From Agelas oroides (Eukaryota; Porifera; Demospongiae; Agelasida; Agelasidae), in NCBI GenBank assembly GCA_949130485.1, contig OX422183.1, forward strand, positions 15,187,812-15,251,811: 64,000 nucleotides of DNA. The letters run 5' to 3'. Position 1 is the first letter of the stretch, and every line of letters begins with the position of its first letter. This document shows, piece by piece, positions 1 to 64,000 of this stretch. Made by a program: the position numbers and the translations under genes. The notes below the pieces were generated by a model that saw only the letters and a list, made by a program, of their open reading frames with translations, had not been told where the DNA came from and made no database searches.

Positions 1-212
1 GTCTATCAACAGTCTTGCAGTCAGAGCGTGAAAACTGTGTCGCATGTAAAAATTTTTCTTTTGAGATATTTTTTGCAAACAGTTGAAATTCGCGAAATTC
101 ACAGAATTAAAGACTCGCGAAAATTTAGGGCTATACAATATTTCAGCATGAAATGCTTGTTGTCAGGATCCACATAACAGGTTGTGACAGGTTTTGTTTA
201 CTTGTCTTACAG

Positions 213-3200
213 ATATGAATGCCAAGTGCACGTGTGTGAAGCACACTGGAACACCTATTTCGCAGATGATGCTTCATTGCCACATCCAGTTTGACTATGA
301 CAAGCTTAGTGTCAAAATGCTGGAGTACTTCATTCAGAAGCTTAAGAGTGCAGCAAAAGAAGTTCGCCTCTGTGGGAAAATATCCACACGACATGTCAAT
401 CTTCTTCACAGATATACTGGAGGGGGAGTGAATTATGTCATGCTTGACCTACCTCTATCAATCAAGAGGGTCGACTGTGCAAAAGTGCTAGTTGAAGCAG
501 GAGTAGATCTACTTAGTGGAGGCTGTCCTAGTGATGCAAAGGTGAAGGGTGAAATGTTTGATGTGGTGCCAATGTTCCAAGAATACCTTGACCATGGCAC
601 CAATGAGTTCATTCGCTGGGCATTCAATGAGTATATTCCCCAACACCCTGAGGTTGACCTCAAGCAAATCATTCACTCCCTCATCAACATGAAGGAGAAA
701 GATAAAAAGTCCTGTTTCTGGCAATCTGTGCAGAGAACTCCAGCTCATGCAATTCTCACATCTCACCACGAGGAGACAATCAAACAGCTGGTTCAATGCG
801 GTAAAGAAAATGGTCTAGATCTGCTTGCTGAGCGAAGTTGCACCGGCAAGACAGCACTCCATGTTGCTGCTGAGGAAAATGATGTGGAATCAGTACAAAT
901 TCTCCTGCAACTGTAAGTCTGTTGCACAGAAATGCACATTGCTTCTATCATTTTTCCCAACTTACCTTGCCTATGCAATTAGGATATACAGCCAAGCAGA
1001 CTCTTGCATGTTTACTTAATATGATCACCTAAAATTGTACTACACTGCGTGGGTGGATTAAAGGCATCACACTAAGTATATAACCCGTTACCCAGGCAAC
1101 ATCTAAGAATGTTGCTCATATCTCTCTTGTACAGTGATATTGCCTAGGTAACAGGTTATAACTATTACTTATATACTGCAAACCGCAAGGAACACTTACA
1201 AGTTCCAATTAAGGCAATTAGAAGGCAGTGAAACCATGTGTAGTACAAGCTAGGTATACGTACCACAGGCTACATAGTGGTTACTGGATACCGTACAGCC
1301 GGAAATCTTTAAATTTGGCGGTTTGACCCCAAACCGAACGTAAAAAATATTGGCGGAATTTAAATTTGGCAGTGGCGCCTTGCAGCGTATTACATCATCA
1401 TAAACATTGCATGTGCATTTATCAGAGAGCGTTGCCATCCTCTCATTGAACTTTGCAGATAATTTTACAAGAAATATAACTGGCAGTGTGCTAGCACCGA
1501 GCTAGCTATATGTACAGCTTGCGTAGAGGGGCGCCGGGTGGAGCCAAGAGCTATACTGCATGCATTGCATCATTACGCGTTGCGGGCAAAAATAGTATTG
1601 GCGGATTTTAATTTGGCGGTTTCAACCCAGACTGCCAAACTGCCGAATTTAATTCCCCGTCAAATTTTCCGGCTATACGGTATACAGGTTACAGGATATA
1701 CATGAGGCAGTTATTCAATTAGTAACCACTAGCTGGTGGTATGTATACCTAGCTTGTACTACACATGGCTTCACTGGCTTCTAATTGCCTTAATTGGAAC
1801 TTGTAAGTGTTCCTTGTGGTTTGCAAAGCATCACCTGCTCATGCTAAAGTACGTACATGCTGGTTAAACAGGAAAGCATTTGAGCGTTAGTACATGAAGT
1901 GAGTATATCAAAAGTCTTGAAAATCAGCCCACTACCCTCTTTGAGGATTCATTAAACTTTATTCCCCACTGGACATTTTTATGTATGTATTTCAAATTAA
2001 GAAATAACTCTAATAACAGAAGAAAGACGTAACTTCATACATACAGCTTGCTTTCAATTGATGACTATTGTGAATTTCTCTTGATTATTATAGTGGAGCT
2101 GACACGAGAGCTTCAGACAACTTAGACATGAAGCCATTCATGTTAGCAGTGGAGAAAGGTCATTTGGAAGTGGTGAAGGCCATGATGAAGAAGGACCCTG
2201 ACCTCGTGTCATTGTCGACTGGGTTTCGGTCAACAGTGATTCACTGGGCTCTAGAGAAGGGCCACAACCGAAGTGCTTTCTTCAAGGTAAATTGCTGTCA
2301 GGATAATTACTTCGTCTTGCTGTCAACTACACTGTGTTAATCATCGCAATTACCCTGTGCATGCATGTGCAAGCAGGGTTAAGCAATTAGTCTGTGTGTA
2401 CCTGTCAGTTTTTCAGTCAGTTGCCAACATTTTGACCAGTTAGATATGGAAATCATGAAACGTCACAGTTGGAGTCTCTCAAAGAGAAAGGCAAACAGTA
2501 GCTATGGAACAGGCAGCCGAGTATAAGGCATGACTCGAAACAGGAGTGCAGACAGTGAGAAGCCTTATAGTGATGGTCAATGCAGAGTCTTGAAATGGTA
2601 AGAAAAACATAAGGAAAGACAAAGAGAAGCTTTGGCACACGTAGCCAAATGCCATGCAAACTCATTGAAAAGCCCTGACATATGTGAAGAATAGTCTTTT
2701 AATTTAGTCTTCAGAGGAAAAGCTGGAAAGAGATCACATACGTAATTGGTACAGACAACTAAAACAAAACAGGACTGTTTTCTAGGTGACATTTCAGTGT
2801 GCAGTTGTGTGGTGGTGGATGGGACTTAGAAGTTGTTGGTTTGCTGCTGTCTTTATCTTCAGCCCTCTCGCCCACTTTGGAGCCTATCAGTCTCACCCAC
2901 TTTGGGTGAGACTGATAGGCTCCACTGAGATGATCTACATAGCTCTACAGTTGTAATACACGACTGGTTTGGGAAACTTTGTCTTCACATGATATGCTTG
3001 AGGAGGCATATACTCTACAACTGGTTGGTGTGATATTTTAGACACACTGTAATTTTATACCTATTGAGGCATGAGAGCTCTGACCAAGATCTTGTGAAAC
3101 TCTAAATTGCTCAGAAAGTGGTCTTGGATATGATACTTTGTGTAGCTTTGGGTATAACTTACGCTATGACTGTGTAGCTGCAGTAGCTCCTTGGACACAA

Positions 3201-6200
3201 TAAATGGCTGCATGTGAGCCTAAGTAATAAGGTCTGCTTTTGACTACTATACCTATGCATACAGTACAAAAGATGTGATTCCCCTGCCTGACTGAGATGT
3301 GTGCATACATGTACAGTGGAACCTCCCTACCTTTGGGACCAAAATAATTGTCCTGATTAGTGGAGAATAATACATATTTATACAAAGCTGGGACTCAGTC
3401 AAGTGTCCTGATTAGTGAGGTGTCCTTATTTCAGGGGAAGAATAACAGTGGCGTAGCCAGGCTGGGGCACACTGGGGCACGTGCCCTAGCAACTAGAGGC
3501 CGTGCCCCACTAGTGCAGGTATGCATGTGAATTATCAGCGCTGATAGTATCATTGTTGATCGCGAATCACAGTCTTGAAATCGAACGGTGCAGTATCGCT
3601 ATGTATAATCCACAGAATTATGAGTCTCGTACACTCACCGTACGCGAGTTTCCCGTATACATATGGCTTGAGAACCGACTTGGGAGGCTGTGAAATTGAA
3701 AAAATTTTCTGGGGGAACTCCCCCCAGACCCCCTAAATACTTCTGTACTTCGTGCAGAACTTCGTACAAACGTTGTGTGCCCATACTGTGCCCTAGCATC
3801 CGTGATGTCCTGGCTACACCACTGAAGAATAATACATATTTATATAAAGTTGGGACTCAGTCAAGTGTCCTGATTAACCAAGTGTCCTGATTAACCAAGT
3901 GTCCTTATTTCAGAGGTGTTTTTAACCCTTTAAACCTTGAATTTATTTCACCAGAGACTAGGTTTAGCCTATACATGCTTTTAACGTACCGTATCTCCAT
4001 TTCTGTCCAAGCTCTGACTCCAAAACTGAACCGAAGTCCACTTCCAGCCTTAGCAAGCAGACTCGTGACCTTAACCACACCCACTCATTAACGAGCATGC
4101 AATAGTCAGCACTCTCGGTTGTCCTACACCCGCTCAGAGCCCAAGCAGCCTTCCCTGCCAGAAATGAACCCCTTACAAGGTGAGAGCAGCGTTTTCTAAG
4201 CCTGTCCATGGAGCCAGGGCAAGAATTGACCCACCGGTCCCAACCATGGCGCTTTGACAGCCAAGCATAGCAGCCACCATGTGCATGTCACCCTGCGGGT
4301 GATCCCACCCACCTCCCCCTGTCCCACTCTTTCTGCTCACGCAGAACCTGCGTGTGTAGTGTGCATTCACTATCTTTTCTGCGCAGTGCGCAGTATGATG
4401 TAACCAAAAGTGCACTATAGGGTTTAAAGGGTTAACTTAATTAACTTAAGAGATGTTCCACTGTATATATTGGCATTTGCTCAGGCTCGCCCCTAGTACT
4501 GCAAATTACACTAGGTCAAATTGATGCTAGTTTATCATCATTCTCTGTAGACTGTCTAATCTTTAGCATGAAACGCACAATTTTTATTGGTATAATTACT
4601 GAAAGCAAACAATGAGCAAGTAGTTGCACAAATGGTAACAAGCGCAAGTAACAAGAACAGCCATCACTACTGCTAAAACAACTTATGGAATATAGAGTTG
4701 TGATTATCTAATTTGTGAATAAACATGCAATCTGGGAAATAATTGCACAATTTTCTTTATGATTTGACATTAAATAAGGAAGATTTGAACTCACAACTGG
4801 TGAATATGAAAAGGACTCTACCTGTCAAATAGGCCAAGAAAGTCATCTTCTTCATCAACTATAAATTTCTGTGTTGTTTGTTGCTGACACACTCAGGGCT
4901 GCTTTGAGGAAAATCCAAAGGGTCTGCTAAGTGCTGAGGACTCTCAAGGAAACAGAGTTACACATCTGGTGGCTGCTTCTGGGAACACGGAAGTGTTTGA
5001 GGTATACACAAAGGGGAACACCTTTTTTTTATGTATGTGCATTTTTTGGTCCCTGTACCTACTTGTTGAAAGCTTGGACAAGCTTACAGATTGAGTAGCC
5101 AAAGTTCACTGTTTAACTCAGATAGATATGCTCCCATGTGTGTTTAAGCTTATCTACGCAGCTGATAGGACAAAGGAATTATGCAGCCTACCCTCAGTGA
5201 TATCTGACTTAAGTGTGTGCAGCGAAGCTCTACTGGATCCACTGCTTACATGAGCCTTTATCCGTAAATTTTGACTATTTATGAGGACCAGGCATACCTC
5301 TATCTAGAAAGTATGTGTGTCAATATGCTATTAATTTTTTGAGAAATGTAGCCATTGAGTTTAACTTAATATCACTTCTCGCCAGGAATTTCCTAATCTC
5401 TGCCATAAGTTTGCTGAGAAACACTGTGTCTGTTTATTTCCACACCAGCCCGAGTATATTGTTGTAGGTAAGCCCATAATCTTTATGCATTACCATACAA
5501 TATTACTGCAGATACTCTGGAGTAAGGAGTTTGCAGAGGCTGTTTTCTCTGATCGAAACTCAGAAGACAAAACTCCACTTCAACTGGCAGTTGAGAATGG
5601 ACATGTCAAGTGAGAATATACTAACTTTCAAAGGTAAAGTGCTGTCAATCATTCTCTTCTACTATGTCTGTCTCCAGCATACTGAAAACACTCAAAGCTT
5701 GTGTTGATAGAGGAAGGGAGGCCATACCACCACGGTGGCATCGTAGACTGAAAACAAACTGGTGGAGTAAAATGGTTCCTTATTTCCTCTACGCTTGCTC
5801 ATGTGGCTCATTGGATGCTGTTAAATATTTTATTGACAGTGGGCGTGAACCTAACATCAGGTATATACACTAATTACTGCAATGCTTATTTACAAGTGTT
5901 TCTCTGCAAGTGCTTGAAGCAGCTGCATCTGATGAGGCCTATTATTGGCTGAAACACATCCTGCACAGTGGGTGACTTCGTTTATATGGGGGTGTTTATA
6001 TATAGAAAGGTGCTTCATCATCATGGGGTGAACCTGAGGGAACAGCACACTGTCAGTTATGACCATGCATATTGCTTTAGCAGTTGGGTTTGTACTTGTC
6101 ATGCATAGTCCTTACCTGAAGCTGCTTAACATACCTGTGTTATGTGGCTTGTTAACTTAGGCCTTGCAAAGTAAAGTGCTCACGCTCAATGTGCCCCCCA

Positions 6201-9200
6201 GGCCATCTTTCTTGGCCACCTTTACTCACGCTGGCAATTTTCGATCACTGAACAAGTCACGGTCAGCCTAGTTGACTACATTAGTAGGATCGAGGCAAGC
6301 CCAAGTGGCACTTGTATATAATAGATACATTCCCCAGATGGAGCAGCATAAGCCAGAAGGGCGAATGTTGTTTCATATGGGGAATGTGACTTATTTGTTG
6401 GATGTTACCCCTAGCAACCCACTACCACACCTATTATCACCTCCAGCCATTCCACTTTGTTTTATTCAAGTTCAAACATTTGGTTGCTAAGCAACATCCA
6501 ACAAAGATATGTACATACATACTACATATATACATACATACATACATACACTGTAAAAACATATAGGTTACTTCAACCATATTTTGGTCATCTCAGTTGC
6601 ATGCCTGTTGTGTGCGTGACACATTACAAACTTCAAAGGGATGCTTCCTATTTGAATCAAAGCTTAAGTGTAATTCAGAAGCTTCTCCCTCAGTTACTAT
6701 CTTCTTACAGAAAGCCTATAGCTATTTGGTTACATTCCTGGCATTTCGACCACAGTCATGCAACCAGGCACTCCTCCAGGGACAGATGTGTAGGATCAAA
6801 GAAACACCAACCTCACCAGAAATGCTATAAGCCTTCTGAAAGGAGATACTAATTTAACAAAGGGAGAAGCTTCTCAACTACACTCTGATTCAGAATGAGA
6901 TTGGTAGCCTTCCTTGAAGTTTGTAATGTATCACATACACAACAGGCATGCAACTGAGACAACCAAAATATGGTTGAAGTAACCTATATGTTTTTACAGT
7001 GTACAGACACTGCTCCCATTCAACTTATCAGTGTTGGGCTCGCTCAGGTTCACCCAGCTATCTGGGATTGCTTTTATCAGGAAGATGATGTTTACTGATT
7101 GTTCATGTATAAAAATTGTGTTGAAATGTGACAGAAAAGTCCTACCCATAGAGCAACTGCACCCCATGAATGCATAAGTGAATTTGAAACCAGGTGGACC
7201 GAATATAGTTTAAAGTCACCCATTGCACAACATGCATTTTTGGCTATTAGAATGCATTCATTTACTAGAATCTAGCAAGTATTTTATATCAAAGTAGACC
7301 ATACTAGAATCTAGCAAGTATTAGACTCTTCTAGTGTAAAGAGAAATGGAAGAGTCTGGTGAATAACTCAGCACTGGCATGGGGCATTACAGTCTTGGAA
7401 ATTCGGTTTTCAGAGCTTTGATGCAATTGATTAGGCATATTGCTCCAAATTTCGATGTTTCTTTATTCTACTGTAGATTCGAAATATAACAAACCAATCA
7501 CAGCAAAGAACAATGACATCATTGCAAAGTGCTTCCTTACGTACATTAGTGGAATTTGAACTCTGGTTGACTGACACGGCATTTTTTTCTCATCAACACT
7601 GATAGCAGGAATGTAGCCTTAGATCTGTGCTATATGTGGCAGTCCCGGATAGAAATCGAATATTATTCCATCGCGTTTTTCGAGCACATCACCAAGTTTG
7701 ACGCGCTATAGCGCTGAGCTTCCGCTAAGGGCGGGGCTCATACGCGCTATGTAAATGCATGAATATCTGATATGTCTACGAAGCGTGTATGAGCTCCGCC
7801 CCTAGCGGAAGCTTAGTGCTACAGCGCATCAAACGCGGTGATGCGCTCAAAATACGTGACGGAATAATATTCGATTTCTATTCGGGACTGCCACATACAG
7901 TTGAATTATTCACCAGACCCTTAATTCTCTCACTTGCATTCACTCTGCCTTTTCCACTAAAGGGTCTGGGAACCAAAGTAGGCTAATATTACATTCTCAT
8001 TTGAGCTGCATGTAACTGGCTACCTAAGAACATTATAACAGTCACTTCAAATAAAGTCTCCATGCTCATATATCTTTGGGGGTGACTGTTTATGCAGAAC
8101 AATGAAGGTTTGCTCAAATCCTACAACAATACATGTGTTATGTATGGTAAATGCTTATAGCTTACACTATACATACTTTGCATGCATGTGCACCTTATAC
8201 AGTCATAATGACAAAACTCCTCTCCTGTGTGCTGCTGAGGCTGGTCATGAAGAGATTGTGGCCTACCTCCTCCAGTTCACAAAAGTGCGGACTGATCTCC
8301 AAAACCAACCGGAGAAAGTATACAGTGCAAGTGTAAGCTGCAGCTGCAACATTGTACAAATATAACCTATCCTATAAACTGCTTTTAACCCTTTAACTAC
8401 CAATGCCAAGTATAGTCGTCATCGAAATTTGGCCGCACGTTATCAGTTGGCACAGTCCATTTTGAAGATAGGTTCTGCGCTAGCAGAAAGGGTGGGACGA
8501 GGGGAGGTGGGTGGCTGTCACCCGGAGGGTGACAGTGCATGGCGGCTGTTGCACCTGGCTGTAGAAAAGCCCTGGTCAATGCCAGGTGGGCCATTGTTCT
8601 GCTTTCTTGCATAAACGGGCCTAGAAAACACTCCTTTCACCTTGTAGGGGCTCTATTTCCGACATTTTAGGCAGCCTTCAGTCCGGAGGAGCGCTCTCTG
8701 GTCAGAAGTCCCTGACTATCGAACGTTCGCTAATGAGTGGGTGTGGTAAGGGTCATGAACTTGTAAAGGACATGTGGAAGAAGCTGTGGTTCAAGTTTCC
8801 AGGGCTAACTCGCAGCAGAAACGGAAATACAGGTGAAAAAATGTGTGACTAGTCTAAACAAGAGCTCTAGAAAATACAATTCAGTAGTTAAAGGGTTAAT
8901 TAAGTATCCTACTATCAGTGCAAGACAAAAATGAATATAGCTGATTTCTTACGTTCATTGATTGTGTGATTTTCAAACAGAGATATGTATGTTGGTAATA
9001 AGACACAAGAAACTAGAAGGTGGTACGAATTGGTATTAATGTACTGCCTCTTTCAGTGCATAGATGTGTACTTTTTGTCAGAATCAAAGCTGCTTACAAT
9101 TCTAAACCAGTGTCTTTACAGCTTCAAAAACTCCAGTCTCATTAGGTACTGATTTCTCATCCATAGGTATCTCCACTTCTGATTGCTGTGCAAGATGGAC

Positions 9201-12200
9201 ACACTAAGTGTGTCATTCATCTTTTGCAGAACGGAGGCAATGTACTCCAGAGGGACTATAAGAACAGAAATTGTCTCACAATCGCCATTGAAAATCATCA
9301 CAAGTATGTCAGTTTAAATAGTAGCCTTTAACATAGTCACTACATGTGAAATTAGCTATGCAGTCATACAGATTCTTTTCGGTATGGAATTACCATTCCT
9401 TCGAAGATGCTTGACCCAAAGTGATCATAGTTGTGTTTTGTTACCTGATACTTGTTTAAGTATCGGTCATCATACCATCTATTACAGAGATACTGCATTG
9501 GCGATTCTTTCTGACAAGAATGGTATGGAGGCTTTAAAAAGAGGCCTGAATCCTGCTCCTTCATACCTGTTGGTCAAAAGAGACAAGACTCCTCTACAAC
9601 TGTTGGTTGAAGAGGTGCCAGGTGAGTCATTGCCTCATTTCTAAATCAATATTTGCCTGCACATTCTGTCTACATGTTTCAAGTATAGTAGCTGTGACTA
9701 GTATACTGAACATTTATTTGCTAATGTTATTTGGAGTAGTACCCTGAATTTGTGGTTTAATCTTTTGCATTTGCTACTAATAGACCTTGCTGAGTACGTG
9801 CTGAACAAATGCATTACAAAATCTCAACCTGAACGCCAAATCAGCATTAGTGGAGAGAATTTTGTGGACAGCCCTACTGTTGCTGGAGATCAACCAGTCC
9901 ACTACAACTTTGATTATCTGGAAGACAAGGATGGAAGAATTTCTCACAAGCACCATGGCAGCCACATTCTTGATTGGATGGTTAGTCGAAATATAGTGAT
10001 CGATGTGGGAGGTTATATAATTGTATATACAAACAAGTGTCCAGTTTGGGGGTGATGTTGTATTAAACAACTACTTTAACTGTTCATTCAATCACTGAAT
10101 ATTATGACCTTATGTACTGCCACAGAGCATTCAGTGTGTCATAAAGTGTGAATAGATAGTGGCAGTCCCATTTAGTTATTGATCATTATTCTGTCATCAT
10201 GTATTTCGATCGCATTGCTGCATTCAAATTGCAATGTTTCTGAACTTCTGCAAAAGGCGGCACTCAAATGCACTTATAGATGCATAAATATCTTGTGGGT
10301 CTATGAAGCAGTTAAGAGCCCACCCTTAATGGGCTTTCAACACAGCGATGCGATCAAAGTATACACTTTGATTTCTACACAGGACTGCCATATACATATA
10401 GGTTGTACTGTATTGTACTTTATAGCATTATATATACTGCAACTCATGTTGTTACACGTAATATATATTATATACTTTATTACACGAGTTAGCGTGCAAT
10501 ATCGCCGCGATATGCACACTAACGAGTGTAATAAAGTATTTATTATCCTTTACCACAACAGCGTCGTGTCTCTTCTCACACGAAGTACCGAGTAACTCGC
10601 CATTCGAACGCACTGGTTCTAATTAAAGCACACCTTGGTTGCTAGGATATCACGCGTATATAGCCTCAGGGCCCGTGCAATAACTACCCGTGCAATATTG
10701 TGTGATATTGCACGGCATGGGAATAGGAAAATACTGTTGTAGAAATATGAACTGGATAATAAAACAATATACTAGCCTGTTTTTCAAACTTTAACAAATG
10801 AAACTGAAGAGCAGCAAAAAATGCATAGAAGATGTATGTTCTCAAATCACACAAATATCTTGAGTCTGCAGGACTAGTGGTGCAGCACTTGACACTATTT
10901 CCTGTAGCCCCACCCTTAATGGAAGTACTGCACTACAGCGCTTTGAATGTGGTAACACATTCAAATATGCAACAGAATAATGTTCAATCTCTACCCAGGA
11001 CTGCCACATGTTGCCACACTAGCCCACAGTGCCATTGCAATACCACATTATAATTTCATTTTAGATTGAGCACAACAGGCTGGAACTTCTGCAACATCCA
11101 CTGGTGGAGAACTTTCTTTTTCAAAAGTTCTGGGTGATGACCTTTCCACTCTTTCTACTCAACCTGTTGTTCTACTGCACACTCCTGGTTGCACTCAACA
11201 GCTTTGCTCTGGTAGTGCCCAGACCTGGACCAGACAGTGAAACATGTACGCTTGTATACAGTGGAATGCCTATAATGTGGTTTCTTTGAGCCAACATTTA
11301 TTTATCAGTCCTAGTAACTGTGCTACCGAGGCCTACCATTAGCAAGAAGGGAGCATTTATCATTTATAGTGTTGGTAGTGGCTGCTACATAAATTGGCTG
11401 GTTCTGCTGTGGTGTCATTTGCCCACCATGCATGTGCTCATCAATTACATGCTGTAAGATACCAAGAGCGCATGATGACATCATTTTCATTGCAGAGGGA
11501 GGAGGAAGAGCGTGTAACTGCCAAAAATTCGGAACAGGCAACTGCGTGTGTTGACAAGTTTGCAGTGCCATGATCTATGACTTCACGATGCACCGTTAAC
11601 CTCGTAATCAACAAGATGTGAGCGCTCCAAGCTTACCTGACAAGTTCTAGCTACACAGGAATGGTTCCGTATGCGACGAACTTTGTTTTACAATGCTATC
11701 CGTGCTTGACAGTTGAAGAGGGTTGTGTATAAGCCTTTCGGTCAAACTCATGAGCCTCTCTTTGTGTAACGCATGGTCCTTATCCAACCGATAAGCCCCC
11801 AACTCGACTGTTTTGTAGCAGATTTTACTCACACTTTCACCCGCACACTAGCTACAATTGACTGGATGTGCTATTTATAGTACACACGGGAAATTCAGCC
11901 TTCACCACTGCTAGAATAAGATGTTACACGCTCTTCCTCCTCCCTCTGCAATAAGAATGATATGATCATGCGCTCTTGAAGATACACGTGTATGCAGTGC
12001 ATAATGTTGCCTGCATGTACCTGTACACATCAATTTTTATGAGAACCACTACTCAGGGCAGTTACAACAGTGCAAGTTACATTCTGTAATGCAGAAAATG
12101 TATATTACACGCCTTAGCACACCCTGGTGTCCAAATGTATTTTATGTTTATATACTCATTACATGCAGGCCCAGAGAGTGATGTAGCCGTTAATGGTGAG

Positions 12201-15200
12201 TGACTTAAGTACAATATAGACTCTATTATGTTTAATAGAAAAAAGGCTGGTATGTGTATCGTACGCCTGATAACTTTTTTTGCCAAAGCAATAAACAATA
12301 TATAAATCATGATGTTTCAGTTGTCTAATAATATTCATGGAACTTGTCCATTCTGGGTGGGTATATTCATTGCTTTCATGGTGCACTTACCCCAAGAATA
12401 AAAATATCCTCACGGCAACTCCGGAAGGGATTTCACGTTTACTTGACATCACACGTTCACTGTGCCTGTGTGTGAAAGGATTGCTGCTTGTGCATGCTAC
12501 AGCGCTTTGCACTAATGATACGCATAATGTATAAACCAGGTGAAGGTATACCATGCTACTCGTAACTGATGTCTGGCTTCTTCCTTGAGCCAGTTTGAAG
12601 AAGATTTATAGTGTAGCAGTCAAACTTGGTTTTGATCAAGGCTACTGATAAGACAAATAGCATTGACATCTAAACCATTCTAGCTAAATTCCGCAGCACT
12701 AAAGTGCAGGTTTTCTGATCATCTTAAGGTGTGGTTTAGACTTTTTAATGTATTTTTCTCAAACAAAACCCATTGCAGTGTGTATAATGTATGTTACTTG
12801 TACTGCATTTAAAATTTGTTTTAAATAAAGAGGAAACACTTTTACCCACTCTTTCCGCAAAATAGAGCCCACTGCAGTTTGCATGCTATGCATACATGTA
12901 TACTTCATGATTGCATTTATTAGTGAAGAGGAAAGAGTAATGGTTTCCTCTTCGTAGTGATTTCATTTAACATAAACTATTCTAGTTTCCCTTCTAAAAC
13001 ATGCATCACTGAGACAGTTTGGTTACACTAATTCATACTTGCAACAGCATCACAAATGCTTATACCACATGTGGAGTGACTTAGTAACTTTATAACTATT
13101 GTATTTAGTTTGAAAAAGGTGTGCTGTACCCTACCTAATATATATGTGTATCTGACCAACTAACAACTTAGTAAGCCATTTTACTTTCAAAAACCAAAAG
13201 GCTTCATTTTTGCACTTTGTTTTATCTCCACTTTCATTGGTATAGCTACATATGTGTACTCATGTTACACGTTGCTTCCTAGCAAAAGTATTACATAAGG
13301 CACTCTTCTTACAAAGCCCAGCTCATACCACATTGTTACAGCAATCTGTAAAAAGTGGAGATCTTATTTTCCCAGGCTTGATAAGATACTATCATGTTTT
13401 CGGGGTACAATGGCAAGGGCGAGACAGAAAATTTAACTCTCGTAGATGACTACTATGCTACTGTTCATGATTACACATGGTACCACTTGTGTGGGAAGTA
13501 GGTTTACTTGTATTGATGGTATTTGATTGGCTACAAAACTTTCATACATTTCTTTTTTTTTTTGTATTTCAGGCACTAGTTCCGAATGCCAAGGTAAGTT
13601 CAAACAAGACACAGGTATCTCACTATAACTTCAAGCTATGGTACATGTATAATGGAAATTGTATCATTCATTTTACTTCAAGACAAAGATCATTCTTGTT
13701 TAAACATGAGCTATTTAGCCTTGTTCCCAGGCTCTCCCCTCACCCCGATGAAAAATAAAAATGGAGGGGGAGAGCCTGGTATCAATTCGCACGTGATAAC
13801 ACGGCACAACAACTTTGCACTAACTATTAAATAACCTGAAAAAACTGAGTTGCCGCTACTTTGCAGTCTTCACGTGAGTGATGACCACAAAGTAGCCGCA
13901 AACTACTCTCAAGTCAGGATTTTGTTACAACTCGTTGTGTAGCTATGTTGGAGCTTTAAAATGTGGTGGTGATTTCATTTTATACGCCAGAATGTAGCGT
14001 TAACCAACTAAAGTATTTCTCCTTACAAAGCGGAACATGGTAACAGTAAATAGGCAAAGCCTTATTACCTGCACACTGGGTACTTCTCGTCATCACTGCT
14101 GTTTGAACCGTGCCAAGGTCTCACCAATGAAGCTCACTTTTTCAGTAGTAATATCGTAGCTGTTCGAGTCAGCCTATCACGTAGCTACATAATTGCGTCA
14201 CGACTTTTGTAATTATTGCTGTGACGTCGTCGTGCCGCGATATCACTTACGAATTGATACCCCCTCAATTTTTATTTTTCATCGGGGTGAGAGGAGAGCC
14301 TGGGAACGAGGCTACGCTCTATTTTCCTTAAGCACAGAATTTAATATCCAAGGTTGCCATTGAATGCTACCATATTTAAGTTCGTTTCGTATGTATTGCA
14401 TGGGATATTGCATCATAGTTACCTTAATTACATTAATTTAAAACCCTTCTGAGTTTATTGTTTGGAGTAAACTTCATCACTTGATGAGCATAGTCACTTA
14501 GAGCTCTCTGAAGACAAGATCATATGTCTTTTTTTAATGCATCATTTTAGGTCAAAGTGAAGATAATCGGAGATTTTTGACTGCAGCAGCCATTACTTTG
14601 TGCTTTCTTTCAATTTTGGGACTCTTGGTGGAATTCTTGCAACTTATGAACAGGCGTTGGAGATACTTTGAGGATTCAGACAACTACTTCCAACTGGCAT
14701 TGTATCTTTCAATTGTTATTTTCATTTTTGGATTTAGCAATGATTGCTGGTGCTCCACCCCTTGGCAGTGGCAGATTGGAGCCTTTGCCGTGTTCCTATC
14801 CTGGCTTAACTTCATCTTCATCCTCAAATACATGCCCTACACTGCCGTCCCAATCAACATGTTTCTTAGCATCTGTGTCACATTCCTGAAGCTGATTTTT
14901 CTGCCAATAGTGCTTATTTTAGCCTTTGGTATGCCACACTACATGGTGTTTGTGCGCACAACTTCTTCTTCTGAAGTGAGTTGCTGATGTAGTACAGACT
15001 ATGTTGTGCAAGCATCAGCCTCGTTTCAGGCTGTGTGGAACAAACCAGTCTGGTATCCACCGCTTGCGCATGTATGACCATTTCTGCTATATTTCCATGT
15101 AATAGGTAACAGTCACGTAGCTTGTCCTTCTGGAATTATCCAGACAAAATGTTCATAAGCATATATGTGTAGATAGCTGCTGCCACACAACAACGCTTCA

Positions 15201-17427
15201 GCGGATAATTTTGGCAATCATAAGTGATACCAATGGTGACACTACCAAGACAATGTGGCTACCCCAACCTGTGCTCAACTCAATTTTTTTGTGGTCAAGC
15301 ATGCAAATGACAGTATCTCATATTGTATTGACTTACTGAGACTAGTCGATAGCTGCAAGAAGGCATCTTTACTATCGTATAGCTACATGACTCAAGGTTA
15401 AAGGTTTTTTAATAGACCCTACAAAGTGTCAATCTTTTGATGATAATGTATCAGAGTTACATGTATTGATTTTACCAAACATACACAAAATTTCCAGGGA
15501 ATGGTATTACATGTGCAAGCCGTCCTCCTGGAAATGAGGCTAGCATTATATTACTCTTGCTATCTTATTCGTTTGCAGCTAGTTGGAAACCTGACTGCAT
15601 TCAGGTCTCCAGGTCATGCTGTTGCCAAGACCTTACTGCAGCTAGTTGGAGAGTTTGATTTTGAAGCAACTTTCAACCAAGGAGCACTCCTCTACAATCC
15701 AACTGCCTACATCCTGTTCATAACTTTTCTGATCACCATGCCACTTTTGTTTACCAACCTTTTGGTTAGTTGCTACAATTTTGTGTTTAGTAACATGTTG
15801 TGAAGGTAGATGTGTAGGGCACCTGAATTATTGTTGGGCTGTGCATGGTATTGCCAAAGTTGTGAAATTCTGTCACAGGTAGTATGTAGTCTACATACCG
15901 GTATACCATTCTAACTGCAATACCTACAATGAGGGACGAATGTGAACATCATTATTCCACATCAGATTACCCATGGAAGTACATGATAAATGTTTTTAAA
16001 GGATGCTAGTTGAGTTCAACAGCCTACAACGCCGTGTGGATTGTCTTTATTACAACCTCTTGCTGTTTGTTCTACACAGATTGGTTTGGCTGTTGGAGAC
16101 ACTCAGAAAGAGCGAGAGAAGGCGGAATTTACTAAACTCAAAGTTTGGGTAATAACTTACTCTACAGATACATAATGTAGGAATAATGCAGAAACACAGA
16201 GTTTATATTTGATCGTGTTCCTGTAGGTGGAGTTTATTCTGGAACGAGAGAGGAGCCGTGGAATTCTAAGGGGACTGCATATGCAATGCAAAAGGATTTA
16301 CTGTCCAAGAAGTCATGAATTGGAATCAGCCGAAAATTGTGGTTACTGTTCCGGAAATGGTTTTGTCCTGACATTGTTTGGAAAAGAATTCAGCCTTGCA
16401 AATCTTTTCATTAACTTTTTCCTTAAACGGTTTGGAAAGGAATATGCCCAGCATGCTGAAATAGTGAAGGAACTTGCACAACGAAATGATGAAATCTACA
16501 GGACAGTAATGGTAAGTACTATACAGATCATCACATTAGGCACCCCTTCACTTGCTTATAGGTTCACAACAAGCTTTGACGATAAATCCACTTCCAAGCC
16601 TAGTCAGTTTGTAGCTTGGTAATAAGCATGCAGCGGTTAAAACTGTGAATAGCTACTGTAGCACTTTACAGGCCAGTAGTATACTATGTGCATGTAATAA
16701 GAAACCCTGTGCATGTACTGCTTTTATTTTATCAACATTGCTGGATTCAGGACATCATCAGTGGGTGGACCGGATAGATACTAAGTGCACAATGGTGCAC
16801 CTTGGTTTGAATTACTATTCTAGCACCCATTAGATAATTATACATACTAATGTTCCCCTCCCCATGGACAGTTACTATGTATTAACATTATGTGTTATTT
16901 GCTATTTTATATTTTATTTTATTGTCTGAGTTATGCACCGTTGCAGGCACATGATCTTGACGACATAAGAGAAGACATCACTGAATTGAAGCAAGATATC
17001 AGCGACCTCAAACAGGACGTGACAGTAGGTGTTAATAGATATTGCCCATGTGTAACAATAAATATTGAATCAATAGTGGTTAATTGGAGTTCAAACACAC
17101 CCTTTCTTAGCTTGATTGGAACTTCAAACTTTATACACTCTGCTCCTTTCATAAATCCAGGTTTGGCATTAATGAACTGCGCGCATATTAGTGTAACTAC
17201 TCTTGATTGAGAGAATGTTACATGCAGACCAGCATAACACCTTGTGCATTCATTTTCAATCCATTCCTACTTGGCTGATCTCTGTACAGGCACATATCAA
17301 GCCAGTTGATGATATGAGGGAAGACATCACTAAACTAAAGGAAGATATCAGCAGCCTCAAACAAGAGATGACAAACTTAGTGCAAGCTGTGACGTCATGG
17401 GTAGAGGCAGCCAGTTTCAATCATTAA
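213..17427 (+). CDS. TRPA-like ankyrin cation channel, gene 1 (5' partial)
   Basis: Predicted membrane cation channel of the TRPA type. I read 18 exons: 213-912, 2094-2286, 4897-5001, 5512-5609, 5678-5860, 8203-8332, 9167-9303, 9488-9621, 9784-9980, 11065-11245, 12169-12195, 13573-13593, 14551-14975, 15579-15764, 16080-16148, 16227-16511, 16947-17024, 17290-17427. Every junction has AG/GT and a matching phase, and the joined frame is open for 1,094 residues to a TAA. The first exon starts inside a codon, and the paralogue has Val where this copy has Met215, so Met215 is not the start: the N-terminal exons lie upstream of the window. Order: ankyrin repeats (about residues 1-560), pre-S1 linker, S1-S6 (650-928), cytoplasmic tail. 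The TRPA assignment rests on the EHNRLELLQHPLV linker motif, the GEFDF pore loop and the post-S6 LAVGD motif. Member and ligand cannot be told. Confidence 0.85.
1179..1825. repeat. Nested inverted-repeat elements in gene 1 intron
   Basis: The outer arms 1179-1263 and about 1738-1825 are inverted copies (GCAAACCGCAAGGAACACTT pairs with its complement near 1810). Inside lies a second inverted-repeat element, about 1289-1683, with TACCGTACAGCCGGAAA ends and internal TTTGGCGG motifs. The arrangement means the inner MITE inserted into an older one. No ORF is visible. A further small inverted repeat (TATAACC/GGTTATA) lies at about 1079-1160. Confidence 0.8.
2879..2923. repeat. Perfect 20-bp hairpin in gene 1 intron
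   Basis: The arms 2879-2898 and 2904-2923 are exact reverse complements (GGAGCCTATCAGTCTCACCC), separated by the 5-nt loop ACTTT. Perfect arms mean recent origin or conserved structure. It is too short for a usual miRNA precursor. Confidence 0.9.
3446..3824. mobile_element. hAT-type MITE with 8-bp target duplication
   Basis: A 379-bp element with ends CAGTGGCGTAGCCAGG and CCTGGCTACACCACTG, flanked on both sides by the exact 8-bp repeat AAGAATAA (3438-3445 and 3825-3832). An 8-bp duplication with CAGTG/CA ends is the hallmark of hAT transposition. There is no transposase ORF. Confidence 0.88.
3926..4431. mobile_element. piggyBac-type MITE, copy 1
   Basis: 506 bp with ends CCCTTTAAACC / GGTTTAAAGGG, flanked by TTAA at 3922-3925 and 4432-4435. 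TTAA duplication with CCCTTT ends is characteristic of piggyBac. The interior is related, in opposite orientation, to copy 2 (the CACCC...GGGTGA segment). It is non-coding. Confidence 0.85.
4464..4896. other. Intron sequence, no feature beyond a repeat fragment
   Basis: About 430 bp before the exon at 4897. GCTCAGGCTCGCCCC at 4479-4493 matches the terminal sequence of the 2.8-kb fold-back element at 49290-52109. Otherwise I see nothing. Confidence 0.5.
6549..7000. mobile_element. TA-flanked MITE, CACTGTAAAAAC family, copy 1
   Basis: A 452-bp element with inverted ends of about 60 bp (CACTGTAAAAACATATAGGT at the left, its complement at the right), flanked by TA. A CATA microsatellite (about 6517-6548) abuts the left end. 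A second copy lies at 48532-48900. It is non-coding. Confidence 0.85.
7635..7895. mobile_element. 261-bp palindromic MITE, TGTGGCAGTCC family, copy 1
   Basis: The ends TGTGGCAGTCC/GGACTGCCACA are flanked by TA, and nearly the whole length is palindromic (for example GCTTCCGCTAAGGGCGGGGC pairs with the complementary block around 7795). Copy 2 at 29654-29914 is exactly the same length. Diverged copies or ends lie near 10158-10391, 10985-11010, 26058 and 27725. Confidence 0.88.
8389..8895. mobile_element. piggyBac-type MITE, copy 2
   Basis: 507 bp with ends CCCTTTAACTAC / GTAGTTAAAGGG, flanked by TTAA at 8385-8388 and 8896-8899. It shares its interior (GAGGTGGGTGG, GTGACAG, CTAATGAGTGGGTG) with copies 1 and 3. 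It lies in a gene 1 intron. Confidence 0.88.
10158..10391. repeat. Diverged TGTGGCAGTCC-family MITE
   Basis: It starts AGTGGCAGTCCCATT and ends AGGACTGCCATAT, with the same internal TTATTCTGTCATCAT / GATTTCTAC motifs as the 261-bp copies but many substitutions. It is an older copy in the intron after exon 9784-9980. Confidence 0.7.
11458..11984. repeat. Inverted-repeat element in gene 1 intron
   Basis: The arms 11458-11518 and 11925-11984 are imperfect reverse complements (AGAGGGAGGAGGAAGAGCGT and its complement). The ~405-bp interior has a 61-codon minus-strand ORF (11647-11832) without recognisable similarity. It is probably a non-autonomous DNA element. Confidence 0.7.
13717..14313. mobile_element. 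MITE with ~75-bp inverted ends, AGCCTCGTTCCCAGGCT family
   Basis: The left end AGCCTTGTTCCCAGGCTCTC and the complementary right end extend about 75 bp, including CACCCCGATGAAAAATAAAA and TATCAATTCG. T/TA flanks are possible. This is the longest member of a palindrome family also seen as hairpins at 22203, 22623, 32468, 37251 and 50516. Confidence 0.85.
16227..17427 (+). other. Gene 1 C-terminal tail exons
   Basis: Exon 16227-16511 (95 codons) starts VEFILERERS, conserved with gene 2, and then diverges. It has a Cys-rich stretch (CKRIYC...NCGYC) and a hydrophobic segment (NLFINFFLKRF) not seen as such in gene 2. Exons 16947-17024 and 17290-17427 are phase-0 cassettes predicted to form short coiled coils: DDIREDITELKQDISDLKQD and DDMREDITKLKEDISSLKQE, with heptad-like I/L spacing. 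The stop codon is TAA at 17425-17427. I saw no canonical AATAAA close downstream. Confidence 0.8.
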
Positions 17428-18744
17428 TGTACACATTGTTTTATTACTGGGTCCTTTTATTGTTTGTTTGTTTGCTTGTTTTTGCATAGACAAGCTGCAT
17501 TTTTCACACAAGCTACATAATTATGGTATTGGTTTTGTACACTAGTCTGATATTAAATTTAGTTGATATACCTATGCAGTCACATACATTTTGATGCAAA
17601 TTATTATTTTTTTGGCTAGACTTGTGAGTTAATTTGCAGATTTTCTTTAGGGGAATGTATGGTGTATAAAATGTGGGATAAAGTTTGTGTAAATGAATCT
17701 GTGTTGTACCACTACTTTGTAGCACAGCATGTTTGTGATGCATGCTGCAGCTGATGATACTGCTATGAAATAGAACGTTCAGCTATAGCTATTCTTTCAT
17801 GTACATAATTCTGGAAGTAAGTTGCTGTGCGTTCTGCAAACACATTCACCTTCAGTCGCCTTCGCTAGCTCCATCGGTCGATCTCTTTCACGCCGACCTA
17901 CAGCCTGACAGTACCCTTGACTCATGCATGTTCACTCCATCTGAAGTGCATTCAATCTTCACGAAAATGTTTGATTGAAATTTAATTACTGTATTGAAGC
18001 TCACACACGTGCGCAATGCCCAACTGATTATATTTGTGGCAGGATGTGACGCTCGTAAAAATTAAATTGCGAAACATGCTCGCAGTACGTATATATAACG
18101 ATTTCGCGGTAGTACCTATAGAAGCTATATATAAATACGAGAAAACTGCTACTGAGCAATAGCGCCGAGTCCACCCCGTGCAGGGCTGTGCCAGGCCAAT
18201 CTTCAGAAGTGGCTTCAGCTAGTGGTGAGCAACAAATGAATGTGTCTACACTATGCATACTAACCCACAGTACGCAATCGGACACAGTTGCGGATATATA
18301 ACCTTATACGTACGTTCAGTTAACATACTTAAGTCAGTCAAGGCCGATTGTTTGCAAAACATTGAAGCTCTGCCAAAATTAGGATACTATGTTCGCTGTG
18401 CATGTATAGTGCTGTAGATTCTGTTGTGTTTTATGTCTGTTGCTCCTAGCTGGCTTAATTTTTGATCCTTGGTTTTTCGGTGCACTTACTGTCTCTCTGA
18501 ATGACCTTACTGGCAATGGGGAGGTGCAGCTCTAGCAGCAAGCTGTGCCATGCTCACCTGTTACTAAAGGCCTATTCTATGTTTCAACAATCTCAAATAC
18601 ATTAGGATGAGCTTTCCCAACAATCTTCTTTTGACGATTGTGCTAGTGGCATAGCCAGGATACAGCTGATGGACAGGCACAGTAGGGCATACAAGAGCTT
18701 CTGCGTGGAGCGCAGAAATATTTAAGGGGTCTGGGAGCATTGTT

Positions 18745-18769
18745 CCCCCCCCCCCCCCCCCCCCCCCCC
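18745..18769. repeat. Poly-C tract (25 C)
   Basis: Uninterrupted C run within a decayed repeat that begins with the TAGTGGCATAGCCAGG motif at about 18644, related to the hAT MITE at 3446. The GGGGTCTGGG next to a C run also occurs in the hAT MITE at 32704. Confidence 0.95.
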
Positions 18770-19148
18770 TCCCCTCCCCCCAAAAACCTTTTTTGAAATT
18801 TTAGAGTTTCTGAGGTCAGTTCTGAGGCTATTTTTTGCCCATCTCTTGAATCAAAAGCTATCTACTTGCACAATGTACCCTGGATGCTAGCTATGGATGC
18901 CATACCCTGGTTTGGAGATGCTGTGCATAGAGAATTCTTGAGCACCTTCGCAGTATCTGCCCACGGCATCTCCCATACAGTGTATAAGTAGCTAGCTGCA
19001 TGCATTATTATACTAACTGGTTAGACACCGGCTATATTCCAACGGTGTCAACTACCTAACTTCCTTGTTCGGATTGTGCCACCATTCAACGTGATTGTTT
19101 GTCCTTTGGAACCACATTCCAAATGGGTAGAGGGTAGTCCTATCAGTA

Positions 19149-19465
19149 GAGCATTTTCATCACGTGATCACAATTCTGTATACTAGAAATAAACCGCCAT
19201 CTTGGAGTACAACTTGTACAGTATGTTATTAGCAGTATATGCGATATCGATTAAAATAAACCCACAGGTAAGCGTTTATATAGCTGTTTTAACTGTTATC
19301 AATTATTGTCCGATTCAACACATATTAGAAGCATTATAAGCATATCACTCATTTCGTGAAGATATCGCCATAGGAGCTCCTATCTCGTTGTACACTGGCT
19401 GTATGGCGGCTGTTTTCTGTTTTCCTTCGTAATCTCGAAGGTGATGACGTCACATGAAAACGCTC
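19149..19465. mobile_element. TA-flanked MITE (GAGCATTTTCATCACGTGA ends)
   Basis: 317 bp with ends GAGCATTTTCATCACGTGAT and the complement of GAGCGTTTTCATGTGACGTC, flanked by TA on both sides. No ORF. Probably mariner-type, by target site only. Confidence 0.8.
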
Positions 19466-19878
19466 TATAGCAAAAAGCTAGTATGGCACAGTTCATTTAA
19501 ACTCACCGTGGAAAGATTCCAGAATAGCTTAGCTGACTACTTAGCACCAGTTAGACATCAAACTGAACTTTAGGGACAATAATTACAGGTTTATTTGGCG
19601 TGTGTTTTAAAATAATATTCTGGTATATTTGTATATGAATTTTAACAAGTCGTTATATTACATTGAGTTGATCTCATGGGAAGTTGATCTGGTGGGAGTT
19701 GACCTTGTGGGAAGTTGGTATCCAAAAAATTTCGAGTACATGGGTGTAGTGCAAGGTTGCACAAGTTGCAATAGCACACTAGCCCAAGCTGGAAATTCAT
19801 TTGACTTAGTTCACGTGGACACTAAAGGCAAAGATATGTACTTTATCCCCCAACCAGTATGTATTTACACATTTCCAC

Positions 19879-19931
19879 ATACTGGAAAACGTAGAGTGGA
19901 CAATCACTGCCCACTCCACGTTTTCCAGTAT
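19879..19931. repeat. 21-bp-arm hairpin
   Basis: The arms 19879-19899 (ATACTGGAAAACGTAGAGTG...) and 19911-19931 are near-perfect reverse complements around an 11-nt loop. Confidence 0.85.
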
Positions 19932-20808
19932 AGCTGTTTTGGGCCACTTTTACTTTGGCCTGATAAGCCGTGTTTGGTTACTCTCATGGCTCATCAAAAA
20001 TTTTACACCTCTTGAATTACGTTTGCAGACCAGTTTCAGACAAACATGGTGGCTTTGCTGGAATGGTCTTGTCTATATAGACAAAAAAGATCATCTGACA
20101 TAATTAGGTACCGTTTTCAGCTTGGACCTCATCTTCAGGAAACATTTTGAGCAGTGGGCACTTATTCACGATTCATTAAAATTCTTGGAATGCTACTAGT
20201 TGCCTTGTGGTAAATTGACCACCCAAAGTCATTATCTCCCACTCAGTATGCATTTGCACATTGGAACGTGGCAGATACCACGCATAATGGTGCATTTAGA
20301 CTAATGACTGTACTTAGTACGTAGCTACGTATACCCACAGTTATGGTTCTTGTAGTCATGCAAACACCTTAAGATTTTTCATTCCACTAAAAGTAATACA
20401 GAGGAGGTTGGCAAAGCAGTGGCTACAAGGCAATCTTACTTCTGCCTTTAATCATTCATACTTGATTTGAAATGTTAGTGTGTTTGGTGTGACCCTTCTT
20501 TCATAGCCTTTGCTGGAATGGTCTGGCGAGACTCCAGTTGGAAGATTATTCTGATATGGCTTCTTGGGCACTATTACTAGACTTCATCAAGGATCGAGGA
20601 ATTGGCTGGCGAACATGACAGACTGGAATAGTGAACTGGGCTAGTGGACTGACATTTTTTGTTCTTAAAAACAGCTTCCCAAGGAGACTCACTCACTTGT
20701 ACGGTTGTGTGAACACCTTGCAGCCTTCTACCTATATGAATAGTTATTGGGCTTAGAGGAAATAACTAGACAGCCATGGGAATTGGAACAAAAAGAAAAA
20801 AAGCGATT

Positions 20809-21916
20809 CACTGCAAGAACAAACTGCTTGTTTTAACCACAGAATGGTTAACCTAGTTGCAGACAAGCTGAAGAAACAGTGGTTATGTATTACTAATTGC
20901 ATGAGACAACCACAGAGGAAGCTTTCCAGACCATCTTACAACCAGGATCTTGCAGCAGGTTAGTAACCACTGAGGAAGAGATCACACCTGCTTGTATCAA
21001 AGAACATGCAATAACAACCATGACTTTGCAGGGAGACTATAAACACTGGACCCAGGACCCAAGGACCCAAGGACTGGGGACCCGAGGACCTGAGGACCCA
21101 GAGTCTTAAGTGCTGTGTTGCACTGTAGCAGTTAAAATACAACTATATGCAGGCAATTTGTGCTAATACTATAAATAAGCTATACAGGTCTTGTACGTCA
21201 TCACTATGCACACCGAAAGCATTATGTATAGCAGACAACGCTATTTCAAACTATCCTCTGACTTCCTTGATCCTCTACTCTCAGTTTTACAAAGCTAGAC
21301 TTGTACGCACAAAGCGAGAGACTCTCGAGATTAATTGCATATGACCTTTGACCCCAGGACCTCTTTGCTTATAGCTAGTCACGCTCGGCTAGTAGTCTTG
21401 TATGAAATAAAGGAGAGTTTTGCAGAGTGAAGAAAGGATAATGGAAGCTAGCAGATAGCACAATCGGTGTGAAGAGCGTCTTTTGTGTCCATAACAATGC
21501 GGACTCTATGACTATCAACGATACAGCCATACGTTTGAGCTTAGAACATTGACACAAGTTGCATTTCTGTCATAAAACCTAAGTGCAACACAGCTACATC
21601 CTTGGGTCCCCGTTCCTCGGGTCTTTGGGTCCCCAGTCCTCGGATCCCGGGTCCAGTGTTTATAGTCTCCCGACTTTGCAGATATAGTAACCACTGAACA
21701 TCTGTGGGTAGACACCAGCTATTAATCAAAAGCATCATATATTTGAAGTGTAGTTGTAGTGATTCCCTCACAGATGTTCTGTGGGTTGTCAGTTGTAAGG
21801 TATGATTTGGGCTCAGGTTTCTTATACAATTAGCCTCTAATACCAAAATATGCTTCTCATAACCACTGTGTCCTCAGCTTGTTGCAACCAGGGTAAACCA
21901 CTCCTTTTTTGCAGTG
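20809..21916. mobile_element. Inverted-repeat element, CACTGCAA family, copy 1 (interrupted)
   Basis: The left end CACTGCAAGAACAAACTG and right end ...TTTTTTGCAGTG carry matching inverted arms (GGTTAACCTAGTTGCAGACA and CAGTGGTTATG). It is split by a separate insertion at 21032-21671. A shorter copy without that insertion lies at 31111-31555, giving a natural empty-site comparison. Confidence 0.8.
21032..21671. mobile_element. Nested element with ~10-bp target duplication
   Basis: The ends GGAGACTATAAACACTGGAC and the exact complement at the right (GTCCAGTGTTTATAGTCTCC) are flanked by the direct repeat GACTTTGCAG (21022-21031 and 21672-21681). The sub-terminal GGACCCAAGG-type repeats are degenerate. 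A 9-10-bp duplication would fit Mutator-like elements (inference). Confidence 0.8.
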
Positions 21917-22202
21917 AATTAATTATGTAACGATTTAGCAACAGTGCAAATCATCAATCGCTTTTCCTCTCATGCGTAATTTAATAGCTATAACTAGCTA
22001 CGTAGTTTACCAGACTGCAAAACTAGAAACTAGAAAGGACACTAAATTACACTGTTGTGCTTGAGTGTGTATACATACCAGTGCCATAACTGATAATCAA
22101 AAGTGTTATTAGCCTGGTCAAAAATCAGTCAGTGTGAGAAAAGGATAGTATTTTCAGGTTAAATAATGCATTGGCCTGATCTTTCTAATGTCAGTCATAC
22201 AT

Positions 22203-22246
22203 TAGCCTCGTACCCAGGCTCTTTCTCCCGCACGCGGATGAGGCTA
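22203..22246. repeat. Short AGCCTCG palindrome
   Basis: TAGCCTCGTACCCAGGCTC ... GATGAGGCTA, a short member of the palindromic family described at 13717. Confidence 0.7.
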
Positions 22247-22515
22247 GTCATACATAGCTACATTGCTAACTAGAACTGTGTGGTAGATCTAGAACACTTA
22301 CCCTCACACTGAAACTGCACTTGTAGTACTCAAGACATATATCTTGAATAGGCATGGCCAGTTTTACTTGCAGTCTCATGATCGTATTCAGGCAAAGATT
22401 TTGTTGTCTAGGAATACAAACAATCTAGAGACTCCCATAGCATAAGAATAAGATATGCACATTAGAGTCAGAACTGTTATTCTATGCTGTACCACTATAG
22501 GTGCTCAATTGAACC

Positions 22516-25500
22516 ATGGCATATTTACTAAAGGAACGAGGATGCAGTTCCCAAGTGGTAAGTCTTAATAAAATGAGTTGTTGTTATGCACATGTCACTC
22601 AGATGTTCCATATAGTTGGTCCTAGCCTCGTTCCCAGGCCCCGTACTGAAAGCGATGAAAAGCTGGGTGGGGCCTGGGAACGAGGCTAGTTGGTCCAGGA
22701 TGAACACTTAGTGCATAGGTGGCAGAAGATCTAGCCCAACCCATGGGATTTTAAGCCTTGGTTGTGATGTATAATGCCGTATTTTCTAGCCTCAACCACA
22801 AATTGACCTCTTTAATCTGGCTTTGGATCAAAATGCCAGGGATGCAGGCAAATGCATATGTCCACTGAAAGAGGAAGCTGATTACTATAAAAGAAGCTCC
22901 TCCATGGACTTTGAAGTAAACCTATATTCCTTAGACTTGTGATAGTGTGTCACATTCAGTTCAACTAAGATGACCTATAAATTGATCCAAGCATTTCTGC
23001 AGTGTAGCTGTCAGATCCAAGGCAACAACAACCTATTAAAGTAGGACAATCTTGAATGGCAGATCTGACTTGTAAATAATTTACAAGGTCTGTAACTGTG
23101 ATGGCACTATTAAGATTCATTGGCTTCTTTACATTTCCCATGGTGGCAATCAGAATCAACAAGGGGGGCGGGCGTGTCCCTTTGATGTGGCATGTGGCCC
23201 TTTGTAGTGGTCTGGTGGCACTTTCATATGGCCGAGTGGAACTTTGAAAAAATCCTCCAACATTTAGCTACAAAAAAAATGCTGGAAAGGCCAAGCGCTA
23301 TCCTGGAAGACAGGCATCATCACACAGTTCTCTGGCAAAGGTACTGTAGAAAGGGGCCTTGTAGCCCCCGCCCATTAATGTGCTATCAGAAATGTATGTA
23401 ACTTGGCTCCAGTTTAGAGGCAGTGACAGGGAGAAGGTTTGTGGACCTAGCTCCCTGGCCTAGTGGTGAGCAAGGGGCGAGTTGATCTTTCTGAAACTAA
23501 GCTCAAGTTTAGTAGCTTTCAGTGTGGGTGCATATTTTTCTTGAAAGCCAACATAGCCAAATTCCAGTCTTTGAAGTCAATTGTGAGTTTTGTCCTGTAG
23601 ACTGGATATGAAGTGGTTTCATTACAAATCCATATGTGCTGCTTTCACTTGTTTTGTATGTGTGTTGATGATGTGGTCAGACTGTTGGTGGAGCCTTGGA
23701 GAGGGAGCAAATTTCCATTTTAGCTGAGGAACTGAAAATTGAGTTTACGGCATTATAAGGCACAGTGAACAGTTTGGTGCAATTTGCTTGTCAATCTTGT
23801 GTAGACTTTGACCTTGCCCATATGGTCGTTCACATGATTCGGAGATTTGTGATCAAAGGTTTTGTCCTGGCTACCTTAAAAGGGGAATCTCATTTGGAGT
23901 AGAACTAGACTGTAGTGAAGTATTTAGTCAATGTATCAGTACCACTGCGAAATAAATTCTCTCTACTAAACTCTTGGGAAAGGATCTTGTAGCAAGAATT
24001 TCATCTCATATTTGTTTTTATGTTGTTTTATATAAACTTTCAGACGGATTTGCCACAACCTAGACAACGTTCAAAGAAATCTGAGGCCAAGCCAAGACAA
24101 GCGGAGGTACTACAATGGTGTAGAAAGATTTATTCGATGTTTAGCAAGCAGATTTTGTAGCAGTATTAGATGGTGATATTAATTAGTATAGATAGAGTAG
24201 CAGACATACATAGCTAGCACAACATGTGCAAATGTACATGGCAAGTGTGTTAGGGGAGGGGGTAAAAAGGGGGGGGGGGGGGGGAGGCTTTACAACTAGC
24301 ACTATGGGTAGCCTCATTCATTTTGGTACTCCATAACTATTAATGTTAATCAATTGCAGGTCTGCACTTGTTATAACCCTGAAACATGTACTCCTCAAGA
24401 TCCTTTTGAAAGGGCTTGGAAAGTAAGTATTGTGGAAGACTGATTTGTGTTTGGTATGGAAAACAGAAGATTGAGAACACGCAAGTTGGAAACAGCTGCT
24501 TGTAGCCTCAATCCAGGGCCCTCGAGCTAGTAGCTAACTTTCTTTTTCCTGGCAGGGATAGCTAACTGATCATGGTATTTAAAAGCTTTGAGATTCTGAC
24601 ATTTTTATTGGGTGTCTGTTGTTCACAGTACAAAACAGATAGAAGGAGTTCTAGCCTACATAATGACATTGATACTCAGCTTCCATATTGATACTGTTAA
24701 TTTTAGTGCTATTCTTTTATATGTACGTACGTAAGTAGCATCTGCAAAACATGTGCATGCACGCACACATGTGCACACGTACACACGCACACAAGGCAAT
24801 TGAGGCTGGAGAGACTTCCACACTTGAACAAGCCATTCAAGCAATGAAGGAGGCTGAGCATGGGTCTCCTAAAGCACTGAAGGAAACATTTTCTGCACAA
24901 AATCTTTTTGAAGTAAGTTCTACACTGTCGTTTGAAAGTGGAACTGTGTACAAACTGATAACGGGCCATACAACCCTTTTTGCTTGTGCACAACATTTTA
25001 AGGTGGCAGGTAACCCTGTTACTTTGAAGGTTGACAAACCTGGAATCCAAGCTGATAGATTTCTTTGTCTTGCTAAACTTTTAGCGCGTAATCAGTTTTG
25101 GGAGTCTCAAACCGTTCACTGTCCGTAAAATTGGGGATTTTCCCCATTTCCTGTCGGCATTGGCATCCAATAATCAGTTTATAATTAAGTTAGTTAAGAT
25201 GTGGCCTGGCGGTACCCTTCATGTGGTGGTCGGAACTTTGAAGATAAGCTTAGATCGACTTAAAAAAAAAGAAAAAAAAAGAAAAAAAAAAAAGAAAGAG
25301 TTTAGTAGAGTGCTGTAGTGTCAGTAGCTGTGAGTAGTACGTAGTGCCTGCTTGTGAAAGCAAGCTTGTGTCTAGAAGCAGCAGAAAGGCCACAGTGGCC
25401 AAGACTGTACTCATTGGGCAGGCCCAGGTCTTGCGATCGTATGCCTAGCCTAGTTGGTGACCGTGGCCAGGTGCTTCGAGTGCTGGGCTGGGCTTTAACT

Positions 25501-28500
25501 AGAATACGCAATTTATCGTTGGTGCTACACTCTGGTACCCAAGGGAGCTGAACGGTGGTTGTGTGTGGAACAGAGCCGTGAGTTGTTTAGCGACATAAAG
25601 GGGAGAGGTGGGGCTAGTAATGCTTGCTTGCACTCGTGAATGAGCCCCTCCCGTAGACAAGCTGTGAATTTTTTGAAATGTGCATTCATTTTGGTGCAGT
25701 CAAAGTTGTCCATTCCAAGAGTAGTGACAAACATGAGTCTAGCCTGACTTTGGGAATAACTCTGAACAAAAGCTGGCACAGACTGATTTGAGATACATTG
25801 GTGGTTAGGACGCTACCTACAGTGAGCGTGTAGATGCGTCCATCGAGTGGCAATTTTGGTTCATGAATATATTAATGAGCTACTAAAACCCTTTTTTAAA
25901 ATTAGGCAAAGCAAGATTGCCCTAAACCAAACCCTAACCCTGAAACTAGGAGTAACACTGGTCCTGACTGTAACCCAGGTTTATGTTTTCGTTAACCTCC
26001 GCCGAGAGACTTCCACCGCCACCTTAATAAGATAAAGGTCTCATACTACCATGTGTATGTGGCAGTCCCAGGTAGAAACTGGACATTACTCCATAATAAT
26101 AAATATCATTGTTTCTCAGGCAATTGCGCATGCCAATTTCCACCCGCATGATAATTCTTTAATAATGGTCATGTGACAGTTCGCCTAAGAGCATGCTCAT
26201 TTACCTTTGTGGCCAGTGCCTCATGTCGACTTCTCAATACTTTTTGTGAACCAGCTGTTCCATTCAGTCTCTAGTTGTCCTTACAGGAAGGATGGTCCTT
26301 TTGTTGATACAAATCTGCAATAGTCTGAGGGGCTTGTACCTCATGAATGAGGTCGCAACCATGGCGGAAGCCTTCAAAGAGTTTGCACAGCAACAGATGG
26401 AAGGCTGTTCTGGTTTTGTCTTCTCTGAAGACTTACGACGATATTTTCTTTGAGTGCTTCATTGCTTTGGCATCTTCTGGACCATTTTGGACATTGTTTT
26501 CAAGGCTGATATCTTGCCAACTTGTGCCTGTTTTGATTTATCGGAAAGACAGGCTAGTCTCACAAACCAGACCCTTTCTGTTTCTGTGGTAGTGCCGATC
26601 GCATATTGGATGCAAGTACTGGAAGCGCTCAGTGCTGCGGAAGAGAAAGGGTCTGGCTTATGAGACTTGACAGTTTGTAAGCATAAGCAAAAGCAGATGC
26701 AGCACTTTTCGACAAGCATGAATTGATGGTACAAAGGTCACTAATTAATAAAAATTATTTTTAAATAGCTGATGCACGCATGGTTTGTGAAACATCAAGG
26801 CCTTATTCCATTGTGTGTTTTGATTGCCTGCATTTGAAGTGCTGTACCACAGAACCTTTGTAAAGGGTGGAGTTTACACATCTGCGCAAATGTGTCAAGT
26901 ATTCATACACCTACATAGAGCGTATGAGTCCTTTAGAGCCCATAGCACCAAAAGTCACACTTTTAACTGAACTAGTATTCTTGCTAGTAGTTTGTTAGTG
27001 TTTCCACTCTCTAGGCCTGTAGTAATAAGGGTGGGCAATGGTTCTGAGCGTCACAGCGAGCAGCTGTTCAGACAGACCTCCTGCTAGCGATAATATCGAT
27101 CAAACAGCACAAGTAGGCAGGCTTTGTTTTGTGTTTACCTGGAGTAACACTCCTTTTGTGAGCTACTATAGAACCCTCTCCAGCAGTAAGTGATATCATC
27201 CAACCTGAGAACAGACAGCTTTACAAGCCTGCGACTGGTCAGAGGAGGTCGGACACGGTTGAACTTTACTAATTAAAATGGCTGAGGTCACACTAATTGC
27301 TTTTTCGTATCTTAACAGACTAGCTCTCTCGACTTTTACTGAGGTGGGTTCCCAGTTTTCAAACAAGATTCAAGGCTGGGGCCAGTCATAGAAAAAGCTA
27401 AAAAGCTTTCTACCATGCAATATCCAAGATCAATTAGTGTGACCTCAGCCATTTTAATTAGTAAAGTTCAACCATGTCCGACCTCCTCTGGCACCAGTGA
27501 TATCATCCAACCTGAGAACAGAAGCCTGCGACTGGTACTCTTACCACGTGGCTACTTCATTGTGGCCCCACCTCTTGCATTACACCCCTTCCTACCTAGG
27601 ATTACTAATAACTATCAGGGATATGCCTGAAGTATAGAGAAGCTGTAACCATCACTGTAGGGCAGACATTCTGCATTACAGCACTTGAAATGTGGTAGGG
27701 TGATTGAAATATGCATGTTTAATTTCTACCCTGGACTGCTACAATTTCATGGAGCTTTAAACAGCTGGTTGTGTTTGTAGTGCTTATTTGAGATTGTAAA
27801 CTCTGGTTAATAAACAGTAACTAACCACCCCATCTCCCAAAAACTAACCACCCCATCCATTTGAGCCATAAATGCCCCACCCATTTAAGTCATAAATGCC
27901 ACACCCATTTAAGCCATAAATGCCCCACCCTTTTAAGCCATAAAATGCCCCATCCATTTAAGCCATAAATGCCCCAGCCCCATCTCCCTGTATGTTTTAA
28001 CTTCACACTTTATGTATGTGTGAAATTTTGAACATCGATGTGCCAGCGGTGTTGGTGCTCCCCCACTTGACACACAACTGAAGTCAAAGTAGTATCAAAT
28101 ATACACCAAATAAATGAAAAAGGTGTAAATTTTGTTTTGTATAAACACTAAATCCTTGTAGCACGTTCAAATAATGTATTCGATGCATGTCTTATTTGAT
28201 TACACTTGAATAAAAGATTTGTTGTGGAGCTCGAAGTACTGTACCGTAGACACTTTATGCGTTGCTCTATATTCTGCGTCAAAATTAACAATACAGAAAG
28301 TGCATTTTCTAATTTTGCGTCAACTGTCACATTCTAATGTTGTATCGTTGATGTCGTTCCACAAGCTGTCATCGTGAGCTGTCTATTGGCTAACAGATCG
28401 CTCTCACAGCACACAGTTATCACAAGCGCAAGCAAAAGAAGTGACAATGGCATCAATCTCAAAGTGCATCTCTTTGAGTGAAAAGTTCAATCTTCACACT

Positions 28501-31500
28501 CTAATCTTGCATCAATTTTAGCATTCTATTTGTGCTTCATCCGGAAAAATAATTTTTGAGTGATGCATGTTTAGAGTGCTTACAATAACAATTGAAGCTG
28601 CTACAAGGGCTGAGAAATGTACATGGGGTAGCTATGACTAATTTACGAGTCTTACAATTGACAAGGAAAAGGAGCAATGCCTTTTTGCTTTGATGGTCTA
28701 AGTAAACTTCAAAGTCCTAGTGACATTTATTTGTTGTACTCCATGCATGCACTTTGCATTAATTTGTCCATACAAGGAATGTAAGTATAGCATTGGACTT
28801 CAATAAAACCTACATTACCCTTGTCATCTGAAGCTTATAGTGCTGTAACACTTGAAGTTGCTACAAGGACTAGGAAATGTACCTAGGCCACAGAATCTGA
28901 TAGTTAATTAATGAGTCTTATAGTTCACATGATGAGGAAAAGAAACAATGTGCTTTGTTGTACATAGGCCACAGATAGTTAAGTTATAGTTGTACCATGG
29001 CTTCTTAATGGGTATGGGGATTGTACCATCTGAGGGTTAATGATGTACTTCCGAGGGCGAATTAAGGACATCAATAACCCGAGGATGGTACAAGCTGGCT
29101 TGTATCATAATTGATCTGATTAGTCTGGTGTGAGGTTTTTGCTATGTGAACGGGCTGGACTGTTGCTTAGCAACCTGGTTGTGGATCACAGGTGCCGCCA
29201 CGGTGGACATGGGATTTGTACCCCGTGGCGGCTTCTTTCAACTTCCCACGCAGTATGATACAATGAGTCTTACAGTTCACATGATGAGGAAAAGAAACAA
29301 TGTGCTTTGTTGTACATAGGCCACAGATAGTTAATGAGTCTTACAGTTCACATGATGAGGAAAAGAAACAATGCTGTTTGTTGTGTAGTGCTCACCAATT
29401 CTGAACTGGAGTAGCTAACCACACTCAGTTTATGTGCATGCAGTGTGCTAACTTACAACTTTAGCATTGCGATTCTTATTTATGCATGTACATGCACATG
29501 TGTGTCTGTGTCTATGCATACATACACACATGCAAACACACACACACACGCACACACATGCACATAAGGACATGCACACACCCATGCACATACATTCTGC
29601 ACATGCACATATAGCATGCACACACACATACACATACACACACTTAATGTATATGTGGCAGTCCTGGATAGAAATCGAATATTATTCCGTCGGGTATTTC
29701 GAACGCATCACCGTGTTTGACGCGCTGTAGCGCTAAGCTTCCGCTAGGGGCGGGGTTCATACGTGCTTCGTGGACGTATCAGATATTCATGCGTTTACAT
29801 AGCGCGTATGAGCCCCACCCTTAGCGGAAGTTCAGCGCTATAGCGCGTCAAACTCGGCGATGTGCTCGAAATACGCAACAGAATAATATTCGATTTCTAT
29901 TCGGGACTGCCACATATGTTTACTAATAGATAATGGTAGCCATCAAGCATATCTAAACCGAAAGGAATAAATTCAGATAAAATGAATCCTAGTGGGATTT
30001 ATGGTCAATAACGACCCAACTCTGAGGGCAGAGCCTGAGGGTAAACCATAAATCCCAGACTAACATGTATTATGTGTTATATTCTCCAACCTGATTGCTC
30101 CTTGTTGAACATACAAGGTATATTTTTCACTGTAAAGAAGCTTATAGGAAACATCATTTTACAACTTCCTGTGGTATAATTATGAAACAGAATCTACAAC
30201 TTCCTGTCAGTGTATGGAAAATAATACCCACTATTACTATAGAAACAATGGTGAAGTGGAGAATTCATGCACATACACACTCATTGATAGCTGGCTTTTG
30301 AAGGTGGAACATTTGAGCAGGAGATGGAGTCTGATCATGAGGGTGGGTCTTCTGCACTCCTGAATATCTGTCGTCTCATAAAGCAAAGTGGAGTGGCATA
30401 CAGCATGAGTCTCCTGGCACTCTGTGGCTTCCATGGAAGAAAGGAGATGGCAATTATGCTCGTAAATCAAGGAGCAGGTAATGCTATCTTGCTATGCTAA
30501 CGTATTTGGTAAAGTCACGGAAGCATATTATGTATATGTACATAAGTGCTCAATAATTCCCCCCTCCCTCCGATTTTGTTTGGCAGCTTTTCTCCAATGC
30601 TGCAAGTCAATGGAAAGCCTGGATTCAAGGCTAATATGCTTGATTCAAGGCTAGTATGCTAACCTCTCTTACAAGTAGTAGCACTAATCTTAGTAATAAT
30701 CATCATCCACAAATTAAAGTTTCATGGTTTTGGCTTAACAAATGAACACACATTTCCGCAAAGAAGTTTCCCCCATTCATTACTGGAAGTACCAAATAAA
30801 AATGACGTCTTGAGTACATTAGTACATCTATAACATACCACACACAATGGGACTTCCAGACACCACATCCCAACTAAGAATAAACCACAAGAGCTAAATT
30901 GAGGGTCTCATGCTGCTGCATGCAATGACTTATATAACTCGTTATGAAGAGAACAGCATCTTTCATAGTGATCAGTTCCAGCTTTTTGGAGACAACCCAG
31001 TATTGCCTTGTACGAAACACTTAAAAAGGGATGCGGTTTAGAATAGGCCATGACAGGGCTTATGTGCTGGAAAGAGGTGTGTGATTTGTGCATCCGAGTA
31101 TGAGAGCATGCACTGCAAAAACGAATTGGTTGTTTTAACCCACAGAGTGGTTACCCTGGTTGCAGACAACCCAAAGAGACAGTGGTTATCTACTATATTT
31201 TTGCTGATTACATAAAGACAACTGGAAAGGAAGCTTTCCCAGACTATCTTACAACAAGCATCTTGTAGTTACATCTGTGTGAAGGAGTTACACTTGTTTG
31301 TATACAAGAACAACCATGATCTTTCACGACTGAACATCTGTGAGAGAGTCACAAGCTTTTGTCAAAAGCATCATCTTTTTGAATTGTGGTTGTAGTGATT
31401 CCCTCACAGATGTTCTGTGGGTTGTCAGTTGTAAGGTATGATTTGGGCTCAGGTTGCTTATGCAATTAGCCTCTAGTACCAAAGTAAGCTTCTCATAACC

Positions 31501-34500
31501 ACTGCAACCAAGGTAACCACTCAGTGGTTAAAACAACCAATGATTTTTTGCAGTGTGAGAATAACCTGCAAAGTGTGAGATTCAAGGCATGAGACTCGGT
31601 AGGTCAGTAAAGTTACGATTTGTGGTCAACCTGCAGCAATTACATAATGACCTTCACTAACTACTCTCCAAAACAATTTTGGCAGCGACAACTCTCAATT
31701 TTGATAATTAGCATTTCTTCACTACTGTACAATAACACTGTGTTTTCATATTCACAGATGTGAATGCCAAGTGTGCTTGTAAGCTTCATGGTCCTGGAAC
31801 ACCCTTACTTCAGATGATGGTCCACTGCCTTAGCAAAGATGAGTGTGACAAGTTCAGTGCCACCATGCTAGAGTACTTCATTAAAGAAGAAAGAGCAAAA
31901 CTTGGTGGGGAGATAGCCACTCAACACATTGGTCTGCAGAAGGAAAGAGTGACATATGGCATGCTCGACCTGCTTCTATCGATGAAGAGAATAGATTGTG
32001 CAAAAGTGCTAGTTCAAGAAGGAGTAGACCCAATTAATGGGGGCTGTCCTGGTGGTGAAAAGTTTGATGTGGTGCCAATGTTTCAAGAATATCGTGACCA
32101 CGGTACCAATGAATTCATTTGCTGGGCATTCAATGAGTATATCCCCCAACACCCTGAGATTGACCTCAAGAAATTTGCTCGGCGAATCATCCACTCCATC
32201 ATCAACATGAAATTTGAAAAGTCCGCTTTTTGGAAACCTGTTAGAAGAGCCCCAGCACATGCTGTTCTCACATCTCGTCACAAGAAGGCAATTGAACACT
32301 TGGTACAATGTGCCAACGATGATTTCAGTCTGGATCTGCTTGCTGAGCGAAGTTCCACCGGCAAGACAGCACTTCATGTTGCTGCTGAGGACAACGATGT
32401 TAAATCAGTACAACTTCTCCTGCAACTGTAAGCATCTCTCATGGAAATGTGCAGTGCTTAGCTGTATTAGCCTCATTCCTAGAATGTCTGGGAACAAGGC
32501 TAAATGTACATGTTTGTAAGTAAGTGCACAGATATGAGCATTTTTTGTAGCAGTGCATCTGTCATGTTTAATTAATAAAGGCCGGGATTTAATGCATTTC
32601 TGAGATGTGTATTTCAACAAAAGGGAAATTGTGGATTGAAATGAATGAGTGCATAGCTAGTTTATGGAAGAAGAGATCTGAGTATAGCCTTGTTCCCTGG
32701 TCCCAATGGCGGTTCTAAGACACTATTACTGGGGGGCTAAAGTAACAGGTGGAGTGTGAGTAAGACCGCGCGTAAGCGCGCTCCACCTAGGGGGTCTGGG
32801 GGCATGCCCCCCCCCCCCCCCCCAGAACATTTTTTAGATTCTAGAGATGGGTTCTAGTGCAATCTGAGTCAGTTAGAGCTTTCATGCCTGCCAGTCTGAT
32901 AGTGATCCCGTAGACTATTCTTGAGATATCGACGTTTTAGGCCAACTTCTGGTTGACGAAAATGACGACAACAACGAAATTTGTATCATCCTAGCATATA
33001 CCAGGGGGTGGGGCAGAGAAAGTTTTGGGGGGCTCCAGCCCCTCCCAGCCCCCCCATAAAACCGCCAATGCCTGGTCCTCCCCAGGTTTTGTCACATACT
33101 GTATGAAACACAAGGCACGTGGATTCAAGATTTGATCGTGTGTGCCCATGACATATTGTGCATGGTTTTGATGATTGAAGTAATGCCCATACAGTCTGAC
33201 TGCAAATAGGCCAGCATTATAACTGCTAGACAATTAGAGTTCTAAATGTTGTTGAGACCTGTAGATCAGTTGGAACTCAGAGCACATTCACTAGATGGCA
33301 AGGACTCCACGCTTGATCCCAAGTGTTAAAAGTTCACAGCAACAAATTGAGAAAATTTTCCCCTATGCAGTAACCATGTTGGAACACACTCTACAAACCA
33401 AAAAGCAAGCTATTTACATGGGTTACTAGTTCTACATTTACTCTCATGCTTTTATAGTGGAGCTGACACACGAGCCGCCGACAACTCTGACATGAACCCC
33501 TTCATGATGGCAATAGAGAAAGGTCATTTGGAGGTGGTGAAGGCCATGATAATCAAGGACCCCGACCTTGTGACAATGCAGATGGGATCTGGGTTAACGG
33601 TGATTCACTGGGTTCTGGAGAAGAGCCATCGCAGTGCTTTTTTCAAGGTATACTCATTATTTATGTGCATGTTTATTTACCAACCTTGACTGTGTGAGTC
33701 CCCATTATTTTTCACAATTGTCACTGCATAATTTTCCACACTGCTAACTATAGTATATCAATCTGTTTGCACTGGAGTGCAGTGACAATTAGTTGTATCA
33801 AACTGCCATATAGCTGATGAATATTGCAATATAAATTTGAGTATGATTGTGTGTTATATTGTTTCTGTTCACTCTTGTCAAGTTGAATTGTAGTCTGAAC
33901 TGAAAAAATTTAATATCCAGTCAAATTTCTCTTTCTCTCCCCCCATCCCAACTGCTGGTAACAGACTAGCAGGAATCTGTGCTGCTACCCTCTGTATTCT
34001 AGATCTGTGAGTAGAATGGCTTGTCTAGACAATCACTACCTATGTACAGTAGGTGTTAATGCTCCAGCTGTTCCTCCGAATCGTCTCTCATAACTGTCTT
34101 CTGAATCGCTCAATAGCTAGTGACTGCATAACTAGCCTCTTAACCTCATTCCTCTTTCTATGCCTGGAAAAGAGCCTGGGTATGAAGCTATGCATGAACA
34201 TGTTGCCATATTAGGAGGAATGGCTATGGCCGCACCACACTTCAACCCCCCCCCCCCCCTCCCCACAGGCTACAGGCATGCTACGTATGGGGTCTTTTTT
34301 TTTTTAGCCAAAAAAAGATGATTTATGTACGTTGAAATACTGTGTATTAACACCCCCCGAGATATCTGCAGCAATTCAATTGGACAGCAGCTCACTATGT
34401 TCCGCTGTAATTACAGTAATCCAGACTAAGCAAGCCGGTCATTGTTAAACTCCCTCCACCTACTGTGATATTAATATTGCAACATTTGAACACATGAGTG

Positions 34501-37500
34501 TGGGATTGTATCATGATAATTTTAATAATTAAACTCCTTGAACTGTATATCCTCCATTAGATTTGATTTTGCGTAACATAGATGGTAAACCCTACAAAGG
34601 CCAGTACAGCATCACTGGGCTCCTTGCAGATACAAGCAATGGCAAAAATTGGCGAACATATAACACTGTAATTCGAAACTGTGTAGCTTGTCATGAAAAA
34701 GGAGCTGTCATTTTAACTAACTGCTCGTTCTCTGAGTTTCAGTATTCACTGTAGATAAGAAAATTGTCTTCATTAAATAGATTTGCTAATGTGGCAGACA
34801 AGAAGAACTAAACAAAGAAAAAATGACTGTGTTTTATTTTGATGTTTTTGTCTGGCTATGTGCTTGATGATACAGGTGAGTAGTGAATGGTACAAAGAAA
34901 TATTCATTTTCCATTCTAAACATCATTAATTATTCACTCACCTACTTCACAACTGCATTGCAAAGGAGTAAATGATCATTGACAGAATACTTCAGTACTA
35001 GTCTCACAGCCAGATGAGTTTGGAGTCTGGCCAAAAAGACAGGTACCCCAAAAATAAGGGCACCTATTTATTATAACAACTACATCATAGTTGTGAGCAC
35101 CTAGCTCCCTTTTACCACGCAAAAAGTATGATTGGGTGGTATGTTTCACTAGTTTTATACCTCCAGAGTCAAGTAAACTAGGAACACAAGCTAAAGACTA
35201 ACATAATATATCTAAAGCTTCTCACCAAAGACCTTTCAAAATTACATTGTATAGTTCCATTCCAAGCACTATAATTTAGTGGGTGAGGGGTTGGTTGATT
35301 GGCAACATTCCCTCTTGTTCTTGGAATGCATTGAATGTGAGCCAAGAAATAGCAAGGAGAGAAACTATTGGCCTAAAGCATATCAAATCTACGTTCATAC
35401 TATTGTACACTGGCATGTTGTTTCATGTGTTTTATTGTCTAAAAAGCTGTTGTTCACGAGTTTTACTATCATCTGACATTCACAGTGTTGCCTCAGGGAT
35501 AAAGAAAATTCAAGGATTCTTCTCACTGCTAAGGACTCTCAAGGAAACAGAATTGCACACCTGGCAGCTGCTTCAGGAAATACTGAAGTGTTTGAGGTAT
35601 CTAATATGGCTATATCTGTAAGCTAGTTATATAGAAATTGCTTATGCAATGATGTTGTGATACCATGTTATTGATAAATCAGTTGCATTAGACCTAGGAT
35701 GCTTTGCACAAGTTGCCATCTCAATTCATCTAAACTCTTTTCCAAGTTTTTAGTAACCCTGATAATGGTGCATTAAATCTCTTAAAGCTGAGCTCTGATA
35801 TAGCTTGGATTGGTCTTGTGGCTATTGTACCTCCTATATTACTAATAATACGATAATCCCAGATATCACAGCAATCCAGTGTGCTACATACGTATGTACG
35901 TATACTGGTATCATTCTACTATAAACTAAGCTTCTATATAATGTGATTTGTGAGTATGGGGAACACCCAAGCTAATTCACTCAACTTCATGTGGAATGTA
36001 ATAACTAGTAATAATCCTACTCATAGCTGTGGTTATCAATAGCTGGAAACTGGCAGAATTATATGTATGAGTCGTATGGATTAAGACTTCAATTTAATAT
36101 CGTGTACTGTAAAGATTATGAAACATCAGCTTCTTCATGCAATATGAGATTTGCAATTAACAGCCATTCCCTTGTGCTATCATTATAGCTGTACTCAAAA
36201 TTATGCTATAGATATTCTACAGTAAGGAGTTTGCAGAGGCTGTTTTCTCTCATCAAAACTTTGAAGGCAAGACTCCACTTGAACTGGCAGTTGAGAAAGG
36301 ACATGTCAAGTGAGAGACAAGACTATGTTTGATGTATTGGTTGTTTGTAATTACTGATCTTCCTGCATGCACACCAGCATACTCAAGACACTTCAAACCT
36401 GTGTTGATGAAAGAAGAAAAGGCCAAAGACAACAGCGTCAGCTGAAAACAGAATGGTGGGACAAAATGGTCCCTTGTTTCCTCTACGCTTCCTCATGTGG
36501 TTCATTGGATGCTGTCAAATATTTTATTGACAGTGGGAAAGAGCCTGACATCAGGTATATTTTAAAGCAGCATGTACATGCATTATGCTTCATCTCAAAA
36601 CAAGGAATCAAGTGTCTTTGATAAATCCACTAACTTGCCCAATTGTATTATACATGCACAAAAACTGTTCAGTCCAGTCAATTGCTTTCCAGCCTATAAC
36701 TGTTCAGTTTGAGTGCAGTTCAGCAATATTAGACACAACCGATAGAGGAAGGTCCCAGCTAAGTTTGTTCCATGGATGGGGTTAGACTGAGTGACGGACT
36801 TACATACCTATAGATATGTATAGGTTCATGTATAGGCACAATGCTAGTATACGTAGGTTCACCAAAAAATTATAGGTTGATCTGCCTATCAGCTGGGTAA
36901 CAGGTACAAGCTCGCTTTTTTAGCTATGTTATAGGCGGCTAATTCTGAGAACACACTCTTGAATACTCATTTGTGTGTACTTTCCATCTCCGTAGAGTGT
37001 ATTACTTGCCTTCATACAATCTTCACTGTCTTTTTATTTTTGTACATGGGCACTCCAGTGATGATGATGGCAAAACCCCTCTCCTGTGTGCTGCTAAATC
37101 TGGTCATGACAAGGTAGTGAGTGGCCTACCTACTCACATTTGAGAAAGTTCGAACTGAGCTGAGAAAGCTTCCAGAGAAAGTGGGGAGTGCAAGTGTAAG
37201 CTATGTACAGCCATTTTTAAACTTATGTTACAAATGCCGGTTTGCCGGTTTAGCCTCGTTCCCAGGCTCGTCCACGCACGAGCCTGGGAACAAGGCTAAT
37301 GCCAGTTTAGCCAGATTCACAAGCAGTCTTGACTTTAGGATGTAGTAGGTGTGACAGGAGTATTGTTATATTATTACTGATCATCTGCAGGAATCCCCGC
37401 TTCTGATCGCCGCTCAAAATGGGCACACTAGGTGTGTCATGCTTCTACTGCAAAAAGGAGGCAATGTACTCCAGAGGGACTACAAGGGCAGAAACTGTCT

Positions 37501-40500
37501 GATGCTTGCCATTCAATATCACCATAGGTATGGGGACTCTTTTGACATGATTATATCACTGCATGTGGAAACCTTTTAAGTGCATCCAACAACTATATAT
37601 GTATTGAGATACCGTATTTCCTTGATTTCTTCCCACCCTTGAATTAATCCCGCATGCACGTGCTCGCTTGAGCTAAAGAAAATTAATCCCGCCCTCGAAC
37701 AGTTCCCGCACGGTTCACAGACATGCTCATTGCTGGCAACGATGACGACTTGGACAGCTCAGATTGCTTGTCTGTACTCACGCACTGTACTGCACTGTAC
37801 GTACCTAGTATTTGTGCTGTACAAAGACGTCAGCCATGTTCATTTCGATGGCACACACGCGATCGGATCGCACGCCGGACTAGGCTGAAGTTAATTGAAC
37901 CCGACCACATTTTGTTCCCGCCCTCATATTGTACCTGCTGGTAAGTACGGTCTGAAATTAATGGTACCCGTGGGAAGTAACCAAGGAAATACGCTATATA
38001 AGCATACAAAAACTATTGTATATAGCAGTAGCTACAAAAGTGTATGTGATATGTAGATGACTTGGTTGTTCTGGCTCCTTCATCAGATTTCGGCTATTAT
38101 TGAAGTTTAATCCCTCCATACTTCTCCTGTTACCAATCTTGCACTGCTTACTAGCTTTTATGGCCAGCAACTCTCCTTTATGACATGGACCCTTAGAGGA
38201 TTGATTTTAGAAACCCTCCCATCATGTTGATCACTTTCTTCATTAATCATATAGGTATTTAAAGTATGTATTGTAAGGCTATAATTATACCAACTGTGCA
38301 GATTTATCCCAAATTGCATGGCTATCGACCAATCAAATGCGGATTTCACTTTTTGCACGGCTCAGCTGTGCAAAAAGTGAAATCTGCATCTGATTGTTCA
38401 ATAGTAGTACCACAGGCGCCTGGATAGACCTAGCAACGGCATTGTAAACAATTCAACCGCGAAAGAAAACAATGGCAGAAGGTTGTATTAGCTGCTCTCC
38501 TTGTGAATTGTCGACGAAAATCGCTACTCCTTCGAGTTCGAAGCTGAAATAAAATGGCCATTACCATGCCTTTGAATCTTTCGGGTCACCGGAGCCTGGC
38601 GGCGAATTGCTGGTAGGTGGCAGAAGGTTGTGCCTGTTCTCCTAGCCGATTGCTCTGTGTTTCTTGGTGAACGAGATCGAGTAGAGCATCATTCAGGTTT
38701 GCTATGCCGCTTCACATGCTTTGTGGCCTGGTACCTGCGCTGAATACGAGGCTATACGCTTTGTGGATCAAACGGTCATTTGCCACGCCTTCTACTCTTC
38801 CCACTGCACTAGCGCTAACTAGTCATTCCGCCCTCCTCTCGTACTCGCTGGAAAGTTGTTTCAGTTCGTTTTCTCATGCAGTAGTGCATGTTACTATCAC
38901 TGTCAAAAGTAAAAGTGTAATAGGTGAAGAAACAAAGAGAACCTATATGATTAATTTGATACCATGACTAGCAGTGCAATTTGGGATTAATTACACTCGT
39001 AAGGTTAGTAATTTCACTTGGCTTCGCCTCGTGAAATTACAAACCTTACTTGTGCAATTAATCCCAAATTGCACTGCTAGCCATGGTATTACATATACAA
39101 AATATTCTTTGTTTAGTATCAAATTGCATGACATGGAAACACATGGTATAGGTTGGGTTGTGGACGTTCTATGGATTGAAGTACTGTGTCTAGTGCTGAT
39201 TTATGAATCTAGCCACACCCACTCTAACAAGCTTTTACTAGTCATTGCTTTCAGCAAGTGAACACACATCTAGAATGAAAAATGTCAGAAAGGGGCCCTT
39301 GCAAGGTAAGCAGGAGAATTCCCAAAGCCCATTTGTGCAATTGAGAAGAGAAATGGCGCGCTCAGGATCAATCCAGGCTTTCTATAGTCAAGCATATAAA
39401 ACTACATACATGACGTGCTTTTACTGTTCAGATCCCACCCACATGTTTGCCCTTGTCTCACCCTTTCTGCTGGCACAAATCTAATCTCCAGAATACAACA
39501 ATTCAAAAGTGACATCATAAAGCTGAAAACTGACATCAAAAGAAGTCATTTGGATAAGGGTTTGTAAAGCTCCAAGCCATGGCACTATACTTGTTCAAAA
39601 GTGTACTGATGTCATGCACATGTGCCTGATAATAATCATACATAACCAGTTTAGTTGTTGCACATGTGGTTATCCACAAGTACTGAGCGAGCACCACATA
39701 ATGAAGTACTACTGATGATTGTCAAGCTAGCCTAGTTGAGCTCGTAAACCAGCATGCATAACACAGAATTTGTTGTGCATTACAGTTATGCATGACACAG
39801 TCAATACAGCCAACTCTAAGTTAGTTACCCACTCTGACTGCATATTATATACCTTATCTTTTCCAGAGCTACTGCACTGGCGATTCTTTCTGGCAAGGAT
39901 GGCATGAAAGCACTGAAAACAGACAAGAGTCCTCTGGGTACTAGTAAGCAAGATGTTACTCCTCTGCAAGAGTCAGTCAAAAGAAACCAATCTCAACTGC
40001 AATCAAGCAAAGAGGACACGACTCCTACTCCTCTGCAAGAGTCAGTCAAAAGAAACCAATCTCAACTGCAATCAAGCAAAGAGGACACGACTCCTACTCC
40101 TCTGCAAGAGTCAGTCAAAAGAAACCAATCTCAACTGCAATCAAGCAAAGAGGACACGACTCCTACTCCTCTGCAAGAGTCAGTCAAAAGAAACCAATCT
40201 CAACTGCAATCAAGCAAAGAGGACACGACTCCTACTCCTCTGCAAGAGTTGGTCAAAAGAAACCAATCTCAACTGCAATCAAGCAGAAAGGACAAGACTC
40301 CTACTCCTCTGCAACTGTTGGTCAAAGAAATGCCAGGTGAGACAGTGCCTCATTCCCAGATCTACATTCCTCCATATAATTATGCATTTCCAATGTGTTC
40401 TGGTACATGTACATGTAGTGCTTAGATGCTTTTTTGTAGATTAAGGCAAATTTTAACATACTTTGATACTGTAGCGGGTTGAAAACAAATTCACATAGAT

Positions 40501-43500
40501 TTAAACAACGAACTTAATGTTGAAAGCTGTATGAAGTCCAGCAATGGGCAAGTCTTCAATGTTGATCTATTTACACATACATGTAAACAAATATCAGTCT
40601 CATAATGAGAGTACATACACCTGTTATTGGCAATAATCTGGAGCAATACTTATGTTATAGACCTTGCAGAGTATGTGCTGAACAAATGTGTTATTCAAGC
40701 TGGAGGTTACAACCTTGATCTTTTGGAAGACCAAATCAATGATGACCATGAAAATCACATTCTTTCATTGATGGTAAGCTCTTAGAATAGCACAGTGAAA
40801 GTTGCATAAAATTAGGCTTACTGTGGATAGGTTATTGGCTCTAGATTGGAAAATTTCTGTTGTTAAAATAAATATTTTCATTTATTTTACATGCATGTAA
40901 GGAAACATTACACAATGGGCACAGAACTTTGAGTCTTCCATGTACCTATGTATATTGTATGATTGCCTTTCTAACGACTCTACAGTGGATGGTACCACCA
41001 AAGGTAAATGCCCGAGTACATTTTCGACAGCCAAAGCTACAAAGTCAGTGATACCCATCACTCTTGGCACATGCTGAGAGGCTGCTGTCATAACCAAGTG
41101 CTGGTGAACAGTTACTTTGGTATGTACTGTGGATGCTTTATGCAGACTAAAGGCCTTGAGATCCAGCCCGAAAATTGAAAAGTGTCATGGATATATACTG
41201 TCTATTTTCTGCCATTATGCCAGAAATTTAGTAGCTCAGTGGTAAGTGCATCTGACAGAAATTCTCCAATGAGCCAAAAAGAATGTAAAAAGGTCTTTTG
41301 ACTCTCCTTCACAAAAAGTGTATTTAACTGACACAGTGTCCCCAGTGGGTCTGACTATAGACTATGAGAATTATCACTATTTTACACTTCAGCAGCTCAA
41401 TTTAATGCCACATGTACACACAGTGCTTTCTCAAGCAGAAATTAACTTACATATTTCAACACTATTACACTTCATTATCATTTTCAATTGCCTAATTGTT
41501 AAATTTCAGATTGAGCATAAGCCAGCACTTCTAGAGCACCGACTGGTAAAGAAATACTTCTTCCAAAAGTTTTGGCTAACAGCTTTCCCACTGCTACTAC
41601 TCAACCTGCTGTTCTACTTCACTCTCCTGGTTACCCTCAACACCTTTGCTTTGTTGATACCCAGGCCTGGATCGGATAACTGTAAGAGATGATCAATCGT
41701 GGGTGTTTATTGATAATAATGTGATTCATGGCATATGTGTATTTTTTTTTGTTTTTTTTTGTTTGGGGAAGGCTTTAGAATATGTTTCCTCAGCTGTGAA
41801 TGAGCACAAGTTTGATGGTATGAGGTACAAATTCAGGAAAATGAACTCAGCACTTTCCTGATGGAGAGAATTTCCCAGTTGATCGACCCTTATCAGAGTT
41901 TAGACTGGGTGACTACCAGGTGTTGCCATTCAATACTATACCTGTGTAGTATAATGGAGGGTTGGTGGTTACCCTGTGGTCATAGCTTAGTGATCAGAGC
42001 ACTGGCAGCTGATGCCAGGGGGTCTGGGTTCAATTCCCAGGGACTACCAGCTTTTCACTTTCCCCCTCATATGTTTTGAGTATGTGTTCATTCTTTATTG
42101 CAGGCTCTAGTTTTGAGTGCCAAGGTGAGCTCTTGTACAGTACCTATCTTGTCATTGAATTCTTTAAGAATATCATAGTGGTGTGCTGACCAATATACTC
42201 AAACATCAAAATCAGCTTAGTTAGACAACAAATACACATTCTCATAATATATTAGTTTAAAAAATCACATGTAGCAATTACTCAAAGATTCTACTTGGAA
42301 GCAAGCTATCTGAACACACTTCACCTGTCATTAGATATGTGCTATATGTACTTACTACAGTTTGTGAAAGTGAAGCATGCTCAGATGTGGTCAACACAAA
42401 AAGACAATTACTTCACAATTCCAAAGAACTACTATATGCTTTAATCTGCCTGAAAAGTAGAAATTCTGGATTTCCCTTGAAATGTAACTACTAATATCAT
42501 GGTGTATGGTAGTACGTCATATATTGGGATGGCCCGAAGAAAATTGAGGCCGCATAAGTGCACAAATGACACACTCAAAATGTCTGCGTTAGATTAGTCA
42601 ACGGCCTCTATCAGTCATTATCCGTTAACTTCGCGGGAAAGCATCGCTGAAGTACCAGACCGGCAAGTTGCTAAAACGGGAAAATCATCTATCTTCTGAC
42701 TTTCTTTCTTCTCTCTGTGTAAGCCAGGCTAGCACAATAACAGCTAAAGCTATTACAAGGATTCAAACACGAAAAAAACAACATAAATCACTGGGTATTG
42801 CACTCACCACCTATTGTTCTCGAAGAACTCGAACTAGTTGGCGGTTCTCAGGTAGCCGCATGCTTATGCTTGCCGCTATACGACATTTTGTTAGCTTATA
42901 ATATTATTCATAGCAACCACGCCCCCAGAAGCTCAACCGAGGATGTGCTTAGCTAGCTTATGTGTGATAAGAAGGCAGCAGCTGACACAGCAGTATGTGA
43001 AGCCTGCAACAGCCCCAAGGTCAGACTTGAAGACTGCACTTGAAAGTGGGATGGAACCGTCAAAAACCAACCACACTAGATGGAAATGACACCACATTAC
43101 TTTCACACCATCCCTACATCTTGTGCCATTTTTCCAACTCTCTACATGCACTTTGGCCTATTCACACCCACTAAAAGAATGCATAACTACACACCAACAA
43201 GACACTTAGCCCTGCTCACTCCACAGCCTAACCCATATGTGCCGTGTTCAACAGCAACAAAAGTTCACAACATAACTGACACTCCAACATGCCACACAGA
43301 CTCAGCACCGCTCATGCACTGCTCATGCACTCCACAGCTTCTGCATACAAGACAGAACACATCTGCCATGCTCAGTAGTGATTAAGTTGCAGCCACCCAC
43401 AACATGACTTCTCTATGCACATCAACATGCACTACACACTCATACCACCCCACTGCCTTCCACAACCCTCCTATGTGCACAAATAACGAACACAAGGCAT

Positions 43501-46500
43501 ATAATTATGTTATAGTCTAAGGATTTCATGAGTTAAATTGTGTTTTGTCAACAGAAGTATTTCTCACTGTCACAATTTTAGGTCTAGGTAAAGGTTATCG
43601 GAGATTTCTGGCTGCAGCAGACGATCTGCTGTATTTACTGTCCGCTATTGGATTTCTGGTGGAGTTTGTGCAGCTTATGAACCGAGGGAAGAGGTACTTC
43701 TGGGATTTTGACAACTACCTTCAGTTGACTTTGTACACTTTGACCATCCTCTTCATTGATGACTTCGACCATGAGTGCTGGTGCTCCACCGCTTGGCAGT
43801 GGCAGATAGGAGCCTTTGCAGTGTTCTTCTCCTGGCTCAACTTCATCTTCGTCCTCAAATACATGCCTTATACTGCGGTCCCAATCAACATGTTTCTTAG
43901 CATCTGTGTTGCATTCTTAAGGATGATTTTTCTACCAATAGTGCTGATACTGGCCTTTGGTATACCCTTCTACATGGTCTTTGTGAAAGTGAGTTGTCAA
44001 TAAGCAGGCAAACTTTAAACCATTCATTAACACTACATAAAGCCTCATTCCCATGTTCTCATGTGGGCGAAGAAAAGCAAGGCCTGGTACAATCTGTTTG
44101 CACGTGTGCCAGTTTGTCTTTTGCTGAACTGCTGTCTGTGCAGTATCAATTTCTCTTGGTAACCTATACATACCTACTGTAAAATTGCGATGAAATGCAG
44201 TTTGCAAGGCCACACTGCAGAATTATGATTCCTGTGAGCAAACAATACTTTTTTAGAAAAAATTTTTTAACAAATTTATTGTCCTGGCAAATAAATATAT
44301 ATTTTTTGTATAAAAAACAAACAAACAATATATATATATGAATAAACTTATAGAAAAGTGTCAGTGTCCAATTGTCCCCAGTACTGATGCTGCGTTTATT
44401 ATTTATATCCACCCATGTATGAGAGCTTGGGGAGAAGGCTACACTATATAGATGATACTCTCGTCTATATGTCAGAACTACTGTTTCAATACAGTTTACA
44501 ACAAATGCAACAAAATTGGTAATGTACATAGGAAGATGTCAGTTCAAATGGTGATAGAAGATGATCTGATGTTGAATGGAAAGAAAGGACTGATAGTTCC
44601 ATGTGCCTGTGCTCAGAAGTATTATGAAACCACTAAGCTAGATAACCAGGTTTAAAAACCATACATGACATTAACAGAAGATTCACCAAGTTTTGTACAT
44701 AATTACACTGAATACCATCATTTAGATATTCCGGAAGTCCCTACAGGGCTTTTAAGAGCATACATGCAGGAGTTAAAACCTTTTAACTACTAGTGACAAC
44801 TATAGCAACTTGGGTCACATGTTATCAGTTAGCGCAATCCATTTTGAACAGAGGTTCTGTGCTAACCAAAAGGGCGAAACAGGAGGAGGTGGGTGGGTGT
44901 CATGTGCTGTCAACCTCCAGGTGACTGGGTGACAGTAGGGGCTCAATTTCTAGCACTGTAGGCAGCTTTTAGTCCGGAGGAGCATTCTCTGGTCAGAGAG
45001 CCTTGACTATTGAATGCTTGCTAATGAGTTGGTATAGTCAAAGTCGTGAACTTGCAAAGTACATCTGTGGGTTAAGTTTCCAGTACTAACTCCCAGCAGA
45101 AGAGATGGAAGGTGTCAATAGTCTAAAAAAGACCTCTAGAAAATCCAGTTCAGTACGTAAAGGAATAACAAATTTGGAGGCATTATACTCAAAGAGGGTA
45201 CAAGTCTCTATGGTATTATATGTGCATCCATTTTAGTTACAATGCCAATTATGTAGTACGTATGTTTGGACAATCATCCTTGGAAAGTAAAAAGTATAGG
45301 TATATAGACATTCTCTTTGTCTCTTCTACAGGAAGCAGAACACCTTCCTGCATTTCGATCTCCTTACCATGCTATAGCAAAGACCTTGCTTCAGCTAGCT
45401 GGGGAGTTCGATTTTGAAGCCACCTTCAACCAAGGCAGTGCTCTACTCTACACTCCAACTACCTATATCCTGTTCATCACCTTTCTGATAACCATGCCAA
45501 TATTATTCATCAACCTCTTGGTTAGTTGCTGCTGCTGTATACTGAATATATCTAGGTCACAGTTAGTCTGGCTGTGAAGTTCAATCTGTCAACAATGCAA
45601 GTATTTCGCTCAGTTTTGATGATGTACAGGACATTGTCTATCACCATGCAGAATGCTTTGGCTGTTGGAGAAACTCGGGAGATAATCGAGAAAGCAGAAC
45701 TTACTACACTTAAACTTCGGGTAACTAGCCCCTTAATTGTATTCAATTGTTTACGGTGTGGCCAACAATTGAGGTAAGAGGCTTGATGGTATTTTTTGGT
45801 CTCACAGGTGGAGTTGATCCTGGAACGAGAAAGGATGACTAAATGGGAAAAGAATTATTTTGTCAGCTTTATTATCAAAATAGATAACTGGTTGCAGGAA
45901 ATTATAAGTTTTATTCTGGACATGTTTGGAAACACCCATCATCCCTGTGATGCAAGCAAGTACAAGGAACGGAACCAGAACATCTACAGTACAGTGATGG
46001 TAGGTATAACAGTATTTTGCCAACAGACCATTCCCACTCCCTGTTTATCTCCTATAACCAGGTGTCAACATATTATTATATTTATAATCTCTATGCAGGC
46101 ACGGAATCCAGTGAGAGAAGATATCAGTAAATTGAAAGACGATGTTACTCACTTCAAACAGGAGTTGATGGTATGTATATTATATATAGGCATTGTCCAT
46201 AGCATGGTGTTTGCTATCCACCAAAAGACACCGTAGGCTGTTTAAACCACTCCCAGCCCACAGTCCTATCACCACACCAAAATCCCTCCTCATCACTCAT
46301 TCATAAGAAACAAGCTTTGGCAAAATCAATGTAACCATACTGCCCCAGACTTCCATATTTCAGATCTGAGTTCTTTGAACTATTAATTGTCAGATAAAAC
46401 CAACATCACCATCATGACATAACAATGATGTTAATTTTGTTGCCATGAATATACTGTATCTGAATAACACTGGACATTTTCAGGAAAGCTAATAAAATGA

Positions 46501-47710
46501 AAGGAAGATTGGTTAGCAATGCTGATGAAAAGCCTACCAGATGCTGCACAATATTGTTTTTGCAGTCCATTTCTCATAACCAAGCATGGTAAGCCATGCA
46601 CCAAGATCTTTCTCCTTGATCCATGCAAGTGCATTCAGTGGATATAGTGTAATATGAGCATACCACCTATCAACTATTGGTTACAGTTTGAAGATAGCAT
46701 TAGTTATAAGCATCTTCTGTAAACCGGCCGGATTCATATTCAGAAAAACATACCTAGGTTCAAAATAATTATTTGCCTATTCCTTGTATTGCATTCTGTA
46801 GTCTAAGAGCTTCATTGGCTTCTCTAGCACTATAATCCTAGGAAAATAAGCATTATGGATTTGACATCATGCTATAATTTACGCTGTGTCCAGAATGCCG
46901 GTAATGAACATTAAATTTCAGCAGCTATACACAGCAATTACAAGTTCCAATAAAGATATAACAAGACCAATCAATAGAGTGCTAAATGACCTACAAGATG
47001 GTATCCATTTTGTCAGCAAAATATTTAGTACAGGCACTGTAACTGGTATAATTCACTTTGCAGTTGCTTACAGTACTGGTACCGGTGCTGTAAGCAATAT
47101 AATGTACAGCCTAAAGAAAAGATTAGTCTTTTTAACACCCTATCTACTGATATTAGTTGTATTAAAAGTGGAGTTTGCTGTCAGGAGTTATCATGCCTTG
47201 AATTCAATTTTCATTACTGGTAGATACAACATATACTTTTATATCCACATTTGAAGTTAATTGCATTGCATTCAAGTTTGTGTTTAGTCTGATAGCCTAT
47301 AGCCTATACAATCATGCAGCAGTATTTCCCTTTCAAAAATGTTCTCATCAAGTATTATTTTCCAGTGGAATGTACTGTTGGCTAATCTTTATGCAGGCAC
47401 AGAATCCAACAAGAGAAGATCTTGCAAAATTAAAGGAAGATATCACACAGGAGATGATGGTACATGCAGTAGTCACACACTAATTTTCTTCCTAATCATG
47501 CAGATTTAATCAGTAACACTACTCTCACAACATATCTAAAAACACTCTTAGCACTTGTTATAAGCATTACTACTCTCTATGCAGGCACAGATTAAGACTA
47601 TGAGAGATGACTTTGCTAAGCTGAAGGAAGAGATGGCAATGGTAGTGCAATGTCTGTCACCAATGGGGGAAATTGACATTGCTGATTCTGATTATTTACA
47701 TGAAAATTGA
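22516..47710 (+). CDS. TRPA-like ankyrin cation channel, gene 2 (complete; one exon carries a 4-bp insertion)
   Basis: Tandem paralogue of gene 1. I read 24 exons: 22516-22557, 22790-22915, 24044-24106, 24360-24422, 24796-24912, 30291-30477, 31758-32427, 33458-33647, 35486-35596, 36212-36309, 36378-36554, 37059-37195, 37391-37527, 39867-40336, 40661-40773, 41510-41681, 42104-42124, 43582-43988, 45332-45520, 45652-45720, 45808-45999, 46099-46170, 47397-47459, 47585-47710. ATG 22516 has an in-frame TGA just upstream (22510-22512). Exons from 31758 on match gene 1 in order and phase. Exon 37059-37195 carries a 4-bp insertion that shifts frame to a TGA at 37141. A GTGAGT donor at 37117 would shorten that exon to 37059-37116 and keep frame, giving about 1,310 residues. 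The acceptor at 30291 is ambiguous (30318 and 30321 are also phase 0). The link across the 5.4-kb intron before it is inferred from phase and ankyrin content. Gene 2 is functional only if that donor is used or the insertion is an assembly error. Confidence 0.8.
22623..22688. repeat. AGCCTCGTTCCCAGGC hairpin MITE in gene 2 intron 1
   Basis: 66 bp: TAGCCTCGTTCCCAGGCCCC and its complement GGGGCCTGGGAACGAGGCTA enclose a short loop. Confidence 0.88.
24269..24284. repeat. Poly-G tract (16 G)
   Basis: G run in the intron just upstream of gene 2 exon 24360-24422. G-rich sequence on the sense strand could form a quadruplex. Confidence 0.95.
27187..27536. repeat. Composite direct/inverted repeat
   Basis: The inverted arms 27241-27298 and 27432-27489 (GAGGAGGTCGGACACGGTTG and complement) are themselves flanked by a direct repeat, AGTGATATCATCCAACCTGA ... 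GCCTGCGACTGGT, at 27187-27239 and 27495-27536. Confidence 0.8.
27841..27977. repeat. ~24-bp tandem repeat, about 5 copies
   Basis: Unit close to CATTTAAGCCATAAATGCCC plus CACC, with single-base variants between copies. Confidence 0.9.
28910..29400. repeat. 71-bp repeat units, three copies around a hairpin element
   Basis: AATGAGTCTTACAGTTCACA units start at 28910, 29262 and 29333; the last two are in tandem. Between the first and second lies an inverted-repeat segment (about 29000-29255) containing GGTACAA and GCCGCCACGG/CCGTGGCGGC hairpins, probably an insertion that split the array. Confidence 0.8.
29519..29642. repeat. CA-rich microsatellite
   Basis: Imperfect (CA)n with interspersed CATG. 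It gives spurious repetitive ORFs on both strands. Confidence 0.95.
29654..29914. mobile_element. 261-bp palindromic MITE, TGTGGCAGTCC family, copy 2
   Basis: Same length and ends as the copy at 7635-7895, flanked by TA. The central block is inverted relative to copy 1 but, the element being palindromic, this says nothing about orientation. Confidence 0.88.
31111..31555. mobile_element. Inverted-repeat element, CACTGCAA family, copy 2
   Basis: The ends CACTGCAAAAACGAATTGGT and ...CCAATGATTTTTTGCAGTG have arms including GTGGTTACCCTGGTTGCAG and its complement. It lies directly upstream of gene 2 exon 31758-32427 and is the unsplit counterpart of 20809-21916. Confidence 0.85.
32468..32502. repeat. 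Short AGCCTC palindrome
   Basis: TAGCCTCATTCCTAGA ... TCTGGGAACAAGGCTA, 35 bp, shortly after gene 2 exon 31758-32427. Confidence 0.7.
32704..33070. mobile_element. hAT-type MITE with 8-bp target duplication CCTGGTCC
   Basis: 367 bp with ends CAATGGCGGTT / AACCGCCAATG, flanked by exact CCTGGTCC at 32696-32703 and 33071-33078. The interior has a 17-C run beside GGGGTCTGGGGGCATG, a combination shared with the decayed repeat at 18650-18780. No transposase. Confidence 0.9.
34246..34259. repeat. Poly-C tract (14 C)
   Basis: C run in the gene 2 intron 33648-35485. The rest of that intron has no recognisable element apart from a weak AGCCTC-family fragment near 34135-34190. Confidence 0.9.
37117..37120 (+). 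other. 4-bp insertion in gene 2 ankyrin exon, frame break or new splice donor
   Basis: Gene 1 has ATT GTG GCC TAC CTC at this place; gene 2 has GTA GTG AGTG GCC TAC CTA, a tandem copy of AGTG. The unspliced exon therefore shifts frame and meets TGA at 37141-37143 (about residue 642), before any membrane segment. The same insertion makes the hexamer GTGAGT at 37117-37122, a consensus 5' splice site lying exactly in phase 0. Splicing from 37116 to the phase-0 exon at 37391 would drop 25 residues of one ankyrin repeat and keep the channel open. Sequencing or assembly error is the other simple explanation. Confidence 0.8.
37251..37298. repeat. AGCCTCGTTCCCAGGCTC hairpin
   Basis: 48-bp palindrome, TAGCCTCGTTCCCAGGCTCG ... 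CGAGCCTGGGAACAAGGCTA, 56 bp downstream of the frame-broken gene 2 exon. Confidence 0.88.
37611..37994. mobile_element. Inverted-repeat MITE (CCGTATTTCCTTG ends)
   Basis: The ends ACCGTATTTCCTTGATTTCT and the complement AGCGTATTTCCTTGGTTACT have inner ATTAATCCCGC / GGTACCCGTGGG motifs. No clear target duplication. The 73-codon ORF inside is incidental. Confidence 0.75.
38329..38399. repeat. Hairpin with ~30-bp arms
   Basis: AATCAAATGCGGATTTCACT... pairs with ...AAATCTGCATCTGATTG; the central 20-bp stem has one G/T mismatch. The adjacent TTATCCCAAATTGCATGGCT resembles the element at 38955. Confidence 0.85.
38955..39092. repeat. Palindromic MITE of ~138 bp
   Basis: ATACCATGACTAGCAGTGCA ... TGCACTGCTAGCCATGGTAT, with internal stems GTAAGGTTAGTAATTTCAC and complement around a TTGGCTTCGCC loop. 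Confidence 0.88.
39961..40318 (+). repeat. 69-bp coding minisatellite in gene 2 exon 39867-40336
   Basis: CCTCTGCAA recurs at 39961, 40030, 40099, 40168, 40237 and 40306, exactly 69 bp apart, giving five full 23-residue units plus a partial one. The unit contains PLQESVKRNQSQLQSSKED. All units stay in frame with the ankyrin exon, and the last two have begun to diverge (ELVKRNQ, SRKDKTP). Gene 1 has a single KTPLQLLVEEVP at this spot, so the array appears to have arisen in gene 2 by duplication around the KTPLQ ankyrin start. Near-identity of units suggests recent expansion and likely length polymorphism. Confidence 0.95.
41976..42048 (+). tRNA. tRNA-like sequence (Gln-CTG-like), probably a pseudogene or SINE head
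   Basis: 73 nt fold as a cloverleaf by eye: acceptor GTGGTCA/GGACTAC (6 of 7 pairs), D arm GCTT/GAGC, anticodon stem CTGGC/GCCAG with loop AGCTGAT, T arm CTGGG/CCCAG with TTCAATT. The B box GGTTCAATTCC matches consensus, and the A-box region TAGCTTAGTGATC is close to it. TTTT follows at 42052-42055. Position 33 is G instead of the near-universal U, so a working tRNA is doubtful. It lies in a gene 2 intron on the sense strand. Confidence 0.5.
42125..43581. other. Gene 2 intron without recognised element
   Basis: About 1.46 kb between the 21-bp microexon and the S2-S5 exon. It includes a CA-rich, low-complexity stretch (43080-43480) that yields chance ORFs. I see no inverted repeat or exon. 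Confidence 0.5.
44773..45168. mobile_element. piggyBac-type MITE, diverged copy 3
   Basis: It begins TTAAAACCTTTTAACTACTA and ends CAGTACGTAAAGGAATAA, with the same interior motifs as copies 1 and 2 (CAGTTAGCGCAATCCATTTT, GAGGTGGGTGG, CTAATGAGT). About 110 bp shorter than they are, without clean TTAA flanks, so old. Confidence 0.8.
45808..47710 (+). other. Gene 2 C-terminal tail exons
   Basis: Exon 45808-45999 (64 codons) begins VELILERERMTKW like gene 1 but is 31 codons shorter, has a different hydrophobic segment (FVSFIIKIDNWLQEIISFIL) and lacks the Cys cluster of gene 1. Three phase-0 cassette exons follow: 46099-46170 (VREDISKLKDDVTHFKQEL), 47397-47459 (TREDLAKLKEDITQEMM) and 47585-47710 (TMRDDFAKLKEEMAMVV plus an acidic end), with TGA at 47708. 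Each begins with Ala from GCA or GCN after a CAG acceptor, so the cassettes look like exon duplicates of one coiled-coil unit. Confidence 0.8.
46171..47396. other. Gene 2 intron between coiled-coil cassettes
   Basis: 1.2 kb. A 122-codon ORF at 46886-47254 (MSRMPVMNIKFQQ...) is open but has no splice sites fitting the flanking phase-0 exons and no recognisable domain. No repeat seen. Confidence 0.45.
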
Positions 47711-48531
47711 TTGCTGTTGTTGGCCTTTTTTTTTAATTGAACTAGTAGCTTTATTAACAGACTACAACATAGAAGGCTATAGTTTTATTAGCTGAACATA
47801 GAATATTAGTAGAGATTACATAGACAATCATATTATAGTTAGTACGATTTATTGTACACTAGCATGTTTTAGTGCTATGCAAGATTGCTGAGTTGTACAC
47901 TATAGCTGAATATTACACATCATTGCTGCTTAAAAGTTGAAATTTAGGACAAAATTATCATACTGCTATATTCAAGCAGACATTGGATTCCTATACCTTT
48001 GTGTGCGTAAATGATTGCCATCCTTAAGGTTTAGAGCTGTAAAAGTTGATGTCTAAGTTACAGCCCTCCCCATTCTCACTAGCTATATACTCCCCATCAC
48101 CTCCATGCATGCATATGTGTGAAGCACAGTATATTGATCCACTTAGAGACCAAACGGGTGCTTTGGTAAACCTACAAGTGGTGATTCAGAAGGTGTTTTA
48201 TTGAGTTAGGGCACAAGTCATCATGTTGAAACAACCCTGTTCCAACTACGCTAGGCTTTGACAATGTTGAGATCACTTTGGGATTGTTTATAGATGTTGT
48301 GTATAAGGTAAGTCTGAATATTTCTCAACTACTCCAACAATATAAAAAAACTGCATGCCAGTATTGCACACACAGGTAGGTGTAGGAGGCAGCTTTTACA
48401 AGAGCTTCTCTTATCCTTGTGTATGGCCCTAGCAGTTAACATTTCCTACTCAAGTCGGTTAAGGCCTAGAATAAGAATGCCCAAGAAAATTAAATTGGAA
48501 CATTACCTGACCTTCCATGTTCACTGTAAAA
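47711..48531. other. Downstream flank of gene 2
   Basis: 3' flanking sequence with a T9 tract at about 47738-47746. No canonical AATAAA near the stop and no repeat or ORF of note. Confidence 0.5.
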
Positions 48532-48900
48532 ATATTTGGGTCATCTCAGCTGCATGTCTGTTGTGTATGTGACATGTCATAAATTCCAATTTCCAATCAA
48601 AGTGTAGTTTAGAAGCTTCTCCCTTTGGATCTTCTTGAAGAAGGCCTATAAATCAGCATTTCTGGTGAGGTTTGATGTTTCTTTGATCCTACACAACTAC
48701 ACTTGGAGGGGTTCCTTGGTTGCATGGTTGTGGTAGAAATGCTAGGAATGTATCCAAATAGGTCTTCTGAAAAATTGATAAAGAAGCTCCTCATTGTACT
48801 TTCAAAAATCTTATTTGGTAGCATTTCTCAGATATGGTCACACTAGTGCAACTGAGACAACCAAAAAATAAGGTTGAAGTAACCCAAGTGTTTTTACAGT
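48532..48900. mobile_element. TA-type MITE, CACTGTAAAAA family, copy 2
   Basis: Ends CACTGTAAAAATATTTGGGT and ...AACCCAAGTGTTTTTACAGT, with the internal CATCTCAGCTGCATGTCTGT shared with copy 1 at 6549-7000 and its complement. Confidence 0.82.
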
Positions 48901-49289
48901 ATAAATGAGTAATGATTCGCTAACTACAATACTCAATGAACAATAATTATGTCTTAGACTTGGGAACTACCATGAAAGCTTACACCCTATCATTCATTAA
49001 ATGTCATACATGGTAACCTGACACTCAAGGGTTCACAAACTACCAAAATGCTTGTCAGGGGATACCAATGGCAAGAAAAATTACTCATCACTAACAATAT
49101 TTTGCAAGGAAGTTATGCTTAAATTTTTTCTGCTAAGTTTCCTTCCAAACAGTGTGGGTGCAAGTGAATTTTGTCTCTCATATTTGGTGTTTTTGAAATT
49201 GTGGTTCAATGCCATCACTGCTGTAACACTGGCAATTGCCTTCAATGCATTATCCATAACAATAATACTAGTGAGATGATTATCATCAT

Positions 49290-52109
49290 GGGGGCGAGCC
49301 TGAGCAAGCAGCAAACTGCTGATGTACTACTTTGTCATGGCACACAGCAGGATGTGTCACTGTCGACTGCTTAAAGCCAAATTTGATAACGCATATAAGT
49401 AAGTATAAGTCCTCACTAAGCATATGCCAGCCATTTCTCCAGCCAGGGCAGCTAACGTGGCTACACATGCATGGACTAAGCTTTACACCGGAATCATGAG
49501 CTAAATTTCTGGTGTTTATGCCGGGAGTACCATTTATGCATGGCCCTACCTGAAGCGACCCCGGCAGTCACGGTCAACTACCGTCCATATTTTTGTACCG
49601 CCTGTGAGCGGCCTGCCGTCGTCGGTACAAGCACAAATCAGAAGTTGCCACGCGTGCTTCAACTTCAGTCGTTATCGCTCCGGGTCGCCGACGTTGCACT
49701 CTGACAGTCAGACCTCCACTGGCCTTCACATGCTTCACGATATCGATCTTCGTGAAATATTTGAATGCGCTCATTTAGCGGTCCAGATAATTGGATTTTA
49801 AAAGCAAGAACAGGAAGTGCCCGGGAGGCTTCATTCCAACGTGTAATTAGCGTGCCGCTTACTTCCTGCCTTTTCCAACAGACAGCTCTCTCAAACCATG
49901 GCCGATTCACGCCGGACTTGCACTCATTTTTATACAATGGTACCTTAACTTCACGAAAATCCACTTTTGGTAGGCGTCAGGCAAGGTTAGGCGGCGTACG
50001 AACGGCTTTTGTCAACATTGTCGTGCGCGACTCGATCGACATCCCCGCACGAAATTTTGTCACATTTTGTTACACCTGGACCGATCTGCACGATCTATAT
50101 ATCGGCGGATAGCCCGGAAAAAAAGGCACAAAATATGTGAAAATGGGCCTGTCTTACCGTAAACTTTTTGCACTACCCGAGCTAAAAGCAAGCCAAAAAT
50201 TTCGCGTTCACGTGTATGTAGACAGGCCTCAGACACAACTCAGGGAGCTGGAAGAAGTGAAAGACTGTCGATACAAGCTAAAAGAAGCAAAAAGAAGGTA
50301 ACAGCAAGTTGAAATAAAGTGGGCAGTAGCATATTCCAACCATATAGCTAAGATAATGCCATCTATAAAGTACCAGCCAGTATAAATTCATTGAACAAAT
50401 GTGTGTAAGCATTCTGTTCTTCATCCTCGCTCACAACACTTTGTACTTTGTGGATAAAGAATGCATAATTATGCTTTGCTGCTTGTCAGTTTACACATCT
50501 TGGTGTATATTGGAATAGCCTTGTACCCAGGGTACTGGGTACGAGACTAGTCATCAGTGCATGTAGGATACTAAACTTGTAGGGACAGTTAGCTAACACT
50601 TGAAAGTACTTTTGGTAGACAAAGTACACCTCAGATTTTAGTTTCCCTTGCCACTGGTATTGCTTGGCATCGTAATTTATCCTGTTGACATACCATGGAA
50701 ATATCGCATCAATTCGTGCCTTGCCGGTATCACTGATCTTTAACGCATTGATATGACACTGCTTTGCATATCAACATAGTTGCACAGGTAGTGTCCCCAT
50801 CACATGCATTTAGCTATGCTATTTTTATAGCCTCATAATCAGGCCACCACCCAGGCTACAAAGGGGAAGATACTTGTGAACTGCCTAAGCCATTTTGGTT
50901 CGGAACCAGTCACAGAAAAATAGAAATGTGTCTTCAACTCTTATTTCTTCTTTTGAAAACTAGCCTTTGAGAACTCAATCAACAACAATGCACTAACTTA
51001 AACAGCATTCTGTTTTACGCAGGGAGCTAGTAAAGGCATTCGAGGTACATGTACCTCGTACAGTATACAAGGCTTCTACTGGAAGCAATGCTGGTATGGG
51101 CAGTTGATGCACTAGTGCATAAATTCATAATCAAAACCATCCTGTTGGTCTCTCAAGATGGTGACATAGCCATGGCACAATGATGTAACTGTACACCCTG
51201 TAGCTATATGCCAGTGTTGTCTCGCTCTGTCACTATATCACCTACCAGTTCAGCATCTGAAAATACCACATTCACTAGCATTGTATTTTCAGGTCCATTC
51301 AGGCACACTGGTTGGTAGTAATGAGACAACACTGGCATACAGATTGACAGACACAGCAACACACTTGCTATGGTACGGCACTCTCTTGTTCAGTGAATTA
51401 CTGGTGGTACTTTGCATTATAGGCCTATAGATGGCATTATCTTGGCTATATGGCTATTGCCCACTTTATTTCAACTTGCTGTTACCTTCTTTTTGCTTCT
51501 TTTAGCTTATATCGACAGTCTTTCACTTCTTCCAGCTCCCTGAGTTGTGTCTGAGGCCTGTCTACATACACGTGAACGCGAAATTTTTGGCTTGTTTTAG
51601 CTCGGGTAGTGCAAAACGTTTACGGTAAGACAGGCCCATTTTCACATATTTTGTGCCTTTTTTTCCGGGCTATCCGGCGATATATAGATCGTGCAGATCG
51701 GTCTAGGCGTAACAAAATGTGACAAAATTTCGTGCGGGGATGTCGATCGAGTCGCGCACGACAATGTTGACAAAAGCCGTTCGTACGCCGCCTAACCTTG
51801 CCTGACGCCGACCAAAAGTGGATTTTCGTGAAGTTAAGGTACCATTGTATAAAAACGAGCGAAAGTCCAGCTTGAATCGGCCATGGTTTGAGAGAGCTGT
51901 CTGTTGGAAAGGCAGGAGGTAAGCGGCACGCTAATTACACGTTGGAATGAAGCCTCCCGGGCACTTCCTGTTCTTGCTTTAAAATCCAATTATCTGGACC
52001 GCTGGCTTAACGACTGTAAGTGGTCGGTCCAAGCAAGCAAGCAAACAAACATACACACGCACGTGCGCAATGCAGTCACGCTAGTGTGGGGCTCGCTCAG
52101 GCTCGCCCC
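49290..52109. mobile_element. 2.8-kb fold-back (long inverted repeat) element
   Basis: The terminal GGGGCGAGCCTGAGC at 49291 is mirrored at 52095-52109. The inner arms, about 49779-50355 and 51425-52006, are reverse complements over roughly 580 bp with few differences (for example GGCGGCGTACGAACGGC and complement). The spacer 50356-51424 holds no transposase-like ORF, only a small inverted repeat at about 51207-51340 (TATGCCAGTGTTGTCTC) and an AGCCTTGTACCCAGG palindrome at 50516-50550. Left sequence 49310-49778 is not matched at the right end. The ORFs in the arms (for example 49665-49964) have no recognisable domain. I assign it to fold-back-type DNA transposons by structure only. Confidence 0.8.
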
Positions 52110-52439
52110 AATTATAGCCAGCACAACCTAATGGATAGCATTCTGCTGTTACCTTGACAACGCACATCCCAAGGTCATTGAGGCTCTCAGTGGTGCAAAA
52201 CTTTACTAGCAGTACCACTTGCTGCTGCTGGCATGCAAACAGAAACATATTGTAATGACGAGGAAAGAAACCAACTACAAGGAATCAAGTGTTTGGGGGA
52301 TTCCTTGGTTAATACTACGGATTCAAGATTTTCATGTCACCATGTAAAGAAAAGCCATCCTATGAGGTTCCAGATTATTGTCATTCGAGGAAACTAGGTG
52401 ACATGAAAGTACAAAAGACTGCTTCATCCTACTACAATT

Positions 52440-53500
52440 TCTAATTAATGTCACACTCCTTCCATGTTCTCCTGGCTTCCAACTATCCATCCTCACTGCA
52501 CAGTGTGAGTGTGCTCCACTATTGAAAGAGAGAGGTCTACTCTGCAACATATCTGGTGCAACACCACTGATACAAAAAACCAAATCAGTTTGGATTAGTT
52601 TGCACCCAAATAGAAACAACACCACAATACTGCATGACAACTGCCCACTTGACTTCTGCAAACCTACTTCACTTTGGCTGCAGCTTGACCACGCAGATGA
52701 GCAGTGTGCACATGCCTTCTCTGTGGAAGATGTAATTCAAACCTCAGTCTTGCATTTGGAACTTCCAAGTGCTTAGAGTGCACAAACACCCACCTCACTC
52801 TTTTGCTTCCATTTGCACTTGCTGGCCTGATGCTATAGTGCTGCTCCTGATTGTCTGCAACCTTACTGTCTCTATGGGAACAATCAATGGTCTCATCTTT
52901 TATGCCAACACATTGTTAGTCTTTTTTCTTTGTAACACCAATGACACCTGCTCTCAATGTATTCCAACAGGTGCTTGCAATCTTCATTGCCTGGTTGAAT
53001 TTGGATTTTGGAATAGAAACCTGTTTTGTTAATGGCATGGATGCCTACATTCGGACATGGTTGCAGTTTGCCTTCCCATTTTACATATGGATGATAGTTG
53101 GAGTCATCGTCTACTTGAGCAGGTGCTCAACCACCATTGTCAAGTTGGTGGGTTCCAGTGCAGTCTCAGTGCTTGCTACTCTGTTTCTGCTTTCCTATGC
53201 CAAACTGCAACGAACTGTAATTACTGCCTTCTCACTTACATACCTGCAGGTCACTAGCTGTTTGGCTGTATGATGGAAATGTCCCTTTTCTCCAAGAAAA
53301 GCATAATATAACGTTGTTCCTGATGGCCCTGGCTTGTTCCATTCACCCTGCCACTCTTGTTTGCCCCCTGCATACAAGCCTCCAACCACTTTCTATTCAA
53401 GCGAGTAAAGATGAAACTCCTGCCCCTGTTGGATGCATACCAAGCACCATATAAGGACAAATTTAGATTTTTGACTGGTTTGATTTTGGTAGTTCGTAGT
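52440..53500 (+). pseudogene. Frame-broken 3' part of a Cys-rich multi-span membrane protein
   Basis: Successive frames read like the C-terminal region of a large membrane protein family I recall from sponge and cnidarian genomes (often auto-annotated as pmp-like). The pieces, in order, are: CSPGFQLSILTAQCECAPLL and CPLDFCKPTSLWLQL (52460-52770), NLTVSMGTINGLIFYANT (about 52855-52915, next frame), AWLNLDFGIETCFVNGMDAY through VLATLFLLSYAKLQRT (52965-53220, third frame), then DGNVPFLQEK and LLDAYQAPYKDKFRFLTGL (to about 53490). At least three frame changes and a lost hydrophobic end show that it is not expressed as such. The fold-back element ends 330 bp upstream. No N-terminal part is visible in the window. 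The family name is from memory; the domain order is seen. Confidence 0.7.
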
Positions 53501-53679
53501 ATCCTACCTGTGGGGTATGGTTCGAACATTCTTGGTTATTCGGACATAAACCACCAGTGTGTTGGCAATTCTGCTTTGTTACACATCGTTTACAGGAACG
53601 GTGTACAAGAACAAAGCTTTAAATATTCTTCCATTGTAAATCTTGTTATTCCTCTCTGGTTGGACAAACTACAATAGGC

Positions 53680-53931
53680 ATGCATCAAATGGAGGACTTG
53701 AGGAAGCACTTAGCAAGATCAGCAAGTGCTCTGAGAAGAGATCTCCTCTTCGCCGAAGGTCACCTTCATCTTCAAGCTCTTAGGGAGAGGAGCACCCTGG
53801 ACTATCACGCCCCTCTCTGGCAACAAATGGTGATGAACCAGACATGCTCCCTTCGTGTCAACCACACAGGACCACTTCAGAGCCACTGTCCACCCCTCCC
53901 CAATTTGGCGCTCGTACCTCTACATCGGTGA
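53680..53931 (+). other. Short ORF of unknown meaning before the BEL element
   Basis: 83 codons rich in Arg, Leu and His (LRKHLARSASALRRDLL...), predicted helical at its start. It could be the start of the adjacent element's gag, whose reading phase it shares, but stops separate the two and I recognise no motif. Confidence 0.25.
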
Positions 53932-54420
53932 CGCCGTTTTCACACCCCCGTCGTGGACATTCACGTTCCCAAGCATGTCTACTGTTTGTGAAGCCCTACC
54001 TACCCATACTACAGTGTTGTCTGTCTCGGGTAGCCACTTTCCTCCCTCGTCGATTGGACTGCTCCATCGTGCATCAGAACAATACGGTGGTGAGCCTGTG
54101 TTGTCTGTGTGTACTACTAATATGACAAGAGCGTGCGTTAGCCATACTGTAAGCACAGTACCAAGCCCTCAGATAACGGACCGCTCTAGAGCTCACCTTA
54201 TCCACGATACAAGTGGAATTTGCACACCTATAGGACACTCCCAAGTGTACCTTCACGTGTGATGCTTCCCGAGATCCCAACCACGGTAGCGTCTCGTAGT
54301 CCACCCTCGACAGTTCGCGCGCGATGCAGCATGGTCGTCTACCCACACCGAGCATAACGCTCACGTGCAAGCTACCGACTATACCAGGCCTGCCCCAAGC
54401 TTATACCCATATACTCTAGC

Positions 54421-57400
54421 TTTGGATTCGATCCCGGTACCTCTGCTTGTGGGACCACTCCACTATCAGTCTCTAGTGTTGGAACACGCGTCCAGATAGC
54501 CGATCCCTCTTCGATGCCGAGCGTAGTTTCACACCCATACGTCACACCTGTTTGCCCGACACCTACTCCACCAGTGTTGCCCGCGGTAACACCTCCTGCT
54601 CCTGCCCGTACGGTTACTCCCTATGTCAAACTTCCGAAGTTGTCGATGAAGAAGTTTAATGGTGATTTGACGAAGTGGACGACATTTTGGGACTCATTTT
54701 CGTCCTCCATAGATGCTAATCCAGCCCTCTCTGGCATCGATAAATTTAACTAGTTGATCTCCCTGTTGGAGTCGACTGCGGCTGAAGCCATCGCTGGCCT
54801 GACCCCCACGGATGCTAACTATGAAGAGGCAGTGGCTACCTTGAAGAAGAAGTTTGGTAATCCTCAACTCATCATCAACCGCCACATGGAGGCACTATTG
54901 CATGTATCATCCCATCATGACATCAGGGGCCTACGGAAGTTACACGATTCAGTGGAAGCTCATATTCGAGGACTGAAGGCCTTGCGAGTCCCAGCCCAGA
55001 CCTACGGCAGATTATTGATATCTGTCCTTGGTAACAAGTTACCCCCTGAGCTCAGGCTCATTGTCACTCGTGAGATGACCGGGGAGGGTTGGGACCTTGA
55101 ACGACTAATGAGGATATTTGAGCGAGAGATTGATGCAAGAGAACGAGCCTTCGTTCCCACTAGCCAAGGTAATGTCCGCAGGCCACGAATACCTACCGCC
55201 TCTACACTATTAGCGAACAGCCCAGGATCTAACGGTAACCGAGTTGTCTGTGTCTACTGTGAGAAAGACCACGTGTCCAGTTCCTGCGACACCATAACTG
55301 ATGCAGCTGCCCGCAAGGAGTTGCTACGCAAGTTTGGTCGATGCTTTGTCTGTTTGAAGAGGCATCATCTTAGCAGAGATTGCCGCTCCAACTTCAATTG
55401 CAAGAAGTGTCGTGGACGTCACCACGTTTCAATTTGTGTGCGGACTACAAACAAGAGTGGTGGTAAAACCCCTACAACTCAGGGAGGTGGTGAGAAATCA
55501 CAAGGTGGTGACAATTCTGCTGTTCCTACGATCACATGTTACGTTGGCTCTCAAACCCCGATTCTACTTCAGACCGCAAAATTGCGATTAGTGAACCTGA
55601 ATGGTGAGAATCCCGCAACCTCAGCTAGAGCCATTCTGGATAGTGGCAGTCAGAGAACGTATGTCACGAGTCATGTCAGGGAGAGACTCATGTTGCCCGC
55701 TGTCGCTATGGAGTCCATTCAGATAAAGACCTTTGGCAATTCTGAGGGCTCCGACAAGACATGTGACGTTGTTAACTTTGGAGTGAGGATCAATAGCGGG
55801 GAAACGTTGGAGATAGCAGCCCTTGTAGTACCACTAATCAGCAGCCCATTGACCTCACAGCCAATCACCACTTCAGGAGAGTGTCATGAACACTTGCTGG
55901 GCTTGGAGCTGGCCGATTCTGCTGACAGCGACGACGTACTAGAGGTGGATGTGCTCATAGGATCAGATTGGTACTGGAGTCTGGTCACAGGAAGAGTGAT
56001 TCGAGGAAAGAGTGGGCCAACGGCTATTCACACCAAGGTCGGATGGATACTATCGGGGCCAGCGACCAATCCGACCACAGTTAACCTCACTCTTTCCTCC
56101 TTGATTCACGCTCTGAAGATTGACACTTTCAAGGTGGAACCAAGCCTGGATGATCAGCTGAAACAATTCTGGGAGCTAGAATCCCTCGGCATTCCCACAA
56201 ATGAGACTCCTGTATATGAGAAGTTTTTGCAACAGATCCGTTTTGACGGACACAGACACGAAGTGAGCTTACCGTGGAAGGAGCATCATCCATCACTCCC
56301 AGACCACTATGAGTTGTGTCACAAGAGGCTTGAAGCTCTTTTGAGGAAACTCAGGCAGACACCCACCCCATCTGCTTGAGGAGTATGACAGCATCATCCG
56401 TGACCAACAAGAAAAGGGGATTGTTGAGAAGGTCTCTCCATCAAGTACGACTACAGACAGAGCTAGTCCACTACCTTCCGCATCATGGCGTTGTCAGGCA
56501 GGACAAGACAACTTCTAAATTACGAATCGTCTATGATGCCTCGGCCCGATCCACTGGACCTTCTCTTAATGATTGCCTATACGCGGGACCAAAGTTTGGT
56601 CAGTCAATCTTTGACATCCTTGTGAGGTTTCGGCTCCAGCAAACAGCCCTTATCGGAGATATTGAGAAGGCCTTTCTGATGATATCAGTACAGGACAGAG
56701 ACAGGGATTCACTACGTTTCCTGTGGACGACTGACCTCAACTCAGAGAAGATTGAACCAACTCCATTCAGATTCACTCGAGTCGTCTTTGGCGTGTCCTC
56801 CAGTCCTTTCTTACTTAATGCGACTATCAATCACCACATAGAGACTTTCCGTGAGACTGACCCAGCGTTTGTCGACAAGTTCCTCTCATCCATCTACGTA
56901 GATGACCTTGTGTCAGGATGCAATGATGCACAGTCCACTTACGAGTTCTACCTGAAGTCGAGAGTCAGGCTTGCATCCGCTGCATGGCTTCAAGTTGAGG
57001 AAGTTTGTCACCAATTTGGAGGAATTGCGTTGTCGCATACTGGAGGATGAGGTGCCTGTGGAGAAGCAAACCGATTCTGAGGAGGACCAATCCTATGCAA
57101 AGACTTCACTCGGTGTGAAGATGAGCAATGATCCAGGAAGTACCAAGGTACTTGGTGTCCTTTGGGACGTTTTGCGAGACGAGCTGCTGTTTGACATTGG
57201 AGAGGTGACCAAAGCGATGGAACCTCTGGAACCCACTAAGAGGAACTTGGTTAGCATTACCGCTAAGTTCTTTGATCCCCTTGGTGTTGTGTGTCCTGTC
57301 ACGGTACTATTCAAGATGTTCTGTCAGCAGCTCTGTGAGGCCAAAGTGGGTTGGGATGACCCTCTATCAGATGAGTTCCTGGAGAGATGGAGCCAACTTC

Positions 57401-58386
57401 TCTCAATGCTCAAGGGGGCCAGACTCATCAGTATTACACGATGTGTCCACCAACTTGTGAATCCCAAGGTTGCACAGTTGGTCGGATTCTGTGATGCTTC
57501 GAGTAAGGCTTATGCAGCCGTTGTATACCTCAGACTCGAGGATGGAGACAGTGTGGACGTCAAGTTTCTGGCTGCAAGGACAAGAGTCGCACCGGTCCAT
57601 GGTATCACGATACCACGGCATGAATTGTTGTCAGCTCTCCTTCTGTCAAAACTGCTCACCAGCATTCGAGATGCATTGCATTCAGAACTGACTTTGGCTG
57701 ACCCTGTGTGCTCCACGGATTCAAAGGCATCTCTGTACTGGATCCAGGGAGTCCATCATGAATGGAAGCAGTTTGTGGAGAACCGTGTCACTGCCATCAG
57801 GAACCTAGTTCCTCGGGAGTTTTGGAGACACTGCCCCGGGAAGGAGAACCCACCCCACTGACATCCCCTCTAGGGGAATGAATGCATCTGCCCTATCTGA
57901 ATCCTCAATTTGGTTATCTGGCCCTGACTGGCTCTGGCACCGGACTGAAGTAGTGGCGTTATGAGATGTGTCTGAGATTGGAGTTCCAGGAGAGTGCCTA
58001 AGTGAAATGAAGCGCAAGGACCTCACATGTTCACTAGTTGCGACGGGAACTACCAAACCATCTGAGAGCATAAGCCAAGTTATTTGTCCAGAGCGTTACA
58101 GCTCCTCCAGTCGTCTCTTCAGAGTCACAGCCTTGTATTCAGATTCATAGCACGGCTTCGGAAATCGTCCCACTTGAGTGATCCAACAAACCCAGAAGTC
58201 TCAACAGAAGAGATCAACCAAGCAAGGTTGAGATGGATTCGGGATATGCAGACTCATATGACTGAGGACAGGAACTTTCCCACCTGGAAGCGCCAGTTTG
58301 GCCTTTTTCAAGACGAACAAGGCTTGTGGAGATGTGGAGGCAGAATGTCTCACTCCTCATTGCCCCCTGACAAATCCTTTTTATAG
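54421..58386 (+). pseudogene. Decayed BEL/Pao LTR-retroelement gag-pol
   Basis: Order of parts: Pro-rich gag start (from about 54421), gag core with KKFNGDLTKWTTFWDSF (about 54650), zinc-knuckle-like cysteines (VYCEKDH, CFVCLKRHHLSRDC, CKKCRGRHH; 55250-55440), aspartic protease ILDSGSQ (about 55633), reverse transcriptase with the YVDDL motif (about 56897), RNase H region GFCDASSKAYAAV (about 57487), and the start of the integrase zinc region (to 58386). It is broken by TAG at 54751, frame changes near 56365, 56440, 56985, 57850 and 58133, and TGA near 57962. The integrase core is missing, and I find no LTRs. BEL/Pao assignment follows from the DUF1759/DUF1758-type gag-protease order and the RT signature. 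Not functional. Confidence 0.88.
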
Positions 58387-59307
58387 TTCTGGCCAAAACA
58401 ACAAGAAACTGTTAGATTTTTTACACTATAATAATAATTATATTGGGTGATGTAGACAGATAAACCAGTTGATGCAGTGGCAGAAGACTGAATTGAATGA
58501 AGATATCCAGCAAGAATTGATGGTAGGAATTGTAAGAATGTATAACAGTCCTTTTGTTTGGGCATTTCTGTAGCTTATATGCATTTTTGCATCATACTTT
58601 CCAACAAAATACAAGGCTAAATAAGACATAATATATAGTGGGAACTTGAGTAAAGTTCCGTAGTTTCACAATCTTATACCTGTGGGGATCTAGCTAACAT
58701 GAGCGAAAAACGGTGAATGCAACTGTAACAATGTTAAGTTGGTGCCTGGATCCTCTCAGTCTGCATGTGAACACAAGACAATATTAAACAATGGCACGAT
58801 AACAAAGGCAGACAGAAGCGAAGTAAAGACCTTCTGTAGTGGTACTGGTTTTAGTCCCATTACCTCTACCAGCCAAAAGAACATTGCACGCTTCTCTTGA
58901 GCAAATTACGTAATCCCAAATAGCTATTTGACTCCAACGCCCTGGATAAATCGTCGCGGTTTCCACTGACATTCCGGCCCAAAAAGTGCTCATCTACTAC
59001 TAGCAGATGAACAACTATTCCAACCATATACTTATTTTAATGTTACTCTATATCTTCATTTTCACATTGTCAACCCTAACTTAGGCAGATTATCGAGAAT
59101 ACTAGCCATGACGATTCTCACAGCCTGCATGAATAAGTCTTGCAACTGACTTTCCCGGGAAGAAACTTTGCATATAAACGCAGGCTTGACACTGAAGTTC
59201 AGTGACTACATACAAATGCATATAAATTGGGGCGATTCTGAGCGCAGGGGGGGGGGGGGGGGGGGGGGGGGGGGAATCCGGGAAGAGGGCACAGGCTGTA
59301 CGTCCAT

Positions 59308-59341
<34 letters not shown>

Positions 59342-60020
59342 CCCCTCCCCCTCCAAATCCCAGGATGCACCACCACCAACTCAAACCGTGGCGGTATTCT
59401 TTGATCCAGTCGTTACGCCAACGGAACCGGAAGTCATAGAGTTGCGTATAATTTTATTTTTTCGTAACAGACAAACAACTCGCATTATGAATAATAAATG
59501 ATTTTTTTTATCCTGAGCATGCTTTCTTAGTAAAGGAGTCTTGGCTACCAAACTTTCCATCATGAACAAGTTATGATAGACCTCTGCTCCATAGAGTTCT
59601 CAGCCCTGCAGAGCGTTTCTACAGGATGCAGCAGACGATTCCGTATATTCTCCCTCCCGTGCTGAGACCGTGTGGAAAAATTTTCTGACATGCCTAATTA
59701 GCTAACTTCAGGAAGTTAGATTGCTGGTTAACCGGTCTCACTGCACAGGAAATTTGAAGTTGTTCTTGTAATTATTTCCGGCGATCTGCGCGCTAGTAAA
59801 CTATGCATTAATTAATAACAGCTGGTAGCCTCCACGAGTGTTATCTTAGCAACGTTCTTCCTGTGCAGGTGAGCATATCTTGTGTGTTGATCTAATAGAG
59901 TGAAAATATGCATATCTTGCAGAAATAGCTGTGTACTTAGTCTGTGCAAAGCAGAACAGTATGCCTATTTTAGCATGCAACAGGCATATCTTACATTATA
60001 CATAATACCAACAGGATACT
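58387..60020. other. Spacer between BEL remnant and the Cys-rich ORF
   Basis: Unannotated sequence with a large inverted homopolymer pair (59247-59338). The stretch 59580-60020 precedes the ATG at 60021 and may hold the 5' flank of that gene or the left end of a transposon, but I cannot identify terminal repeats because the right end is outside the window. Confidence 0.5.
59247..59338. repeat. G28/C30 inverted homopolymer pair
   Basis: 28 G at 59247-59274, a 34-nt spacer, then 30 C at 59309-59338. The two runs are complementary and could form a hairpin or quadruplex/i-motif structures. Lengths are likely unreliable in any assembly. Confidence 0.95.
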
Positions 60021-63000
60021 ATGAGTGAGCATAAGACAGGCAAAAGCAGAAGACAGTCATCTTATGCAGGTGATGAGTCCACGAGATGTGAACTCTGTAA
60101 TGGCAAACATGCTTTGATGTCCTTTCCAGAGCAATGGACGAGTCACAGAGCTCGTGAGTTTGTACTCTCACAGGGAGTTTCATTGTTGAAGTTGATATGT
60201 CAACCGTGTCGCAATGACATTAGCAGGGTGTTGAACAATCCCACGTATAAACCTAGGTGGGAAAAATCAGGGAAAGCAGTAGTGTGTTGCGTACAAGGAT
60301 GCAAAGAACATGTTATTGCATGTAGCAAAATGATAACCAAAGAAAAATCGACACAACTTTTTGAAGATGCTGGACTTGAATGTAGCAGTGAAACCATACC
60401 TGTACCCACCCCCTTGTGCAGTCACCATTACCACATGCTGTACAACAGACTGCATCCCACACCAACCAACTGCTCTACCTGTGGTTCATCACTTAAACAT
60501 GTTACTCAAAGACAATGCCCAAACCCACTTATAATACAAAGCCACTTGATAGAAACTGCAGGGTTTGAGGGGTCAATCACTTGCAATGACAAGGTTTGCT
60601 ACAATTGCTATAAATCGCATTTGGTGATTTTAAATGCAAACAAGCAAGTCAGTAGAGATAGTGACCTCCTGCTAGAGATTAGCACCTTAAAGCATAATGC
60701 CAAAGCTATCAATGAGCTAGGCAATTTACAGCATGTACTTGACGCAGCAGTAAACCAGACTACAATTATGGTAGCTGAAGAACTGCTGCATAGACAAGTT
60801 TTACACTTACCAGCAGTCCATGACTTTCTTTGCAACCATGCTGAGACACTCGCTGTCACTGCAAACCTGGGTACACAGGGTGATATACACAAGTCAGTGA
60901 CATGCATGTGGGTACTGAGTAGCCTGAAAGCTAATCTCCAACACCACATCACCTACAGGTGCCCTGTGTGTAAATATGGTACCCTCATATTTAGGCCAAA
61001 CACTGACTTAATTCCCTCCTTACAAAAGACAATGTGGAGGCTAAGGCAGTTAGAGTGCACCGCAAAGTCATTTGAAACCAACATAAAATCACAACACCTA
61101 GATGACCTCAACCACCGAATACATTAAAACATAGAACGTCTGCTTTCGCAACAGCTTCCCTTTGAGCCTGACATGCTTGATATTGACAAGTTCATTGACG
61201 AAACAGACAGTCAAGTGTGGAACATTATCTGCCTCCTGACGAGGTCAATATCAGAAAGGCGAGGAACATCTAGGGCAGCAGACCAAACTTCCATAGCTTA
61301 CCAGACCAAGAAAATGCGTAGATTCTTTCTCCTGTGTGCAGTACTGTTCTGCACAGATGGTCGCTGTTCACAGCCACTCCATACACTGTTGACAGACATA
61401 GTAGAGGGTCAGGGTGGATCAGCTCTTCTGATCAGGTTACTAAACAAGCTGGGAGTCTGTGCTTCACTGGATACCCTAAAGCGGTTTATTCAATACAAGG
61501 TGAGCAGTGGAAAGATAATATCAAAATCCCTGGATCCCACAGTCTTCACCATTGTATCTGCTGATAACGTGGACTTTCTACACAGTTATGCCTGTGTATT
61601 CAAGGGTAGACAGAGTAGCAGCTGGCATGGTACTTCCATTCAAGCAGCACAACCACTGCCTTCTCTCTCTCTTGTTGAGATCAACCCTGACATAGAAGAG
61701 CTAACAACACCTCCAAGAGCTCTAAATGTGGATACATCAACAGAAAATGTGCCTTTTTCACTTACTATGGAGACTAGCATGGATGAACAACCAACAGAAT
61801 GCCACTTAGCTAAGTCTCACAAACGATTAAACAGATCATCTCCAATACAGTCACCACTGCAGCTGACCAGGTCACCAACGTCAAAGGCTAGAAGAATGAG
61901 GACAGGGACAGAGCAACAGTCAGTATCTCAATCTATACCTCCTCCCCAGTTTCAATGTCAACTTACACAACATGAGCAGTGTCCAATACACTTGTGGGAT
62001 GTTGACCAAGAAATACAGCCTTTGCAAGGCCTCACAGGCCACAATCCTTCCCACCTCCCAGTCCACGATCCTTCCCACCTCACAGGCCATGATCCTTCCC
62101 ACCACACAGGCCACTATCCTTCCAGCCTACCAGACCCTCGCTGTCTACAAGGACACAACCTACCAGACCCTCCCTGTCTACAAGGACACAACCCACCAGA
62201 CACTCCCAGTCTACAAGGACCTGATCCTTCCCGCCTACCAGACCCTCCCAGTCTACAAGGACACAACCCACCAGACCCTCCCAGTCTACAAGGACACAAC
62301 CCACCAGACCCACCCCGTCTACAAGGACACGATCTTCCCTGCCTACCAGATCCTCCCCGTCTAACCCTAACCCTACAAGATCATGATCCTCCCTGCCTAC
62401 CAGCCAACGATCCTTTTCACCTACCAGGCCATGATCTTCCCTACCAGCAAGGACATGACCATCCCCTACTACCAGGCCCCCATGACAATACAAATCATCC
62501 ACCCATTGTTCACACCTTGAATTTCAGAACCCAGAACCAGTCATATTTCGTCACAGAGAAGACTTTGGAAGATTTTCAAATGGGTGAGACAGATAACTTA
62601 GCAATGCAAGAACTTCAAGAAGAAATAAATGCTTACATCTTACAAAGAATAGTTTCAAGTGAAAAGGAATCTCACCCTTTCATCAACATCCAGGACTACT
62701 TCTCCTTGACTCGTGCCACACACACTGAAAAGTCTTGTGTTGAGTACCTAGATGTGCTGGATGCAGTAGCAGACAGAAAGGATACCATGATGAAAGTGCT
62801 ACAAGACCTACACCAGCAACTGATTGTAGACCAAAAACGGCAGTGGGTGATACTTGAGGGTGATGCCAAAGTATACGATATCTTGCAATCCCTGAAATTT
62901 GAGTATGGTAGGGAACTGGACTGGATGTTACCATACCCGGGTGACTGGCATCTCCTCAAGAACTACCAAGCTGCTTTAATGAAACCCTACTACGATGCTG

Positions 63001-64000
63001 GATTAAGTGCATTAGCAAAGGTATCTGGTTATCCACTTGCAAGTATTAAATCTTGCACACAATTCAAGCGGACCCACAAGTTTCTTCTGGAAGCATGGGA
63101 GGCAGTTTATCGGGTCATGCTTACCAAGTTCATTGCATCTCTTGCCCCAGATGGTAAAGAATGTGATCAATCCATTACAGATTTGATCAAACAGACCACT
63201 CTATCAATACAGTCACAATCTCATGAAGACTTTTTGAAAGTGTTAAATTCACAACTTGCTGGAATGAAAATCTCGTTGAAAAAATTCTTTCAACAATTCC
63301 AATCATTCATTCAATCACAAGCCACAGTTGACAATACATGGCAGTTCTGGACACAATTCGTTTTTCAAGATTGCATGGCTTACATTGGTCTATTCCTTGC
63401 AATACGAAGTGGTGATTGGAACCTCAGAATGGCCTGCATTAAGCACATGGCACCTATATTCACTGCATTTGATCATTCAACTTACCAACGGCTCATTGCA
63501 AGACACATCAGTGATGTTCTCTCGATGCCACAACCGCTTCTTACTATGCTCCAGCAAGGTGGCTTTGTTGTTAGCATCAGTGGACGACCATGGCACTCTG
63601 TTGGTGTTGATGAAGCCCATGAAATGCTCATCAACAGATCATGCAAAACATCAATAGTTAAACCATCTCCTGATTGCATCAGCAGAGTTGCCCGCTATTT
63701 GCCCTACAGGTCAAGAACACTTGAGAATTTACAACAACAGTTGTTTCCTGAGGAGGTTAATCACAAACCATTACTCATCACATCACCAATATCACGTGAC
63801 CCAGAAGACTACAAGCATGAACAGAACATACTCACCCAGATGGAACTTGCAAATGCAAAGTTGCTACTTCCAGTAACAACCATCAATCGTGGCTTAATCA
63901 ACCCTTTTTCCAACAAGTCAGCTACATCTGAGCAATCCGCTGATCTTCTTGCCTTCAGGTCCATAGGGAGCCGGGAGTTCTTGCTAAAAACTGCTACCAG
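60021..64000 (+). CDS. Large Cys-rich transposon-like protein, one in-frame TAA, runs off the window
   Basis: ATG 60021 opens a frame of 368 codons to TAA at 61125-61127. The same frame then stays open for all 957 codons to the window end, so this is one gene with a single nonsense codon, not two. The N-terminal part has paired Cys/His motifs (CELCNGKH at residue 24, CQPC, CCVQGC, CSHHYH, CSTCGSS, CNDKVCYNCYKSH, later CPVCKYG). Next come a Leu-rich region, a low-complexity His/Pro repeat (62020-62480) and a conserved-looking region, YPGDWHLLKNYQAALMKPYY (about 62932). The last resembles, from memory, DUF6589-type proteins, a transposon-associated family common in invertebrates. No introns are needed. 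Function is not established; a transposase-like origin is my inference. If TAA is real, this copy is inactive or read through. Confidence 0.6.
61125..61127 (+). other. Single in-frame TAA in the Cys-rich ORF
   Basis: It lies between NHRIH and NIERLL. The frame on both sides has matching composition and no other stop. A one-base change from a sense codon is the simplest origin. Confidence 0.85.
62020..62480 (+). repeat. Coding minisatellite, His/Asp/Pro-rich
   Basis: Units of 10-12 residues of the type LPDPPSLQGHNP and HDPSHLTG recur about a dozen times in frame, with CTACAAGGACAC as the most constant nucleotide core. The copies in the middle (62200-62330) are nearly identical and the edges diverged. 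The minus strand is also open here (62080-62502), a by-product of the repeat. Confidence 0.9.

Follow-up and report, generated by a model that had tools for sequence, protein, structure and literature searches.

The question that this locus of the sponge Agelas oroides raises is whether a gene with a frameshift of its own is dead or is able to splice around the damage. The gene, denoted here gene 2, encodes a predicted TRPA1-like channel, and the four extra bases that disrupt one of its ankyrin exons also create a candidate splice donor in a phase that could restore the frame. The window analyzed here is the whole stretch of 64,000 nucleotides (C1:15187812-15251811, where C1 is contig OX422183.1), and the genome searched is the 259-Mb assembly consisting of 141 contigs. 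Positions of five digits are those of the window, and all features of gene 2 are on the plus strand.

Gene 2 and the channel gene array

Gene 2 is one copy within a tandem array of about 16 copies, accompanied by fragments. Exon h of gene 2, used as the query, yields 23 matches, of which 15 fall in the 15.08-15.69 Mb interval of C1 (this number includes gene 2 itself and a truncated second copy inside gene 3) and 8 weaker ones are located elsewhere. With exon m as the query, 16 places on C1 (14.93-15.69 Mb, gene 2 counted) reach 62% identity or more across a minimum of 60% of the query length; the search also detects fragments in the C1 region and distant relatives on other contigs, with 63 matches in total.

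The product of gene 2 is predicted to be a TRPA1-like channel that, similarly to the TRPA1 family, contains ankyrin repeats followed by channel segments. A search of the PDB started with an exon m profile that was built on five copies identifies TRPA1 as the best match (E = 1.1e-14); there are nine significant matches, all with E of 8.6e-10 or better, namely eight chains named TRPA1 and one maltose-binding-protein fusion with a channel, and the tenth match is insignificant. Among eight single exons of gene 2 submitted to Pfam, Ank models match the ankyrin repeats located before the channel part. The difference from the TRPA1 family is that the profile of the pore exon n retrieves nothing significant from the PDB (there is one TRPA1 match, with E of 1.6), and that Pfam detects no ion-channel domain in the eight exons submitted singly.

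The part of the gene that precedes the channel includes exon b (31758..32427, open, with ankyrin repeats at its end), exon c (33458..33647, open, ankyrin repeats), exon f (36378..36554), exon g (37059..37195, 137 bases), which carries the lesion and aligns with 13 other copies, and exon h (37391..37527), which encodes an ankyrin repeat and provides the acceptor for both the native and the bypass routes. These are followed by exon i (39867..40336, open, exon end approximate), exon j (40661..40773, open, shorter than its counterpart in gene 1 by in-frame differences), exon k (41510..41681, open), which encodes the first hydrophobic channel segment, S1 judging by its position, exon m (43569..43988, open, start approximate), with the TRPA1-like channel segments, and exon n (45326..45520, open, start approximate), where the pore and the last segment would be located by position. 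All the compared exons of gene 2 (a-f, h-k and m-q) are open, with splice sites that match those of the other copies where compared, and the alignments show that length differences in exons b, c, d, f, j, k, m and n are multiples of three. No second lesion was detected among these exons (the first exon and the C-terminal end lie outside the comparison).

A private four-base duplication in exon g

The lesion is a 4-base tandem duplication, AGTGAGTG (37116..37123), with one AGTG extra. A search with the DNA of exon g identifies 13 other places in the assembly, all on C1 (15.09-15.68 Mb), and none of the 13 copies has the extra bases, which are thus private to gene 2; two of these copies (g5 and the one in L007) are 99.8% identical over 2606 bases, so that the number of independent comparisons is about 12. 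In 11 of the 13 matches, the query span is 4 bases longer than the subject span, and in the other two, which are longer matches, the difference is 7 bases; when only the excess inside exon g is counted, it is 4 in all 13 copies. The frame of exon g is shifted, as the earlier note on this DNA had it, and the shifted frame runs into a premature TGA (37141..37143), 52 bases before the end of the exon. The duplication itself probably arose by a slippage-type mechanism. A wrong exon model was considered as the source of the extra bases and rejected, given that the frame, the acceptor and the donor all align with the 13 copies.

The new candidate donor and its competitors

The duplication creates the hexamer GTGAGT (37117..37122), a candidate donor with which the exon would end at 37116, exactly in phase 0, so that this claim of the earlier note is also confirmed; GTGAGT is absent from the equivalent place in 13 of 13 aligned copies. 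The native donor of exon g, GTAAGC (37196..37201), is intact and lies 79 bases downstream of the new one; at the homologous position, assigned by eye, a GT is present in all 13 other copies. A second in-phase candidate, GTAGTG (37114..37119, in the context AAG/GTAGTG, where the slash marks the exon end), begins 3 bases upstream of the new donor and is independent of the duplication; in this case, the exon would end at 37113.

These sites were scored with a profile of 97 donors from 12 exon positions of the family; the copies are related to each other, and the donor positions were set by eye from aligned exon ends, so GT is present in all 97 by construction. Expressed as percentiles of leave-one-exon-out profile scores among the 97 family donors, the new donor is at the 39th (5.49 bits; 38 of the 97 score no better), the native donor at the 65th (6.9 bits, slightly flattered by its membership in the profile), and the GT at 37114 at the 3rd (-0.48 bits). 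The U1 duplex energies are -5.2 kcal/mol for 37117, -5.3 for 37196 and -6.3 for 37114, with a family median of -5.1, so that the two measures disagree on 37114, which is poor by profile and the best of the three by U1 pairing. The end of exon m reads GAA/GTGAGT or AAA/GTGAGT in 6 of 6 copies, which suggests that GTGAGT after A at position -1 is accepted in this family and, accordingly, that the missing G at -1 is no bar to the use of the new donor.

The earlier note considered a lesion that builds its own bypass unusual. On the plus strand (250 kb), one GT per 239 bases scores no worse than the new donor. Among 8149 distinct 4-base tandem duplications possible in 46 family exon copies (exons b-h and m, excluding gene 2's own exon g), 475 (5.8%) make a new donor that equals or surpasses that of gene 2, 185 (2.3%) make such a donor in the rescuing phase, and 69 (0.85%) make a rescuing-phase donor with at most 90 bases lost; some in-phase donor, old or new, is available for 2657 (33%). 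The donor-creating coincidence is mild, and "unusual" is an overstatement in view of the chance of about 2% per duplication, the existence of other routes and the parallels from rice (PMC8893660).

Indel-induced frame-restoring splicing is a kind of event known from the rice CRISPR study of Jia et al. 2022 (PMC8893660). Most of the loci edited in that study are reported to produce a frame-restoring isoform, with 118 of 157 junctions in 24 genes undetected in the wild type by RT-PCR-seq; among NBS-LRR gene pairs with natural differences, 17 of 35 are reported to escape a stop through altered splicing. The likeness is that an indel whose length is not a multiple of three creates or favours a junction by which the indel is spliced out and the frame recovered; at the corresponding points, the DNA of gene 2 contains such an indel and a candidate frame-restoring site that is absent without it. 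Unlike the rice junctions, which were seen in RNA, that of gene 2 is read from the donor sequence alone; furthermore, the indel of gene 2 is natural, is located in a TRPA-like array and, by its sequence, creates the donor itself. No report on this locus, or on a comparable lesion in a TRPA array, was found in a literature search with partial coverage, and this result counts for little.

What the bypass product would lack

Joining 37116 to 37391 leaves the reading frame open, with the correct phase at the entry to exon i and 25 codons removed. The number of residues that had been claimed for the deletion is thus correct by codon count, whereas their assignment to one ankyrin repeat holds only in part. 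By position, exon g encodes the first helix of an ankyrin repeat followed by the VAYLL helix and a linker. The 25 lost residues start with VAYLL, a motif found in 14 of 14 copies that, judging by position and the ankyrin motif, would correspond to the second helix of the repeat. Only the first 6-7 or so of the lost residues would belong to the second helix, the remainder being a variable linker. In the bypass product, the helix-1 motifs would be about 15 residues apart instead of about 40 (manual count), and the deletion is neither a whole-repeat nor a loop deletion.

Rescue of a working channel by this route is doubtful because the lost residues include VAYLL, which is kept in all copies. The Pfam model Ank_2 gives 65.4 bits for the intact stretch of gene 1 and 65.2 bits for the bypass product of gene 2; given that these scores fail to separate the products, they provide no evidence against folding, and the doubt rests on conservation and repeat geometry. 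Of the proposal that the bypass rescues the channel, the channel stands, as a TRPA1-like product, but the rescue is not supported in the form proposed, considering that the native donor scores higher and that VAYLL is lost.

It is unlikely, although this is the alternative that survives best, that gene 2 employs its own GTGAGT as the main donor, loses the 25 residues and encodes a functional channel whose ankyrin stack is shortened. The phase of the donor at 37117, the open frame through to the start of exon i, a profile score that lies among those of real family donors, the use of GTGAGT after A elsewhere in the family and the lack of a second lesion in the exons compared are all compatible with this possibility, but the intact and better-scoring native donor 79 bases downstream, the loss of VAYLL and the shortened distance between the helix-1 motifs argue against it. 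So do the rice data, where frame-restoring isoforms are common and seldom fully rescuing, with nearly full rescue by such a route estimated for under 1% to 3-4% of genes (PMC8893660).

Selection and the age of the lesion

The 5' exons were compared over 563 aligned codons in six copies (gene 2, gene 3, gA, gB, g1 and g5). The Ka/Ks values are 0.30-0.37 for gene 2 versus the others and 0.16-0.42 among the others. The private changes of gene 2 in this part, 23 nonsynonymous to 16 synonymous, are below the neutral expectation (p = 0.006, with site counts that include no transition bias); the corresponding ratio is 27.5:34.5 for gA, gB, g1 and g5 pooled (Fisher p = 0.16 versus gene 2, entered as 27:35) and 23.3:12.7 for gene 3, which is outside the four-copy pool. 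At residues where the other five copies all agree, 34 of 282 are changed in gene 2 and 39 of 287 in gene 3, and the values for gA, gB, g1 and g5 are 6-20 of 254-268. These residue counts may point to some relaxation on both gene 2 and gene 3.

The 3' comparison covers six exons (j, k, m, n, o and q, with i and p left out). Gene 2 and gene 3 differ there by 12 synonymous and 10 nonsynonymous changes, with Ks of 0.054 and Ka/Ks of 0.24 (p = 0.001 versus neutrality), so that, after the duplication of the 3' half, the channel part was constrained in at least one of the two genes. When polarised, the nonsynonymous to synonymous changes are 5:3 in gene 2 and 4:5 in gene 3, with 5 changes unpolarised; the gene 2 share gives p = 0.39, the counts being too small to tell. 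The substitution patterns indicate that gene 2 has been constrained for much of its history, and the lesion would be recent relative to the long branch of this gene.

Gene 3, and damaged copies in the array

Across its 3' half (from 37418), gene 2 aligns with the corresponding half of gene 3 in introns as well as exons, and the aligned blocks are 80-94% identical. From 39100 on, 22 of the 29 segments of 250 bases are 87-99% identical and the remaining 7 are 39-81% identical; the segments before 39100 are misaligned. The shared 3' half is a recent duplication (exon Ks 0.054), which left little time for decay, so that the open downstream exons, considered as a proof of function, are a weak one.

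The match extends over 37418-49270 in the window and C1:15272059-15281273 (L023, L024), with the junction inside exon h. Gene 3 retains its own exon h and, about 140 bases downstream, a truncated second copy of this exon. Thus, gene 3 looks like a chimera into which the 3' half of gene 2, or of a sister of gene 2, was copied.

Several siblings carry lesions of their own. The copy gB (C1:15124454-15124627, L013) has a 7-base deletion in exon k, the first channel-segment exon; exon m contains a stop in the copies at 15583964, 15296006 and 15556608; and for the copy g5 (15316784), no exon m or n was found within 13 kb downstream. Disabled copies are common in this array, and a frameshifted copy is to be expected there.

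In other respects, gB is close to gA (Ka/Ks of 0.16 and Ks of 0.215 in the 5' exons). The nearly identical stretches that include g5 and its counterpart (C1:15314923-15317528 and C1:15576007-15578612, L007) are 261 kb apart; either a segmental duplication took place very recently, or the assembly retains a haplotype in duplicate.

Status of gene 2

Young duplicated pseudogenes are a known feature of tandem gene arrays, and gene 2 is probably of this kind, that is, a young null allele or a young pseudogene, perhaps with a minor in-frame isoform. Like such pseudogenes, gene 2 has a single frameshift and siblings with lesions of their own; it differs from them in that no second lesion was found and in possessing a candidate bypass donor. 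A disabling change relative to intact relatives is present, and no further disabling changes were found in the compared exons. The private lesion, the intact and better-scoring native donor, the loss of VAYLL from the bypass product, the frequency of lesions in the array and the possible relaxation on gene 2 all favour this reading. Against it, a gene that is bypassed or polymorphic could likewise be intact except for one lesion, and the use of GTGAGT after A in the family, the 23:16 ratio below neutrality, the Ka/Ks of 0.24 and the lack of separation by Pfam point in the same direction. Contrary to the earlier note, the donor alone does not decide whether gene 2 is a pseudogene.

With respect to donor usage, decay, loss of function and the age of the lesion, we infer the following course of events. 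A slippage-type duplication of AGTG would have recently broken the frame of the next-to-last identified ankyrin exon. Most transcripts probably keep the native donor at 37196 and meet the TGA at 37141, in which case they are likely to be lost to nonsense-mediated decay or to yield an ankyrin-only stub. Judging by its sequence, GTGAGT can be a donor and may give rise to a minor isoform that lacks 25 residues, but, with one ankyrin helix gone, this isoform is unlikely to replace the channel.

A smaller chance still attaches to an assembly or sequencing error, or to one of two alleles, such that the extra bases are not fixed in the organism. Compatible with this explanation are the existence of a single assembly, the single genomic occurrence of the 22-base insertion context (with up to 2 mismatches allowed) and the absence of other damage in the compared parts of the gene. 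Prokaryote genome contigs, scanned for stray sequence from the organism, contained no relative and hence provided no second individual. However, a 4-base tandem duplication outside a homopolymer is atypical of long-read errors, and if the duplication were a heterozygous allele, the lesion would be real all the same.

Less probable again is a different frame-restoring route, namely the GT at 37114, the skipping of exons g and h with a direct join of exon f to exon i, or a short exitron in exon g (43 or 52 bases from 37117, restoring the frame): all five tested routes (two donors, the skipping of g and h, and two exitrons) are open and reach exon i in phase, and 37114 pairs best with U1 among the three main donors, but the same site is at the 3rd percentile by profile and the routes are read from genomic DNA only. 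Should one of these be the actual route, the new GTGAGT would be irrelevant, except for the exitrons that start at 37117. Skipping of exon g alone was rejected as a rescue, being out of frame.

It is very improbable that the duplication is fixed, that GTGAGT is the regular donor and that gene 2 is expressed as a TRPA-like channel with a shortened ankyrin stack near the channel; if this were so, one 4-base mutation would have both broken and re-made the gene. If, more generally, the bypass were seen in RNA, gene 2 would exemplify a natural frameshift with its own splice remedy and would call for caution in the designation of pseudogenes from a single frameshift; otherwise, the lesion is young and ordinary, in a channel array with fast turnover. 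With its private indel, competing new donor and many sibling controls, gene 2 is a clean natural test case.

Other features of the region

Coding exon i of gene 2 contains an expanded in-frame tandem repeat with a 69-base unit (39957-40314, 5.2 copies, 98% matches), located in the linker that precedes the channel. The corresponding region of gene 3 covers no more than 98 bases, roughly one and a half units. Downstream of gene 2, the window contains long open frames (54358-58386) with the appearance of a retroelement polyprotein, including putative zinc-knuckle and reverse-transcriptase-like stretches.
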